A DNA stretch of 64,000 nt from an uncultured Alphaproteobacteria bacterium. Lineage in GTDB: Bacteria > Pseudomonadota > Alphaproteobacteria > UBA8366 > GCA-2717185. The stretch is from assembly GCA_943788635.1 (NCBI GenBank), contig CALSRA010000018.1:25001-89000 (forward strand), in the 5' to 3' direction. Below the pieces are notes generated by a model. It was given only the letters and a program-made list of their open reading frames with translations, had not been told where the DNA came from and did not search any database. The position numbers and the translations under genes were made by a program. This document shows positions 1 to 64,000 of the stretch, one piece after another (positions within the stretch are counted from its first letter, which is position 1; every line of letters begins with the position of its first letter).

Positions 1-975
1 AGGTTTGCCGGCGGCAACAGTGAGTTGCCATTCGACCAGGTCCTGCCCGGTGATCATCTCGCTGACCGGGTGTTCAACCTGCAGTCGTGTATTCATTTCC
101 ATGAAATAGAAGCCGTCGGATCGGCCGGTTTTTGCCCCCTCGACAATGAATTCGACGGTGCCTGCCCCCTCATAGCCAATTGCACGTGCGGCGGCGATCG
201 CGGCGTCGCCCATGGCGGTGCGCATTGCCGGGGTGACGCCGGGGGCAGGGGCTTCTTCGACCACTTTCTGGTGACGGCGCTGGATCGAACAGTCCCGTTC
301 GAACAGGTGCACGGCATTGTCGTGGCTGTCGGCAAAGACCTGCATTTCGATATGGCGCGGCTGCGTGACAAATTTTTCAATCAGGACCGTATCGTCGCCG
401 AAGCCGGTCATGGCTTCCCGCTTGGCACCTTCTAGGGCCTTTTCGAATTCCCCAGCCGAATCAACCCGGCGCATGCCGCGCCCGCCACCACCGGCGGATG
501 CCTTGATCAGAACCGGAAACCCGATTGATTCGGCTGCGGCGGCCAGAACGGCCGGATCCTGATCGTCCTCATGGTAGCCGGGCACCAGTGGCACGCCGGC
601 CGCACCCATGATCCGCTTGGCATTGACCTTTGATCCCATGGCGCGGATTGCCGCCGGCGGCGGGCCGACAAATACCGCACCTGCTGCGGCAACAGCTTCG
701 GCGAATTCGGCATTCTCCGACAGGAAACCGTAGCCGGGATGGACGGCCTGTGCGCCGCTGCGGCGGATGGCGTCTATAAGATGATCGATATCGAGATAGC
801 TTTCACGCGCCGGTGACGGGCCGATATGAAGGGCAGCGTCGGACAGGGCGACATGTCGCGATTCAGCATCCGCATCCGAATAGACAGCAATGACGCGTAT
901 ACCGAGGCGCCGTGCGGTCGCGGCGATACGGCAGGCGATTTCGCCGCGATTGGCGATGAGCAGTGAATCAAACAT
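1..975 (-). CDS. Biotin carboxylase (alpha) subunit of an acyl-CoA carboxylase, 5' part only
   Basis: The ORF track misses this gene because it runs off the left edge, but the minus strand reads open for 325 codons from the ATG at 973-975. The N-terminus reads [17 protein letters not shown], followed by [13 protein letters not shown], a glycine-rich ATP-grasp loop ([12 protein letters not shown]), the family signature [20 protein letters not shown] and [15 protein letters not shown]. These are the conserved blocks of biotin carboxylases, which carboxylate biotin with ATP and bicarbonate. The ANRGEIA start and overall spacing fit the alpha subunits of methylcrotonyl-, geranyl- or propionyl-CoA carboxylases, which continue into a C-terminal biotinyl domain. 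That part lies outside the window, so the substrate cannot be assigned. Confidence 0.93.
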
Positions 976-1077
976 GGATGGTATTGTACGCCGATGCCGT
1001 GGACAGGGGCCAGTGGCAAAGCCAAACTCGCACGACGATATGCCCGATTTCCCCGTTCGCCCGAAAAAAATAAAAGA

Positions 1078-1092
1078 GAACAAAAAAAGAAC
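1078..1092 (+). promoter_or_regulatory. LexA (SOS) box upstream of recA
   Basis: The sequence GAAC-AAAAAAA-GAAC is an exact GAAC-N7-GAAC direct repeat (GTTC-N7-GTTC on the other strand), the consensus operator of alphaproteobacterial LexA. It lies about 77 bases before the recA start and directly abuts the likely -35 hexamer, so bound LexA would block RNA polymerase. recA is a standard LexA target in this class. The match and position are seen; repression is inferred. Confidence 0.85.
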
Positions 1093-1120
1093 TTGCGCAT
1101 GAGAACAAACGGCGTACAGT
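1093..1120 (+). promoter_or_regulatory. Likely recA promoter (-35/-10)
   Basis: TTGCGC (1093-1098) and TACAGT (1115-1120) are separated by 16 bases and resemble housekeeping sigma factor elements. The -35 begins at the base after the LexA box ends. About 48 bases of leader remain before the recA ATG. Assignment is by eye only. Confidence 0.5.
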
Positions 1121-1168
1121 GAGGCTCTGTTTACAACCTTTCACTGCCGTGGGATATGGGAGAGAGAC

Positions 1169-2275
<1,107 letters not shown>

Positions 2276-2280
2276 TTGCG

Positions 2281-2320
2281 AGGTCGCCCTCACCAGACCT
2301 AGATGAGGCCGGTGAGGCGA
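2281..2320 (+). terminator. Possible hairpin downstream of recA
   Basis: GGTCGCCCTCACC and GGTGAGGCGATC can pair, with one bulged C, just after the recA stop. There is no clear T-run, so a factor-independent terminator is only a possibility. Confidence 0.3.
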
Positions 2321-2383
2321 TCTGGCTGGTTATTTCGATACGTCGGAAGAAGCTTGGCGGATTGGGCGGGCCGCAGGGACGCT

Positions 2384-2884
2384 TCAGTGAATGGTGTCCA
2401 GCGCTGCCGTAAACCCTTTCAATGAAACCGGTATGTTGAAAGGTTGCTGGTTTCCGCCAAAAAATGTCACGGTCGCGCCGTTGCCGCGTTTGAAGAGATC
2501 CAGGAAATTTTCATCAAAACCGAAACGGGCCTGACATCCGTTCGGCAGGCAGACCTCAACGGCCAGTTCATATGTTTGTCCATCGTCGATCTTGAAAGTG
2601 ATGCCGGACGCCAGATTCATGCCAAGCGGGACAACAATAAGGCCAATTGGCGCCTTGCTTTCTTCGGCATAGCCAACGAAGAAACGAAGGATGGGTTCGC
2701 GACTGTCCTTGACGATGATGTTCTGGAACATCCGACAGGACGAAGGTGCGCCGGTCGGCGAATTACACTGGATACGCCAAGAATCGTAAACTTTTCCGTG
2801 AGGATTCTCTGCGGATGCCGGTAGCGCCGACAGGACGGCGATCAGGCCGGCGATGATGACCGAAGGTATGAATTTCGAAGGCAT
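2384..2884 (-). CDS. IalB-like secreted protein
   Basis: 166 aa from the ATG at 2884, which I prefer over the ORF-track start at 2917 because it begins directly with a signal peptide (MPSKFIPSVIIAGLIAVLSALPASA). The mature part has the pattern of the invasion-associated locus B family: a WRIQC strand, a second cysteine in SSCRMFQ, PIGLIVVPLGMNLASG, then a Cys pair in VCLPNGCQARFGF. The family consists of small periplasmic proteins named from Bartonella but widespread in free-living alphaproteobacteria, with no established biochemical role. It lies convergent with recA. Confidence 0.8.
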   Translation of the reverse strand: MPSKFIPSVIIAGLIAVLSALPASAENPHGKVYDSWRIQCNSPTGAPSSCRMFQNIIVKDSREPILRFFVGYAEESKAPIGLIVVPLGMNLASGITFKIDDGQTYELAVEVCLPNGCQARFGFDENFLDLFKRGNGATVTFFGGNQQPFNIPVSLKGFTAALDTIH

Positions 2885-3138
2885 TATCCTGATGGTGCTC
2901 CTGTAACCGTCATTCATGAATTAGGATTTCTTCGAACAGTTTACGCGAAGCGGCTTGCCGACATCCACATCCTAAATTTGCGAACCCGCAATTATTCAAA
3001 GCCATCGATACCTGATGTACGCTGGACAGGCTTATAGCCCCGGGCTAAAACGCCGGTTCGCGCGGTTCGGAGCGCCAGTAGGCGAGGGTTGAGTTCGCGC
3101 CAAAAGGCGTCCGTTAGTACAGGACAAGGGTGCAGATC

Positions 3139-5796
3139 ATGCAGGGCGCCAACGAAATCAGGACCACCTTCCTGGATTATTTCCAGCGACATGGCCACGA
3201 GGTCGTCGCGTCATCGCCGCTTGTGCCGCGGAACGATCCGACCCTGTTGTTCACGAATGCGGGGATGGTGCAGTTCAAGAATGTCTTCACCGGCGCGGAA
3301 CAGCGGCCCTATGACCGAGCGACGACATCGCAGAAATGCGTCCGGGCCGGCGGTAAACACAACGACCTGGAGAATGTCGGATATACGGTTCGACATAATA
3401 CGTTTTTTGAAATGCTCGGGAATTTTTCGTTCGGCAACTATTTCAAGGAGCAGGCGATTGAGCTTGCCTGGAATCTGGTCACCCGGGAATTCGGTCTGCC
3501 CGTCGAAAAATTGCTGGTTACGGTTTATGCGGATGATCAGGAGGCGTTTGACCTGTGGCGCAAAATTGCCGGTCTGCCCGAAAGCAAAATTATCCGTATC
3601 GCGACCTCCGACAATTTCTGGGCAATGGGCGATACCGGGCCTTGTGGCCCGTGTTCGGAAATATTTTACGATCACGGCCCGCATATTCCGGGCGGCCCAC
3701 CGGGGAGCCCGGATGAAGATGGCGACAGGTTTATAGAAATCTGGAACCTGGTCTTCATGCAGTACGAACAGATCGGTGCGGACGAACGGGTCGCGCTGCC
3801 GCGGCCATCCGTTGACACGGGAATGGGGCTGGAACGCCTTACCGCGACGCTGCAGGGCACCAATGACAGTTTTGCCATCGACCTGTTCCGGTCGATCATT
3901 GAGGCGTCGGCGAACTTCACCAGTGTCGACCCTGACGGCAAAGGCGCCGTATCGCATCGTGTTATTGCAGATCACCTGCGCTCGTCCTGTTTCCTGATTG
4001 CCGACGGTGTGTTGCCGTCGAACGAGGGACGCGGGTATGTCCTGCGTCGAATTATGCGCCGCGCGATGCGTCATGTTCATCTGCTGGGCAGCCAGGACCC
4101 GCTTATGTGGCGGCTGGTGCCGACATTGGTCAAGATGATGGGGCAGGCCTATCCGGAACTGGTACGGGCGGAAGCGTTGATGACCGAGACGCTGAAGCTG
4201 GAGGAAACCCGTTTCAACCGCACCCTGGCGCGCGGCATGGGGTTGCTGCAGGAAGAAACGAATAAGCTTGGTGAAGGCGGTACGCTACAGGGAGATATCG
4301 CATTCCGGCTATACGATACCTTTGGTTTCCCGCTTGATCTGACTCAGGATGTCCTGCGGGGACAGGGCAAAAATGTCGATACCGCAGGTTTTGAAAGCAG
4401 CATGGAACGCCAGCGCGCCGAAGCGCGCAAGAACTGGAGCGGTTCGGGCGACGCTGCGACCGAAACAGTCTGGTTTGATATTCGGGAAACAACGGGTGCG
4501 ACCGAGTTTCTGGGGTATGCGACGGAGCGAGCGGAAGGTGTCGTTTCGGCTATCGTTGCCGATGGTACGTCGGTCGAACAGGCCACAGCGGGCACTGAGG
4601 CGGCGGTTATAGTCAATCAGACCCCGTTTTACGGTGAGTCTGGCGGACAGATGGGCGATACCGGGCTGATGTTTACGGCTGGCGGCGATGAATTTGTCGT
4701 CAACAATACGCAAAAGAAGCTTGATGATATCTACGTGCATCTGGGCGCGATACGGAAAGGCACATTGCGGGTTGGCGATACGGTTGAACTGGATGTCGAA
4801 GGTCGGCGGCGCACGCGTCTGCGGGCGAACCATTCGGTAACGCATCTGCTACATGAGGCGCTTCGGCGGCAATTGGGAGATCACGTGACGCAGAAAGGCT
4901 CGTTAGTTTCGCCCGACTATCTGCGTTTCGATTTCAGCCATCCCAAGCCGGTTGAGGACGATGAGTTGAAGGCTGTTGAGCAGGCGGTTAACGATCGTAT
5001 CCGCGGCAATAGCGAAGTGACGACGCGTCTGATGACGCCGGATGCGGCTGTCGAAGCGGGTGCATTGGCGCTGTTCGGTGAAAAATATGGCGAGGAGGTG
5101 CGTGTTGTTGCAATGGGCGGGGACGATAAGCACCGGTTTTCGGTAGAGCTTTGTGGCGGCACACATGTCGGCCGAACCGGGGACATCGGATATTTCACGA
5201 TTACCGCCGAATCCGGCGTTGCCGCAGGTGTCCGGCGTATTGAAGCTGTGACCGGTGCCGCCGCAGTGGAGCAGGCGCGGGCACAGACATCCCGCATGCG
5301 GGATGCCGCTGCGATGCTGAAGGCATCACCGGATGATCTGTCTGACCGGATCGGCAGCCTTATGGAAGACCGCCGACGCATGGAACGTGAGTTGTCGGAT
5401 TTACGTCACAAGCTGGCGATGGGTGGCGGCGGTGCAGCATCCGGCAGTGCCTCCGAGGTCAAGGTTGTCGCCGGTACTTCGGTCGCGTCCCGAATTCTCG
5501 CCGATGTGCCGGCTAAAGAGCTGAAGCCACTGGCAGATTCATTGAAATCACAGATTGGCAGCGGTGTTGTGGTGCTTATTTCCGTCAGCGACGGCAAGGC
5601 GTCCATTGTCGTCGCGGTCACCGAGGATTTGACGGAGCGGCTGAACGCAGTCGACCTGGTGCGCGTCGGTTCCGCGGCACTTGGCGGAAAAGGCGGGGGC
5701 GGCCGTCCCGACATGGCGCAGGCTGGTGGGCCGGATGGCGATGCCGCGGCGCAGGCCGTTACGGCGGTTGAGGAAGCTCTCGTTGAGCGGGCTTGA
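3139..5796 (+). CDS. alaS: Alanyl-tRNA synthetase
   Basis: 885 aa, normal for AlaRS. It charges tRNA-Ala in the cytoplasm and edits mischarged Ser/Gly. The class II core begins with [19 protein letters not shown] and contains [17 protein letters not shown] and [14 protein letters not shown]. The editing domain carries [12 protein letters not shown] together with the metal-binding [13 protein letters not shown]. The C-terminal coiled coil and the glycine-rich DHHA1 tail ([16 protein letters not shown]) are complete. The ORF track starts at a GTG at 3130; the ATG at 3139 is better spaced from AAGGG and matches the usual N-terminus. Confidence 0.97.
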
Positions 5797-5857
5797 TCGC
5801 AGGAATGCCGCCGCATAGTCTGGCTGCGCTGTACCAATCAATAATTAAGGCCAGAAC

Positions 5858-6712
5858 ATGCGCTTTGAAAGCACCGAAAGTTATATCGCTACTGAGGATC
5901 TAAAGGTTGCCGTGAATGCCGCCGTGGTGCTGGAGCGTCCTCTCCTGATCAAGGGCGAACCGGGAACCGGTAAGACGATCCTGGCGCATGAAGTGGCGCA
6001 ATCCCTGGGGATGCCGCTGATCGAATGGCATGTGAAGTCGACAACGACAGCGCAGCAGGGACTTTACGAATACGATGCCGTCCGGCGCTTGCGCGATAGT
6101 CAGCTGGGTAATGACGACGTGCATGACATTTCCAATTACATCGTCCGTGGAAAGTTATGGGACGCGTTTTCAAACGACGTGAAGCCTGTCCTTCTCATCG
6201 ACGAAATTGACAAGGCGGATATCGAATTTCCCAATGATCTGCTGCTCGAACTCGATCGCATGGAATTCTTCGTATACGAAACGCAGGAAACAGTGCGTGC
6301 GATCGACCGGCCCGTTGTGATTATTACGTCGAACAATGAAAAAGAACTGCCGGATGCCTTTCTGCGGCGCTGCTTCTTTCATTACATCTCGTTTCCGGAT
6401 CAGGAGACGATGAAGGAGATTGTGAACGTCCATTATCCCGATATTAAGGGTGAATTGGTTCGCGAGGCATTGAACCTGTTTTATGACGTGCGGGACGTTC
6501 CAGGACTGAAGAAGCGACCGTCGACGTCAGAATTGCTGGACTGGATCAAGCTGCTGATGGCCGAAGATATTCCGCCTGATGTCCTGCGTAGCAAGGACCC
6601 GGGAAAGCTTATCCCGCCGCTTTACGGGGCCTTGCTGAAGAATGAACAGGACGTCCAACTGTTCGAGCGTCTGGCCTTCATGTCCCGGCGTGAGCAGCGC
6701 GGCAACGACTGA
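5858..6712 (+). CDS. MoxR-family AAA+ ATPase
   Basis: 284 aa. Walker A is GEPGTGKT (about residues 33-40), Walker B is LLIDEIDKAD, sensor 1 is VIITSNNEKELPDAFLRRC. MoxR ATPases act as chaperones that work with VWA-domain proteins, often inserting metal cofactors or remodelling complexes. The natural partner, a CoxE-like VWA protein, is at 9776-10954 on the same strand but separated by two opposite-strand genes and an IS element. The ATG at 5858 is preceded by AAGG at good spacing. The substrate of this pair is unknown. Confidence 0.9.
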   Translation: MRFESTESYIATEDLKVAVNAAVVLERPLLIKGEPGTGKTILAHEVAQSLGMPLIEWHVKSTTTAQQGLYEYDAVRRLRDSQLGNDDVHDISNYIVRGKLWDAFSNDVKPVLLIDEIDKADIEFPNDLLLELDRMEFFVYETQETVRAIDRPVVIITSNNEKELPDAFLRRCFFHYISFPDQETMKEIVNVHYPDIKGELVREALNLFYDVRDVPGLKKRPSTSELLDWIKLLMAEDIPPDVLRSKDPGKLIPPLYGALLKNEQDVQLFERLAFMSRREQRGND

Positions 6713-6745
6713 CGTATATTCGGTGGGTGCCCGTCGGTCGGTATA

Positions 6746-7822
6746 TCAACTGCCGGCCGGCATCCATCCCGATATGATCGAGCGGGCATTCTTGCGGTCG
6801 GTTCGGTCGTAGAAGTTCATGCCACGCAGGAAAGCGGGGCTTTTCCGGAAGCTCTCATAGGGGCGGCTGCCTTTCAAATGGCATAATATTTCACTGAAAG
6901 TGTCGCGGTCCAAACCGGCAGCCCGGCATGCGACGGCGAGACCTTCAGGGCCCATATCGTAGAGCACGCGCGTTGTCGTATTGCTGTCCAGCCCGGTCAA
7001 TTCCTGGAAGATGTCCTCGAACTTCAGAATATCCTGTATTTCCAGCGCCTGTTGCAGGGATTTTGGCGAAGGCCGGCCTGTCCAATCTTCTTCGTCTTCC
7101 TCTTCTTCGGTAACTTCCTGTGCGGTCAGGCCATCTGACTCCATTGCTTTTGCCAGCGCTTCCGTAACCGCTCCATCGATATCCATATCGACCGTCGGAT
7201 AAGCCGCCACGATATGCTCCCGCAGGGTATCGCTGACCCACTCATACATTCTGTGTGCGAGCGAATCCGACAGGTCGCGCCGGGATAGCAGTAATTCCTG
7301 GAAATCGGTTTCGTCGCGTGATTCATCGACCAGTCGCGCCATCGATTCCTCACTGAATGACGCACCGTCGTTTTGCAGCAGCGACTTGATGGCCAACTGG
7401 TCTCCGGTTTCAACAAATGCGTTGCTCACAGGCTCGGTAACATGCTCGCGTCTGGAAATGGCGATGCGGTGGTCCGAGGTCAGCTTCTGGAGCAGGACGA
7501 TCAGGTCGCCGTCTTCCAGGATGGGGCTGCTCGATAACACGGGGGCGGCGACATCAATGACGTCGTTGGCCAGCATGACTACCAGATCGTGGGGCGCGTC
7601 GACCCGCTCTGCCAGCCCTTCAGACAGCTTCAGGCGGACATGCATTTCGATGTCGTGGATAAGGCCGCGCACAATATCGAAAAATAGTGCCAGTTCCTGC
7701 GGGCCGGGACGCCGACCGGGTCCAAGGCATAGGGCGGTCAGCGTTTCGGCGAGCTGGTCCTTGTCGGGAATCGCGCCCGACGTGGCAATCCGCTCAAGTT
7801 CAAGCCTCCCGTCAATTTCCAC
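6746..7822 (-). CDS. DUF2336-domain protein
   Basis: 358 aa from a GTG at 7820-7822, preceded on the minus strand by GGAAGG at ribosome-binding distance. The protein is largely helical, with repeated stretches of the type VVMLANDVIDVAAPVLSSSPILEDGDLI and LQKLTSDHRIAISRRE. This HEAT-like pattern with SSPIL..D is characteristic of DUF2336 proteins, which are common in alphaproteobacteria and have no established function. An acidic segment (EEEEDEEDW) sits near residue 245. It ends 33 bases from the moxR stop, convergent with it. Confidence 0.8.
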   Translation of the reverse strand: MEIDGRLELERIATSGAIPDKDQLAETLTALCLGPGRRPGPQELALFFDIVRGLIHDIEMHVRLKLSEGLAERVDAPHDLVVMLANDVIDVAAPVLSSSPILEDGDLIVLLQKLTSDHRIAISRREHVTEPVSNAFVETGDQLAIKSLLQNDGASFSEESMARLVDESRDETDFQELLLSRRDLSDSLAHRMYEWVSDTLREHIVAAYPTVDMDIDGAVTEALAKAMESDGLTAQEVTEEEEDEEDWTGRPSPKSLQQALEIQDILKFEDIFQELTGLDSNTTTRVLYDMGPEGLAVACRAAGLDRDTFSEILCHLKGSRPYESFRKSPAFLRGMNFYDRTDRKNARSIISGWMPAGS

Positions 7823-7940
7823 GGCCTAATCCTTCCCGCGCAGCATACTAGCTTGAAGTTTATCATAGTTTTGGAAATTAGCACTATTGGATGGTTTTCG
7901 GGGCCAACCGGCCAGTCCGGCGGTGCGTACCCCGCGATCG

Positions 7941-8714
7941 TCAGGGGGCCAGTGGCGGATTCATGTCTGCCGGAACGTCTGCGATGTGCCGGAAAAATGC
8001 CGCGGCGCGATTGATCAGTGACTTTTCGCTGTCTGGAAGGCCGCCATCCCGTATGGCTGATAGGCTGTAATAGTGCCATATGCCGGGGTTCTGGCGGATG
8101 AAGTGAAGTCTGGTTATAAGGTCTCGTGGTCCGAATAACGGAAAGAAAATAACCTTTATCGGCGCAACATTGTTGATTTCTATCGTGAGTTGGTTCGGGG
8201 CGGCGCGCCGCCCTGAAAGTTCGTATACATTCTGTCCTGCGGACCGGGTGTCGTTTTGTGCGAAATAAAGCAGGTCGCCGCTGAGGACCTCAGTCGCTGA
8301 AAAGTCTGGTCTGGGGCTGATATCCGCCGGGTCTGCGACGGCAAAGGCTTCTGATATGAGCTGCCGCCAGGCTGTGTTGGTCGACGACCAGTAGACGAGC
8401 CCTTTTGTCGACGAAATTGCACCGACCCGGGCGGCGAGTTCATCAATGTTCATATCTGAACTGAAGCTGCCGGCCAGGGCGATGACCATCTTCAATGGTC
8501 CCTGAATAGACCCGAAGCAGTTATCCGGACCATTGATATCGGTATCGTGGAACACAGCGACGGCAGGGGGGCTCCCCACCGGGGTAAAACCGGGATACGG
8601 GGCGCCGGGCATGCATGGTGGAACCGGCGTGTCGGTCGCTGCGTGACTGACTGATGTCGAAACGAGCGTCAGCGCCACGAAGGCCCATAAAAATATTGTT
8701 GATCGGATATGCAT
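7941..8714 (-). CDS. DUF6675-like secreted protein, IS element just upstream
   Basis: 257 aa from the ATG at 8714. A signal peptide (MHIRSTIFLWAFVALTLVST..SHA) leads into PCMPGAPYPGFTPVGSPPAV, a cysteine in NCFGS, and a C-terminal INRAAAFFRHIADVPADMNPP. The layout resembles what I recall as DUF6675, a family of exported alphaproteobacterial proteins of unknown function; a profile search is needed to confirm. The ORF-track start at 8768 lies inside the IS5 element and is an artefact. The element sits 30 bases upstream of the ATG, so the gene has probably lost its native promoter. Confidence 0.7.
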   Translation of the reverse strand: MHIRSTIFLWAFVALTLVSTSVSHAATDTPVPPCMPGAPYPGFTPVGSPPAVAVFHDTDINGPDNCFGSIQGPLKMVIALAGSFSSDMNIDELAARVGAISSTKGLVYWSSTNTAWRQLISEAFAVADPADISPRPDFSATEVLSGDLLYFAQNDTRSAGQNVYELSGRRAAPNQLTIEINNVAPIKVIFFPLFGPRDLITRLHFIRQNPGIWHYYSLSAIRDGGLPDSEKSLINRAAAFFRHIADVPADMNPPLAP

Positions 8715-8743
8715 GAAGGCTGGGACGTCCCGGTTATTGTTAA

Positions 8744-9675
8744 GAGTCTGACTCGAAATGATATCCATGTTTTCATGCTCTTGCCAATCGTCGGGCGAGC
8801 AGTTGAATGCTGGCGATCAGGAGCCATGCCTCCGCGCTTTCGATGGTTTCCTCGAAATCTTTGGCGAGACGGCGGTTACGACCGAGCCAAGCGAAGGTGC
8901 GCTCAACCACCCAGCGGCGGGGCAACAATACGAACCCCTTGGCGGCGTCGGAGCGCTTGACGATCTGCACGGTCCACTTCCCAAGTTTGGCCAGCGCGTC
9001 GCGCAACTTCGGTCCCGCGTAACCACCATCGGCGAAAACATGGCGCAACCGGGGAAAGGCGTGGCGTATCGACGCCAACAGCGCGGGCGCGCCGTCGCGA
9101 TCCTGGATATCGGCGGCGTGAACCATGACGGCGACCAGAAAGCCGCCTGTGTCGGTCACGATATGACGCTTGCGCCCTTTGACCTTCTTTCCCGCGTCAT
9201 AGCCCCGAACACCGCCGCTTTCCGTGGTTTTCACCGTCTGGCTGTCGATCACCCCGGCGGTCGGGCTGGTCGTGCGCCCAGAGGTTTCCCGCATCGACAT
9301 CACCAGTTGGCGATTGATGACGTGCAAGGTTCCATCCGAGCGCCAAGCGTAAAAATATCGCTGGATCGTACTGCGTGGCGGAAATTCCCGGGGCACCATG
9401 CGCCATTGGCAACCGGTGCGCGCCACATAAAAAATCCCATTCACCACTTCTCGAAAATCCGTGGTTCGCGGGCGGCCTAATCGACGCGGCGGGGACAATA
9501 ATGGCGAAATCAAACGCCACTCCTTATCCGTCAAGTCGCTTGCGTAACGAAGGCTCGAACGATCAAACTGCGGGCGGGTGATCTCAGTCCACATGTTGTG
9601 TCTCCTCATTTGCTTCAACACAAACGAGAGAATCACAACTTACTGAAATCACTCAACTCATTTCGGGCCGGACAC
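8744..9675 (-). mobile_element. IS5-family (IS1031-like) insertion sequence, copy 1
   Basis: 932 bp, delimited by comparison with copy 2 at 35223-36154. The imperfect terminal inverted repeats are GTGTCCGGCCCGAAATGA (right end, complement strand) and GAGTCTGACTCGAAATGA (left end), 14 of 18 matching. A 3-bp duplication TAA/TAA (8741-8743 and 9676-9678) flanks it, fitting the TNA target of the IS1031 group. It lies in the divergent promoter region between the DUF6675-like gene and the VWA gene. Removing it leaves about 127 bp between their starts. Confidence 0.95.
8773..9594 (-). CDS. IS5-family transposase (copy 1)
   Basis: 273 aa from the ATG at 9594 (MWTEITRPQF), preceded by AGGAGACACAAC. 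The ORF-track start at 9636 reads through the inverted-repeat region and is unlikely. The DDE catalytic residues can be placed at D117 (GVIDSQTVKT), D189 (VFADGGYAG) and E231 (RWVVERTFAWLGRNRRL). The protein is identical to the copy at 35304-36125, so at least one copy moved recently. No frameshift or truncation is visible, so both may be active. Confidence 0.95.
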   Translation of the reverse strand: MWTEITRPQFDRSSLRYASDLTDKEWRLISPLLSPPRRLGRPRTTDFREVVNGIFYVARTGCQWRMVPREFPPRSTIQRYFYAWRSDGTLHVINRQLVMSMRETSGRTTSPTAGVIDSQTVKTTESGGVRGYDAGKKVKGRKRHIVTDTGGFLVAVMVHAADIQDRDGAPALLASIRHAFPRLRHVFADGGYAGPKLRDALAKLGKWTVQIVKRSDAAKGFVLLPRRWVVERTFAWLGRNRRLAKDFEETIESAEAWLLIASIQLLARRLARA

Positions 9676-9775
9676 TAAGGGCGAACAGGAAATAGATTCA
9701 GATTCTGCCTGCCGGACAGGCTTTTCCACTACTGCCGCAGACTGTATGCTAAATGCATTCGGAGGGAACAGGACA

Positions 9776-10954
9776 ATGTTCGTAAATCTTTTCATGGAAT
9801 TGCGTGACGCCGGGCTGCCGGTTTCGTTGAAAGAGTATCTAATGCTCATGGAAGCGATGCAGAAGGGCGTGGCGGGCTACAGCGTCGATGATTTCTACTA
9901 TCTGAGTCGCTCGGCGCTGGTGAAGGACGAGCGCCACCTGGACCGTTTCGATCGGGTTTTCGGCCATGTTTTCCGCGGCCTGGAACCACCTGAAGGGGAT
10001 ATGCAGGCTGAGTTGCCGGAAGAATGGCTGCGCAAATTGGCTGAAAAGCATCTCAGCGAGGAAGACAAGGCGCAGATCGAGGCGCTGGGTGGGTGGGACA
10101 AGCTGATGGAAACCCTGCGCCAGCGCCTGGCGGAGCAGGAAAAGCGTCATCAGGGCGGCAGTAAATGGATCGGTACGGCGGGAACCTCGCCGTTCGGCGC
10201 ATATGGCTATAATCCCGAAGGCGTGCGGATCGGTCAGGATGAATCGCGCCATCGCCGCGCCGTGAAGGTCTGGGACAAGCGCGAATTTCGCAATCTTGAC
10301 GACTCGGTTGAGCTTGGGACGCGAAACATCAAGGTTGCGCTGCGCCGCTTGCGCCGGTTTGCCCGTGACGGAACTGCCGATCATTTCGATCTCGATGGTA
10401 CGATCAGCGCCACCGCGCGCAATGGCGGCTATCTTGACATCAAAATGGTGCCGGAACGGCGCAACGCGATCAAGGTGCTGCTGTTCCTCGATATCGGTGG
10501 GTCAATGGATGACCATGTTAAGGTCTGTGAGGAATTGTTCTCCGCTTCCCGGTCGGAATTTAAAAATCTCGAATATTTCTACTTTCACAATTGCGTCTAT
10601 GAGACGGTCTGGAAAGATAACCGCCGCCGCCATAATGAACGGCTTGATTTGAATGAGGTCTTGCGGACCTACCCGTCGGATTACAAGGTGATCTTTGTGG
10701 GCGATGCGACGATGAGCCCGTATGAAATCACCTATCCCGGTGGCAGTGTGGAGCACTGGAACGAGGAAGCCGGGGCAACCTGGATGCAGCGGGTACTCGA
10801 TACCTATCGGCATGCGGTCTGGCTTAACCCGCAGGCGCCGCGCAACTGGAGCTACACCCCATCGATCGAAATCCTCTCGCAGATTATGGAAGACAGGATG
10901 TATCCGTTGACGCTGGAAGGTCTCGATTCCGCAATGCGTGAGTTGACGCATTGA
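9776..10954 (+). CDS. CoxE-like VWA-domain protein, MoxR partner
   Basis: 392 aa from the ATG at 9776, preceded by GGAGGGAACAGGAC. The ORF-track start at 9746 gives ten extra residues without a ribosome binding site. The N-terminal half is helical and charged; the C-terminal half is a von Willebrand A fold with the metal-site motif FLDIGGSMDD, a variant of DxSxS in which the first Ser is Gly, followed by YFYFHNCVYE and FVGDATMSPYE. Family members pair with MoxR ATPases such as that at 5858. The stop codon overlaps the start of the next gene (TGATG), so the small lipoprotein is probably translationally coupled. Confidence 0.85.
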   Translation: MFVNLFMELRDAGLPVSLKEYLMLMEAMQKGVAGYSVDDFYYLSRSALVKDERHLDRFDRVFGHVFRGLEPPEGDMQAELPEEWLRKLAEKHLSEEDKAQIEALGGWDKLMETLRQRLAEQEKRHQGGSKWIGTAGTSPFGAYGYNPEGVRIGQDESRHRRAVKVWDKREFRNLDDSVELGTRNIKVALRRLRRFARDGTADHFDLDGTISATARNGGYLDIKMVPERRNAIKVLLFLDIGGSMDDHVKVCEELFSASRSEFKNLEYFYFHNCVYETVWKDNRRRHNERLDLNEVLRTYPSDYKVIFVGDATMSPYEITYPGGSVEHWNEEAGATWMQRVLDTYRHAVWLNPQAPRNWSYTPSIEILSQIMEDRMYPLTLEGLDSAMRELTH

Positions 10955-11257
10955 TGCTACGGCAGGCCTTGTTTGGGGCGGTTGTCGTGCTGGCCCTTGC
11001 TGGCTGTACCGTTCATCCACCGACCGTCACGTCCAACCCGATCGCTGTGTCATCAGATCGAAGTGATGTTATATCAATCTGTTACGACGGCTCTGACCAC
11101 GCGCGACGCGATATCGAGGCCATTGCGCTGGAAAATTGCCCCGAGGGGGACAGCATCCCTGCAACCCTGGCGGACCGACAAGGTTCTGAATGACTGCCCG
11201 ATGCTGAAGAAATCCAGGGTCAGCTTCATCTGTGTCCCTGCTGGCGGTCGTCGCTAG
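10954..11257 (+). pseudogene. Small Cys-containing lipoprotein with an apparent +1 frameshift
   Basis: The first frame starts at the ATG overlapping the VWA stop and gives a lipoprotein signal (MLRQALFGAVVVLALAGC), then ISICYDGSDHARRDIEAIALENC, and stops after about 79 codons. The +1 frame continues as DKVLNDCPMLKKSRVSFICVP before a TAG at 11255-11257. The combination CY..., ...ENC, ...DCP, ...FIC resembles small alphaproteobacterial lipoproteins with conserved cysteines. One extra base somewhere around 11150-11180 would explain the split. Whether the lesion is real or an assembly error is open; see the frameshift finding. Confidence 0.55.
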
Positions 11258-11273
11258 CGGCCTTTTTGTCAGT

Positions 11274-12494
11274 TCAGGCGCCAAGCGCTTTCGTGAGATT
11301 TTCATCGATCTTGTCGAGGAACCCGCGTGTCGTCATCCAGCGCTGTTCCTCGCCGATCAGGATCGCAAGGTCCTTCGTCATGAAACCGGAATTCGACGGT
11401 ATCGACGCAGACTTTCTCCAGCGTTTCGGCGAAATGGCTGACTTCCGGCGTATCGTCAAATTTCCCGCGATAGGTCAGGGCGCGCGTCCAGGCGAATATC
11501 GATGCAATCGGGTTTGTTGAGGTGTCTTCTCCCAGCTGATGTTGCCGGAAATGACGTGTAACCGTGCCATGCGCCGCCTCCGCCTCGATGGTCTTGCCAT
11601 CGGGTGACATCAGCACTGATGTCATCAGGCCAAGGCTGCCGAATCCCTGTGCGACGGTATCCGACTGGACGTCGCCGTCGTAATTCTTGCAGGCCCAGAC
11701 ATATTCACCTGACCATTTCAGCGAAGATGCAACCATGTCGTCAATCAACCGGTGCTGGTAGATGATGCCCTTGGCTTCGAAGCGTTCCTTGAATTCTGTT
11801 TCGAAGATTTCCTGGAAGATGTCCTTGAAGCGCCCGTCATAGACCTTGAGAATCGTGTTCTTTGTCGACAGGAACACCGCGCCAGCCAAGGTCGAGGCCG
11901 TAATTCAGGCAGGCGCGCGCGAATCCGGCGATGGATTCATCCAGATTATACATGGCCATGGCAACGCCCGGTTCCTCGAACTGGAACACCTCGCGCTCGA
12001 TTGCCTCGCCACCGTCTTCAGGGTCAAAGCGCAGGGTCAACTTGCCTTTGCCGGGAACGCGGAAGTCCGTTGCCCGATACTGGTCGCCATAGGCGTGGCG
12101 GCCGATGGCGATCGGGTGGGTCCAGCCTGGCACCAGACGTGGGACATTCTCGCAGATAATGGGCATGCGAAAGATCGTGCCGCCCAGGATGTTCCGGATT
12201 GTGCCGTTCGGCGAGCGCCACATCTGTTTCAGGCCAAACTCCTCGACACGGCCTTCATCCGGCGTAATCGTTGCGCATTTGACACCAACGCCATGTTTCT
12301 GGATCGCATTGGCGGAGTCGATTGTGACCTGATCATCGGTCGCATCGCGATTTTCCCATTCCAAGGTCGTAATAAATCAAATCCAGGTCCAGATAGGGCA
12401 GGATCAGCTTTTCCTTGATAAACGCCCAGATTATCCGTGTCATCTCGTCGCCGTCGAGCTCAACAATCGGGTTTACGACCTTGATTTTATTCAT
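11274..12494 (-). pseudogene. icd: NADP-dependent isocitrate dehydrogenase, three +1 frameshifts as assembled
   Basis: Isocitrate dehydrogenase (isocitrate to 2-oxoglutarate, TCA cycle). The start is the ATG at 12494 ([23 protein letters not shown]). Reading then jumps frame three times: near 12355-12357 (one extra G in GGAATGGGAAAA), near 11878-11883 (extra base in TGGCGCGGTG), and near 11390 (extra T in GAATTCCGG). Between the breaks the protein is intact: [86 protein letters not shown]. Removing three bases gives 405 aa, the normal size. Since the TCA enzyme is rarely dispensable and every lesion is a single insertion, sequencing error is the likeliest explanation. Confidence 0.9.
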
Positions 12495-12685
12495 ATTGAT
12501 TTCCTGCGCTGCGAAATTTGCATTAGCTGGGGTCTAGCAGATAGCTTCGCACGATTAAATTAAAACTATGTTTCCGGGTGGTCGTTTGCCGCGGAAGAAA
12601 CCGCGCTGTAATGTGGCAGCGCCTATTTTCGCCCATCGGGTAAGCGGCTTTTTCAACCCAATCAATCAACGGGAATACACCAAAT

Positions 12686-14056
12686 ATGCTAGATCTTATG
12701 AAAATTGCGCGGACCGAAGCCGATGGCGGCGATCTGTTCAGCCTTGTCGATGGCCTTTATGCGGCGGCGGATGTCCGCCCTGAAGGCTACCCTGACGCTG
12801 TCGTGTGGAAGGGCGGAAACCATGACGGCACCGTCAAGCCCGTCGCGCATTCGCTTACTGATGCCTATGCGCTGCTCGGCACAATCGCGGCTATCGATAT
12901 TCTTGGCCTTCCGTTCTATGCCGTACCGATGTGGTCGCAGTACCGCCATGATTCGAAGCTGGCATCGCTTGGCTGGTTCGGCAACATGCCCTGCACGTCA
13001 ATCAAGTGGTCGACGGCTGGTGATGCTTATGTGAACGACGGCAAAGGCGGCAAGGTCGTTGTCATGGGTAAGTCGGCCAATGCGCCGCTGCGTACCCAGG
13101 CTGGCGTCTTCTGTAACGTTCGCCCCTATGGTTCGATTACGGTCGTCCGCTGCATGCCGTGTCTGCCGTATTCGCAGGATCGCGCCAAATTCGACGTGAA
13201 CCCGGAAACCGGCATCATTCATTCGGAAATGAATTCCCCGGGTGTCCAGATGGCATACGCCAACCGGTTGTTCCTTAAAATGGTGAACGATACCGGCAAG
13301 CTTGGCCGTGTCGCGTTCAAGCCGACCCAGGCAATGGAAGACGGCATCAATGCCGGGCTCCTCTCCTGGATGCTGCAGGGTACAAAGTTCAAGATCGGTC
13401 GGAAATGGGCCGTCGACGGGTATGAAGAGCACCGTGAACGCGTCGATCGCATCATCGCGCTCCTGCCGGACGATTTCAAAGACGGCATGGAGAACTGGAC
13501 CGGTCAGATCGAGCAGCATATCGCCGACACGAACTACGGATTGCTTCTCTGGGATCTGATGGACAAGCGGGACGTTGTCGTTCTTGCAACGGATCTCGAC
13601 GGCGACCGTCTTACGGACCTGCTTGCGGATGTATCCGATCCGCTGCGGCATTTCGGTCAGTTGGTCCTGGACAAGGTCGGCGCCAGTGAAAAAATGAGCG
13701 ATCTGTGGGGCACCATGGGGTACACGACTGGCAACGGCCGTGACATGACCTCGGTTATGCACCGCATGTCTGGTCCACCGATCCACGAACAGACACTCGG
13801 TTCAGCGGATGCGATGCTGTTGCGCCTGCTCGATGGTGATGAATCCATGGGCGGAACCAAGCAGCCTTACGATCCGCGTATCCATTTCGTTTTGATCCGC
13901 GACGCTTATCTGGACGCGAACCCCGATAATGCGGAACTGCGCAAATGGCTGGACGATGCGCTGGCGACATTCGATTCGGTCTACGGTGAGAGCCGCCCGG
14001 GTTTTGTCGAAGGCTACAAGAAGCTCAAGTCCGCCATCAAACCCTGGGGTGCGTGA
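12686..14056 (+). CDS. Conserved-looking protein of unknown family
   Basis: 456 aa, not recognised. It is clearly coding: long, codon use like its neighbours, followed at once by a strong terminator. It begins MLDLMKIARTEADGGDLFSLVDGLYAAADV; an alternative ATG lies four codons in. No signal peptide or membrane segment is seen. Distinct segments are FYAVPMWSQYRHD, SLGWFGNMPCTSIKW, a CxxC in VVRCMPCLPYSQD, and acidic LVVLATDLDGDRL-like stretches near residue 297. Aromatic and Met content is high. It is transcribed divergently from icd across a 190-bp gap and appears monocistronic. I assign no function. Confidence 0.8.
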   Translation: MLDLMKIARTEADGGDLFSLVDGLYAAADVRPEGYPDAVVWKGGNHDGTVKPVAHSLTDAYALLGTIAAIDILGLPFYAVPMWSQYRHDSKLASLGWFGNMPCTSIKWSTAGDAYVNDGKGGKVVVMGKSANAPLRTQAGVFCNVRPYGSITVVRCMPCLPYSQDRAKFDVNPETGIIHSEMNSPGVQMAYANRLFLKMVNDTGKLGRVAFKPTQAMEDGINAGLLSWMLQGTKFKIGRKWAVDGYEEHRERVDRIIALLPDDFKDGMENWTGQIEQHIADTNYGLLLWDLMDKRDVVVLATDLDGDRLTDLLADVSDPLRHFGQLVLDKVGASEKMSDLWGTMGYTTGNGRDMTSVMHRMSGPPIHEQTLGSADAMLLRLLDGDESMGGTKQPYDPRIHFVLIRDAYLDANPDNAELRKWLDDALATFDSVYGESRPGFVEGYKKLKSAIKPWGA

Positions 14057-14084
14057 TAGCCGCAGGGGGCGCTTCTAAAAGTAT

Positions 14085-14119
14085 AAAGGGCCGGTACGTT
14101 GCGTACCGGCCCTTTTTTT
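14085..14119 (+). terminator. Factor-independent terminator
   Basis: AAAGGGCCGGTACG pairs perfectly with CGTACCGGCCCTTT across a TTG loop, and seven Ts follow. It lies 28 bases after the stop of the 456-aa gene and could also serve the convergent LOG gene. Confidence 0.95.
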
Positions 14120-14136
14120 ATGTCCTTGAGGCGGGA

Positions 14137-14721
14137 TCAGATCCATTTTGCTTCCAGTGAGATACCCGTCGTGGGAATCGAATTCACTAGCGGGAGGATG
14201 TCCTTGACTGAAGCCGCGACGCTGAACAGGCTTCGATGGGCTTCCTTGACGTAATTTTCCGCGATCTGGCTTTCGATAAACCCGACCAGTGACGACCAGT
14301 ATCCGTCTATGTCGGCGAATACGACTGGCTTGTCATGCAGGTTGAGCTGCTTCCATGTCAGAATTTCGAAGGTTTCGTCCAGTGTGCCAAGGCCGCCGGG
14401 CAATATGACGATGGCGTCGGCAAGGGCGGCCATCTTGAATTTTCGATCATGCATGTTTTCCGTTACGACAAGTTCCGTACAATCGGTATGGCCGACTTCC
14501 CGGTTTTTCAGAAATTTGGGGATAACACCGGTGACTTCACCGCCGCCTTCCAGTACGGCATTGGCAACCAGTCCCATGAGGCCGACGCGGCCACCGCCGA
14601 AAATCAGCCGGATGCCGGCCGCTGCCAGAAGGGCACCCAGTTCGGTCGCTGCTGCCCGGTGGCTCTCGCGTACATCGCTGGATGATCCACAGTAGACGCA
14701 CAGCGTTTTGATTTCGGACAT
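14137..14721 (-). CDS. LOG-family (TIGR00730) nucleotide phosphoribohydrolase
   Basis: 194 aa from the ATG at 14721 (MSEIKTLCVYCGSSSDVRESH), preceded by GGAAGGTACAGGT; the ORF-track start at 14787 is too early. The Rossmann-like fold carries FGGGRVGLMG and the hallmark PGGLGTLDE (from about residue 108). Members hydrolyse nucleoside 5'-monophosphates; plant and some bacterial ones release cytokinins. They were once misnamed lysine decarboxylases. The bacterial physiological substrate is not known. It is convergent with the unknown 456-aa gene, sharing its terminator region. Confidence 0.9.
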   Translation of the reverse strand: MSEIKTLCVYCGSSSDVRESHRAAATELGALLAAAGIRLIFGGGRVGLMGLVANAVLEGGGEVTGVIPKFLKNREVGHTDCTELVVTENMHDRKFKMAALADAIVILPGGLGTLDETFEILTWKQLNLHDKPVVFADIDGYWSSLVGFIESQIAENYVKEAHRSLFSVAASVKDILPLVNSIPTTGISLEAKWI

Positions 14722-14962
14722 ACCTGTACCTTCCGGTTTGTGTAACAAGTGTCGAACCCGAATAGGCGACTCGCGCCTCTGGTGCAATCCACAGTTTCAT
14801 TGTCGGAGATTAAGTATTCGTGAAACGTAACCGGAAAGGGCAACGGGCATCGGGTGCAAAACAATAATTCGATTGTCAGTGTTCCAAGTGAAAAAAAGCA
14901 AAGATGGTTCTTTGATCAAGAACGCGCTAAAAGATTCAGGGGTGTTTTGAGGAAATTGAGGC

Positions 14963-15862
14963 ATGTACACAATATTCGCCCGTAAATTCCTGCGCAGTTG
15001 CTGTCGCATTTCGCTGACGGTACTGGCTTTGATTGTCGTTCCCTATACCGTTTACGGCACTGAAGGAACAGCGGAGCAGCGAGGCGAGTACCTGTTCAAA
15101 GCCGCCAGCTGTGCCGGTTGCCATACAGCGGTAAAACCGAAGGGTAAGTTTCTGGCCGGCGGTCGCCCCCTGGAGACGCCGTTTGGTGCCTTTTTTCCAC
15201 CAAACATCACATCCGATCCGGAATTCGGTATCGGCAAGTGGCAGTTTCAGGATTTCGTCCGCGCGATGCGGGATGGAAAAGGGCCGGATGGAACGATCTA
15301 TTTTCCGGCATTTCCTTATCCGTCCTATACGGGGATGACGGACGCGGATCTGGCCGATCTCTGGGCATATTTGAGAACCGTGCCAGCCGTTGCAGAACCT
15401 GCGCCGGGGCATGATCTGGATTTTCCGTTTAATATCAGATTGCTGGTATGGCCATGGCGGTGGCTTTATTTTGAAGCGGGTGGGGCGGCTATTGATCAGT
15501 CCCGGCCCGCTGAATGGCAGCGCGGTTCGTATCTTGTTCGCTCGGTCAGCCATTGCGGCGAATGTCATACGCCGCGCAATTTACTTGGTGGTCTGGATGT
15601 CAGCCGCGAACTTGGCGGCAATTCGGCCGGTCCCGACGGCAAGGGAATTCCCAATATTTCGCCACACGCGCAAAAAGGAATTGGCGAATGGGGAGTGGAT
15701 GATATTGAAAGCTATCTGGAACTCGGCGTCCTTCCCGATGGGGATTTCGCCGGGGGCAAGATGGTCGAGGTAATAGAGAATAGTACGGGTATGATGACCG
15801 CAGCGGATCGCAAGGCCATAGCGGTTTTTGTGAAATCCGTGCCACCGGTGGATGGGCCATAG
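14963..15862 (+). CDS. Diheme cytochrome c
   Basis: 299 aa. A hydrophobic N-terminal segment (residues about 13-31) is a signal peptide or anchor, so the protein acts in the periplasm or on the outer face of the inner membrane. Two heme c sites are visible, CAGCH at 50-54 and CGECH at 198-202, each followed by a possible Met ligand region. The spacing GRPLETPFGAFFPPNITSDPE and IGEWGVDDI is typical of the cytochrome subunits of membrane-bound alcohol or gluconate dehydrogenases. No dehydrogenase subunit lies next to it, so its electron donor is unknown. Confidence 0.9.
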   Translation: MYTIFARKFLRSCCRISLTVLALIVVPYTVYGTEGTAEQRGEYLFKAASCAGCHTAVKPKGKFLAGGRPLETPFGAFFPPNITSDPEFGIGKWQFQDFVRAMRDGKGPDGTIYFPAFPYPSYTGMTDADLADLWAYLRTVPAVAEPAPGHDLDFPFNIRLLVWPWRWLYFEAGGAAIDQSRPAEWQRGSYLVRSVSHCGECHTPRNLLGGLDVSRELGGNSAGPDGKGIPNISPHAQKGIGEWGVDDIESYLELGVLPDGDFAGGKMVEVIENSTGMMTAADRKAIAVFVKSVPPVDGP

Positions 15863-15984
15863 CGGTTTCAGGGCATTGGGCCTGCATAGAATTGCGCTGG
15901 TCGCACTTGCCAGACTCGGTGTAGCTTTGTCGACTTAAACGAGAGCGGTGATGAAATGTCCGTTCTGCTAACGTCTGAGGTGTT

Positions 15985-17172
15985 GTGAGACGATTTCTGT
16001 ATATCGGGATTCTTGGGGTGGTTGTGGCAATTGCCGCAATCGTCCTGACCTATTGGTCCGGCGAAAACCCGGTTCCTGAACCAAAGTTGGCGGTAGAAGG
16101 CTCTGGGACCGTAACGTCGGGTGACAGGAATGCGCGTGGGACAGGAATTCCGGTTCCGCCTCCGCCACCCGTGGCCGCATTTCGGCCGGGGGCAGATCAG
16201 CCGGATACAAAGCCGCCGCTGACAAGTGACAAACCGGTTATTACTTCGTCGTCGAAACCGCCGGAAACGGTTGTTAAAAAACCCACCGAAGAAAAACCGT
16301 CACAGACGGCAACGGCTTCGCTGCCCGCATTCGATGTCGTTCGGGTAAATCCCGAAGGTGACGCGCTTATTGCCGGTCGTGCCGAACCGGGTACAAAAGT
16401 CGGTATATACGATGGTGACGTCTTGCGGGGGACCGTTGTTGCGGATGGTCGGGGTGAATGGGTCTTTCTGCCAACCGAGCCCTTGCCTTCAGGGCAACGC
16501 GAATTGAGCCTCGCCCGGATTGAAGAAGACGGCAGTGAAATTCGGTCAGGTTCGGCTGTTGTCCTGGCCGTGCCGGATCGTCAGTTGGCCTTATCGCCGG
16601 CCTTAAAGAAGTCGAAGCCGAAAGAAGCGAGTCCCGAAGGTGTTCTTGCGGTTTTGGTTTCCCGGGACGCGACGGTGCCTAGTCGTGTCCTTCAAAAGCC
16701 GTCGGAGGATCGCGGCATTGGTGATGCGGCGCTTTCGATTGATGTCATTGATTATGACGACAGCGGGAATGTCAGTATCGGGGGCAAGGGTTTGCCGGGC
16801 CTGACTGTACGTGTGTATGTCGATAACAGTCTGGCCGGTGGCGATGTTGTTGTATCGCCAGAAGGAAATTGGCAAGTCAGTCCGGGTAGCGATATTGGAC
16901 CCGGCGTGCATAAATTGCGGGTTGATGGCCTGAAAGACGGCTCAGTGGTTGCGAGAGTTGAAATGCCCTTTTCAAGGGCGGAAACGCCGACTGCAACGGC
17001 ATCGGAAGTCCTTATTGTCGTGCAGCCCGGAAACAGCTTGTGGCGGATTGCCCGCCGGACACTTGGTTCGGGATTTCGCTACACGGAGATTTATGCCGCC
17101 AATCAGTCCAAAATCATCGATCCGGACCTGATTTTTCCTGGCCAGGTGTTTTCAATGCCTGTGGCGAACTGA
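15985..17172 (+). CDS. LysM-domain membrane-anchored protein
   Basis: 395 aa from a GTG at 15985. One N-terminal membrane segment (residues about 5-24) is followed by a long Pro/Lys/Thr-rich linker, two Ig-like repeats with the pattern GDALIAGRAEPGTKVGIYDGD and GNVSIGGKGLPGLTVRVYVD, and a C-terminal LysM domain (VQPGNSLWRIARRTLGSGFRYTEIY...IDPDLIFPGQVFSMP). LysM binds peptidoglycan glycan chains, so the protein probably spans from the inner membrane to the wall. The exact role is unknown. Its 3' end overlaps the opposite-strand gene at 17152 by 21 bases. Confidence 0.85.
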   Translation: MRRFLYIGILGVVVAIAAIVLTYWSGENPVPEPKLAVEGSGTVTSGDRNARGTGIPVPPPPPVAAFRPGADQPDTKPPLTSDKPVITSSSKPPETVVKKPTEEKPSQTATASLPAFDVVRVNPEGDALIAGRAEPGTKVGIYDGDVLRGTVVADGRGEWVFLPTEPLPSGQRELSLARIEEDGSEIRSGSAVVLAVPDRQLALSPALKKSKPKEASPEGVLAVLVSRDATVPSRVLQKPSEDRGIGDAALSIDVIDYDDSGNVSIGGKGLPGLTVRVYVDNSLAGGDVVVSPEGNWQVSPGSDIGPGVHKLRVDGLKDGSVVARVEMPFSRAETPTATASEVLIVVQPGNSLWRIARRTLGSGFRYTEIYAANQSKIIDPDLIFPGQVFSMPVAN

Positions 17173-17640
17173 GTCGGCCGACCCTTGCAGGATACCTATC
17201 AATTCGATGTAGGGACGCGCGAGGGACAACAGGGTGGCGATCCCCGTAATCAGGATCTGTGTTGTAATCGGAGCAGGGAGTTTCATTTCTCCAACAAGGT
17301 TGATCCGCTGATTCCTGGAAACTTTTGTTCGAACCTGAAGACCATTCCTGGTGGCGTCGAGCACTGCAAACATGTTGGTGCGGCGACTGACGCCTTCGGC
17401 GGTAAAGGGCAGTGGTCCGAGGTCGCAATGGACCTGCAAAAGGCTTTCGCGGACGGATCGCCTTTCCAGTTGAGCGTCAATATGCAGATCTTGCCAATCA
17501 AAATGCAGATGCACTATTTCGTCAAGGTTGCCTGATGCAGCCGGCTTTGGCGCCAGCAGATTGGCCGGATTAGAGGGAGGCGCGGATTCCAGGGCGCTTT
17601 GCATGTCAGGGCAAGCCTTTTTATTTGGAAGACGATGCAT
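17152..17640 (-). CDS. Hypothetical protein
   Basis: 162 aa from the ATG at 17640; a second ATG at 17604 is also possible. I do not recognise the family with confidence. The central part (IVHLHFDWQDLHIDAQLERRS) and the following HCDLGPLPFTAEG look like an ordered beta-strand domain, and the C-terminus is amphipathic helix. No other frame offers a gene here, and the region fills the gap between the LysM gene and psd. No signal peptide is seen. Confidence 0.55.
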   Translation of the reverse strand: MHRLPNKKACPDMQSALESAPPSNPANLLAPKPAASGNLDEIVHLHFDWQDLHIDAQLERRSVRESLLQVHCDLGPLPFTAEGVSRRTNMFAVLDATRNGLQVRTKVSRNQRINLVGEMKLPAPITTQILITGIATLLSLARPYIELIGILQGSADSVRHRH

Positions 17641-17740
17641 TATATCGGCTCGAACGCTAACCAAACGTTACTCAACCCCGTAATTGCGCAGGTCATGAGG
17701 ACAGCACAGTGAATTCTAAGAAATCTGCGATTGGAAAAGC

Positions 17741-18436
17741 ATGCACGACGTATTGAAGCCGGTTTTGGTGCCAATTCACCGCGAAGGTTGGCCTTTCATC
17801 GCAATCTTTGCGGTTGTTGCGCTGGTGCTCGGATGGATTTGGACACCACTTTATATTCCCGGCTGTATTCTGGTCGCCTGGTGCGTCTATTTCTTCAGGG
17901 ATCCCGACCGGGTGACGCCAATTCGTGCGGGGCTTGTTGTCAGTCCGGCAGATGGTGTCGTACAGATGATCCAGCCGGCGCCGCCGCCGGAAGAGCTGGA
18001 TATGGGGACCGAACCGTTGACCCGGGTCAGTGTGTTCATGAATGTATTCAACGTGCACGTAAACCGCATTCCAATCGATGGAACAATTGACAAGCTTTCT
18101 TACCGCCCGGGGAAGTTTCTGAACGCGTCGCTGGACAAAGCCAGTATCGACAATGAACGTCAGGCTGTACGCATGACGACCACCGACGGACACGCGGTTG
18201 CATTTGTACAGATCGCCGGTCTTGTTGCGCGACGGATTCTTTGCAATCTGACAATCGACCAGCCGGTTCTGGCGGGGGAACGGTTTGGTATGATCCGGTT
18301 TGGCAGCCGGGTCGATGTATATCTTCCCAACGGTATCGCCCCGCTTGTCTGTGTGGGGCAAAATTGTGTTGCCGGTGAGACGGTATTGGCGGATATGGTT
18401 GCCAGTGAGCCGGAGCGAAAAGGAGAAACCCGCTGA
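17741..18436 (+). CDS. psd: Phosphatidylserine decarboxylase proenzyme
   Basis: 231 aa, the short (type II, alphaproteobacterial) form. It converts phosphatidylserine to phosphatidylethanolamine at the inner membrane. Two N-terminal hydrophobic stretches give membrane attachment ([16 protein letters not shown]). The catalytic fold shows [27 protein letters not shown] and the self-cleavage site region [12 protein letters not shown], in which cleavage at Gly-Ser yields the pyruvoyl cofactor. Its stop overlaps the start of pssA (TGATG), so the two consecutive steps of the pathway are coupled. Confidence 0.95.
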
Positions 18437-19335
18437 TGTTGCGGTCCCGAAATCGCCGGAACAGGCGCCGCAGAGTCCCACGGCTTAAGGGGCTTTCGAT
18501 TGGCAAGCTGATCCCGAATATCATTACCGTATCCGCGGCATGTTGCGGTTTGACGGGTATTCGCTTCGCGATTGAAGAGCGATGGGAATATGCGGTAACG
18601 GCGATAATTGTTGCGGCCATTCTCGATGCGCTGGATGGCAGGATGGCGCGAATCCTGAACGCGTCGAGCGAGTTTGGCGCGCAGCTCGACTCCCTGGCGG
18701 ATATCGTGAGTTTCGGTGTTTCGCCAGCGCTGGTGCTGTATTTCTGGACATTGCAGGGCGGGGGGGGGATTGGCTGGGCGATTGCCCTGTTCTTCATTGT
18801 GTGTTGTGCGTTGCGGCTTGCTCGCTTCAACAGCATGCATGATAAATTACCGCCCTATGCTTTCAACTATTTTACAGGCGTTCCGGCGCCTGCCGGGGCC
18901 CTTATGTCAATGTTGCCGATTGTAATCGGACTTGGCTTCGGCGCGGATTGGCCTTCACATCCGATTGTCACCGGTCTTTGGACCGTCGCGATGGCCGCAC
19001 TGATGGTCAGTCGCTTGCCGTCATTCTCGTTCAAGAAAATCAGGGTTCCGCAGCCTTATGTGTTGCCCTTACTCGTTTGTGTCGGTTTGACCCTGGCGGG
19101 ATTGGCGGCATTTCCCTGGATCATCTTGACGGGGGTGGCCGTCGCGTACCTTTCGACATTCCCGTTTTCGGTGAGGTCTTATGTGCGGCTGAAGGCCGAA
19201 GCGGATCGCCTGCATGATGCGGAAGAAGAAAGCGCCGAAACCGACCGCGCCGCGACGGAAGGCGATAGCCCGGACGATACTCCGAACGATGACGACGGAA
19301 CGGGCCCAACGTCCCCCCAACTTGGACAGGTCTGA
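18436..19335 (+). CDS. pssA: CDP-diacylglycerol-serine O-phosphatidyltransferase
   Basis: 299 aa. It makes phosphatidylserine from CDP-diacylglycerol and serine, feeding psd. The CDP-alcohol phosphatidyltransferase motif is complete: LDALDGRMARILNASSEFGAQLDSLAD, with the D-G-AR-G-D-D pattern. About seven to eight membrane segments follow. The N-terminus is very basic (RSRNRRNRRRRVPRL), and the C-terminus ends in an acidic hydrophilic tail (ADRLHDAEEESAETD...), longer than in many homologues. Translation is coupled to psd by a one-base overlap. Confidence 0.95.
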   Translation: MLRSRNRRNRRRRVPRLKGLSIGKLIPNIITVSAACCGLTGIRFAIEERWEYAVTAIIVAAILDALDGRMARILNASSEFGAQLDSLADIVSFGVSPALVLYFWTLQGGGGIGWAIALFFIVCCALRLARFNSMHDKLPPYAFNYFTGVPAPAGALMSMLPIVIGLGFGADWPSHPIVTGLWTVAMAALMVSRLPSFSFKKIRVPQPYVLPLLVCVGLTLAGLAAFPWIILTGVAVAYLSTFPFSVRSYVRLKAEADRLHDAEEESAETDRAATEGDSPDDTPNDDDGTGPTSPQLGQV

Positions 19336-19370
19336 CCCTGCCGCCTACGCTGGTGTAATTTTTTGGCTAT

Positions 19371-19384
19371 TTGATCCAGGTCAA
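19371..19384 (+). promoter_or_regulatory. FNR/FixK-type box
   Basis: TTGAT-CCAG-GTCAA differs from the palindromic consensus TTGAT-N4-ATCAA at one position. It is centred about 64 bases before the ATG of the 35-aa gene, leaving room for activation at about -41.5 with a start site near 19419. This suggests oxygen-responsive control of that small gene. Confidence 0.6.
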
Positions 19385-19441
19385 GGCATCGGTTCGCACG
19401 ATTTGCGAATTTTCTTCACGCACAATGAAGGAGATGTCGCA

Positions 19442-19549
19442 ATGACAGACGGGGAAACCCTCTATCTCACGCTTGTCGGTGTGAGCGTACTGGCTTTTAT
19501 GATTGCCTTGGCCTATGGGACGAGTGTTTCTGGAAAAGGGCCAAAATAG
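19442..19549 (+). CDS. 35-aa single-span membrane peptide
   Basis: This is too short for the ORF track as a separate gene; the track lists it inside a longer frame. It has a near-ideal ribosome binding site, AAGGAG, nine bases before the ATG. The product, MTDGETLYLTLVGVSVLAFM followed by IALAYGTSVSGKGPK, is one transmembrane helix with short polar ends. Small peptides of this kind often accompany respiratory oxidase complexes. The FNR/FixK-type box upstream is consistent with that, but no oxidase gene is near and the role is inference only. Confidence 0.7.
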   Translation: MTDGETLYLTLVGVSVLAFMIALAYGTSVSGKGPK

Positions 19550-19810
19550 GACGCTAGACGGATTTTCCGGGTAGCATTTCATTAAAATCTTCAGTCTTGA
19601 CGGTGTCGAAGGCTGCGCGCGCCTTTGTGTCATTCCTTGGCGTCTGGTTCGGTCAGAAATTACCGATGCTGATCGTAATGTTTCGACGTGTTTGAAGATA
19701 TTTTGTCTGCTCTAAAGCCGGGAATTGTCGACACCTTGTAAGCGTTTGGTGAACCCGCCCTATTTGACCGCGTCATTATCTGCGACAGTTCCCGCCTGAT
19801 GGAGGGCGTT

Positions 19811-19836
19811 GGTGTCCACTATCGATGGTGGACACC
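19811..19836 (+). repeat. Perfect inverted repeat upstream of IS66 tnpA
   Basis: GGTGTCCAC and GTGGACACC form a 9-bp stem with an 8-base loop, inside the IS just before the tnpA start. It may limit transcription entering the element from outside, or be an operator. No T-run follows. Confidence 0.6.
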
Positions 19837-19850
19837 AAGTGGGTTTAAGG

Positions 19851-20246
19851 ATGCCAAAGAATCGACGCGTGCGGCGGTTGTGGGAAGACGAAGAGAAGAT
19901 ACGGATCGTGGCGCAGACGCGAGTTCCGGGGGTATCGGTTTCACAGGTGGCGCGTCGCTATGACGTGAACGCAAATCTGATATTCAAATGGCTGCGTGAT
20001 CCGCGTTTCAATCCGCTGCCAGTCGAAGACGCCACCCCATCATTTCTTCCAGTCGAGGTGGTCGCCGAACCGCTCGTCCTTGGTCCTCCCGTCATCGACG
20101 CGCCGGTTGTCGGTGCCCCTGTCAATGAGGTTGGGGTGTCGGGATCGCAGATCGAGATTGTCTCGCCGTCTGGACATCGCATCAGCGTCAGCGGCGCCTA
20201 TGACCCCGAGGCGCTGTGCCGTCTTGTGCGGGGGTTGGGTTCTTGA
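19851..20246 (+). CDS. tnpA: IS66 TnpA (Orf1)
   Basis: 131 aa from the ATG at 19851 ([20 protein letters not shown]). The helix-turn-helix region reads [23 protein letters not shown], as in IS66 accessory protein TnpA. The ORF-track start at 19809 (TTG) lies in the upstream inverted repeat and is unlikely. The stop overlaps the start of tnpB. Confidence 0.92.
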
Positions 20247-20590
20247 TTCCCGTTCCAAGCAACACGCGGGTCTGGCTGGCGGCTGGCGTGACGGACATGC
20301 GGCGGGGTTTTAATACGCTGGCGGCGCAAGCTGAGGCGTCGTTGTCGGAAGACCCGTACTCCGGCCACCTGTTCGTGTTCCGGGGTCGGCGTGGCGATCT
20401 ATTAAAGATCATCTGGTGGGACCAACAAGGAGCCTGCCTGTTCTCCAAACGTCTGGAGCGGGGGCGCTTCGTGTGGCCGGTGGCGAAAGACGGCAAGGTG
20501 TCGATGTCACCGGCACAACTCTCAATGCTTCTTGAAGGGATCGACTGGCGCATGCCGCAACGAACGTGGCGACCGCTGACGGTTGGGTAA
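20243..20590 (+). CDS. tnpB: IS66 TnpB (Orf2)
   Basis: 115 aa. The typical IS66 Orf2 signature is present: [41 protein letters not shown] and [13 protein letters not shown]. The start is probably the TTG at 20243 overlapping the tnpA stop (TTGA), although a GTG at 20216 is also in frame. It is required for transposition of IS66 elements but its role is not well defined. Confidence 0.92.
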
Positions 20591-20662
20591 AATCGTTTCA
20601 CAGCAAAGGTTTGCCAATCCTTGGGGATTCCTATGGACGGTGGCGTCTGATAGATTACTGGC

Positions 20663-22183
20663 ATGCTCGACAACGCCAAGAACCTCCCGAATGACGCTGC
20701 CGCCCTGAAGGGTTTGGTTACGACATTGGCGTCGGAGTTGAAGTCTCGCGACATTCTGATCGAGAAGCTCAAACATCAATTAGCCGGGATGCGTCAACAT
20801 CGCTTCGGGTCCCGTTCCGAGGCCCTGGATCAACTGACGTTGACGCTGGAAGACGAAGAGATTGCCGCAGCCGCGCAAGAACCCGCGCCAGACGACGCCA
20901 ATACCGATCAAGCCGCAACGCCGCCAAAGGGCAAACCCAAGCGTAAACCGCTGCCCGGTCATCTCCCGCGCAACGAGACTACACTGTCGCCGGGCGACGC
21001 CTGTGGGCACTGTGGCGGCAAACTAAAAACGCTTGGCGACGATGTCACCGAGGAATTGGAATATGTCCCCGGACGTTTTGTGGTGAACCGGATAGTCCGC
21101 CCCCGCATGGCCTGCACCTGCTGCGAGACGTTCCATCAGGCGGCCCTGCCGTCGCGGCCGATTGAGCGCGGGCGTCCCGGCCCCGGTCTGCTCGCCCATA
21201 TTCTGGTAAATAAATACGCCGATCATTCGCCTTTGTACCGGCAAAGTCAGATATTCGAGCGCGAGGGTATCGACCTGGATCGCTCCACCCTGGCCGACTG
21301 GGTTGGTAAATCCACGGCCCTGCTGGAACCTTTGGCGGACGCCATCGCGCGCCATGTCCTGAAAGGACAGGCTCTCTTCGCCGATGACACGCCGGTAAAG
21401 TTGCTGGCTCCAGGTTTCGGCAAAACCAGGACAGCCCGACTTTGGGCCTATGTCCGCGACGAACGTCCCTGGGCCGGAGAGGCGCATCCCGCCACGTGGT
21501 ATCAATTCTCGCCCGACAGGAAGGGCGTTCGTCCGCGTGAACATCTGGCTGCCTACGAGGGCTTCATGCACGCGGATGGTTATGCGGGCTTCAATGACCT
21601 GTACCGCACGGGCAAAGTGACGGAGGTCGCCTGCATGGCCCATATCCGGCGCAAGTTCGTCGATATCCACAAATCTCAGGGATCGGCGATTGCTGATGAG
21701 GCCATAAAACGGATCGCCCAACTCTATGCCGTCGAGAAAGCGGCGCGCGGTTCACCGCCGGATGAACGGCGGCGGCTAAGGCAGGAAAAGGCAAAGCCTG
21801 TTCTCGACGACCTGGAAGCATGGCTGCATGCCCAACTGACCAGGATATCCGGCAAATCGCCCCTTGCCGGAGCCATTCGCTATGCCCTGACACGAATGAA
21901 ACGGCTTCGGCCGTATCTGGAACATGGCTTCCTGGAATTGGACAACAACACCGCAGAAAGAAGCATGCGGGCTATCGCCCTGGGCCGGAAGAATTATCTC
22001 TTCATGGGCTCCGAAGGCGGCGGCAGATCAGCCGCAATTGCCTATACGCTGATCGAGACCGCGAAGCTCAATGGCGTCGACCCGCAGGCATGGCTCACCG
22101 ACACGCTCGGCCGCATCGCAGATCACAAGATCACCCGCATCAACGAGCTCCTGCCCTGGCGTTACGCTGAAGCCTCAGCGTAA
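20663..22183 (+). CDS. tnpC: IS66 transposase TnpC
   Basis: 506 aa. The N-terminal coiled-coil segment ([28 protein letters not shown]) precedes a zinc-binding region ([17 protein letters not shown]) and the DDE core, with D in [11 protein letters not shown] in [13 protein letters not shown] and E in [22 protein letters not shown]. The C-terminal IS66 signature [25 protein letters not shown] is complete. No disruption is visible, so the element may be mobile. Confidence 0.95.
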
Positions 22184-22236
22184 CAGGGCCATCCGTCGCG
22201 CGGTAGGGCGGAATGCCAGGACGGTAACGACACCTT

Positions 22237-22519
22237 TCTTTCTTGTAGCGGATTTTAAGGATGTTTGTTTGTGCTAAAAATTTCATATCTTATTGATAAT
22301 ACGTTATTATGTAGAGTTTTCGCAGTTCAACATTACAACAGGTGTAAAGTTAACGATTTAGTATTAAAATATGGCGAAAGTCTGAACCGGGTCGCTGCCA
22401 ATTCACAGATGTAATTGGTTAAGCGCTTGGGAAAAACGGCTAAGATTATTCGATTATCCTTTGTTGTTTATCTAGTACAACAGGATTTCGAATTGAGGGG
22501 CGTATGAAGGGTATGCCGT
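22237..22519 (+). other. AT-rich intergenic stretch before the receiver gene
   Basis: This 283-base gap is clearly more AT-rich than the flanking genes (for example ATAATACGTTATTATG). It probably holds the promoter of the downstream receiver gene. I see no convincing -35/-10 pair, operator or RNA structure. Confidence 0.4.
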
Positions 22520-22888
22520 ATGGATATTAAAAGACTTCTTATCGTGGACGATCAGCCTGCGCTTGGAGAAATTGTCCGGCGCACGGCAGAAGGCCTCGGG
22601 TATGAAGTAAAGGTCACCACGCATGCCGAAGAATTCATGGCGGAGTTCGATACGTTCGATCCGACCGCCATTGTTCTGGATATCGTTATGCCTGATATCG
22701 ATGGCATCGAACTTGTCGGCTGGCTGGTCGACAGGGAGTGCTGTGCCCGTATTCTCGTTGCATCAGGTTACAATAAACGATACGCAAAAATGGCCGAAAC
22801 ACTCGGTGTCGCCAAAGGTCTGGAAATCAGCTTCCTGGAAAAGCCGTATCGAATTGCAGAATTACGTGACGCCCTTGAGGCGGAATAA
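22520..22888 (+). CDS. Single-domain response regulator (CheY-like receiver)
   Basis: 122 aa, receiver domain only. The acidic pocket is DDQ at residues 10-12, the phospho-acceptor is the Asp in VLDIVMPD, the switch residue is the Ser in VASGYN, and the conserved Lys is in EKPYR. No output domain is attached and no histidine kinase lies nearby, so partner and target are unknown. It is convergent with the CoA transferase gene, whose end is 5 bases away. Confidence 0.9.
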   Translation: MDIKRLLIVDDQPALGEIVRRTAEGLGYEVKVTTHAEEFMAEFDTFDPTAIVLDIVMPDIDGIELVGWLVDRECCARILVASGYNKRYAKMAETLGVAKGLEISFLEKPYRIAELRDALEAE

Positions 22889-22892
22889 GTAA

Positions 22893-24041
22893 TCAGTCTG
22901 CCGCCTCCGAGGCGCTATCTCCCAGTATTTCATCCGTATGCTCGCCATGTCGTGGCGCCGGTCGCCGTACACCGCCCGGTGTCCCGTTCAATTTTATTGG
23001 CGTGCCCAGTACCCGAGTGGCGCCGGCTGACGGATGGTCGACGGGGATGACCATGTTGCGTGCCTCTGTCTGCGGGTCGGCGAACAGTTCCGCGTGGTTC
23101 ATGACCGGGCCTGCCGGGATGCCTTTCGCGTCGAGAAGCTGAAACCATTCGTCGGATGTCTTTTCGATCAGTCGCTGTTCCAGCATTGCGACGAGTTCCT
23201 TGTTGTTCTTTACCCGGTCGGCCTTTGTTACGAAGCGCGGGTCTTCGATGAGTTCGGCATGTCCCAGAACTTCACAGGTCAGGCTCCAGAACCGCTGTGC
23301 GGCGGCGCCGATAGCAATATGGCCGTCTGCGGTCGGAAAGATCTGGTAGGGGGCGCTACCACGGTGGCGCTGGCCCAGTTTCTCGGGGGCTTTGCCTGTT
23401 GCGAAATAGGAAGCAGCCTCATAGAAGCCAAGTGATATTCCGGATTCAAACAGGGAGATATCCACCTGTTGCCCTTCGCCGGTTTTCTCCCGTGCTGCAA
23501 GGGCTGTCAGGACGCCGATGGCGCCATTCATGCCACCGCACAAGTCGGTAATCGGAATCGGCAGGCGGTGCGGTGGTCCGTCTTCGTCGCCACATATCGC
23601 TGCCAGGCCGGTCATGGCCTGACTGATCAAGTCGAAACCGCCGCGGCTGGCATAGGGGCCGGTCTGTCCAAAACCTGAAATCGAACAATAAATCAGACGT
23701 GGATTCAGCGCCTGCATGGTGTCGTACCCGATACCGATCCGATCAGCCGTTCCCGGCTTGAAATTTTCAATCATGATGTCCGCATCTGCAGCGAGGCGTT
23801 TGAAACTCTCCAGGCCTTCGGCTGTTTTCAGGTCGATAACGACACTGCGTTTGTTTCGGTTCGCCAGCATGAACGGTGCGCTCTCCCCGCCGATGAATGG
23901 CGGGGTCAGCCGCATGTCATCGCCGACCGTTGGGCGTTCGATCTTGATTACATCGGCACCCTGGTCCGCCAGGATCATGGCGCAATAGGGGCCGGACAGG
24001 TTCGATGTGAGGTCCAAAACTTTTAAGTGCGAAAGCGCCAT
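22893..24041 (-). CDS. Class III (CaiB/BaiF) CoA transferase
   Basis: 382 aa from the ATG at 24041 ([20 protein letters not shown]), preceded by GGAAGGAAATAAAA; the ORF-track start at 24134 adds a non-homologous stretch. Conserved blocks are [25 protein letters not shown], the catalytic Asp region MIENFKPG...[22 protein letters not shown], and [11 protein letters not shown]. Family members move CoA between acyl-CoAs and carboxylic acids. The substrate cannot be read from sequence. It is transcribed divergently from the phosphonate operon across 110 bp. Confidence 0.92.
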
Positions 24042-24151
24042 TTTTATTTCCTTCCGGATCGCGTATTTATGGTCACAAAATTGTAACGCTATTTCGTGCC
24101 CGGTGGAATTCGGGCCCGAAGCCAAGGCCAGCAAGGGACGTCAACGGGACC

Positions 24152-25813
24152 ATGACTGCAAACTCTATTCAAATCGTAGAATCCACACCACAGGCTTTGT
24201 CCAAGACGGGCCAATTCCGCCAACTGCTGACCGATCCGGAAATGGCTTTCATCATGGAAGCCCATAATGGACTGTCGGCCCGGATTGTTGAAGAGGCCGG
24301 ATTCAAGGGCGTATGGGCCTCGGGTCTCAGTATCTCGGCTGCGCTGGGCGTGCGTGACAATAACGAGGCTTCCTGGACCCAGGTTCTGGAAGTCCTGGAG
24401 TTTATGTCAGACGCGACTTCGATCCCGATTCTGGTCGATGGCGATACGGGATATGGTAATTTCAACAATATGCGGCGGTTGGTGACCAAGCTGTCGCAGC
24501 GCGGCATCGCGGCGGTTTGTATCGAGGATAAACTGTTCCCCAAGACGAACAGTTTCATCGGACAGGCGCAACCGCTTGCCGACATCGACGAATTTTGCGG
24601 CAAGATCAAGGCTGGCAAAGACAGCCAGCTTGACGATGATTTCTGCGTCATTGCCCGGATTGAGGCATTGATTGCGGGCTGGGGCGTGGATGAAGCACTG
24701 CGCCGCGGCGAGGCCTATCATGAAGCTGGTGCCGATGCGGTATTGATCCATTCGAAGGTCGCAGAGCCGGATGAAATTTTCACGTTTTGTAAGGAATGGG
24801 GGAACCGGAGTCCCGTCGTGATCGTGCCGACCATGTATTACGCGACCCCGACGCAACAGTTCCGTGACCACGACATTTCGCTGGTGATCTGGGCCAATCA
24901 CAATATGCGCGCCGCGATGCAGGCGATGCGGAATATCAGCGAAACGATTTTTCGCACCGAAACGCTAGCGGATGTTGAAGACACAATCCCGACGGTGGGA
25001 GAGGTTTTCAAAATTACCGGCAATGACGAACTCGCGGCGGCAGAGGCCCGATACCTGCCAAAACGGGGGGCGGGTTACAACGCCGTTGTGCTGGCGGCGT
25101 CGCGTGGGGCGGGGCTGGGTCCTCTCACAGAAGACCGGCCGAAATGCATGATCGACGTCAGGGGACAGCCTTTGCTGCGTCGACAGGTGGCGATGCTGAA
25201 TGGCGCCGGTATCCGCGATGTAACCGTTGTCAGGGGGTACCGGAAGGAAGCGATCGATCTCCTGTCGATCAATACGGCCGACAACGACCGCTTTGCCGAC
25301 ACGGGTGAGCTGTATTCGCTCAATTGCGCGCGCAAGGTCCTGAACCAGCCGACCCTGGTTACCTATGGCGATATTCTGTTCCGCGACTACATGCTGGATA
25401 CGTTGCTGCGTACTGACGGGGATATCGTCATCGTCGCGGACGCCTTGTGGCAGGACAGGGAACAATCGGCCGAAGGGCTGGTACGTGATCTCATCATCGG
25501 CGACGCCGCGTTTTCCACCGACTATCTGGAAGATTCACCCGTACACTTACTGGAAGTTGGCAATGATGTGGCCCGCGACACGGCAACGGGCGAATGGGTC
25601 GGGCTGCTGAAGCTCAGCGAAGCAGGCGCGAAGACGGTAGCCGGGGAACTGGTTGCCATGGAAGCTGATGGCAGCCTTGAGAAGGGGGATGTGCCGAGCC
25701 TGTTGACCCGGCTGATTGCCGGGGGCCACAAGGTACGTGTCCAGTATATCACCGGCCAGTGGCTGGATATTGACGATGCGCTGGACCTGGCCCGGGCGAG
25801 GAACCTGTTGTGA
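24152..25813 (+). CDS. aepX: Phosphoenolpyruvate mutase fused to a nucleotidyltransferase
   Basis: 553 aa with two domains. Residues about 20-300 are a PEP mutase: [12 protein letters not shown] (about 95-106) and the diagnostic [10 protein letters not shown] (125-134), which separates true mutases from other isocitrate-lyase-like enzymes. The mutase makes phosphonopyruvate, the entry step to C-P bonded compounds. From about residue 309 a sugar-nucleotidyltransferase-like domain begins, [22 protein letters not shown], with the metal-binding region [12 protein letters not shown]. Fused domains of this type are expected to activate a phosphonate headgroup as a CMP ester. The stop overlaps the GTG of the next gene (GTGA), so the decarboxylase is coupled. 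The symbol follows the mutase domain. Confidence 0.92.
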
Positions 25814-26952
25814 TCAAGGCTGACGAGTTTCTCGATCAGGCTCTGGCCGCAGGATATGACTTTTACACCGGGGTTCCGTGTTCTTTCCTGACGCCGGTGA
25901 TCAACCGCGTCATTTCGCGTAAGGATATCCGTTACGTTCCTGCGGCGAGTGAAGGGGAAGCGACGGCGATTGCCGCCGGTGCCTGGCTGGCCGGGCGAAA
26001 GACAGTATTAATCTGCCAGAATTCCGGCCTCGGTAACGCGATCAACCCACTGACCTCGCTGAATCATCCATTCAAGATTCCAACCCTGATGATCGTGACA
26101 TGGCGCGGACAGCCGGGACTGAATGATGAACCGCAGCACGTTTTGATGGGGCAGATCACGGATGTCCTGCTGACGGATATCGACGTACCGAACGAGTCTT
26201 TCCCCAGCGAAACAGCCGATATTGCCCCTGCGTTGGGCCGTGCCTTCGCGCATATGGATACTGCCGACTTGCCTTACGCCTTCATCATGGCGACAGGCTC
26301 GGTGGCGTCGGAAGGACTGGAGGAAACCCCCGCGTTGGCGACTCCGGGCGACGCGCTAAGCGACTTTACCACCGGGGGCGAACGCCCGGCGCGCTACGAT
26401 ACGCTGGAGCGATTGCTGAAGGTAACGCCGGATTCGGCCGGGATCGTATGCACGACAGGCAAAAGTGGGCGCGAGCTGTTCACGATCGAAGACCGCAAGC
26501 AGCATATCTACCAGGTCGGGTCGATGGGCAGCGCCAGCGCGATGGGGCTGGGGATAGCGGTAAATGTGGCGCGTCCAATTGTGGTCATCGATGGCGATGG
26601 CGCGGCGTTGATGAAAATGGGCAACATGGCGACGATTGGCGCACAGGCGCCCAAGAATCTCATCCATGTGCTGGTGGATAATGGTGTGCATGATTCCACG
26701 GGGGGACAGGCGACCGTATCCGGCGGCGTTGATTTTGCCCGTATCGCGCTTGCCTGCGGCTATGCCAGTGCGGCGTCAGCCGATGATCTGGACGGGTTTG
26801 AGTGCGCGATACAGGCTGCCTATGCCAGCGACGGCCCGCACATGGTCCACATTCGTATCCAGCCGGGTAGCCTTGAAAAACTGGGGCGCCCAACCGTATC
26901 ACCCGATGTTGTTGCCAGACGCTTCAAGGCATTCCTCGCGTCCGCTGATTGA
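25810..26952 (+). CDS. aepY: Phosphonopyruvate decarboxylase
   Basis: 380 aa, thiamine-diphosphate dependent. It converts phosphonopyruvate to phosphonoacetaldehyde and pulls the unfavourable PEP mutase reaction forward. The N-terminus has the family pattern [19 protein letters not shown] and [18 protein letters not shown] with the catalytic Glu. The cofactor-binding region reads [20 protein letters not shown]...[13 protein letters not shown]. It starts with a GTG overlapping the mutase stop. No aminotransferase or alcohol dehydrogenase for the next step is in the window, so the final product (aminoethyl- or hydroxyethylphosphonate) is open. Confidence 0.93.
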
Positions 26953-26966
26953 AGGGCGGTATCGCT

Positions 26967-27755
26967 ATGCGATCTGCGTCGTATGAAATTATTGATGATT
27001 TGGGTGCCGGAGCGCCATGGCTGTTGATGGTGCATGGCATCTCGCAGAACCGGCGTGTGTTTTCCAACCAAGTGTCGTTTTTCCGTGCCACGTATCGCCT
27101 GCTGCTGGTTGATCTTCCGGGACATGGCTTGTCTTCCGACATACCGGGTCCCTACGGGCTGGATGAATACGCGGCGAGCATTGCCGGTGCGATGGATGAC
27201 GCCGGCGTAACGGGGGCGGTGTTCTGGGGAACCCACCTTGGTGCAGCCGCGGGTCTTCTTTTGGGGTGCCGGGAAGCGGCCCGATTCTCGGCGCTGATAT
27301 TGGAAGGTCCCGTTTTTCCCGGACGCTCCATGCCGGCTGTCGCGCAGGTTTTGGCAAGTGTTGGTGAAACTGCCAGGAACAAGGGATTGGCAGCTGCCAG
27401 GAAGCTTTGGTGGGAAGAGGGTGGCTGGTTCGATGTGATGCGAGACAGGCCGGAAGAATGCCGGGCCGTGAGCCAGATCGCGATCATCGACGAATTCGAG
27501 GGCGCGCCCTGGCTTGACCCCGGCCTCATCGGGCCCGTTACGCTTTCTGAAGAGAATCTTCGGACGCTCGGCCAGCCGGTGCTAATCATGAATGGCGAAC
27601 ACGATTTGCCGGACTTTTTAAAAGCCGCCAATGATTTGTCCGCGCTGATACCCGATTGCCGCCGCGTGTCCGTCAGGGACGGCGGGGGCTTTCCATTCTG
27701 GGAATTCCCCGACCGCGTAAACAAGGAAGTACGTGCATTTCTGCACAGCCTTTGA
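26967..27755 (+). CDS. Alpha/beta-hydrolase-fold protein lacking the catalytic Ser and His
   Basis: 262 aa from the ATG at 26967, preceded by AAGGGCGG; the ORF-track TTG at 26949 is less likely. The fold is clear: WLLMVHGISQNRRVF (oxyanion region), LLLVDLPGHGLSSD, and the acid-containing strand VLIMNGEHDLPDF. At the nucleophile elbow, however, G-x-S-x-G is replaced by GTHLG, and the usual C-terminal GxGHxxxxE appears as GGGFPFWEFP with no His. It is therefore probably not a conventional esterase. It follows the decarboxylase by 14 bases and belongs to the same operon, so a role in phosphonate assembly is inferred. Confidence 0.8.
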   Translation: MRSASYEIIDDLGAGAPWLLMVHGISQNRRVFSNQVSFFRATYRLLLVDLPGHGLSSDIPGPYGLDEYAASIAGAMDDAGVTGAVFWGTHLGAAAGLLLGCREAARFSALILEGPVFPGRSMPAVAQVLASVGETARNKGLAAARKLWWEEGGWFDVMRDRPEECRAVSQIAIIDEFEGAPWLDPGLIGPVTLSEENLRTLGQPVLIMNGEHDLPDFLKAANDLSALIPDCRRVSVRDGGGFPFWEFPDRVNKEVRAFLHSL

Positions 27756-27767
27756 CGGCCCTTGGTA

Positions 27768-28964
27768 TCAGATGGTCCCGGCGTCCTTCAATGCGGCGAT
27801 CCGGGCTGCGTCGTAGCCAAGTTCTTTCAGCAATTCATCCGTATCCTGTCCAAGTTCCGGACCGGGCTGGTTGGGCGTTGGCTCGCCTGCATCAAACGGT
27901 GCGTCCAGCATACGGAACGCACTGCCGTTCTGGTGTTGGAGAGTCTGGATTTTGCCGTTATCGGTGACATATGGGTTATCCAGCGCCTGCGCGACGTCGA
28001 GAATGGGGGCCGCCGGGACCGTGCCAGCAAAAATTTCGAGCCATTCGTCGGTTTTTTTCGTTGAAAGTTGCTCGTCCAGTATTCCCTGGATCTCCGGGCG
28101 GCGTTCCAGCCGGTCCTTGAACGTCAGGTAGCGCGGGTCAGTGCCCCATTCCGGGCGTCCGATTGCATTGCACAGGGCCGGCCAGAATTTTTCCTTGTTG
28201 CACATCAGGAATATCCAGCCGTCCTTGGTCTTGTACTGGGCACAAGGTGTCAGGGCAGGGTGTCCGGATCGTTCTTCGCGGCCCTGATTGTGCCCGGTGT
28301 TCAGATACCAGGTGCCGGGATAGGACAGATTGGTCATCGCCAGATCGAACAGGTTTACATCGACATTGCGCCCTGTGCCGGTCGCACGCGCGGCCAGCAC
28401 GGCGGATACTGCGGTATAGGCCATGCCCAGTCCCGTCATCAGGTCGACGATGGACAGGCCCATGCGGGTCGGGTTGCCGTCCGGTTCCCCGGTGAGGGAG
28501 AAATAGCCTGCCTCTGCCTGCATCAGGTAGTCATAGCCGGGCCATTTCTGGCGCGGTCCCTCGCGGCCATAGGCCGTGAGGAAGGCGCAGACGATGCGCG
28601 GGTTGATTTTCCCGAGCGTTTCATAGGTCAGGCCGAGCTTTTTTGGTACATCGCCGCGCAGGTTACATGCCAGAACGTCGGCGGTCGGAACCAGGTCATG
28701 CAAAACAGCTTGTCCTTCCGGCGTGCCGAGATCGAGCGTCAGGCTGCGTTTGTTGCGGTTGATGCTCTGGAAGAACAGGCTGCCGGAACTGCTTTCCCCT
28801 TCATCGATGAAGAAGGGCCCGACGCTGCGGCTCATATCGCCGCCATCCTTGGGGTTCTCGATCTTGATGACTTCGGCGCCCAGGTCGGCCATGTATTGGG
28901 TGCCCCAGGGGCCGGCACCATATTGTTCAACGGCGAGTACGCGCACGCCTTGCAGCGGTAACAT
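27768..28964 (-). CDS. Class III (CaiB/BaiF) CoA transferase
   Basis: 398 aa. Typical motifs are VLAVEQYGAGPWGTQYMADLGAEVIKIE, INRNKRSLTLDL, and the GYDYLMQAEAGYFSLTGEP block preceding the active-site region; VDVNLFDLAMTNL follows. It ends the minus-strand operon that begins at 33574 and lies 10 bases from the acyl-CoA dehydrogenase, so it probably activates or recycles the carboxylic acid handled by that operon. It is only distantly similar to the CoA transferase at 22893. Substrate unknown. Confidence 0.92.
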   Translation of the reverse strand: MLPLQGVRVLAVEQYGAGPWGTQYMADLGAEVIKIENPKDGGDMSRSVGPFFIDEGESSSGSLFFQSINRNKRSLTLDLGTPEGQAVLHDLVPTADVLACNLRGDVPKKLGLTYETLGKINPRIVCAFLTAYGREGPRQKWPGYDYLMQAEAGYFSLTGEPDGNPTRMGLSIVDLMTGLGMAYTAVSAVLAARATGTGRNVDVNLFDLAMTNLSYPGTWYLNTGHNQGREERSGHPALTPCAQYKTKDGWIFLMCNKEKFWPALCNAIGRPEWGTDPRYLTFKDRLERRPEIQGILDEQLSTKKTDEWLEIFAGTVPAAPILDVAQALDNPYVTDNGKIQTLQHQNGSAFRMLDAPFDAGEPTPNQPGPELGQDTDELLKELGYDAARIAALKDAGTI

Positions 28965-28973
28965 TCAGGTCTC

Positions 28974-30134
28974 CTAGATCGGGTTACGGGCGATGAGCTG
29001 CCGCGCAATGATAATACGCTGCAATTCGTTCGTGCCTTCACCGATGGTCAGCAGCGGGGCATCCCGATAATAGCGTTCAACAGGGAATTCCTTGGAATAG
29101 CCATATCCGCCATGGACACGTAACGCTTCCATCGAATTGGTGACGGCAGCTTCGGTGGCGAACAGCTTCGCCATGCCGGCTTCCATGTCGCAGCGCTCGC
29201 CACGGTCGAAGGCGTCGGCAGCCCGATAGACAAGAAGCCGGGCGGCCTCTGTCCGTGTCACCATGTCTGCGAGTTTGAGCTGGATCGCCTGATGCTCCGC
29301 AATGGGCTTCCCGAAGGTTTCGCGTTGTTGCGAATATTTGACGGATTCATCCAGGGCCGCCTGCGAAACACCGACGCCGCGTGCTGCGACATTGATCCGG
29401 CCCAGTTCCAGCCCGCCCATGATATGCCGAAACCCTTGCCCTTCGATGCCACCAATCAGGTTTTCCGCCGGGACATGGCAGTCTTCGAATACCAGTTCGG
29501 CGGAATCGATCCCCTTGTAGCCAAGCTTCTCGAGCTTTCGCGATGGGCGGAAACCTTCACCCTTTTCGACCAGGAAAACACTGACGCCCTTGTGGCGCGG
29601 TTCCGCGTTCAGGTCGGTCTTCACCATTACGGCGAAGCAATGCCCGTGAATGCCGTTGGAAATCCAGGTTTTGGTGCCGTTGATGCGATAGCCGTCGCCT
29701 TCGCGGTCGGCGCGGGTTCGGATGGCCTGCAGATCGGTGCCGCAATTGGGCTCGGTCAGTGCCAGCCCGCCACGAATTTCACCAGTGGCGAACTTGGGCA
29801 GCCATTTGCGTTTCTGTTCTTCCGTACCGGCGCGCTGCACACAGGACGCCATGATGAGGTGCGAATTGAAGATGCCTGACAGCGACATCCATTCGCGGCT
29901 TACCCTCTCGACGATTTTCGCATAGGTGCTGCAGGACAGACCCAGCCCACCATATTCCTCCAGTATGATCGAGCCGAACAGCCCGAGTTCCGCCATCTTG
30001 CCGACGATGTCTTCCGGCCAGATATCTTCGTGCTCCAGATGCATCGCATAGGGTTTGACGTCGCGTTCGAGGAACTGATCGACACTGTCGAGGATCAGCC
30101 GTTCTTCTTCATCGTTGCTTGCCGGGTCCGACAT
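28974..30134 (-). CDS. Acyl-CoA dehydrogenase
   Basis: 386 aa, normal for the family. FAD-dependent alpha,beta-oxidation of an acyl-CoA, passing electrons to ETF. Visible blocks are LALTEPNCGTDLQAIRTRA (FAD/substrate region), TKTWISNGIHGHCFAVM, RETFGKPIAEHQAIQLKLADM and the C-terminal ALRVHGGYGYSKEFPVERYYRDA, LLTIGEGTNELQR with the expected Glu (GEGT). It is the fifth gene of the Rieske-dioxygenase operon. The actual acyl chain is unknown. Confidence 0.93.
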   Translation of the reverse strand: MSDPASNDEEERLILDSVDQFLERDVKPYAMHLEHEDIWPEDIVGKMAELGLFGSIILEEYGGLGLSCSTYAKIVERVSREWMSLSGIFNSHLIMASCVQRAGTEEQKRKWLPKFATGEIRGGLALTEPNCGTDLQAIRTRADREGDGYRINGTKTWISNGIHGHCFAVMVKTDLNAEPRHKGVSVFLVEKGEGFRPSRKLEKLGYKGIDSAELVFEDCHVPAENLIGGIEGQGFRHIMGGLELGRINVAARGVGVSQAALDESVKYSQQRETFGKPIAEHQAIQLKLADMVTRTEAARLLVYRAADAFDRGERCDMEAGMAKLFATEAAVTNSMEALRVHGGYGYSKEFPVERYYRDAPLLTIGEGTNELQRIIIARQLIARNPI

Positions 30135-30162
30135 GGCGGTGCTCCGTTTCTTCTTATGATTT

Positions 30163-30669
30163 CTAGTTGTCGATCCCGTGGCCGCGCTTTGGGATCAGCA
30201 TCGTACGGACATACGACATGAAAACCGTGCCGTCGGCCTTTTTACCGATTGTCTTGATCGTGACGATGCCCTGTGTCGGCCGGGATGAGGATTCGCGCTT
30301 TTCAAGCACTTCGCTTTCAGCATAGATCGTATCGCCGTTGAATACCGGGGCGGTCAGCTTGATGTCGGTCCAGCCCAGATTGGCAATGGCCTTCTGGCTC
30401 GTATCGCTGACGCTCATGCCGGCAACGATGGACAGGGTTAGCGCGCTATTGACCAGCGGTTTGCCGAATTCACTTTTGGCCGCGTATTCAGTGTCGAAAT
30501 GGAGCGGATGCGTGTTCATTGTCAGCAACGTGAACCAGCTGTTATCCGTTTCCGTGATCGTGCGTCCGGGGCGGTGTTCGTAGACATCGCCAATATTGAA
30601 GTCCTCGTAATAGCGCCCGATGTCTTCCCGGTACCGGTTCGGTGCGACTTCCTTGCTTTCATAAACCAT
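30163..30669 (-). CDS. MaoC-family dehydratase
   Basis: 168 aa from the ATG at 30669, preceded by GGGAGAGC; the long ORF-track start at 30945 overlaps the dioxygenase beta gene and is wrong. The hot-dog fold hydratase signature is RYYEDFNIGDVYEHRPGRTITETD, NTHPLHFDTEYAAKSEFGKPLVNS (catalytic Asp/His region) and NLGWTDIKLTAPVFNGDTIYAESEV. Such enzymes add water to enoyl-CoAs. The place next to an acyl-CoA dehydrogenase and a CoA transferase fits a short CoA-thioester breakdown route. Confidence 0.9.
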   Translation of the reverse strand: MVYESKEVAPNRYREDIGRYYEDFNIGDVYEHRPGRTITETDNSWFTLLTMNTHPLHFDTEYAAKSEFGKPLVNSALTLSIVAGMSVSDTSQKAIANLGWTDIKLTAPVFNGDTIYAESEVLEKRESSSRPTQGIVTIKTIGKKADGTVFMSYVRTMLIPKRGHGIDN

Positions 30670-30680
30670 CAATGCTCTCC

Positions 30681-31223
30681 CTAGAAAAACGTGGTCAGGT
30701 TCTTTGCCAGAAGCACGTTCTGGTCGAGCCGGATTTCCCGGCGTGCGATCACCCAGCCTTCTGGTGCGTGGCGCAGCGTATCCAGCCGTTTGCCGATAAA
30801 TGTATCTGCTTCGTCCTGCTGTCGGTTTCGGTAGACCAGAAACCGGCATGACGTGTCTACTTCCCGTGGCGTGCCGTTCCGCACGTCCAGCAACCGGACG
30901 TTGCTCACCATATGGGTTGTCCGTGATACGGGTTCTTCTGCCCAATGGATGCCGGTCGCGAGCTGCCGGACACGTTGGGTTAAAGTTTCCAGCCCTTCAT
31001 CCATCCAGTTCGTTTCGGCCTGTTCGTTTGTGAATTCGTCTTTAGCGTTTGTGGAATGCACATTTCGCATCATTGGCATCCAGTAGCGAATATCTGGTGC
31101 GAGCAGGGTTAGCCAGTCATCGAAGCGTCGTGAATCCAGCAACTCCGCCTCGGTGCTCATGAACTCTTCTATTTCCCGGTGGAGCAGCAGACGTTCCATT
31201 GCTGCCTGCTGATCAGCGAGCAT
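30681..31223 (-). CDS. Aromatic-ring-hydroxylating dioxygenase, beta subunit
   Basis: 180 aa from the ATG at 31223, overlapping the end of the alpha-subunit gene by 11 bases. The small subunits of Rieske ring-hydroxylating oxygenases have this NTF2-like fold: EIEEFMSTEAELLDSRRFDDWLTLLAPDIRYWMPM near the N-terminus and TCRF/SCRFLVYRNRQQDEADTFIGKRLDTLR towards the end. It is structural, supporting the alpha subunit's hexamer. Ferredoxin and reductase genes are not present in the operon. Confidence 0.9.
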   Translation of the reverse strand: MLADQQAAMERLLLHREIEEFMSTEAELLDSRRFDDWLTLLAPDIRYWMPMMRNVHSTNAKDEFTNEQAETNWMDEGLETLTQRVRQLATGIHWAEEPVSRTTHMVSNVRLLDVRNGTPREVDTSCRFLVYRNRQQDEADTFIGKRLDTLRHAPEGWVIARREIRLDQNVLLAKNLTTFF

Positions 31224-32586
31224 GCGCAACTTCCTCGGTTGCGTCGCTGCCAGGCATCAACTCGGACCAGTTCATACCGCTCATGAACTGCGCCCATCGG
31301 CGATAGAATATTCGTTGGTTTTCTTCCGAATAGGTCCCGCTCTGTACAGCGCCCTGCAGCCCGGGCACGGGTTTGGCCTGGCCAAGCGCAAGCTGGTAAT
31401 TGAAGTCGTGCCGTCGGGCGATGGCGCCTTCACTGGATCCGATGGCATAGGTCCAGTTTTCCAGATCATCCGTTTCTGTCATGCCGCCAGGGCCGGAATA
31501 GCGCAGATAGTAGTGCCGCGCGGCGTCCTTCACGGCCTGGGGTGCATTCGCATCGACCAGATAGAACCGCCACAGCTCGACTTCCGTTGGGCTGATGGGA
31601 TGCGTGATTAGGATGGTGCGGGGTTGCCGACTGTGAAACGACATGTTCGGAAAGATAGTTCCAACAGAGTTTGTCACGCGTGGCTGGTCGCCAAGGTTGC
31701 GAACCTTGGCGTCGTATATTTTGCGGTAATAGGCTTCCACTTCCGGATGGCTGGCGAAGGTCGGCGCATAGTCCGGCTCTGCCGAATGTGGCATTTCGCC
31801 CAGCACCCCATGGCCGAGGTCGCTGAAACCGATGGCGAGCCGCGGGCGCTGTGCGTCGCGCCGCCCCGTGCCACCGGGGCCAATGCCGACGGTATCAACG
31901 GAGCGGTGACTGATGTCGTGATACATGTCCCCGATAAAGTTCTCGGCGACTATTTTCCAGTTTGTCTTCACGCGCCATTTCTGCACGCCGCCGATGACTT
32001 CTGAGCCACCGGAGCTGCCGTCGCGATGGTCCAGCGCAAAATCTAGATAGTGCCGCATGTCGCCGAGCCAATCGAGGAATGATGGTGCCTCGCTGTCCCA
32101 GTTGGCCCATATCGTACCCTTGTAGACGACGACATTAGGGCACCGCGCCAGGCCCCAGCGCTTGCGGTCCAGGCGGTCGCCATAACCCGCTTCGAAATGG
32201 GGCACGCCGACCAGCTCGCCGGGCTCATCGACGATGTCGCGGTTGGTGGAGAAACTCCAACCATGGTAGGGGCAGGTAAAGGCACGGGCATTACCCTGAT
32301 CGTAGCGGCACAATTTCATGCCACGGTGCGTGCAGCTGTTCAGAAAAACGAGGATTTCGCCCTGCTTGTTGCGAGTCAGGATGACCGGATCCTTTCCCAT
32401 CCGCGACGCAAAGAAATCTTCCGGCTTGGGAATCAGGCCTTCATGACCGACAAAAAGCCAGGAACGGGCAAAAACCTGTTCCAGTTCGGCATCGAATATC
32501 GCCTGGTTGACGAAAATATCGCGGCTAACCGTGCCGTTTGCGGCATCGACCAGACCGCGGATTTCCTGTTCGGAAATCGCCCCCAT
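31213..32586 (-). CDS. Rieske ring-hydroxylating dioxygenase, alpha subunit
   Basis: 457 aa from the ATG at 32586; the ORF-track start at 32610 is a TTG. The Rieske [2Fe-2S] ligands are CTHRGMKLCRYDQ...CPYHGWSFS. The mononuclear iron region is ENFIGDMYHDISHRS, with two His and an Asp expected as ligands. The family inserts O2 into aromatic or related substrates. Specificity cannot be read here, and its electron-transfer partners must be encoded elsewhere. It is the second gene of the minus-strand operon starting at 33574. Confidence 0.92.
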   Translation of the reverse strand: MGAISEQEIRGLVDAANGTVSRDIFVNQAIFDAELEQVFARSWLFVGHEGLIPKPEDFFASRMGKDPVILTRNKQGEILVFLNSCTHRGMKLCRYDQGNARAFTCPYHGWSFSTNRDIVDEPGELVGVPHFEAGYGDRLDRKRWGLARCPNVVVYKGTIWANWDSEAPSFLDWLGDMRHYLDFALDHRDGSSGGSEVIGGVQKWRVKTNWKIVAENFIGDMYHDISHRSVDTVGIGPGGTGRRDAQRPRLAIGFSDLGHGVLGEMPHSAEPDYAPTFASHPEVEAYYRKIYDAKVRNLGDQPRVTNSVGTIFPNMSFHSRQPRTILITHPISPTEVELWRFYLVDANAPQAVKDAARHYYLRYSGPGGMTETDDLENWTYAIGSSEGAIARRHDFNYQLALGQAKPVPGLQGAVQSGTYSEENQRIFYRRWAQFMSGMNWSELMPGSDATEEVAHAR

Positions 32587-32677
32587 CTCATTTTGGTCCT
32601 CTACAGCCAATTTCAGTGCCGCAATCGTGCCATACCCGTCCGGTCGTGAACAGAGAGCGGCAGCGTTGATTGGTGGA

Positions 32678-33574
32678 TCAGCGGACCTTCGGAATAGTCA
32701 CCCCGGCCTGTTGTTCGATGCACTGGACGACGGCGGTGATATCCTGCTTGCCCATGCCAGCATCGATCGCGGCACGGAACATGTTTCGGACCTGATTACA
32801 TACCTTCATATCCACTCCGAGGGCTTCGCCTTCCGCCAGGGCGAGGTCGGTATCCTTCATAAGAATATCCAGTGCCGCGCCATAGCTGAAGTTCCGGGTC
32901 AGAACGTCACGCGGGAATTTGTCCTGCGTGGCGCTGTTGCGACCACTTCCCGCGTTGATCGCCTCCAGCATGACAGCTGGATCGAGGCCGCCTTTGACCC
33001 CCATGACAATGGCTTCGGATGTCGCGGCCAAGGCTGTTGCCGAAAGGATATTGTTGGCCAGTTTTAAAATTTGCGCAGCGCCGGGTGCCGACCCGGCATA
33101 GACGACTGTCTTGCCAAAAAGGCGCAGCAGGGGTTCGACTTCGCGGAAGGCGTCTTCGGGCCCGGAAGCCATGACAGAAAGGGTGCCCGCTTCGGCGCCC
33201 GGCGGGCCGCCACTGATGGGTGATTCGACTGTCGTGATTGACGCCTGCTCCGATAGCGTCGCACCGACTTCGGACGCGAGCGGCGAACCGGTCGTGCACA
33301 GGCTGACATAAAGGCGAACCTTTGTACCGGCGATCACGCCGTCTTCGCCCAGCACGGCCGAACGTACCGCATCGTTGTTCGGCACACTGACGAATACGAT
33401 TTCCGCGTTGTCGGCAACCTCCCGCGGCGAACCGGCTGCCACGGCGCCGGCTTCCAGAATTGGATTCATCGACGCGCTGTTAATATCGAATATGACCAGT
33501 TCATGCCCTTGGTCGAGCAGCCGCTTTGACATCGGTGCACCCATGGCGCCGGTTCCGACAAATCCCAGTTTCAC
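32678..33574 (-). CDS. NAD(P)-dependent beta-hydroxyacid dehydrogenase
   Basis: 298 aa from a GTG at 33574, which sits six bases after GGGAGA; the ORF-track ATG at 33592 lies before that site and is rejected. The Rossmann motif is GFVGTGAMGAPMSKRLL. The substrate-binding signature VESPISGGPPGAEAGTLSVMASG and the catalytic Lys region GAAQILKLANNIL place it with 3-hydroxyisobutyrate dehydrogenase and related enzymes. It heads the catabolic operon that continues with the Rieske dioxygenase, MaoC, acyl-CoA dehydrogenase and CoA transferase. Confidence 0.92.
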   Translation of the reverse strand: MKLGFVGTGAMGAPMSKRLLDQGHELVIFDINSASMNPILEAGAVAAGSPREVADNAEIVFVSVPNNDAVRSAVLGEDGVIAGTKVRLYVSLCTTGSPLASEVGATLSEQASITTVESPISGGPPGAEAGTLSVMASGPEDAFREVEPLLRLFGKTVVYAGSAPGAAQILKLANNILSATALAATSEAIVMGVKGGLDPAVMLEAINAGSGRNSATQDKFPRDVLTRNFSYGAALDILMKDTDLALAEGEALGVDMKVCNQVRNMFRAAIDAGMGKQDITAVVQCIEQQAGVTIPKVR

Positions 33575-33704
33575 GGTTAATCTCCCTTTCAACGAATCAA
33601 TCTAGTATGAGCTTTCTACAGATTGACAAGTTTACGCGGGGAAACCTAGTGTCCCGACCCGAATTGATGATTTCCGTTGCGCAATTTTAGGCGAATATAT
33701 TGAA

Positions 33705-34715
33705 ATGAAAGCTCTATTTTGCGCTATGGCGTTATTCGCCGCCTGCCTGCAATCCGCAGCGGCACAGACTGTAATCGAAGTGGCATTGCCAACCGCGCCG
33801 GATCATCTGCGCAATCGCGTGCTCGAAAGCTGGGTCCGTAACGTCGCGTTACAATCAAGCAACCGGATTACCATTCAATTGCGCCACGGTGCGACACGTT
33901 ACGAGGGGTCGGGTATCGTCAATGCCGTTGCAGAGGGCGCATTCGATATGGCGGTACCCGGATGGTGGCATATTTCCCGCATCGTCCCGGAATTCCGCGT
34001 CTCTGCGCTGCCCATGTTTTATGGCCAGAGTCGTGAGACTGTTGTCGGTATTTTTGACGGCGCATTGGGGCAGGAACTCGATGGCCTGCTGGAACAGACG
34101 ATAAATGTAAAAGTACTTGGTCGCCGGATCGAACTGGGGGCAGGGCACCTTTACGTTTCGACACGCAAGGTTGTCACGCAGCAGGACATCGATGGCTTGA
34201 ATATCCGGGTGCCTGGCGGCAGCAGCGATCTGGCACGGTATCTGGCTTTCGGGGCAATACCGCGACGGGTCGCATTGACGGAATTGAAGGGCGCGCTGCG
34301 GAATGGTCTTGTCGATGGGTTGTTGACGACACATTCCTATGTTCTGGAGGCGGCGTTGTTGGATGCCGGGGTGAAGTTCGCGTTTTTAGACCGTGAACTT
34401 TTCTATCAGTACACCCCGATCATTAACCGCGCGCGTTGGGAATCATTTTCCGCCGATGAGCGTGCATTGTTGGCGGAAACCTGGGAGCGGGCGGTTGACG
34501 GTATGCGCCGTGCGGCTATCGATGCGCAGGCTGGCGTAATGGCTGCCTTGGTGCAGCAGGGTATAGAATATGTTGAACCGTCACCTGAATCCCTGAAGGC
34601 GGCCCGTGATAAATTGATGCTCGAACAGCCCGCACTTGTGACGTCGCTGGGTATGCGGCAGGGTTTTGTGGATCGAGTTTCATCGGCGCTTCCCGGTGTC
34701 AGCCTGCAGAAGTAG
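33705..34715 (+). CDS. TRAP transporter solute-binding protein (DctP family)
   Basis: 336 aa with a signal peptide (MKALFCAMALFAACLQSAAA). The DctP fold shows GAFDMAVPGWWHISRIVPEF, the ligand-carboxylate Arg region LNIRVPGGSSDLARYLAFGA and LFYQYTPIINRARWESF. It would bind an organic acid in the periplasm. No DctQ or DctM membrane subunit is adjacent, so it is an orphan. It is divergent from the catabolic operon, whose substrate it may capture; that link is inference. Confidence 0.85.
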   Translation: MKALFCAMALFAACLQSAAAQTVIEVALPTAPDHLRNRVLESWVRNVALQSSNRITIQLRHGATRYEGSGIVNAVAEGAFDMAVPGWWHISRIVPEFRVSALPMFYGQSRETVVGIFDGALGQELDGLLEQTINVKVLGRRIELGAGHLYVSTRKVVTQQDIDGLNIRVPGGSSDLARYLAFGAIPRRVALTELKGALRNGLVDGLLTTHSYVLEAALLDAGVKFAFLDRELFYQYTPIINRARWESFSADERALLAETWERAVDGMRRAAIDAQAGVMAALVQQGIEYVEPSPESLKAARDKLMLEQPALVTSLGMRQGFVDRVSSALPGVSLQK

Positions 34716-35222
34716 TCCTGGCCGGAATAATGGACCCGTGCCTTGGGAAATCCTGAGCGTTGCGCGTGAAAGCGTTATGGTTTTGGCGCGCCTTGAAATT
34801 CGCGGGCTGTTTCCAGGATTGCGGTATTGAGTAAAACCGGCAAGGCGAGCCCGTATTCGTTCAGCAGCACGATGACCGGCTTGAGCCGCGCTTCGTCAGG
34901 GTAGTGTTGTAATAGAGCCAGCATCCAGAGACTCGGTGTCGCTCCGGCAGCGAGCAAAGCGTCGGCAGCGCTCATATTGCCACCGAGAAGCGCGTAATCC
35001 GTGATTTTTCGCGGGCCGGTATTCCAGCTGTCGTCAACGAAGAAGAGTAATTCATCAAGGCGTAAATCGCCGGGACGTGCGGCCATCAGGCGACGGATTT
35101 CCGGTCCGTTGTCGTTATCTACGGCATCAAACAGACGTTCTGTATAACTCAGTTTAGAGGCGTTTTTTCGAGCGGGGGCAGGGAGTTTCGCCGCCGTATC
35201 GGTGTTCCATCCAAATCTCTCA

Positions 35223-36154
35223 GTGTCCGGCCCGAAATGAGTTGAGTGATTTCAGTAAGTTGTGATTCTCTCGTTTGTGTTGAAGCAAATGAGGAGACAC
35301 AACATGTGGACTGAGATCACCCGCCCGCAGTTTGATCGTTCGAGCCTTCGTTACGCAAGCGACTTGACGGATAAGGAGTGGCGTTTGATTTCGCCATTAT
35401 TGTCCCCGCCGCGTCGATTAGGCCGCCCGCGAACCACGGATTTTCGAGAAGTGGTGAATGGGATTTTTTATGTGGCGCGCACCGGTTGCCAATGGCGCAT
35501 GGTGCCCCGGGAATTTCCGCCACGCAGTACGATCCAGCGATATTTTTACGCTTGGCGCTCGGATGGAACCTTGCACGTCATCAATCGCCAACTGGTGATG
35601 TCGATGCGGGAAACCTCTGGGCGCACGACCAGCCCGACCGCCGGGGTGATCGACAGCCAGACGGTGAAAACCACGGAAAGCGGCGGTGTTCGGGGCTATG
35701 ACGCGGGAAAGAAGGTCAAAGGGCGCAAGCGTCATATCGTGACCGACACAGGCGGCTTTCTGGTCGCCGTCATGGTTCACGCCGCCGATATCCAGGATCG
35801 CGACGGCGCGCCCGCGCTGTTGGCGTCGATACGCCACGCCTTTCCCCGGTTGCGCCATGTTTTCGCCGATGGTGGTTACGCGGGACCGAAGTTGCGCGAC
35901 GCGCTGGCCAAACTTGGGAAGTGGACCGTGCAGATCGTCAAGCGCTCCGACGCCGCCAAGGGGTTCGTATTGTTGCCCCGCCGCTGGGTGGTTGAGCGCA
36001 CCTTCGCTTGGCTCGGTCGTAACCGCCGTCTCGCCAAAGATTTCGAGGAAACCATCGAAAGCGCGGAGGCATGGCTCCTGATCGCCAGCATTCAACTGCT
36101 CGCCCGACGATTGGCAAGAGCATGAAAACATGGATATCATTTCGAGTCAGACTC
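35223..36154 (+). mobile_element. IS5-family (IS1031-like) insertion sequence, copy 2
   Basis: 932 bp, the same length and same end sequences as copy 1 but in the opposite orientation. A TCA duplication flanks it (35220-35222 and 36155-36157), again TNA. It interrupts the gene at 34775-36561. The matching duplications at both copies show that no recombination between them has yet swapped flanks. Confidence 0.96.
35304..36125 (+). CDS. IS5-family transposase (copy 2)
   Basis: 273 aa from the ATG at 35304, preceded by AGGAGACACAAC. It is residue-for-residue identical to the copy 1 transposase over the whole length in the ORF track, with the same DDE residues (D117, D189, E231). It is intact and possibly active. 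Confidence 0.95.
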   Translation: MWTEITRPQFDRSSLRYASDLTDKEWRLISPLLSPPRRLGRPRTTDFREVVNGIFYVARTGCQWRMVPREFPPRSTIQRYFYAWRSDGTLHVINRQLVMSMRETSGRTTSPTAGVIDSQTVKTTESGGVRGYDAGKKVKGRKRHIVTDTGGFLVAVMVHAADIQDRDGAPALLASIRHAFPRLRHVFADGGYAGPKLRDALAKLGKWTVQIVKRSDAAKGFVLLPRRWVVERTFAWLGRNRRLAKDFEETIESAEAWLLIASIQLLARRLARA

Positions 36155-36568
36155 TCATAGATGGCCAGTGCAAAATTCGGGTACCGATTGGCAATAGCGA
36201 GCCCGCCACCGATTGCAGCGATCAGAATCAATGCGAGCAAGGGGATGTGCCAGGAACGGCGCTTTGACGGTTCTGCGACTACCGGGGCCTCTCGTGGGGG
36301 CTCTTTGGCCGATGGTGCGAAGGTTTCCAGCAAGGAGGAATCGGACACGATTTCACCATCGCGAACGGTAACCAATGTCGTGTATTCGATCTTTCCCTTC
36401 TGAACCTGTGCCAGGACAAGGCGTAGTTCCTGATAACGACGGTCATTGGCCAGCGGGCCCATTTTTGCGACCGCGTCGGCATGGTCGTCACAACGCTGCA
36501 GATTACTCCACTCGCCGTCGATCTGACCCTGGATCCAATATATTCCGAATTTTTCGCTCATGATGCGC

Positions 36569-37150
36569 TCAGCAGGAACGACTGCGTTTCAGGGGGCCAC
36601 AGTCAATATCATTGTCCCGTCGCTGCGGGAATAGCGCCATGGTCATACGGGTAATCACCTGATGGAACCGGGGGTCGTTCGAGTCCTTGATGTTTTCCAC
36701 GGCACCGCGGCTTACGGACAGTAGTGTCGTGTCCCGGCAGAATGCCATTCGCGCGGTAATCTTCTTATCAGAGCCTGTGTGGCTGTCGCTGTTTTTCGGC
36801 GTCCCGCAATAGCGGGAAGGGTCGGTATCTTCCAGCGGGTTCAGCAACACATTTACGCGATACGGCGATGCGAGACCTGCCGGTTTGTCGGTAAACCGGG
36901 TCCGCGGTGTAAAGGCCTCGCTGGACCACCAGTTCCGGGGTTGCATCGCGGATAATACCGAATCATGGACCTGCCGGACCGGTTGCGAAAAAGGGTTTCC
37001 CGCGATGACGGTCGAAAAATCCTTGTGTTGAGAGGCATAGCGGAACTCGGACGGTGTGTACGCGCGGTCCTGAATGACAGCATAAACATCCGGTCTGCCG
37101 GTACAGCCGGAAGCCAGAACAAGTAGAATGAATATCGCAGCGTGTCGCAT
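36569..37150 (-). CDS. Putative lipoprotein
   Basis: 193 aa. A lipobox ends the signal sequence (MRHAAIFILLVLASGC). The mature part contains EFRYASQHKDFSTVIAGNPF and three cysteines (SRYCGT, MAFCRD, DIDCGP), which could form a disulfide in the periplasm. I do not recognise the family, though SVSRGAVENIKDSNDPRF-like endings occur in conserved lipoproteins. Its stop is 8 bases from the start of the IS-disrupted gene downstream, so the two were probably one operon. Confidence 0.75.
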   Translation of the reverse strand: MRHAAIFILLVLASGCTGRPDVYAVIQDRAYTPSEFRYASQHKDFSTVIAGNPFSQPVRQVHDSVLSAMQPRNWWSSEAFTPRTRFTDKPAGLASPYRVNVLLNPLEDTDPSRYCGTPKNSDSHTGSDKKITARMAFCRDTTLLSVSRGAVENIKDSNDPRFHQVITRMTMALFPQRRDNDIDCGPLKRSRSC

Positions 37151-37279
37151 CCCGTCACTATATCATAAAAATATCGCTCTGTTAGATGCTGGATAGGCGA
37201 TTTCTGAGCGACGGTAGCGCGAGCATCAGGGACGTTTCGGCCTTGTTTCTTCCACATCAATCCTGACGACCTGGACGTT

Positions 37280-37717
37280 TCAGCCTTGCAGGCCGGGGCG
37301 ATTGCGCTCGATTTCGATACCGACACTGGCGACATCGACGATAGCATCGAGCTTTTCGGCCCGGACGGTGACGTGCTCTATTCGGTCGTCCGCGAGACAA
37401 AGGTCGGCAATGCGGCTGGCAAGGGTTTCAACCAGATTGATATGCCCTTGCGCGGCGAGGCTTCGGACTCCTTCGACGACTTCTGCGTAGCAGACAACCT
37501 GTCGATAGCGATCCGCGTCGAAATTCGTTGCCTCGCGCACCATCAGGTCGATATTGATGCGGACGCGCTGCGGTGCATCGTGCTCATGGTCATAAATCCC
37601 AATTTCCCAAGGCAGAACAAGGTCCCGCACGAATATCCGGTAGGTCCGGGATACTGGTTTTACGGCCGCATTATCAATCGGTTCCGCGGGAGCGAGAGGC
37701 GTGCCGGCAGTCGTCAA
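37280..37717 (-). CDS. folB: Dihydroneopterin aldolase
   Basis: 145 aa, starting at a TTG (37715-37717), the only plausible start, with AAGGA upstream. FolB cleaves dihydroneopterin in folate synthesis. Motifs are DLVLPWEIGIYDHEH near the N-terminus, then a catalytic Glu/Tyr region (VVCYAEVVEGV), HINLVETLASRIADLCL and VRAEKLDAI. It is divergent from folP with at most 100 bp between them, so the two transcripts probably share a control region. Confidence 0.92.
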   Translation of the reverse strand: MTTAGTPLAPAEPIDNAAVKPVSRTYRIFVRDLVLPWEIGIYDHEHDAPQRVRINIDLMVREATNFDADRYRQVVCYAEVVEGVRSLAAQGHINLVETLASRIADLCLADDRIEHVTVRAEKLDAIVDVASVGIEIERNRPGLQG

Positions 37718-37817
37718 AAGGAATATCCTTCGGGAGGAATCGGGTCGTATGCATTATGGTGCCGGGCAGGGCGGTCCGCAACCGCCGTTACCTGCACAGG
37801 GAGGGGAGCATTGCCGC

Positions 37818-38678
37818 ATGTGGATTAAGGATCGGTTTATCTGGGGCAGGCGAACCTATCTGATGGGGATTATCAATATTACGCCCGATTCCTTTTCCGG
37901 CGATGGTCTGTCCTCGCATTCGGCAGCCGTGGCGCAGGCCCGGGAATTTGTTTCACACGGTGCGGATATTCTCGACATCGGTGGTGAAAGCACGCGGCCC
38001 GGCGCAGAATCCGTGAGCGCTGAAAGCGAGGCGGACCGCGTGGTTCCGGTTGTTGCTGCCGTTCGTGATGCGTTGCCGGATGCGACCATTTCGGTCGATA
38101 CCTATCGGGCAGAGGTCGCGGAACGGGCGCTTGATGCCGGCGCTGACATTGTCAACGATGTATGGGGATTGCGTGCGGACCCTGATATGGCGTCGCTGGC
38201 GGCGGAACGCGGGGTGCCGGTGATGCTGATGCATAATCGCAGCAAACCGGGACACGCCGCGATTGATGCGCGGCTGGGTGGTCAGTATATCGGCCCGAAT
38301 TACGACGACTTACTGACGGATGTTTACGGCGAACTTGCGGCGCTGGCGCAGAATGCCCTGGATGCCGGTATTTCGCGCGACCGCATCATTCTTGATCCGG
38401 GTCTCGGGTTCGGTAAGACCGTCGCGCAGAATATGGCGTTGATCAATCATCTGGACCGTTTCAAAGGCTTGGAGTACCCGCTGCTTGTCGGGGCAAGCCG
38501 CAAGTCCTTCATTGGGCAGGTACTCGACAAACCGATTGGGGAGCGCCTGTTTGGCACCGCCGCCACGGTTGCCCTTTCGATCGTGCGGGGGGCGGATATC
38601 GTGCGGGTGCATGATGTTTGCGAAATGGCGCAGGTCGCCCGCATGACCGACGCCATGCTGCGGGCACCGACAACATGA
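37818..38678 (+). CDS. folP: Dihydropteroate synthase
   Basis: 286 aa, close to the usual size. It joins p-aminobenzoate to the pterin pyrophosphate. The pterin-binding signatures are LMGIINITPDSFSGDG and DILDIGGESTRPGA; the C-terminal SRKSFIG is also present. The start at 37818 (MWIKDRFIWG) follows GGGAGGGGAG and leaves a 100-bp divergent promoter region. The ATG at 37749 and the ORF-track start at 37701 would add Gly/Pro-rich residues and overlap the folB start. Its stop overlaps folK (ATGA). Confidence 0.95.
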   Translation: MWIKDRFIWGRRTYLMGIINITPDSFSGDGLSSHSAAVAQAREFVSHGADILDIGGESTRPGAESVSAESEADRVVPVVAAVRDALPDATISVDTYRAEVAERALDAGADIVNDVWGLRADPDMASLAAERGVPVMLMHNRSKPGHAAIDARLGGQYIGPNYDDLLTDVYGELAALAQNALDAGISRDRIILDPGLGFGKTVAQNMALINHLDRFKGLEYPLLVGASRKSFIGQVLDKPIGERLFGTAATVALSIVRGADIVRVHDVCEMAQVARMTDAMLRAPTT

Positions 38679-39172
38679 CAACGGAAGTATTCATCGCGCT
38701 GGGTAGTAACCTGGGTGACCGGGCCGGGCAGTTGCGCAAGGCAATTGAGAGCCTTGCGGCGGTTGTCGCGCTGGTAATCCGCTCTCCCGTCTATGAAACG
38801 GCGCCGCAATACGTAACGGATCAGCCTGCTTTCCTGAATATGGTGCTTTCCGGCGAAACGGAACTGGAAGTACTGCCCTTACTTGAAAAAATGCAGCATA
38901 TCGAAAAGGCGTTGGGTCGAGTTTCCGGGCAGCGCTTCGGGCCTCGGGCTATCGATCTTGATATCCTGTTTTTCGGAGATAGCGTCGTTGATACACCCCT
39001 GCTTGAAGTGCCCCACCCCCGGCTTGGCGAGCGCCGTTTCGTATTACAGCCGCTGAACGACATTGCGCCGGCTAAGTGTCACCCGATTACCGGCATGTCA
39101 GTTGCGGAGATGCTGGCGGCATTGCCGCCGGATGACGATATCCGGCTGTTCCCGGGGAAGTCTCAGAACTGA
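38675..39172 (+). CDS. folK: 2-amino-4-hydroxy-6-hydroxymethyldihydropteridine pyrophosphokinase
   Basis: 165 aa from the ATG at 38675, which overlaps the folP stop by ATGA. FolK makes the pterin pyrophosphate used by FolP, so two consecutive steps are coupled. The family patterns are IALGSNLGDRAGQLRKAIE, YETAPQYVTDQPAFLNMV and GPRAIDLDILFFGD. The 3' end overlaps the convergent acyl-CoA dehydrogenase gene by 10 bases. The ORF-track start at 38618 is too early. Confidence 0.96.
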   Translation: MTTEVFIALGSNLGDRAGQLRKAIESLAAVVALVIRSPVYETAPQYVTDQPAFLNMVLSGETELEVLPLLEKMQHIEKALGRVSGQRFGPRAIDLDILFFGDSVVDTPLLEVPHPRLGERRFVLQPLNDIAPAKCHPITGMSVAEMLAALPPDDDIRLFPGKSQN

Positions 39173-40947
39173 TCTTCCGGCAGGGCAAGCAAGGCGTGAT
39201 GACCGTCGCAGATTATAGTGGCCAGCCCGTCGGCCTGGGGCAGGATATTTTCGGCATAGAACTGGGCGGTCACCAGTTTGGTTTCATGAAATGACCGGTC
39301 GCTGGTTCCATCCTGCAGTGCCGCTTGCGCCGCCAATGCGCTGCGAGCCATCATCATACCACCGGCGGCGGTGCCAAAAAGCCGCATATAGGGGGTTGCT
39401 CCGGCCAGTGCCAGATCAACGTCATTTTTGCTTTCGGTCAGCAACCAGTTCGTCGTTTTTGTAAGGGCCTGTATTGCCGTTGTCAGCCCACGAGACAGCG
39501 CTTTGAAGGCTGTGCCGGATTCCGAGTCCAGCAGGGCGACTACGGCATCTATTTCTTCAATATACCGCCGTGCCGCCAAGCCGCCATCGCGCAGCACCTT
39601 GCGGGTGACGAGATCGATGGCCTGAATACCATTTGTGCCTTCATAGATCGGGGCGATCCGGGCATCACGCAGATGCTGTACCGCACCCGTCTCTTCGATA
39701 TAGCCCATGCCACCATGTACCTGGACACCCATCGACGTGATTTCGACGCCAAGATCGGTGCACCACGCCTTCACAACGGGGGTCAAAAGGTCCAGTCGCG
39801 CTTGCGCCAATGCACGAGTTTCCGGATTTGGTTCCAGACGTGACTGGTCCAGCGTGGCGACCACATCGTAGGAAAACGCGCGCATCGCTTCGATTGACGC
39901 TTTCATGGTCAGCAGCATGCGGCGAACATCCGGATGCCGGATAATTGTCTGCGGCGATCCATCGGCGGCATTTCCCTGAACCCGGTCACGCGCAAAGGCC
40001 CGCGCCTGCTGATAGGCGCGCTCCGCGACGGCCAGCCCGGACATGCCGATATTTATACGGGCATTGTTCATCATCGTGAACATGCAGTTCAGGCCGCGAT
40101 TTTCATCGCCGACCAGGTAACCAATCGCGCCTTCATCATCGCCATACGACATCACACAGGTCGGCGATGACTTGATCCCGAGTTTATGTTCCAGTGAAAT
40201 ACAGCGCAGGTCATTGCGGGCGCCGGGTGATCCGTCAGCGTTGACCAGGAATTTGGGTACGATGAACAGTGAAATCCCCTTGGTTCCCGGGGGGGCGCCC
40301 GGGGTCCGGGCGAGAACCAGATGGATGATGTTATCCGTCATGTCATGTTCACCCCAGCTGATGAACACTTTTTGCCCGCGGATGCGGTAGTGGTCGCCTT
40401 CGGGATCTGCCCGACAGCGCAACGCGCCAACATCCGATCCGGCTTGCGGTTCGGTCAGGTTCATCGTTCCGGTCCATTCGCCGGAGACAAGCTTGTCGAG
40501 ATACGTTGCCTTCTGTTCCCGGCTGCCATGTGCCTCAAGCAGATCGACAGCGCCCCAGGTGAGCACGGGGCACAGCGCCCAGGCGGAATTGGCCGCGAGC
40601 CACATTTCTTCCGCTGCCATGCCGACCAGCCAGGGCAGACCCTGCCCACCATGCTCGGGGTTGAAAGGAAGGCTGTTCCATCCGCCGTCGATGAACGCCT
40701 TATAGGCCTCACTGAACCCGTCGGCGCAGCGGACCACGCCGTTTTCCAGTGTCGCCCCCTGTGAATCGCCGGAAGCATTGATTGGCGCCAGTTTTTCGCG
40801 GGCCAGCCTGCCGGATTCTTCCAGTACCGCATCGACGATATCGGCGCTCGCTGAGTCTCCGCCGGGAAGTTCCTGAATGGATCGTAATAGTCCAAGGTCG
40901 TGCATCAGGAACTGCATGTCCTGCACCGGCGCATCATAGGGAACCAT
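39163..40947 (-). CDS. Acyl-CoA dehydrogenase, long (about 600-aa) type
   Basis: 594 aa, belonging to the long FadE-like subgroup with an extra C-terminal domain. The N-terminus MVPYDAPVQDMQFLMHDLG is typical. FAD-contacting and substrate blocks are MNLTEPQAGSDVGALRCRA, KVFISWGEHD, GMGYIEETGAVQHLRDARI and APIYEGTNGIQAIDLVTRK, with the expected catalytic Glu (YEGTNG). It oxidises long-chain or unusual acyl-CoAs. It forms a minus-strand group with the FAD-linked oxidase, tsaC and DUF3126 genes. Confidence 0.93.
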   Translation of the reverse strand: MVPYDAPVQDMQFLMHDLGLLRSIQELPGGDSASADIVDAVLEESGRLAREKLAPINASGDSQGATLENGVVRCADGFSEAYKAFIDGGWNSLPFNPEHGGQGLPWLVGMAAEEMWLAANSAWALCPVLTWGAVDLLEAHGSREQKATYLDKLVSGEWTGTMNLTEPQAGSDVGALRCRADPEGDHYRIRGQKVFISWGEHDMTDNIIHLVLARTPGAPPGTKGISLFIVPKFLVNADGSPGARNDLRCISLEHKLGIKSSPTCVMSYGDDEGAIGYLVGDENRGLNCMFTMMNNARINIGMSGLAVAERAYQQARAFARDRVQGNAADGSPQTIIRHPDVRRMLLTMKASIEAMRAFSYDVVATLDQSRLEPNPETRALAQARLDLLTPVVKAWCTDLGVEITSMGVQVHGGMGYIEETGAVQHLRDARIAPIYEGTNGIQAIDLVTRKVLRDGGLAARRYIEEIDAVVALLDSESGTAFKALSRGLTTAIQALTKTTNWLLTESKNDVDLALAGATPYMRLFGTAAGGMMMARSALAAQAALQDGTSDRSFHETKLVTAQFYAENILPQADGLATIICDGHHALLALPEDQF

Positions 40948-40986
40948 CGTCGTATCGCTCGCCTCTCGCTGTCGAATAAGGGGATA

Positions 40987-42420
40987 TTAAAGCAATTTAC
41001 CCGGGTTCATGAGTCCTGATGGGTCGAGAGCGTCCTTGAGGCGGCGCATCAGATCGAGTTCCAACGGTTGCTTGTACCGGGCCATCTCGCGCAGTTTAAG
41101 CTGGCCGACACCGTGCTCGGCGCTGAATGAGCCGCCCATATCGACGACGATGTCATAAACGGCGCGGGTTACCGCCGCGCGATGGGACATGAAGGTGGCA
41201 AGGTCCATATCGACCGGTTGCGAGATGTTGTAATGGATATTGCCGTCCCCGCAGTGACCAAACGGCACGGGCCGCGCCCCGGGCACGAGGGCCATGACCG
41301 TGGCATTGGCGCGACGGATGAATTCAGGGACACGGCTCACGCCGATCGAGATGTCGTGCTTGATACTGCCGCCCAGAAATTTCTGGGCCTCGACGACCGC
41401 GTCCCGGATGCGCCAGAAATCGGCTCTTTGGCTTTCGGACTGCGCGATGGATGCATCGTCTATTTCACCCGCTTCCAGCGCCTCGGCCAGTATGGTTTCC
41501 ATTGCGTCGGCCATGCCGCTGCCCGGTTCCGCACCGGATAGTTCAAACAGGGCGTAGTCATCGAAGTCATGCGTCAGTGGATCGCGGATGCCTGGCATAT
41601 GCTCACATGCCGCGGCGAAAGACGCCCGGCATATCTGTTCGAAGCTGGTAACCCTGTCGCCGCTTGCCGACCGCGCCCGCGCCAGCAGCGCCAGCGACGC
41701 CTCCGGGCTGCGCAAGCCGACGAATGCGGTCTGGACATCTTTCGGGCGGGGAAAAAGTTTGCAGACGGCGGCGGTAATGATGCCAAGCGTGCCTTCGCCA
41801 CCGATATAAAGGTGCTTCAGGTCATAGCCGGTGTTGTCCTTACGAAGGCGTTTCAAGCCGTTCCAGATACGCCCGTCGGGGAGAACGACTTCAAGGCCAA
41901 GGACAAGGTCGCGGGCATTACCGTAACGCAGCACATTCACACCACCGGCGTTGGTTGAGATGTTGCCGCCAATCTGGCAACTGCCCTCGGCACTGAGGCT
42001 TAACGGAAACAGCCTGTCCGCTGCGGTCGCAGCAGACTGAATATTGGCCAGAATACAGCCGGCTTCGACGGTAATCGTGTAATTCAAGGCATCGATTTCG
42101 CGAATATTGTTCATCCGCCCGAGACTGAGGATGATGGCGCCGCTTCCTTGCGCCGGAATGCCTGCCCCGACCAGTCCGGTGTTCCCGCCTTGCGGGACGA
42201 CTGAAATTCCGAACTGGGCGCAGGTTTTAATGACGGCCGCGACTTCCTGGGTTGAAACCGGACGAACAACCAGCGCGCATTCGCCCTGGAACATGCCACG
42301 CTGTTCGACAAGAAAGGGGGCAATGTCTTCCACCGCCTCGATCCAGCCTTTCGGGCCGACGATTTCCTTGATCCGTGCCATTGCGGCCGCGCGTTGCGGC
42401 ATTGTGTCCTCAGGGGACAT
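40987..42420 (-). CDS. FAD-binding oxidoreductase, D-2-hydroxyglutarate dehydrogenase type
   Basis: 477 aa. The PCMH-type FAD domain shows VVPQGGNTGLVGAGIP and GGNISTNAGGVNVLRYGNARDLVLGLEVVLPDG. The C-terminal half carries FGHCGDGNIHYNIS, a metal-binding His pattern, and SAEHGVGQLK. This layout fits the D-2-hydroxyglutarate, D-lactate and glycolate dehydrogenase family; I lean to 2-hydroxyglutarate but cannot fix the substrate. Electrons would go to a quinone, cytochrome c or ETF. A 40-base gap separates it from the acyl-CoA dehydrogenase. Confidence 0.88.
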   Translation of the reverse strand: MSPEDTMPQRAAAMARIKEIVGPKGWIEAVEDIAPFLVEQRGMFQGECALVVRPVSTQEVAAVIKTCAQFGISVVPQGGNTGLVGAGIPAQGSGAIILSLGRMNNIREIDALNYTITVEAGCILANIQSAATAADRLFPLSLSAEGSCQIGGNISTNAGGVNVLRYGNARDLVLGLEVVLPDGRIWNGLKRLRKDNTGYDLKHLYIGGEGTLGIITAAVCKLFPRPKDVQTAFVGLRSPEASLALLARARSASGDRVTSFEQICRASFAAACEHMPGIRDPLTHDFDDYALFELSGAEPGSGMADAMETILAEALEAGEIDDASIAQSESQRADFWRIRDAVVEAQKFLGGSIKHDISIGVSRVPEFIRRANATVMALVPGARPVPFGHCGDGNIHYNISQPVDMDLATFMSHRAAVTRAVYDIVVDMGGSFSAEHGVGQLKLREMARYKQPLELDLMRRLKDALDPSGLMNPGKLL

Positions 42421-42495
42421 TGCCGGTTCCTTTCAACTGAGTATGCGCTGGGTGTACTGCTTCGCGGCGCAGGCCGCAAGCCGGGCCACCGCCTG

Positions 42496-43443
42496 TCAGT
42501 TGCGCGGCGCCGCGGCCCGTCGCAACCGGTCGTTAATCGCTCGTCCAAGGCCGGTTTCCGGGATCGGCATTACGGCAATTCCGGTCCAGGGCGGGGTATC
42601 AAGCATTCGAAGGTCTGCAAACAGGTTGGCGGCAGCTTCGCCCAAGTCTCCCGCCGGGCTTAGATTCCGGATGGCTTTGGGCGCCGGGCCGAAGCCAAGC
42701 AGTCCTTCGCCCGGGTTTGCCGTCGTTGCGTTCATGCGCAAAGGACGCGCAGGGGCATAGTGGCTAGTCAGCATGCCGGGCGACTGCGGTGCATGGTCAT
42801 TGCTGGCCGCAACAGTCAAAGCGACGCCAAGCGCTGCTTCGATGGATTCTGCCGTCACGCCGCCTTCGCGGAGTATGGCCGGGGGGGCTGTGGTTGTATC
42901 CAGGACGGTTGATTCCAGCCCGATACCGCAAGGCCCGCCGTCAAGAATGATCGCAACCCTGTCCCCCAGTTCTGCAGCAACGTGTTGCGCGGTTGTCGGG
43001 CTGATCCTGCCCGATGTATTGGCGCTTGGTGCGGCGATGGGGATTCCGGCGGCCCGCAGCAGGTTACGGGCACTTTCAACTGCGGGAACGCGCACGGCGA
43101 CGGTTTCCAGACCGGCACTGACCAGCAGCGAAAGATTGCTGTCCTTTCGCAGGGGGGCAACGAGGCTCAACGCACCGGGCCAGAACCGCGCGGCAAGCGT
43201 TTCTGCCATAGGGGAAAAATCAGCCAAACCCCGGGCGGTTTCGGTGTCCGGAACATGCACGATCAGGGGATTGAAGCGGGGTCGGCCCTTGGCTTCAAAG
43301 ATTGAAGCGACGGCACGGTCGTTCGTGGCATCCGCGCCCAGCCCATAGACGGTTTCCGTCGGGAAGGCGACAAGCTGGCCTGCCTGCAGTGCCTGGGCGG
43401 CTTTGGCTATATTTTCCGGAGAAATCGGAAGGACGCGCGCCAT
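42496..43443 (-). CDS. tsaC: L-threonylcarbamoyladenylate synthase (Sua5/TsaC)
   Basis: 315 aa from the ATG at 43443; the ORF-track start three codons earlier is a TTG. It makes threonylcarbamoyl-AMP for the t6A modification of tRNAs reading ANN codons. The YrdC domain is clear: GQLVAFPTETVYGLGADATN, KGRPRFNPLIVHV and APSANTSGRISPTTAQHV. The extra C-terminal Sua5 domain (SPGMLTSHYAPARPLRMN) makes this the long form. It starts 20 bases after the DUF3126 gene. Confidence 0.95.
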   Translation of the reverse strand: MARVLPISPENIAKAAQALQAGQLVAFPTETVYGLGADATNDRAVASIFEAKGRPRFNPLIVHVPDTETARGLADFSPMAETLAARFWPGALSLVAPLRKDSNLSLLVSAGLETVAVRVPAVESARNLLRAAGIPIAAPSANTSGRISPTTAQHVAAELGDRVAIILDGGPCGIGLESTVLDTTTAPPAILREGGVTAESIEAALGVALTVAASNDHAPQSPGMLTSHYAPARPLRMNATTANPGEGLLGFGPAPKAIRNLSPAGDLGEAAANLFADLRMLDTPPWTGIAVMPIPETGLGRAINDRLRRAAAPRN

Positions 43444-43463
43444 TTTAGGCAAGCGAGAGAATC

Positions 43464-43694
43464 CTACTTGGGGATATTTATAGTGGTATCTTCTTCAAGA
43501 TCGATATCCAGAATCGCCATATTGAACGCATAGGAGAGTTCGCCGTCTTCCTCGTCGCGGAAGAGGACGCCGATGAATTCGTCGTCGATCAGGACTTCGC
43601 AGGAACCGTCTTTCTGTTCTTTCAGAATAATCGCGTTGTTCCCGAACTTGCGGCGCAAATACTTCTCGACCAGGAGGAGTTCTGAACGTTTCAC
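43464..43694 (-). CDS. DUF3126 family protein
   Basis: 76 aa from a GTG at 43692-43694, with GGAAGACGAA before it. The sequence MKRSELLLVEKYLRRKFGN, then the conserved DDEFIGVLFRDEEDGELSYAFNMAILDIDLE, matches the small alphaproteobacterial DUF3126 family. These are compact acidic beta-strand proteins of unknown function. It is the first gene of the DUF3126-tsaC group. Confidence 0.9.
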   Translation of the reverse strand: MKRSELLLVEKYLRRKFGNNAIILKEQKDGSCEVLIDDEFIGVLFRDEEDGELSYAFNMAILDIDLEEDTTINIPK

Positions 43695-43854
43695 TTCGTC
43701 TTCCTTACAGTATTTTGGATCGCTGGGACCATAGCGTTTTCGCCCGATCTGTAAAGGAGTCGTTGCCGCCGCAACAGCTTATGAATGTAAGGGCTTTCTT
43801 CTTTCGGTTCTTCTGGTTAGTGTCCGCCAATTTTTAAATTTGAGAGAGGCTGAA

Positions 43855-44919
43855 ATGGCGCGATTCAGGATAGCTGTAATTCCAGGCGACGGTATCGGAA
43901 ATGAAACGGTACCCGAAGGCATCAAGGCGCTGGAAGCGGCAAGTCGGAAATGCGGGTTTGAACTGGCATTCGACCATTATGACTGGAGTTGCGAGACTTT
44001 CGCAAAGACCGGTCGAATGATGCCGGAAGATGGACTGGACCAGCTTCGTGACCACGATGCGATCTTTCTCGGTGCGGTCGGTTTCCCGGGGGTTCCGGAT
44101 CATGTGTCTCTCTGGGGGTTGCTGATTCCGATCCGCCGGGCTTTCCAGCAGTATGTGAACCTGCGCCCGGTCCGGCTTTTGCCGGGCATCACCCCGCCCG
44201 TACACGGGTATAAGCCCGGCGACATCGACTTCTATGTCGTGCGGGAGAATAACGAGGGTGAATATTCCGAAATCGGCGGCCGCATGTATGAGGGAACGCC
44301 GCAGGAATTCGTCCTTCAGGAGAATATCTTCACCCGCAAGGGCGTCGACCGCATCATGCGGTTTGCCTTCGATCTGGCGGCCAGCCGCAAGAAGAAGCAT
44401 CTGACATCGGCGACAAAGTCCAACGGTATCATGCACACGATGCCCTACTGGGATGAACGGTTTAAGGCGCTGTCCAGCGACTATCCGGATGTGACGACGG
44501 ATCAGTTTCATATCGACATCCTGTGCGCCCATTTCGTGCAGCACCCGGATTGGTTCGATGTTGTCGTCGGCAGCAACCTGTTTGGCGATATCCTGTCCGA
44601 TCTCGGGCCGGGTGTGACGGGAACCATCGCGGTGGCACCATCCGCCAATATCAATCCCGAACGTGAGTTTCCGTCGATGTTTGAGCCCGTTCATGGCTCG
44701 GCGCCGGATATCGCAGGCAAGGGCATTGCCAATCCGATCGGTCAGATCTGGTCGGCGGCGCTGATGCTGGAGCATGTCGGAGCACCCAAGGCCGGCGCGC
44801 TGATATATGATGCGATTGAAACCGTATTGTCGGACAAGGCAGCGCCGCTGACCCCGGATATCGGTGGAACGGCCACGACTTCGGAACTCGGCGACGCTAT
44901 TGTCGCGGCGATCGGATAA
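43855..44919 (+). CDS. Tartrate dehydrogenase / D-malate-type decarboxylating dehydrogenase
   Basis: 354 aa from the ATG at 43855 (MARFRIAVIPGDGIGNETVPE), preceded by GAGAGAGG; the ORF-track start at 43840 is five codons too early. It belongs to the isocitrate/isopropylmalate dehydrogenase superfamily. The substrate and NAD regions show LGAVGFPGVPDHVSLWGLL, VNLRPVRLLPG, ENNEGEYSEIGGRMYEG and GSNLFGDILSDLGPG. The DHVSLWGLLIPIRR pattern favours tartrate or D-malate over isopropylmalate. An EamA exporter follows 25 bases downstream, possibly cotranscribed. Confidence 0.88.
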   Translation: MARFRIAVIPGDGIGNETVPEGIKALEAASRKCGFELAFDHYDWSCETFAKTGRMMPEDGLDQLRDHDAIFLGAVGFPGVPDHVSLWGLLIPIRRAFQQYVNLRPVRLLPGITPPVHGYKPGDIDFYVVRENNEGEYSEIGGRMYEGTPQEFVLQENIFTRKGVDRIMRFAFDLAASRKKKHLTSATKSNGIMHTMPYWDERFKALSSDYPDVTTDQFHIDILCAHFVQHPDWFDVVVGSNLFGDILSDLGPGVTGTIAVAPSANINPEREFPSMFEPVHGSAPDIAGKGIANPIGQIWSAALMLEHVGAPKAGALIYDAIETVLSDKAAPLTPDIGGTATTSELGDAIVAAIG

Positions 44920-44943
44920 AGGCCTGACCAGGCGGAGCCGCTA

Positions 44944-45855
44944 TTGGGAAACGCCGTAAGCCAATATTTCAACAATATCCCCGTCGCCCTGCGCGGGATG
45001 CTGTTTATGTTCGTGGCGACGATAACGGGCGTATGCATGCATGCAACCGTGCGGCATATGAGTGCCGATTTCGCGCCGTTCGAACTGGCGTTTTTCCGGA
45101 ATGGCTTCGCGTTGGTTTTCCTGGCAATACCCTTGTTGCGCCTTGGTACTGCGCCGCTGCGTACGACGCATCCCTGGCTGCATCTGCTTCGGGGGGCGCT
45201 GACGACCTGTTCGATGCTGTCTTTCTTTACCGCACTCAGCATTACGCCACTGGCGCAGGTGACGGCGCTGTCCTTCACCGCGCCGATGTTTGCGACGATC
45301 CTGGCTATCTTCTTTCTGGATGAGGTCGTTCGAATTCGCCGCTGGGCGGCAATCATTATCGGCTTTGCCGGAACCCTGGTGATTCTGCGTCCGGGTGTGA
45401 CCGAATTCGACCTTGGCTCAATGCTGACGCTCTTTTCCGCATCGACCTGGGGGGCGGCCATCATCGTGACACGGGTCTTGGGACGCACCGAATCCAGCCA
45501 TACAATTACATTCTATCTGGCGCTGGTGATGACGGTGCTGTCCTTTCTGCCCGCAACCTATGTCTGGGTTTGGCCGGAGCCGTCACAGTATCTTTGGCTT
45601 TTGCTGATCGCGGGTTTTGGCACTGTGACACAATTATGTGTCACCCAGGCTTTGCGGATGGGGGAAACGGCGGTCGTCATGCCGATTGATTTCTTCAAAT
45701 TGATCTGGGCGACGGCCTTTGGGTTCTTTCTGTTTTCGGAAAGCCCTGATTCCATGACACTTGTTGGCGGCGGCATGATATTCGCCAGTGCCACTTATAT
45801 TGCCTATCGCGAAAGCAAACTGAAAAAGCGCCCCACGATTTCATATAAAAAATAA
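44944..45855 (+). CDS. EamA-family (DMT superfamily) transporter
   Basis: 303 aa with about ten membrane segments in two EamA halves. The first half contains FAPFELAFFRNGFALVFLAIP and the second GETAVVMPIDFFKLIWATAFGF, typical of drug/metabolite exporters. The start is taken as the TTG at 44944 (GGCGGAG upstream); an ATG at 44998 would cut the first helix. Substrate unknown. The basic C-terminus (ESKLKKRPTISYKK) faces the cytoplasm by the positive-inside rule. Confidence 0.88.
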   Translation: MGNAVSQYFNNIPVALRGMLFMFVATITGVCMHATVRHMSADFAPFELAFFRNGFALVFLAIPLLRLGTAPLRTTHPWLHLLRGALTTCSMLSFFTALSITPLAQVTALSFTAPMFATILAIFFLDEVVRIRRWAAIIIGFAGTLVILRPGVTEFDLGSMLTLFSASTWGAAIIVTRVLGRTESSHTITFYLALVMTVLSFLPATYVWVWPEPSQYLWLLLIAGFGTVTQLCVTQALRMGETAVVMPIDFFKLIWATAFGFFLFSESPDSMTLVGGGMIFASATYIAYRESKLKKRPTISYKK

Positions 45856-46085
45856 AAACGGCCGGGTTGGTATGCGCGCTTATTAATTGCTTTGTTGGCT
45901 GCGTTTCCTGGGTGACAGAAGTCTGGATTGCAGACGAAAATAAAAGGTCTCGTACAAAAATGGGCGTATAATGCCGTGGCGCCCGCGGTTCCGAAATTCA
46001 CGGCAGTTTCCGTGATAGCCGCGACACGCGGTGCGAAACCGGAAGTTGTCGAAATCTTTAAAATTAAACGCTATGGCGCATCGAA

Positions 46086-47921
46086 ATGATTATGGAACTT
46101 GCAACCATCCAGATGTTGGCGGTGTTCGCGTTGATCGTGGGCTCACTGCTGTTATACGCGACCGAGAAGCTGCCGTTGGAGGTTACGTCGCTTGGCGTCC
46201 TCTGCGCGTTGATGGTTTTGTTCCATTTGCTGCCGGTGCAGGGGCCCGATGGGGAGAACCGGCTTGATGCCGTACGCTTGCTTTCCGGTTTCGCCAATCC
46301 GGCCCTGTTCGCCGTGTTGGGGTTGCTTGTCATCGGCGACGCGCTGGAGCGTACAGGCGCGCTCGACAAGGGGGCCGCAATGGTTCTCGCGGCCGGGCGG
46401 GGCAGTTCCTGGCTGACGGTGACGATGGCGCTGACCACCGTGCTGGCCGTTAGCGCGTTGATGAACAATATACCGGTCGTTGTCATCTTCATTCCGATCA
46501 TGCAGGCAATCGCAAAACGTCTCGGCAGACGGCCAAGCCGCCTGCTGATGCCGCTCAGTTTTGCCGCCATGCTGGGTGGGATGACGACGCTGATCGGGTC
46601 GTCGACGAACCTGTTGGTTTCCAGTGCGCTTGTGCAGCTTGGAGAAGCACCGTTCGGGTTTTTCGATTTTTCGATACCCGGCATCGTCCTGGCTGTCGCG
46701 GGCTTGCTGTATCTGCTGCTGGTCGCCCCGTATTTGCTTCCCGAGAATAACGATATTGCGGAAGGTCTGGCGCAGGATAACCGACAGTTCATTGCCCAGA
46801 TCACCATAACGCCGAAATCGGCGTTGGTCGGTGAGGCCTTCGCATTCGATGCCCTGGCAAAACTGCCGGACATGAAAATACTGATGGTTCAACGGGGTGA
46901 GCACGCCATTGTGCCGCCATTCACCTATATCAAACTGGAGGCCGACGACGTCCTGGTCGTCGCTGCAACGCGTGATGCCCTGGTCGAAGCGATGAAGGCA
47001 GATCCTGCAGCGATGCATCCGCGCCTCGACGATCAGGTAGAATCGCCGGAACGCTGGCTGATCGGCGGGCAGGTCGTGGCGGATGTCATGGTGCCGCCGG
47101 GATCAGCGATGACCGGGCGTACGCTCGAGGAGTTTGGCTTTCGCTACAAGCACCACTGCATCGTGGTGGGTATCCAGCGTCGGGGCCGTCTGTTGCGGCA
47201 GCGGCTTACGGAAATCCGGATGGAGGCAGGGGACACATTGCTCGTTCAGGGGCAGTTGCGCGATATCCGAAAGCTGCGTGGGGATCATGACGCGGTACTG
47301 ATGGAATGGTCGGCAGCGGATATTCCCGCGGTTCATCATGCGGCTCCGGCCGGATTGATTTTCTTCGCGGTTGTCGCAACGGCAGCGACGGGGTTGGTAC
47401 CCATATCGATTGCGGCGCTGACCGGGGCGGTGGCCATGGTCGCAACAGGGGTTCTTCAGGTTCGCGATGCAATGCGGGCGCTGGATCGGCAGTTGGTAAT
47501 GCTGATCGCCTCAGCTCTGGCATTGGGGGCGGCAATGCAGGAAACAGGCGGTGCCGACTTCATGGCGGAGACAATGCTGCTTGCGGTTGGCGATTCCTCA
47601 ATTCCGGTCGTGTTGTCCGTGTTTTTTCTGCTTGTTGCCTTATTGTCCAATGTTCTGAGTACCAAAGCGACGGCGGTTTTGTTCACGCCAATCGCTGTGG
47701 GGGTCGCGAAGGCCGTTGGTGCGCCAGTCGAACCGTTCGCTGTCGCCGTCGTTTTTGCGGCGAATTGTTCCTTCGCGTCGCCGGTGGGATACCAGACCAA
47801 CCTTCTGGTAATGGGGCCCGCCGGATACCGTTTCATTGATTTTGCGAAGGCGGGATTGCCGTTGGTCGGGTTGCTTTGGGTTGTCTTCAGCCTGTTCGCG
47901 CCCTGGTTCTATTCCCTTTAA
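46086..47921 (+). CDS. SLC13/DASS-family permease with TrkA-C domains
   Basis: 611 aa. N- and C-terminal membrane blocks with the SLC13 helix-hairpin motifs (SALMNNIPVVVIFIPI, MTTLIGSSTNLLVSS; SNVLSTKATAVLF, FASPVGYQTNLLVMGPAGY) surround two soluble TrkA-C/RCK-C-like domains near residues 230-430. Proteins of this layout transport di- or tricarboxylates, sulfate or similar anions; the substrate is not evident. It is convergent with a second SLC13 permease, their ends 17 bases apart. Confidence 0.9.
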   Translation: MIMELATIQMLAVFALIVGSLLLYATEKLPLEVTSLGVLCALMVLFHLLPVQGPDGENRLDAVRLLSGFANPALFAVLGLLVIGDALERTGALDKGAAMVLAAGRGSSWLTVTMALTTVLAVSALMNNIPVVVIFIPIMQAIAKRLGRRPSRLLMPLSFAAMLGGMTTLIGSSTNLLVSSALVQLGEAPFGFFDFSIPGIVLAVAGLLYLLLVAPYLLPENNDIAEGLAQDNRQFIAQITITPKSALVGEAFAFDALAKLPDMKILMVQRGEHAIVPPFTYIKLEADDVLVVAATRDALVEAMKADPAAMHPRLDDQVESPERWLIGGQVVADVMVPPGSAMTGRTLEEFGFRYKHHCIVVGIQRRGRLLRQRLTEIRMEAGDTLLVQGQLRDIRKLRGDHDAVLMEWSAADIPAVHHAAPAGLIFFAVVATAATGLVPISIAALTGAVAMVATGVLQVRDAMRALDRQLVMLIASALALGAAMQETGGADFMAETMLLAVGDSSIPVVLSVFFLLVALLSNVLSTKATAVLFTPIAVGVAKAVGAPVEPFAVAVVFAANCSFASPVGYQTNLLVMGPAGYRFIDFAKAGLPLVGLLWVVFSLFAPWFYSL

Positions 47922-47938
47922 GCCGTTGTATTATTTCG

Positions 47939-49711
47939 TTATAGCGGCCAGATCCAGATGATGGCGGGGACGCCAATGATTATGATGATGATTTCCAGTG
48001 GTAGCCCCATTCGCCAGTAGTCGCCGAAGCGATATCCCGCGGGCCCCATCACCAGAACGTTTGATTGATGGCCTATAGGGGTGAGGAATGCGCAGGAACT
48101 GCCGACAGCGACAGCCATCAGCAACGGGTCGGCGCTGACGCCGATACGTTCTGCTATTCCGATGGCCAGTGGCGCCATCAGTACCGCTGTCGCTGCATTG
48201 TTCATGATGTCCGATAAAATCATTGCCGCGACCAGGACCATCAGCACGACGGACCAGGGGGGCAGCGAATCCGACATGTGGGCAATGCCATCGACAATCA
48301 ACGCCGAGGTGCCTGACGCCTCGACGGCCATGCCAAGAGGAACCATTGCGGCCAATAGGACGATGATCGGCCAGTCGACGCTGGCATACAGATCGCGCAG
48401 GGTCAGCGAACGCGTCAGGATCAAGCCGACGACAGCGGCCGTGAACGCCACTGGAATAGAGAGCACGCCGAAAACGCCCAGCCCGATTGCGACGGCAAAG
48501 ATAACCAGCGGTAGCGGACTTGGTGTCCGATGGAGGGCAAGGTCTCGTTCGGCCAGCGGCAGGCAGCCCATCGCCGAGAGCGTTTCCGGCAAAGCATCGG
48601 CATTGCCGAGCAATAGCAGAACATCACCGGGGACGAGACGAATGCCTCGCAAATTCTCCCGCAATGGTCTGCCCTCGCGGGCGAGCGCAAGAAGATTGAC
48701 CCCGTGACGCCGACCCAGCATCGCCTGCGCGACGGTTCGTCCGGCAAGTGGCGACATCGGAGTCACAACGGCTTCGACAAGCGAGGCTTCTTCGGATTCG
48801 AAGTTTTCGGGATCCAGTGGGGTTGTGCCTTCCAGCACCAGCCCGGCTTCGTGGATAACGGTTTCGATGGCTTCGGCGCTGCCTTCCAGCAGCAGGTGAT
48901 CTTCGGCGCGCAATTCATTGTATCGGCCTGGTCGGACATGCCGCTCTGTTCCGCGCCGAAGGGCGACGACGAAAATTTCACCCTGACCGGCGGGTGCCAG
49001 CAGGTCCCCGATTGTCAGGCCGACGGCTTTGGAGTCTTCGGATACGACGACTTCAGTGATGTAATCCGCGATCTGGAACATCTCGCTGGCGCCTCCCGCC
49101 TTGCGAGAAGGCAGCAGACGCCAACCGACCAAAGCGATGTATATGGCGCCCACGACAGCGAGGATAATCCCGACCGGTGCGAAATCGAACATGCCGAAAG
49201 GTTCGCCGCTGGCTTGTGTCCGATATGCGGCAATGATGATGTTCGGTGGGGTTCCAATAAGCGTTACCAGCCCGCCAAGCAGCGACCCAAAGGACAGCGG
49301 CATCAACAGGTCACCCGGAGATCTGTTGGATTTACGCGCGGTCTGGATAACGACCGGGAGCAGCAGAGCCAGGGCCCCTACGTTGTTCATAAAGGCGGAA
49401 AGCGCTGAGACAAGTGTGACAACTGCCGCGGTTTGCAGGGTCGGCCCGCTGCCGGTTCGCTCAAGGCTGCGCGCCAGCCAGCCGATCAGGCCTGAATTCT
49501 GAATTGCCCTCGAAATTGCCAGAACCGCCGCAACGGTTATTACCGCAGGATGCCCAAATCCTGAAAATGCTGTCTCCGCAGGGACAATTCCGCCGATCAC
49601 GACGGCGAGCAATGCCACCAGGGCAACGACGTCGTATCGCCACTTGCCCCAAACGAAAAGCCCCATAGTGGCGGCCAGTACGAACAAAACATAGATTTGC
49701 GCTGCTGACAT
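47939..49711 (-). CDS. SLC13/DASS-family permease with TrkA-C domains
   Basis: 590 aa from the ATG at 49711 (MSAAQIYVLFVLAATMG), preceded by GGATGG; the ORF-track start at 49822 includes non-coding residues. It has the same plan as the permease at 46086: SALSAFMNNVGALALLLPV, LVTLIGTPPNIIIAAYR, two RCK-C-like domains (for example VPGDVLLLLGNADALPE), then SDIMNNAATAVLMAPLAIG and FLTPIGHQSNVLVMGPAGYRFGDYW. It is divergent from serC across about 215 bases. Confidence 0.9.
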   Translation of the reverse strand: MSAAQIYVLFVLAATMGLFVWGKWRYDVVALVALLAVVIGGIVPAETAFSGFGHPAVITVAAVLAISRAIQNSGLIGWLARSLERTGSGPTLQTAAVVTLVSALSAFMNNVGALALLLPVVIQTARKSNRSPGDLLMPLSFGSLLGGLVTLIGTPPNIIIAAYRTQASGEPFGMFDFAPVGIILAVVGAIYIALVGWRLLPSRKAGGASEMFQIADYITEVVVSEDSKAVGLTIGDLLAPAGQGEIFVVALRRGTERHVRPGRYNELRAEDHLLLEGSAEAIETVIHEAGLVLEGTTPLDPENFESEEASLVEAVVTPMSPLAGRTVAQAMLGRRHGVNLLALAREGRPLRENLRGIRLVPGDVLLLLGNADALPETLSAMGCLPLAERDLALHRTPSPLPLVIFAVAIGLGVFGVLSIPVAFTAAVVGLILTRSLTLRDLYASVDWPIIVLLAAMVPLGMAVEASGTSALIVDGIAHMSDSLPPWSVVLMVLVAAMILSDIMNNAATAVLMAPLAIGIAERIGVSADPLLMAVAVGSSCAFLTPIGHQSNVLVMGPAGYRFGDYWRMGLPLEIIIIIIGVPAIIWIWPL

Positions 49712-49894
49712 TTTCCATCCGGCTGGTTTGTTCTTGTCGGGGCCTATCCTATGACGGAATGTCGCAGAAGGCATAAAGAGGTTGAATCTGAAAGTGTTCA
49801 ATCGAATATTGCGGCGCAACATGATTGCCGTTGATTCTCTGGAACGTGACTCCTAATCTCGCGCCGCTCAAGGGCGAAACCTTAAAACCTGAAA

Positions 49895-49918
49895 TTTCGT
49901 GTCGCTGAATTCGCGAAA
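49895..49918 (+). promoter_or_regulatory. Leader hairpin before serC, possible serC RNA motif
   Basis: TTTCGTG pairs with CGCGAAA over a 10-base loop, and the last As of the stem run into the AAAGG ribosome binding site, so folding would restrict ribosome access. A second short stem (CGCC-GCTCAAG-GGCG) lies at about 49862-49876. A putative serC leader RNA has been described upstream of this gene in alphaproteobacteria; I cannot check the match to its covariance model here. Confidence 0.4.
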
Positions 49919-49928
49919 GGACATGACA

Positions 49929-51086
49929 ATGCCGATGCCCACAGAACGCCCGGAAAATCCGAATTTCTCTTCCGGTCCCTGCGCCAAACGTCCGGGCTGG
50001 ACGCCAGAGGCACTGGCAAACGCCTTTTTGGGGCGGTCGCATCGTTCGACGGAAGGCAAGGCCCGTCTTGCAGAGGTCATTGACCGTCATCGCGCCCTGT
50101 TGCGCCTGCCGGATGACTACCGTCTCGCCATTGTTCCTGCCTCTGATACAGGGGCAATGGAAATGGCCATGTGGACGATGCTGGGCGCCCGCGGCGTCGA
50201 TATGCTCGCTTGGGAATCTTTCGGGGCAGGATGGGTCAGTGATGTGACCAACCAGTTGAAGCTGGATGACGTGCGGGCATTGAAGGCTGAATACGGTTTG
50301 CTGCCGGATCTTGGACAGGTTGATTTCGACCGCGATGTCGTCTTCACCTGGAATGGTACGACGAGCGGCGTGCGGGTCCCGAATGGTGACTGGATTCCGG
50401 CGGACCGCAAGGGATTGACCTTCTGCGATGCGACGTCGGCGGTTTTTGCCATGGATATCCCCTGGGACAAGATTGATGTCGCGACCTGGTCCTGGCAGAA
50501 GGTCCTGGGTGGTGAGGCGGCGCACGGCATGCTGGTGTTATCACCGCGCGCCGTCGAGCGGCTTGAATCCTTCGTGCCGCCGCGGCCGCTGCCGAAAATT
50601 TTCCGACTGACCAAGGGGGGCAAATTTGAAGAAGGCCCTTTCAAGGGACTGACGATCAATACGCCGTCCATGCTGGCGGTTGAGGATTGCCTCGATACGC
50701 TGAAATGGGCAGAGTCCATTGGCGGATTGGAAGCGCTGATTGCGCGGAGCGAGGCGAATTTTGCCGCTATCGACAAATGGGTCGCCACGCGTGACTGGGT
50801 CGAATTCCTGGCAAAGGACCCGTTGACGCGTTCCTGCACCTCAATCTGTCTAGCGTTGTCGGATAATGTGCCGCTCGATGCTGACGCTCTTGCTGCCGCG
50901 CCGAAACGGATTGCGAAGCGTCTGGAGGAAGTGGGGGCTGCGTATGATATTGGTGGCTATCGCGATGCGCCTCCGGGGCTGCGTCTCTGGGGCGGTTCGA
51001 CTGTGGAAAGCGCCGATATGGCGGCACTGACACCCTGGCTCGACTGGGCTTATGAAGAAATCTTCGAGACTGCACCCGCGGCCTGA
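49929..51086 (+). CDS. serC: Phosphoserine aminotransferase
   Basis: 385 aa from the ATG at 49929 ([23 protein letters not shown]), eight bases after GAAAGG; the ATG at 49923 and the ORF-track GTG at 49899 are less well placed. PLP enzyme of serine synthesis and pyridoxine synthesis. It is the alphaproteobacterial type: [25 protein letters not shown], and the PLP lysine in [16 protein letters not shown]. serA follows 15 bases downstream, making a serine biosynthesis operon. Confidence 0.95.
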
Positions 51087-51101
51087 GCGAAAGAAAAGAA
51101 A

Positions 51102-52679
51102 ATGACAAAAGTATTGATTGCCGACAAGCTTAGCCCGAATGCGGAAGCCATTTTCCGCCAGAACGGCATTGAAACGGACACAAAGGTCGGGATGTCGCCC
51201 GAGGAATTGCTGGCCTGTATCGGTGAATATGACGGGTTGGCGATCCGGTCTGCCACCAAGGTCACGCCGGCGGTTCTGGAAGCGGCAAAGAATCTCAAAG
51301 TCGTGGGCCGGGCCGGAATCGGTGTCGACAATGTCGACGTTCCCCAGGCGACGCAAAAAGGCGTTGTCGTGATGAATACGCCTTTCGGCAACGCGACCAC
51401 GACGGCGGAGCATGCCGTCGGCATGATGTTTGCCCTGGCGCGCCAGATAACCGTGGCCAATACCTCGACCCAGGCTGGCAAGTGGGAAAAATCCCGCTTT
51501 ATGGGGACGGAATTGACCGGCAAGACCCTGGGGCTGATCGGTTGTGGCAATATTGGGTCCATCGTTGCCGACCGGGCGCATGGGCTTCACATGCGCGTGG
51601 TTGCGCATGACCCATATCTTTCACCCGAACGCGCGGAAGACCTCGGTATCGAGAAATTGGAACTCGATGACCTGCTCGCCCGGGCGGATTTCATTACCCT
51701 TCATGCGCCGCTGACGGACAGCACGCGCGGAATTATCGATGCTGAAGCGCTCGCCAAGACGAGAAAGGGCGTCTACATCATCAATTGTGCCCGTGGCGGA
51801 CTGGTGAACGAGGATCATCTCGCGGCAGCTCTTGATTCCGGTCAGGTGGCTGGTGCGGGATTCGACGTGTTCGTCGAGGAACCAGCGCGTGAGAATATCC
51901 TGTTTGGTCGCGATAATGTCGTCTGCACGCCGCATTTGGGCGCTGCGACAGCAGAAGCGCAGGAAAAAGTGGCGGTCCAGGTCGCGGAACAGATGTCCGA
52001 CTACCTGCTGACAGGGGCAGTCACGAACGCGATCAATATGCCATCGGTCTCCGCGGAAGAAGCACCGCGGCTGCGCCCCTATATGGGACTAGCGGAGCAA
52101 CTGGGCAGCTTCGCCGGCCAGTTGACCGAAAGCGGGATCTCGGCCGTTACGATCGAATTTGAAGGGCATGTCGCAACGCTCAATACGCGGCCGTTGGTTG
52201 CCGCTGCACTGACAGGCCTGATGCGTCCCATGCTCGATGCGGTTAATATGGTCAGTGCGCCTTCAGTCGCCCGTGACCGTAATATCAGCGTGACGGAAAC
52301 CAAAAATGAGCAATCTGGCGACTACGAAACCCTGATCCGCCTGACAGTCAAAACCGAAAGGCAGGAACGCAGCGTTACGGGGACGATCTTCGGTGGTTCG
52401 CGGGCCCGCATCGTGAATATTAAAGGGATCGATATTGAAGCGGAACTGTCGCCACATATGCTGTACCTGACCAACAAGGATAAGCCCGGTGTGATCGGTA
52501 ACCTTGGCCGGACACTTGGAGACGCCGGGGTCAATATCGCAACATTCCATCTTGGGCGTGCCGGGCAGGGTGATGATGCAATCGCGCTGCTGCAGATTGA
52601 TCAGCAGCTTGATGCGTCTGTCATCGATGCTGTCTGCAAATTGCCCAATGTCGTGCAGGTCAAGCAACTTGCGTTCTAA
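51102..52679 (+). CDS. serA: D-3-phosphoglycerate dehydrogenase
   Basis: 525 aa, the long form. It oxidises 3-phosphoglycerate with NAD, the first step of serine synthesis. NAD binding is GLIGCGNIGSIVADRAHG; catalytic residues lie in NCARGGLVNE (Arg), the Glu region FVEEPARE and CTPHLGAATAEAQ (His). After residue 320 come the intervening ASB domain and a C-terminal ACT domain (LYLTNKDKPGVIGNLGRTLGDAGVNIATFHLGR), which usually senses serine. It is cotranscribed with serC. The following FG-GAP gene starts inside its last codons. Confidence 0.96.
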   Translation: MTKVLIADKLSPNAEAIFRQNGIETDTKVGMSPEELLACIGEYDGLAIRSATKVTPAVLEAAKNLKVVGRAGIGVDNVDVPQATQKGVVVMNTPFGNATTTAEHAVGMMFALARQITVANTSTQAGKWEKSRFMGTELTGKTLGLIGCGNIGSIVADRAHGLHMRVVAHDPYLSPERAEDLGIEKLELDDLLARADFITLHAPLTDSTRGIIDAEALAKTRKGVYIINCARGGLVNEDHLAAALDSGQVAGAGFDVFVEEPARENILFGRDNVVCTPHLGAATAEAQEKVAVQVAEQMSDYLLTGAVTNAINMPSVSAEEAPRLRPYMGLAEQLGSFAGQLTESGISAVTIEFEGHVATLNTRPLVAAALTGLMRPMLDAVNMVSAPSVARDRNISVTETKNEQSGDYETLIRLTVKTERQERSVTGTIFGGSRARIVNIKGIDIEAELSPHMLYLTNKDKPGVIGNLGRTLGDAGVNIATFHLGRAGQGDDAIALLQIDQQLDASVIDAVCKLPNVVQVKQLAF

Positions 52680-53671
52680 CGCCGCGATTCTGTGGCTGAC
52701 GTTCTGTTGCATCGCCGGGTCGGCCTCTGCGCAGGATAAGCCTTGGGTGGCGGAGACCGCCACGCGTCTGGAGAATCTGCGGGAGATCACACTTTTGCCC
52801 GACAAATCGCGTGTGATTGTCCATGCCGGCGACAGGCGCTTTCGGCTGTCATTGCCGCGCGGGCTGTTCCTGCTGTCGCCCATGAAAGATGCCAAGGTGC
52901 AGGATCACGGCGCGACGATACCAGGTGGGCGGATCGCCTTGGGTGACGGTATGGTCGCCAGTGCCCGATTGACGCGCCCGACCAATCGTTACCGGCATGC
53001 GGTATTGGGCGACGCGATAGAGGCCGGTGGGTTGGCTGTAAGGTTTCGAAATGGCGGTGAATCCGAGTTCAGTTTGCCGGAAGACTCCGTCTTCGAGGAC
53101 CTTGAACCCCGAATCATCGCACTGGATGGCGACGAAGCCGTTCTTACTGTCCGCTCCTACCTTGGTTACGGCGCTGCGTTGGCATTGTACGGGATCACTG
53201 ACGGGACGTTGACGCCGTTTGCCGAGTCTCCCCCGATCGGACAGGCTCACCGCTGGCAAACCCCCGTTGGGGCGGCTGATTTCGATGGTGACGGGACAGA
53301 TGAAATTGCTTCGGTTGTCACCCCCCCACCTGTCTGGCATTCTGACCCTTTTTCGTCGTGCCGATACGGTTCTGGAACCTGTTGCGTCGCTGGCCGGGTT
53401 TTCGAACCATTTCATCGGCTCGACAGTCCTGGGGATGCATTTGATCGCCGATATCAACGGTGATGGCATTTTGGATATTGTTATACCCTCGCTGGGCGGC
53501 CGCCGTTTGATTGCCGTGACTTTTGCCGGTGGTACCGCTCGTGTTCTCAAGACCGTAGATCATGATTCACGAATTGTTACGTCGATTGTCATGGCGAATA
53601 TCGACAAGAGTGGCGCGCCGGAAATCGTGTACGGCCTTGCGAATGGATCGGTTACGGTAATTAGACGGTAG
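52669..53671 (+). pseudogene. Secreted FG-GAP/VCBS-repeat protein with a +1 frameshift
   Basis: The likely start is the TTG at 52669, overlapping the serA stop, giving a signal peptide (NAAILWLTFCCIAGSASAQ). The protein continues through VGAADFDGDGTDEIASVVT, a calcium-binding FG-GAP loop, and then breaks at a seven-C run (53321-53327). In the next frame the protein resumes as LSGILTLFRRADTVLEPVAS and another loop, LIADINGDGILDIVIPSLGG, to a TAG at 53669-53671. Removing one C joins them into about 333 aa. FG-GAP proteins form exported beta-propellers, role unknown. The homopolymer site makes a sequencing error likely. Confidence 0.8.
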
Positions 53672-53748
53672 TCGCCGCTTGCCCCTGAGGGCCAAAACCG
53701 CTAGGTAGGCAACCGCCAGACAAGAACCATTTTCGGACACCGGACATC

Positions 53749-54915
53749 ATGACCGAAGCAGGCAAACAAGCCTTGCTGCCTGATGGATTGCGGGACGGAT
53801 TGCCGCCGGATGCGGCGCATGAGGCTGATATCGCCCGCCGTCTCGTCGATACATTTTCGCGCAGTGGATACCAACGTGTTTCGCCGCCATTGGTGGAATT
53901 CGAGGATACGCTGCTCGGCGGCGCATCCGAGGGAATCGCCAATTCCACCTTCCGCCTGATGGATCCCGTCAGTCAGCGGATGATGGGGGTTCGCGCCGAT
54001 ATGACGCAGCAGATCGCCAGAATTGCGACGACGCGCCTGGTCAATGCTCCCCGGCCCTTGCGCCTGGCGTATTCGGGGCAGGTGCTGCGGGTGCGTGGCA
54101 GCCAGCTTCGACCGGAGCGGGAATTTCTGCAGGCCGGCGCGGAATTGATCGGCGCCTCTGAACCAGCATCCGACGCGGAAACGATCGGGCTTGCGGCTAT
54201 GGCCCTGCAAGCTGTCGGTGTGCGCGACGTTTCGGTTGATATAAACCTGCCGACACTGGTGCCGTCGCTTTGCAAGGCGTTCGCGTTGCCGGATGTCGTC
54301 GTGCAGCAGGTACGCAATGCGCTGGACCGCAAGGATATCGCGGCAGTGGAAGCGATCGAGGGCGAAACGTCCACGCTTTTTGCCGCGCTGCTGGATGCTT
54401 CGGGGCCGGCTGCTGCCGCTCTGGCTGCGCTGCAGGCGCTGGATTTGCCGCCCGTGGCAATTATCGAACGGGACCGGCTGGCAGCCGTAATTGAACTGGT
54501 CGGCGAAGCGCACCCGGATGTGATGCTGACCGTCGATCCGGTCGAACATCGGGGCTTCGAGTATCATACCGGTCTCAGTTTCACGCTGTTTGCGCGTGGT
54601 GTTCGCGGTGAAGTTGGCAGTGGTGGCCGTTATCGGGCTGGCCAGACCAATGAACCAGCGACTGGGTTCACGTTGTTTCTGGATAGCGTATTAAGGGCGG
54701 TTCCTGATCCCGAAGTACCTGTCAGGGTATTTCTTCCCTATGGAACGCCGCCGCAGCAGGCAGCGTTGTTGCGGCAGGAAGGCAGGATTGCCATATCCGG
54801 GCTGAGTCCGGTCAATGATGCCGTTGTGGAAGCGAAACGGCTCGAATGTACGGAAATTTTCATCGATGGCCGTCTGGTTGCCCTCGATTCAGACGAAGGG
54901 GCTGCCAAAGAATGA
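53749..54915 (+). CDS. hisZ: ATP phosphoribosyltransferase regulatory subunit
   Basis: 388 aa. HisZ resembles histidyl-tRNA synthetase but lacks tRNA charging; it is required for the short-form HisG that begins histidine synthesis. The class II core is visible: [45 protein letters not shown] and [24 protein letters not shown]. It precedes purA with an ATGA overlap. hisG is not in the window. Confidence 0.9.
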
Positions 54916-56205
54916 CGAATGTAGTGGTCGTAGGTTCCCAGTGGGGCGATGAGGGCAAAGGCAAGATAGTCGATTGGCTGTCTGAACGTGCGGACGTCGT
55001 GGTGCGGTTCCAGGGGGGACACAATGCGGGCCATACGCTGGTCATCGACGGGAAAACCTACAAGCTAAGCCTGCTGCCCTCTGGCGTTGTCCGTGAAGAC
55101 AAGAAATCGATTATCGGAAACGGGGTGGTCGTAGACCCCTGGGCTCTGGTCGAGGAAATGGACCGCTTGCGTGCAGCTGGCGTCAAAATCAGCCCCGAAA
55201 AGCTTATGATTGCTGAAAATGCCGCCTTGATCCTGCCGCTGCACAGTAATTTGGACCGTGCCCGCGAAGAGGCGCGCGGAAACGCACAGATTGGCACGAC
55301 GGGGCGGGGGATCGGACCGGCATATGAGGACAAGGTCGGCCGCCGGGCGATCCGTGTCTGCGACCTTGCCGATCGCGCTGTCCTTGAAGAAAAGTTGCGT
55401 CACTTGCTGTTCCACCACAACGCAATTCTGCGCGGTTTTGGACAACAGGAAGTGGATGCCGCTGGATTGTTGGACGAACTGCTGGCCGTCGCACCAAAAA
55501 TTCTTCCCTATGTCGGGACGGCGTGGCGCGTGCTCGATGAAGCCAACAAGGCGGGACAGCGAATCCTTTTTGAAGGTGCACAGGGGATCATGTTGGATAT
55601 TGATCACGGCACTTTCCCATTTGTGACATCCTCTAATACCGTTGCCGGTCAGGCGGCTGCCGGCTCAGGTTTTACCCCCGCGCGCTCTGGGCTATGTCCT
55701 TGGTATTACGAAAGCATATACGACAAGAGTTGGGGCCGGGCCGTTTCCAACGGAACTCGAAAACGATATCGGCGCGCTATTGGGCGAGCGGGGGCACGAG
55801 TTCGGCACCGTTACCGGCAGGCGCCGCCGTTGTGGCTGGTTCGATGCCGTGTTGGTGCGCCAGGCGATCAAGGTCGGCGGCATTGATGGAATTGCGTTGA
55901 CCAAACTGGATGTTTTGGATGGCCTGGAGTCGATTGGTATCTGTACCGGGTATAAGATCAACGGCCAAGCGTATGACCATATGCCATCTTCAATGACGCA
56001 TCAGGCAGCAGCCGAACCAATATATGAAATGCTGGATGGCTGGCCTGAGAGTACCGAAGGTGCTCGGTCCTGGGCGGATCTCCCTGCGACTGCGATCAAG
56101 TACATCCGGCGAATCGAAGAGCTTATAGAAGCCCCGGTTACGCTGTTGTCGACCAGTCCCGAACGGGATGACACCATAATGGTACGCGACCCGTTTGCCT
56201 CATAA
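54912..56205 (+). pseudogene. purA: Adenylosuccinate synthetase with one +1 frameshift as assembled
   Basis: PurA makes adenylosuccinate from IMP, aspartate and GTP. It starts at the ATG overlapping the hisZ stop ([22 protein letters not shown]), with [21 protein letters not shown] and [14 protein letters not shown] intact. After [12 protein letters not shown] the frame breaks inside CGCGCGC at 55679-55685, and the +1 frame continues with [39 protein letters not shown] and [14 protein letters not shown] to the TAA at 56203-56205. Deleting one base gives 430 aa, the normal size. PurA is the only route from IMP to AMP, so a sequencing insertion is more likely than true loss. Confidence 0.93.
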
Positions 56206-56380
56206 ACCTGGTCGCAACCGCACTGTGGCGTTCGGTTTCAGTCAAATGACCGATCATTTCAAGCGCTGTCAATTTAGATATATCCTCCCACGGAAGTCTT
56301 CCGTTAACCATTTAGGGTATATATTTCCTGCCAACTGCGGGACTTAATCGACGCGGGAATAAAGGCTGGGGATTGCTGTT

Positions 56381-58384
56381 ATGGCAAAAAGTCCGACGCG
56401 GGTCAGTTTGCGGGATCGTTATGAAATCTCCGTCGACGAACCGCTTCCCGCGTATGACAATCTGCCTGGCATGGCGTTCAAAGCCCAGCATGTGCGCGAT
56501 TCCAATCGCGATATTATTGCGTTGATTTGCGATCCCAAATTGCCGGTCCGCTTTGAGATGATCAGCGACCTGAGCGAGATCGATGTTCCGTACCTGATGC
56601 AATTGCAGGATTGGGGCGTTGTGGACTGGCCACCGGAAGGCCGTCGTTGCCCCGTGCTTATTTATGACAGGCCCGCTGGCGACCGAATTATGACGTCGCT
56701 GGACGAAGAATTCGAGCCGATGCGCGAAGAAGAAATCATTGAGAATTTCGTCGCGCCAGCATATCAGGTTTTGCGCGAGTTTCGTGATCTCGATATCGCC
56801 CACAGGGCCATTCGGCCCAGCAATCTGTATCGTGGCGGCGCCGAGGGAGGCCGCTTCATAATTGGAGACTGTATTTCATCGCCGCCAGCGATGGCGCAAT
56901 CCTTCGTCTATGAACCCATTGAATCGTGTATGGCCAACCCGGCCGGACGGGGGATCGGAATATCGTCCGACGATATGTATTCACTGGGTGTGACCATCCT
57001 GACGTTGCTGAGAGGCCATAGCCCCTGCAAGGGAATGAGCGACGAAGAAGTTCTGGAGGCCAAGCTCAGCAAGGGGTCCTATGGCGCTTTGACCCAGTCG
57101 TCACGTGTTTCGCTGACGATGATGGAGGCGCTCCGGGGTCTGCTGAATGACGACCATGACGAACGCTGGACTGTGGACGATATCGGCATGTGGGTGAATG
57201 GGCGCCGTGGCAGTCCGGTGCAGCAGTCAATGGAAAGCCGAGCATCACGGTCTTTCTCATTTATGAATATCGACCATTTCACGTGCCGCGAACTGGCGCA
57301 TACCATGGTCAACAACTGGAGCCGCTCGATCAACATCATTCGTGATGGCACACTGGATACCTGGTTGCGGCGCGCGCTTGGCGACGATGCCAAGGTCAAT
57401 GCGTTCAATGACGCGAAAAATGTTTCGGAAGTAGACGACGAGGATGACAACCTGATTGCCCGGTGTTGAATCGCCCTGGATCCGTCCGCGCCGATCCGTT
57501 TTCGTGATTTCAAGGCGACGGTTGAAGGGTTCCCGAATACGCTGGCCCTTTATGGCGAAAGCGGTGATACGAAGAACGCGTTCGCGCAAATATTGCAATA
57601 CGGCATTATTGATTACTGGGATGCCAGTCAGCCACGCACACGTATCGACCTGGTAACGCTGTATCGCGATCTGAAGCGGGCCCGGGAGGTTATGACTCGC
57701 ACAGCATCGGGTGAGGGCGTGGAGCGGGTGATTTATGACCTGAATCCGGCTTTGGCCTGTCTCTCGCCGCTGGTGGAAGAGTATTACGTAATCGACATCG
57801 ACAGTTTGCTGCCGGCTATGGATAGTCTGGCGGAAAAGTCTGATGATGTCCGTTTTTTGATCGACCGTCATCTCGCGGCATTTATTGCGGCACATTTTTC
57901 CGGTTTGCGCGGCTCGGAATTGCGGGATCTTGATAATCAGGCGGACCCCTATCTGCCAATTCTGGCGGCGATACGCCTGCTTTCCTTGATTCAGGAGCGT
58001 GCAACGCGGGTCAAGCCATATATTAATCTGGGAAAGCTGGCGGCGAAAATGCTGGAGCCGACAGTCAAGCGTTATCACAATCGGCAAACCCGGGAACGGA
58101 TTGCATCGGCAATGAAAGAGGCTGGTGCAACCGGGCGGCTTTCCGAATTGCTATCTGTTACCGATAATTATCAGATTGTGGAGGACGACGAGAGGCGCTT
58201 TCAGATGGCGGTGATGGAATACCGCGATATTACCAACAGATTGCGTCAACTCGTGTCGGATCAGGGAAATCGGGGGGCTATCTCGCGCGAGTTGGGCGCG
58301 CAGGTTTCGTCTGTATTGTCGGGTGTCGCCACCATGATTGCCCTGCTGGCGATCGTGTTGGTAACGTTTTTGACGTCTGGTTGA
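56381..58384 (+). pseudogene. Pseudokinase-like membrane protein interrupted by an in-frame TGA
   Basis: The ORFs at 56381-57469 and 57593-58384 are in the same frame; only the TGA at 57467-57469 divides them (CGG TGT TGA ATC). Read through, the protein is 667 residues. The N-terminal half is a protein-kinase-like fold, but the catalytic loop is HRAIRPSN (141-148) instead of HRDxKxxN, and the DFG position reads GDC (162-164), so it is probably inactive. DMYSLGVTILTLLRGHSPC follows as in kinases. The second half is helical and ends in a C-terminal membrane anchor (VATMIALLAIVLVTFLTSG). The next gene starts 1 base after its stop. Whether the TGA is real is open. Confidence 0.75.
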
Positions 58385-58385
58385 T

Positions 58386-58934
58386 ATGGCAAAGAAACCT
58401 CAAAAAGCCGCACCGAAAGGCAATCAGAAGGGCTATGTGCTCGCCTGGGTTATCGCCGGCATCATTATTTTGTTCACGCCGTCGACAGTATTTTTGCTGG
58501 TCATCGGTATGGCCCCGACTCTGGTCGCATTTTTCATCGTTGATCGGCATCCGCTCAAATATACGTCCAGGACTGTTGGATATCTGAACTTCGCAGGATG
58601 CCTGCCTTATGCGTTGGATTTATGGGAAAATGGCGGGATCTGGGATTTTGAGCGATTGGTCGAAATCGTCTCGGACCCGTTCTCCTTGCTGGTGATGTAT
58701 TCGACCGCAGCGGTTGGCTGGGTAATTCTGTTTCTGACGCCGCCAGTTGTCGCTGCGTACCTTTCCGTAACCTACGAAATGAAGGAAAAACGGTTCAAGG
58801 CGCGGCAGGAAGAGCTTGTCGAAAGCTGGGGCAGGAATGTGCGTCACGGCGCGTCTGAAATGGATGGTGAAGAGGAACTCGACCGTGTCGACGATGTGGG
58901 CGCCAAGGCCTCGGATGGTAACGCGGCGGGATAG
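58386..58934 (+). CDS. Small integral membrane protein
   Basis: 182 aa with about four hydrophobic segments (for example YVLAWVIAGIIILFTPSTVFLLVI and MYSTAAVGWVILFLTPPVVAAYLSVTY) between a basic N-terminus (MAKKPQKAAPKGNQKG) and a charged, mostly acidic C-terminal tail. Family not recognised. It starts one base after the pseudokinase stop, so the two are surely cotranscribed and probably act together in the membrane. Role unknown. Confidence 0.75.
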   Translation: MAKKPQKAAPKGNQKGYVLAWVIAGIIILFTPSTVFLLVIGMAPTLVAFFIVDRHPLKYTSRTVGYLNFAGCLPYALDLWENGGIWDFERLVEIVSDPFSLLVMYSTAAVGWVILFLTPPVVAAYLSVTYEMKEKRFKARQEELVESWGRNVRHGASEMDGEEELDRVDDVGAKASDGNAAG

Positions 58935-59024
58935 GACGCCGGATCGCTCTCGGCTGTAATGTTCGGTGCCGATAGGCCAAAATCAATGCGGGCGTTTTAT
59001 CCCTTTTGGTCCGGCGGGCAGAAT

Positions 59025-59053
59025 GCGGGGCTGGCGCAAGGCACCAACCCCGC
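59025..59053. terminator. Inverted repeat between convergent genes, possible bidirectional terminator
   Basis: GCGGGGCTGG and CCAACCCCGC pair with one mismatch over a 9-base loop, between the ends of the membrane gene (58934) and rpoH (59060). CTTTAA follows on the plus strand, but there is no long T-run on either side. Confidence 0.45.
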
Positions 59054-59059
59054 TTTAAC

Positions 59060-59959
59060 CTAGTTACTTGTCGCGTTTCCGATTGCCAGTTTTTGTTCGA
59101 CAGCGGCGTTTCGGATTGCTTTCTGCAATTTTTCGAAAGCGCGAACTTCGATCTGCCGCACGCGTTCCCGGCTGATGCTGTAGACTTGGCTTAATTCTTC
59201 AAGTGTCGACGGGTCATCCTTGAGCCGCCGTTCGCTCAGGATGAAACGTTCGCGCTCGTTCAGCGTTTTCATGGCACTTTGCAACAAGGCGCTGCGCTTT
59301 CCCATTTCGTCCGCTTCAGCGACAACCGTTTCCTGACTGTCCGAATCATCTTCGAGCCAGTCCATCCACTCGCCTTCGCTATCGGCTCGCAATGGTGCGT
59401 TCAGCGAGTGATCACCACCCGCCATGCGCTTGTTCATGGACACGACGTCATTTTCGGGAACATTCAGTTCCTCGGAAATCTTTTTGACGGTTTCGGGTGT
59501 CATGTCGCCGTCGTTGATGGCCTGGAGCCGCCCTTTCAGCTTGCGCAGGTTGAAGAAAAGCTTCTTCTGCGATGCTGTCGTGCCGATTTTGACCAAAGAC
59601 CAGGAGTGCAGGATGTATTCCTGGATAGACGCGCGTATCCACCACATTGCATAGGTTGCCAGGCGGAAGCCGCGTTCCGGATCAAATCGTTTCACGGCCT
59701 GCATAAGGCCGATATTGCCCTCTGAAATGAGCTCGCTCAGGGGCAGGCCGTAGCCGCGATAGCCCATGGCAATTTTTGCGACCAGTCGTAGATGGCTGGT
59801 GACCATCTTATGCGCGGCTTCAACGTCATCATGGTCATGGTACGACTTTGCGAACATGTACTCCTGATCTTGAGTCAGCATCGGGAACGCCCGAATACTA
59901 TCAAGGTACCGCTGAAGGTTGCCTTCGGGGCTGATTGCCAAAGTGGGGAGAGTAGCCAT
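59060..59959 (-). CDS. rpoH: RNA polymerase sigma-32 factor (heat shock)
   Basis: 299 aa. RpoH directs transcription of chaperone and protease genes. Region 2 reads MVTSHLRLVAKIAMGYRGYGLPLSELISEGNIGLMQAVKRFDPERGFRLATYAMWWIRASIQEYI with the RpoH box following (SLVKIGTTASQKKLFFNLRKLKG). Region 4 ends EELSQVYSISRERVRQIEVRAFEKLQ. It lies downstream of rluD on the same strand with its own promoter-like sequence in the 139-bp gap. Confidence 0.97.
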   Translation of the reverse strand: MATLPTLAISPEGNLQRYLDSIRAFPMLTQDQEYMFAKSYHDHDDVEAAHKMVTSHLRLVAKIAMGYRGYGLPLSELISEGNIGLMQAVKRFDPERGFRLATYAMWWIRASIQEYILHSWSLVKIGTTASQKKLFFNLRKLKGRLQAINDGDMTPETVKKISEELNVPENDVVSMNKRMAGGDHSLNAPLRADSEGEWMDWLEDDSDSQETVVAEADEMGKRSALLQSAMKTLNERERFILSERRLKDDPSTLEELSQVYSISRERVRQIEVRAFEKLQKAIRNAAVEQKLAIGNATSN

Positions 59960-60039
59960 GGCGATAATGCTCCTATTCGCTTCGACCCGTTTGCCGTTGA
60001 CCGGAAACGGCCAAGCCAGACGAGTTACTATATGTATGC

Positions 60040-60068
60040 ATATGTAAGGGTTTATTAATGAGATTCAA
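60040..60068 (-). promoter_or_regulatory. Possible rpoH promoter
   Basis: On the minus strand TTGAAT (complement of 60063-60068) and ACATAT (complement of 60040-60045) are spaced 17 bases apart, about 80 bases before the rpoH ATG. The -35 is preceded by C (CTTGAA), as in sigma-32 type promoters, so autoregulation is possible. Assigned by eye. Confidence 0.4.
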
Positions 60069-60098
60069 GGGTTGTCCACAAAAAGAATGTAATATTTC

Positions 60099-61076
60099 TC
60101 ACGCAACCGTTGCGCTGAAAGTATCAATTAAAAATTTGATATCATTTGGTAATTCAGAAACAAGATGGATTTTTTCGCCTGAAACCGGATGATCGAAACC
60201 GATCACGTGTGCGTGTAACGCCTGGCGGCTGAATAGTCGAACGGCGGCGGCGCAGTCGGGAGTCAGGCGCGCGCGTCGGCCGGGGTTTCTGCCGCCGTAA
60301 AGCGGATCGCCGACTATTGAATGGCCAATATGGGCACAATGGACACGGATCTGGTGCGTTCTGCCGGTTTCGAGGCGACAGCGTAACACACTTGCGTTCA
60401 GGCCCAGTCTGCGGGTGACTTCAAAATGGGTTGTAGCGGTTTTCCCCCGCGGCGGTGGAACCACAGCCATTTTCTTCCGGTTTTTCGGGTTGCGGCCGAT
60501 ATTTCCTTCGATCGTTCCAGCGCCCGGCGCGGGTATGCCCCAGGCAACGGCGATATACTCACGGTCAATCGTATGCTGCTCAAACTGGGCTGCCAGGCCG
60601 GCATGCGCCGCATCATTCTTGGCGACAACCAGCAGACCACTGGTATCCTTATCTATCCGATGCACGATGCCAGGCCGCCTGACGCCGCCGATACCCGATA
60701 GGCTGCTGCCGCAATGCGCCAGCAGGGCGTTGACAAGCGTTCGGTCCGGATTGCCGGGTGCGGGGTGGACGACCATTCCCGCTGGTTTGTCGACAACGAG
60801 CAGGTCATCATCTTCATACCGGATGTCGAGGGGAATATCCTGCGCAACGACTGTCGCAGGCGCGGCTTCCGGTACCAATGTCGTAAGGGTTTCGCCGGGT
60901 TTGACCCGATAAGAAGCGTCCGTTATCGTCCGTTCGCCGGAGCATACGGCACCGGATTCGATCAGCGCTTTCAGCCGGGTCCGGGACAGCGCCGGGAATG
61001 CTTTGGCAAGCAGCCTGTCGAGGCGATTTCCGGCATCGTCTTCTTTAACCGTATGGGTCAGTGGTTCTTGCGTCAT
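60099..61076 (-). CDS. rluD: 23S rRNA pseudouridine synthase (RluD family)
   Basis: 325 aa from the ATG at 61076 (MTQEPLTHTVKEDDAGNRLDRLLAK); the ORF-track start at 61187 overlaps the divergent DUF6476 gene. An N-terminal S4 domain (LSRTRLKALIESGAV) precedes the catalytic core, with the active-site Asp in GIVHRIDKDTSGLLVVAKN and the signature LETGRTHQIRVHCAHIGHSIVGDPLYG. It modifies helix 69 of 23S rRNA in characterised members. It is followed by rpoH, as in many alphaproteobacteria. Confidence 0.93.
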   Translation of the reverse strand: MTQEPLTHTVKEDDAGNRLDRLLAKAFPALSRTRLKALIESGAVCSGERTITDASYRVKPGETLTTLVPEAAPATVVAQDIPLDIRYEDDDLLVVDKPAGMVVHPAPGNPDRTLVNALLAHCGSSLSGIGGVRRPGIVHRIDKDTSGLLVVAKNDAAHAGLAAQFEQHTIDREYIAVAWGIPAPGAGTIEGNIGRNPKNRKKMAVVPPPRGKTATTHFEVTRRLGLNASVLRCRLETGRTHQIRVHCAHIGHSIVGDPLYGGRNPGRRARLTPDCAAAVRLFSRQALHAHVIGFDHPVSGEKIHLVSELPNDIKFLIDTFSATVA

Positions 61077-61131
61077 ACTATTGTGACAGTCTCGTTGATT
61101 GTCCGAGTGGTGTCCAATCGAGGTTCTTAAC

Positions 61132-61446
61132 ATGCGTATGCTCCAGGCCCTTGTCATTTTCATGGCAGTCCTGATTTTTATCGCCATGGGTTTTCTGGTT
61201 TATGGCCTGATGACCCGGGTGGATGTTGTGGAAGATGTCGTCAATCCGGCGCCCGCGCTGACGGGAAAGGCATTCAATGACGTGAATGTCACGCTGCCGG
61301 CGGGCGCGTCTGTCGGTTGGATGACCGTTGCTGATGGGCGCATCGTCGTGCATGTGGCAGTCGACGGTGGTCGGGACGAAATACGTCTGTTCGAGCTTGC
61401 CAGCGGGCGTCCGCTTGGCACAATCCGGTTTATGCCAGCGCCATGA
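61132..61446 (+). CDS. DUF6476-like small membrane protein
   Basis: 104 aa from the ATG at 61132; the ORF-track start at 61099 adds 11 residues overlapping the rluD promoter side. One N-terminal membrane helix (LVIFMAVLIFIAMGFLVYGLM) is followed by a small soluble domain, VTLPAGASVGWMTVADGRIVVHV and LFELASGRPLGTIRF. This matches what I recall of DUF6476, a short alphaproteobacterial family of unknown function next to rluD. The stop overlaps the threonine aldolase start (ATGA). Confidence 0.75.
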   Translation: MRMLQALVIFMAVLIFIAMGFLVYGLMTRVDVVEDVVNPAPALTGKAFNDVNVTLPAGASVGWMTVADGRIVVHVAVDGGRDEIRLFELASGRPLGTIRFMPAP

Positions 61447-62495
61447 GCGGTTGGAATTTTTGCAGCGACAACGTTGCGGGCGCGTCACCGGAAATTCTTC
61501 AGGCACTTTCGCGTGCTGGCGCCGCCGGGGCGATGATGCCCTATGGGGCGGATCCGATTTCGCAAAAGGTTGAAAAGCACCTTGCGGAAGTCTTCGAAAC
61601 CGAACTGGACGTCTATTTTGTCGCGACGGGGACGGCGGCGAATTCACTGGCGTTGTCGGCGCTGTGTCCGCCCTATGGTGCGGTTTATTGCCATCCGGAA
61701 AGCCATATCAATGTTGATGAATGCAATGCCCCCGAATTTTTCACGGGTGGCGCGAAGCTGATCACGCTGGACGGGGCGGGCGGCAAGCTGGACGCGGGGA
61801 TGCTCGAGGCGGCGCTTGGACAGGGATGGGCGGGTGTTGAGCACCATGCACAACCTGCCGCTGTCAGTCTGACGCAGGTAACCGAAGCCGGCACGGTCTA
61901 TCGCCGGGATGAGACCGCCGCAATCGCCGAAATTTGCCGGGCGAATGGTCTCGGACTGCATGTCGATGGTGCCCGATTCGCCAATGCATTATCGACACTG
62001 GGGTGCAGCCCGGCGGAAGCGACCTGGCGCGCCGGGGTGGACGTCCTGTCCTTTGGTGCGACCAAGAATGGTGCGCTTGCTGCCGAAGCGGTTCTTTTCT
62101 TTCGCAAGGGACTGGCGGAGGGATTCCGTTTCCGTCGCAAACGCGCGGGCCATCTGGTGTCGAAAATGCGATTTGTATCGGCACAGCTTGACGCCTATCT
62201 GGCGGATGGCCTGTGGCTTGCCAATGCGTCCCACGCCAATGCCATGGCGGCGCGCCTGTCCGATGGGTTGCGGGATATGGCGGCGGTTCGATTCCTGTAT
62301 CCCGTGGAAGCAAATGAGTTGTTCGTGACGCTGCCGGCCAGGGTTCGCGACGGGCTGGCTGCGGAAGGGTTCGCCTTCTACCCCTGGCAAGCAGGCGGAC
62401 CGGACTGCGTCCGGCTGGTTACCGCTTTCGATACGCCTGTGGCGGCGGTCGATACCTTCATTGCCTGTGCCCGTCGGCACGCGGGCAATGCCTGA
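61443..62495 (+). CDS. Low-specificity L-threonine aldolase
   Basis: 350 aa. PLP enzyme that splits threonine or allo-threonine into glycine and acetaldehyde. Family blocks are NFCSDNVAGASPEILQAL, MPYGADPISQKVEKHLAEVF, FVATGTAANSLAL, LHVDGARFANAL and the PLP-lysine region VLSFGATKNGALAAEAV. Translation is coupled to the DUF6476-like gene through ATGA. The beta-eliminating-lyase family also includes phenylserine aldolases, so exact specificity is open. Confidence 0.92.
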   Translation: MSGWNFCSDNVAGASPEILQALSRAGAAGAMMPYGADPISQKVEKHLAEVFETELDVYFVATGTAANSLALSALCPPYGAVYCHPESHINVDECNAPEFFTGGAKLITLDGAGGKLDAGMLEAALGQGWAGVEHHAQPAAVSLTQVTEAGTVYRRDETAAIAEICRANGLGLHVDGARFANALSTLGCSPAEATWRAGVDVLSFGATKNGALAAEAVLFFRKGLAEGFRFRRKRAGHLVSKMRFVSAQLDAYLADGLWLANASHANAMAARLSDGLRDMAAVRFLYPVEANELFVTLPARVRDGLAAEGFAFYPWQAGGPDCVRLVTAFDTPVAAVDTFIACARRHAGNA

Positions 62496-62551
62496 TGCGT
62501 CAAAACGGTTGCGGATTATCGCCGCCATTGCTAGAAGAGTCGCCCGGTCAC

Positions 62552-62627
62552 GTCCCCATCGTCTAGTGGCCTAGGACGCTGCCCTCTCACGGCGGTAACA
62601 GGGGTTCGAATCCCCTTGGGGACGCCA
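62552..62627 (+). tRNA. tRNA-Glu (anticodon CTC), CCA encoded
   Basis: The acceptor stem pairs GTCCCCA with TGGGGAC. The anticodon loop is CTCTCAC, giving anticodon CTC, and the T arm reads GGGGTTCGAATCCCC. The 3' CCA (62625-62627) is encoded. All arms fold without mismatch by eye. CTC reads GAG codons. Confidence 0.97.
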
Positions 62628-62830
62628 ACGGCTTCTTTGATTTGTCGCTATTTTAATTAGCATTCCACCTGTTCTCGGCAATATCTTGAGAATTTTCGGT
62701 GATGAAACACGCATGGAATACCCGCGTGTCCTTCAGCAAGCCGATACGATCACCGTTACCCGCTTCGGGGCGATGGCGTGATGTGATAGCGTCACTCGAC
62801 CGCAATAGGTTTTGAACAAGGAGTACGATT

Positions 62831-63241
62831 TTGGAAGCAATTGGCGCATCGCTAATCGGGTTGCCCTGGTTTCTGGCCTATTTCGCAACTGCGGTCGCCA
62901 TGACCTTGGTGTATGTGGTCATCTACACTTGGGTGACGCCGCATTCCGAGATCAAGTTGATTCGCGAGGGCAACCAGGCTGCGGCGCTGGCCTTTGTCGG
63001 CAGCCTGGTCGGCTTCTGCCTGCCGCTTGCCAGCGCGGTGGCTCATTCTGTGGCGCTGGTGGATTGCGTCATTTGGGGCGTGATCGCAGTCGTGATCCAG
63101 GTTGCGATCTTCTTCGTTGTCCGCCTGCCAATTCCCGGTATTTCTGAGCGGATCGAGAAAGGCGATAACGCCAGCGGCCTATGGCTGGGCGCGACGTCGC
63201 TCGCCGGTGGTCTGCTCAACGCTGCCGCCATGACGACCTGA
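62831..63241 (+). CDS. DUF350 membrane protein
   Basis: 136 aa starting at a TTG preceded by AAGGAG at seven bases, which decides the start. About four membrane helices (WFLAYFATAVAMTLVYVVIYTWV, ALAFVGSLVGFCLPLASAVAHS, CVIWGVIAVVIQVAIFFVV and a C-terminal one) match DUF350, small inner-membrane proteins of unknown function. EIKLIREGNQAAAL is the family's conserved loop. It is monocistronic by position. Confidence 0.85.
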   Translation: MEAIGASLIGLPWFLAYFATAVAMTLVYVVIYTWVTPHSEIKLIREGNQAAALAFVGSLVGFCLPLASAVAHSVALVDCVIWGVIAVVIQVAIFFVVRLPIPGISERIEKGDNASGLWLGATSLAGGLLNAAAMTT

Positions 63242-63297
63242 CTTAGGACGTCGCCCTATCGGCGCATGTTCGCGACTCGGACGGTCAGGTCAGGAAC

Positions 63298-63576
63298 TTA
63301 CGTTTGTGCGGCGGACTGCGACCAACCGACAAGAAATATGATTACCGAAGAAATCAACGTACCTGGAATTGCAATGGCGGCGGATTTCTGAAAATCAATC
63401 GGGGCATCTCCTGAAAACCCGATTGCCGCAACAGCGATAAAGAGGACGGCAAATACAACCCCCGTAGCGCCAATGGCGATCAGTTTCGAAACGGATCGTT
63501 TTGTCAGTACCTTGAAAAAGAAACCCTGGAAAATTACGCCGAGCAGTGTCGCGCCAAGTATTTCAGGCATATTCAT
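63298..63576 (-). CDS. Small membrane protein of unknown family
   Basis: 92 aa with about three hydrophobic segments (for example LGATLLGVIFQGFFFKVL, IAIGATGVVFAVLFIAVAAIGF and AIPGTLISSVIIFLVGW). No family recognised. It is convergent with the DUF350 gene. The 156 bases to its right hold no gene that I can support. Confidence 0.6.
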   Translation of the reverse strand: MNMPEILGATLLGVIFQGFFFKVLTKRSVSKLIAIGATGVVFAVLFIAVAAIGFSGDAPIDFQKSAAIAIPGTLISSVIIFLVGWSQSAAQT

Positions 63577-63732
63577 TATGTCCCATCGTTATTATTATTT
63601 GGGTATCGCAAGCGGCCGACCATAGGGTACTGGCCGGGAATGGGATATCTAATTGTGACCGGCGCCTGAAATCATGTGTCGATGCGCTCCCTGAAGGGTG
63701 ATTTTACTATACCAGGGTAGTCGGTCCAACGT

Positions 63733-64000
63733 TTACGAGCGCGTGAACTGCCCCGTTTTCAGGAAATGGCACGTTTGCCGGTGAACGGACGGGTTCCATG
63801 CAATGAAACTGTGGGTGGCCGGCAGGGCGATATGGTCTTTCATGCCGATCAGCTTCGTCTTTGCCACGGAAACACGGCCGTCATGGGGCGCTGGCACCAT
63901 ATGGTTGGCGACAAAATAGGGCCATCCCCTGCTGCCGGCGATGACGCCGATTTCGTAATAGGGCAGTGCCTGGTTCCGGGAACGGGCGTCGGTGGTCAGT
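63733..64000 (-). CDS. Lipase/esterase-like alpha/beta hydrolase, C-terminal part only
   Basis: An open minus-strand frame of 89 codons runs in from the right edge and ends at the TAA at 63733-63735; the ORF track omits it because the start lies outside. The protein reads YYEIGVIAGSRGW, then a D/G pattern HDGRVSVAKTKLIGMKDHIALPATHSFIAWNP and a final QTCHFLKTGQF. The DGRVS aspartate and the LPATHSF histidine fit the acid and base of the catalytic triad in a lipase-like alpha/beta hydrolase family. The nucleophile Ser would be upstream, outside the window. Confidence 0.75.
   Translation of the reverse strand, partial: LTTDARSRNQALPYYEIGVIAGSRGWPYFVANHMVPAPHDGRVSVAKTKLIGMKDHIALPATHSFIAWNPSVHRQTCHFLKTGQFTRS

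Follow-up and report, generated by a model that had tools for sequence, protein, structure and literature searches.

A minimal phosphonate-biosynthesis operon with a PEP mutase-fused PF12804 domain of altered signature and a hydrolase-fold protein without the Ser-His pair

The window (the whole stretch of DNA analyzed, 64,000 nucleotides) carries at 24152-27755 three co-directional genes encoding a PEP mutase-PF12804 fusion, a phosphonopyruvate decarboxylase (Ppd), and an alpha/beta-hydrolase-fold protein (Table 1), and in this respect the operon was found as the first-pass annotation had described it. The open reading frames comprised 553, 380, and 268 amino acids; the first two overlapped by 4 bp (GTGA), the start of ppd overlapping the stop of the fusion gene. 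The third frame opened with a TTG codon at 26949, but because of comparison with both orthologues, those of G001 and G002, we placed the start of the hydrolase gene at the ATG at 26967, which is probably the true one. The fusion scored 387 bits against the PEP mutase model TIGR02320 (cutoff, 319.6) and only 249 bits against the phosphonopyruvate hydrolase model (cutoff, 374), contained the EDKxxxxxNS motif, and matched PF13714 (215 bits) and, at residues 311 to 429, PF12804 (42.7 bits). The solved PEP mutase nearest to it was 1m1b (427 bits). Ppd likewise scored above the cutoff of its model. The earlier claims of C-P bond formation and of a decarboxylase were upheld by these matches, and the predicted formation of the C-P bond by the fusion and decarboxylation by Ppd are well supported at the level of sequence. 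No aminotransferase or reductase was found among the open reading frames of the operon. The order of all three genes was kept in two sister species of the same genus (G001 and G002; the window genome is G000), and all three were under purifying selection (dN/dS of ~0.04 to 0.18 by NG86 against these two species, with dS saturated in some pairs). Overall, the three genes amount to a minimal operon for phosphonate biosynthesis and fall within the pnt kind already known.

Table 1. Positions of the genes and altered motifs in the window
Feature	Positions	Strand	Basis or remarks
PEP mutase-PF12804 fusion	24152..25813	+	Mutase residues ~16-304; C-terminal PF12804 (LicC/PntC-fold) domain ~308-553
Changed nucleotidyltransferase signature	25091..25144	+	Alignment of 86 fused versus 38 unfused domains; consensus from PMC6697681
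Ppd (phosphonopyruvate decarboxylase)	25810..26952	+	GTG start; TIGR03297, 428 bits (cutoff, 312.5)
Alpha/beta-hydrolase-fold protein, rare subfamily without Ser-His pair	26967..27755 (probable start)	+	PF00561, 58 bits
Nucleophile elbow GTHLG, Ser to His96	27228..27242	+	Strand-helix turn by the secondary structure of the model
GGGF in place of catalytic His (GHFP in related hydrolases)	27681..27692	+	Alignment with outgroups

The operon was flanked on the opposite strand by CoA-transferase and acyl-CoA dehydrogenase genes (window 22893-24134 and 27768-30134); this arrangement recurred in several members of the family, with no evident functional link to the operon. The psd-pssA pair (17741-19335), considered as candidate phosphonolipid genes, scored as an ordinary phosphatidylserine decarboxylase and synthase, and between this pair and the phosphonate region three open reading frames (19809-22183) resembled, by reading and not by family search, an IS66-type insertion element; the gap at this position was shorter in the sister genomes. 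The usual unit in the window's family consisted of the fusion and ppd without a hydrolase gene, placed in several genomes between opposite-strand CoA-transferase genes. A hydrolase gene came after ppd in three species alone, all of the window's genus (G000, G001, and G002), and orthologues at this operon position were found only in the latter two; the genus has one further genome, the fourth (64% complete), which gave no intact match to the fusion. The search of gene neighborhoods that the first-pass annotation had recommended for the three-gene set thus traced the set to this genus alone, relatives in the family having two genes only. A LicD-family gene lay directly upstream of the fusion in one member of the family (L054, in G005); LicD was not found in G000 to G002, so that the LicD linkage of a Pnt-type 2-aminoethylphosphonate (AEP) gene set was lacking there.

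Fusions of PEP mutase to PF12804 are already known and are not new: about a third of PEP mutases carry this domain (Rice et al. 2019, PMC6697681), and the same survey takes a nucleotidyltransferase domain on a PEP mutase to indicate that the phosphonate is activated as a CMP conjugate. The PntCs assayed by its authors were only ones not fused to Ppm. In a limited literature search, nothing further on the fusion was found after that paper. Our scan of genome contigs gave 405 related stretches, of which the best 80 were examined for the fusion; it was present in all of these (at least 53% identity), one copy being cut off by a contig end, and its hosts among them were Alphaproteobacteria, Nitrospira, Verrucomicrobia, Bacteriovorax, Ignavibacteria, Cohnella, and others. 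Among these best 80 of 405, an unfused nucleotidyltransferase domain with an intact signature was also present at 32 fusion loci, no unfused copy was present in the fetched stretch at 48, and a PhnW-like (AEP-transaminase-like) gene was present at 24; in other lineages the cluster adds both the unfused nucleotidyltransferase and the AEP-transaminase-like gene. One locus (L051, G020:C14, 7310-10292) carried a second, unfused PEP mutase together with a separate nucleotidyltransferase keeping the canonical LAAGLGTRLRPLT signature. The operon thus shares with published Pnt (phosphonyl tailoring) clusters that carry the Ppm-PF12804 fusion (PMC6697681) an EDKxxxxxNS PEP mutase fused to PF12804, a Ppd, and, in related loci, LicD and a transaminase, but it differs from them in having neither an unfused PntC nor a linked transaminase and in its extra hydrolase-fold gene. 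Fom1 of fosfomycin synthesis also bears a cytidylyltransferase-type domain on its PEP mutase, but that domain belongs to PF01467 and is N-terminal (per PMC6697681), whereas in the window fusion it belongs to PF12804 and is C-terminal.

Fused domains (86 distinct sequences) were aligned with 38 unfused domains from the same neighborhoods, and in the resulting tree the fused clade separated without error from the unfused domains (support, 0.82). Where the PntC signature reads GxG(T/S)R...PK, the window fusion reads SRGAG...PK, with Gly replaced by Ser317, Arg replaced by Gly321, and Lys331 kept. In the unfused domains the first Gly and the pyrophosphate-binding Arg were both present in 38 of 38. 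In the fused domains the first Gly was found in 2 of 86, with Ser at this position in 76, and the pyrophosphate-loop Arg was likewise found in 2 (G001 and G002), being otherwise replaced mostly by Glu or Ala; the residue after the Ser was Arg, Gln, or Lys in 79, 6, and 1 domains, respectively. The catalytic Lys and the Asp of the GD motif were present in all 86, the metal-binding Glu was replaced by Asp in 85, and the second metal-binding Asp was replaced by Asn in 37. These counts are not independent, the loss of the Arg being probably a single ancestral event in the fused clade, and a Fisher p-value computed on them does not express a probability for independent events. The fused domains of G001 and G002 (loci L039 and L052) read SRGKRLG, with Arg at the position where it is lost elsewhere in the clade. 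An AF2 model of the window's fused domain (pLDDT, 92) had LicC (1jyk) and PntC (6pd2) as its best Foldseek matches in the PDB. In comparison with PntC (Tde1415, PDB 6PD1/6PD2) and LicC (1JYK), the fused domain therefore shares the fold, the catalytic Lys, the GD Asp, and an acidic metal-site position, but it has lost GxG(T/S)R, has Asp for the metal Glu, and falls in a separate clade. The fused clade thus retains the fold and most of the catalytic residues but has a rebuilt pyrophosphate loop. In Tde-PntC, R15A and K25A each left <10% activity (PMC6697681). The activation of a phosphonate as a CMP conjugate, as first proposed for the fusion, retains in its favor the LicC/PntC-like predicted fold, the catalytic Lys, and the acidic metal-site positions, but it is weakened by the change of the GxG(T/S)R loop throughout the fused clade, because replacement of the Arg in PntC is so costly. 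A nucleotidyltransferase on contig C4 of the window genome was rejected as the missing PntC, its GCDPHdlase-like and APS-kinase-like neighbors pointing to a phosphoramidate cluster. This likely phosphoramidate-modification cluster (L141, G000:C4:1-12000, at ~1-5400) comprised a gamma-glutamyl-CDP-amidate hydrolase-like protein (84.9 bits, below cutoff), a LicC-like nucleotidyltransferase, an APS-kinase-family protein, and a CDP-alcohol phosphotransferase, and was followed by genes reading like those of NeuB/NeuC-type nonulosonic acid synthesis; the window genome may therefore carry both P-N and C-P modification.

The third step of the pathway is missing from the operon, not from the genome. 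The window genome encoded one clear AEP transaminase, PhnW, on contig C36 (NF010006, 540 bits; TIGR03301, 472 bits, cutoff 360.8), so that the transaminase expected within a Pnt-type AEP gene set lies on another contig. The earlier statement that this step is absent thus holds for the operon, where no aminotransferase or reductase is found, and fails for the genome. SerC (49899-51086) was rejected as the transaminase, scoring as a phosphoserine transaminase (654 bits). On C36, phnW was followed by a gene for PhnA phosphonoacetate hydrolase (TIGR02335, 576 bits), and the pair recurred in G001, G004, G005, and G010. This PhnW-PhnA operon for AEP breakdown (L140, 2493-4877), conserved in several relatives, coexists in the window genome with phosphonate-making genes. 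PhnW next to PhnA is a degradation-type, catabolic pairing; PhnW may therefore serve catabolism only, and the product of the operon may not be AEP. No phosphonoacetaldehyde dehydrogenase scored above cutoff in the window genome, and the salvage route itself therefore looks incomplete. AEP transaminases are reversible, and PhnW of the window genome could therefore supply AEP. Rice et al. observed the conversion of AEP to phosphonoacetaldehyde with Tde1415 (PMC6697681). In related Rhodospirillales (L058, L061, L065, L066, and L072), a PhnW-type gene lay immediately downstream of ppd in convergent orientation, its product being 56 to 60% identical to PhnW of the window genome.

The product of the third gene has the alpha/beta-hydrolase fold by family match and by Foldseek comparison with 2xua (E value, 7.7e-16; TM score, 0.76). 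Its AF2 model, of moderate quality (pLDDT, 74), matched enol-lactonase and esterase folds, with 2xua as the best, and was used for the position of the nucleophile elbow only and not for active-site geometry. The protein resembles 3-oxoadipate enol-lactonase (PcaD)-like hydrolases in overall fold but differs from them in having His for the catalytic Ser and Gly for the catalytic His, so that a Ser-His-Asp triad is absent. Both the T-H-x-G elbow and the GGFP that replaces the catalytic His were invariant in 12 aligned sequences. Ser and His are retained (GSSLG and GHFP) in homologues that are less closely related but come from the same family of genomes. Judged from these residues, classical serine-hydrolase catalysis by this protein is unlikely; a limited literature search found no report on a hydrolase with His at the nucleophile position. 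A sample of 385 alphaproteobacterial genomes contained the Ser-less subfamily in 5, one of them the window's own (E value, ≤1e-40). A homologue in G006 adjoined a LysR regulator and a FAA-hydrolase-like gene, and others lay near thioesterase and dehydrogenase genes. In G010, a relative of the hydrolase gene ended a run of aconitase-family and isocitrate-lyase/PEP-mutase-superfamily genes (L169, G010:C80, 5409-8686), possibly a 2-methylcitrate-like or dimethylmalate-like pathway. Ppd had no match at the nonphosphonate loci of hydrolase homologues, and the only matches to PEP mutase at homologue loci elsewhere were at ~30% identity, that is, at superfamily level.

With moderate confidence we favor, as a whole, a pnt operon with amination by PhnW, a re-tuned fused domain, and an accessory hydrolase; the degradation-type setting of PhnW, the lack of a LicD match in G000 to G002, and the 84% completeness of the window genome were counted against this explanation. 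By family membership, the mutase domain would convert PEP to phosphonopyruvate and Ppd would convert phosphonopyruvate to phosphonoacetaldehyde, which would most likely be aminated to AEP by PhnW from the other contig, since PhnW-type transaminases adjoin ppd in the related Rhodospirillales. The product would most likely end on a surface glycan or lipid, a destination suggested by one relative, in which a LicD-family gene immediately precedes the fusion. The fused domain, which keeps the catalytic Lys and the acidic metal-site positions and has a Ser-Arg pair in exchange for the pyrophosphate-binding Arg and first Gly, appears re-tuned, with a putative effect of the changed loop on its function, and more likely serves, in modified form, nucleotide binding or nucleotidyl transfer than the reaction of a standard AEP cytidylyltransferase. 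The hydrolase gene was added beside ppd in this genus and is probably accessory to the pathway, not its missing third step.

We hold it tentatively possible that the fused domain is after all an ordinary phosphonate cytidylyltransferase, in which the Arg of LAASRG replaces the lost Arg and which converts AEP or another phosphonate to a CMP conjugate. The invariant catalytic Lys and Asp, the Arg or Lys after the Ser in 80 of the 86 domains, the best structural matches to LicC and PntC, the adjoining LicD in G005, and the 48 of the best 80 of 405 loci without an unfused copy in the fetched stretch would all agree with this, but the low activity of PntC upon Arg-to-Ala exchange and the Asn at the second metal site in 37 of 86 do not, and at the 32 of 80 loci with an intact unfused domain and the 24 with an AEP-transaminase-like gene, a second enzyme could do the job. 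A domain without nucleotidyl transfer, binding CTP or a CMP conjugate and regulating or scaffolding the mutase, seems unlikely to us. It would fit the fixed absence, across phyla, of the first Gly and the pyrophosphate-loop Arg from a domain strongly conserved as a whole, and the coexistence of intact unfused copies, yet a purely structural domain would not need an invariant catalytic Lys and metal-site residues, and two sister species have the Arg in place. Rather doubtful is a combined proposal, in which the PEP mutase-fused PF12804 domain is a distinct nucleotide-dependent enzyme or a CTP/CMP-conjugate sensor, not of the PntC type, that in this genus works with the triad-less alpha/beta-hydrolase.

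As to the product, a nonamino phosphonate (e.g., hydroxyethylphosphonate made by a general aldehyde reductase), with PhnW-PhnA as unrelated salvage, would be in keeping with the catabolic pairing of PhnW, but we consider it unlikely, given that salvage looks incomplete in the window genome, where no phosphonoacetaldehyde dehydrogenase scored above cutoff, and that ppd has PhnW-type neighbors in related lineages. It is very unlikely that phosphonoacetaldehyde or phosphonopyruvate undergoes a new third step catalyzed by the hydrolase-fold protein: its gene overlaps or nearly abuts ppd in the three species of the genus and its odd active-site residues are conserved, but the gene is missing from the other fusion-ppd operons of the family, and homologues of 45 to 60% identity occur in LysR/FAA-hydrolase-like, aconitase-like, thioesterase, and dehydrogenase contexts. 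Replacement of the transaminase by the hydrolase, as the first-pass annotation had it, was rejected as the main view, since related operons have two genes only, relatives without the hydrolase also have no operon-linked transaminase, homologues lie away from phosphonate genes, and PhnW is encoded elsewhere. Its description of the operon as the strongest candidate for new chemistry was overstated on the same grounds, the hydrolase not standing in for the third step.

With the hydrolase regarded as accessory and the fused domain as re-tuned, the locus offers two testable puzzles: a fused clade that has lost the Arg and the first Gly, and a rare hydrolase subfamily without Ser and His. The changed residues make the question of the fused domain testable with one purified protein, and the Arg carried by the two sister species means that natural variants also allow such a test. 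Should the PF12804 fused clade prove unable to catalyze the standard reaction, one step would be misassigned in a large share of the phosphonate pathways predicted so far, and if the fused domain is a distinct enzyme or sensor, the reading of phosphonate pathways from genomes would change.
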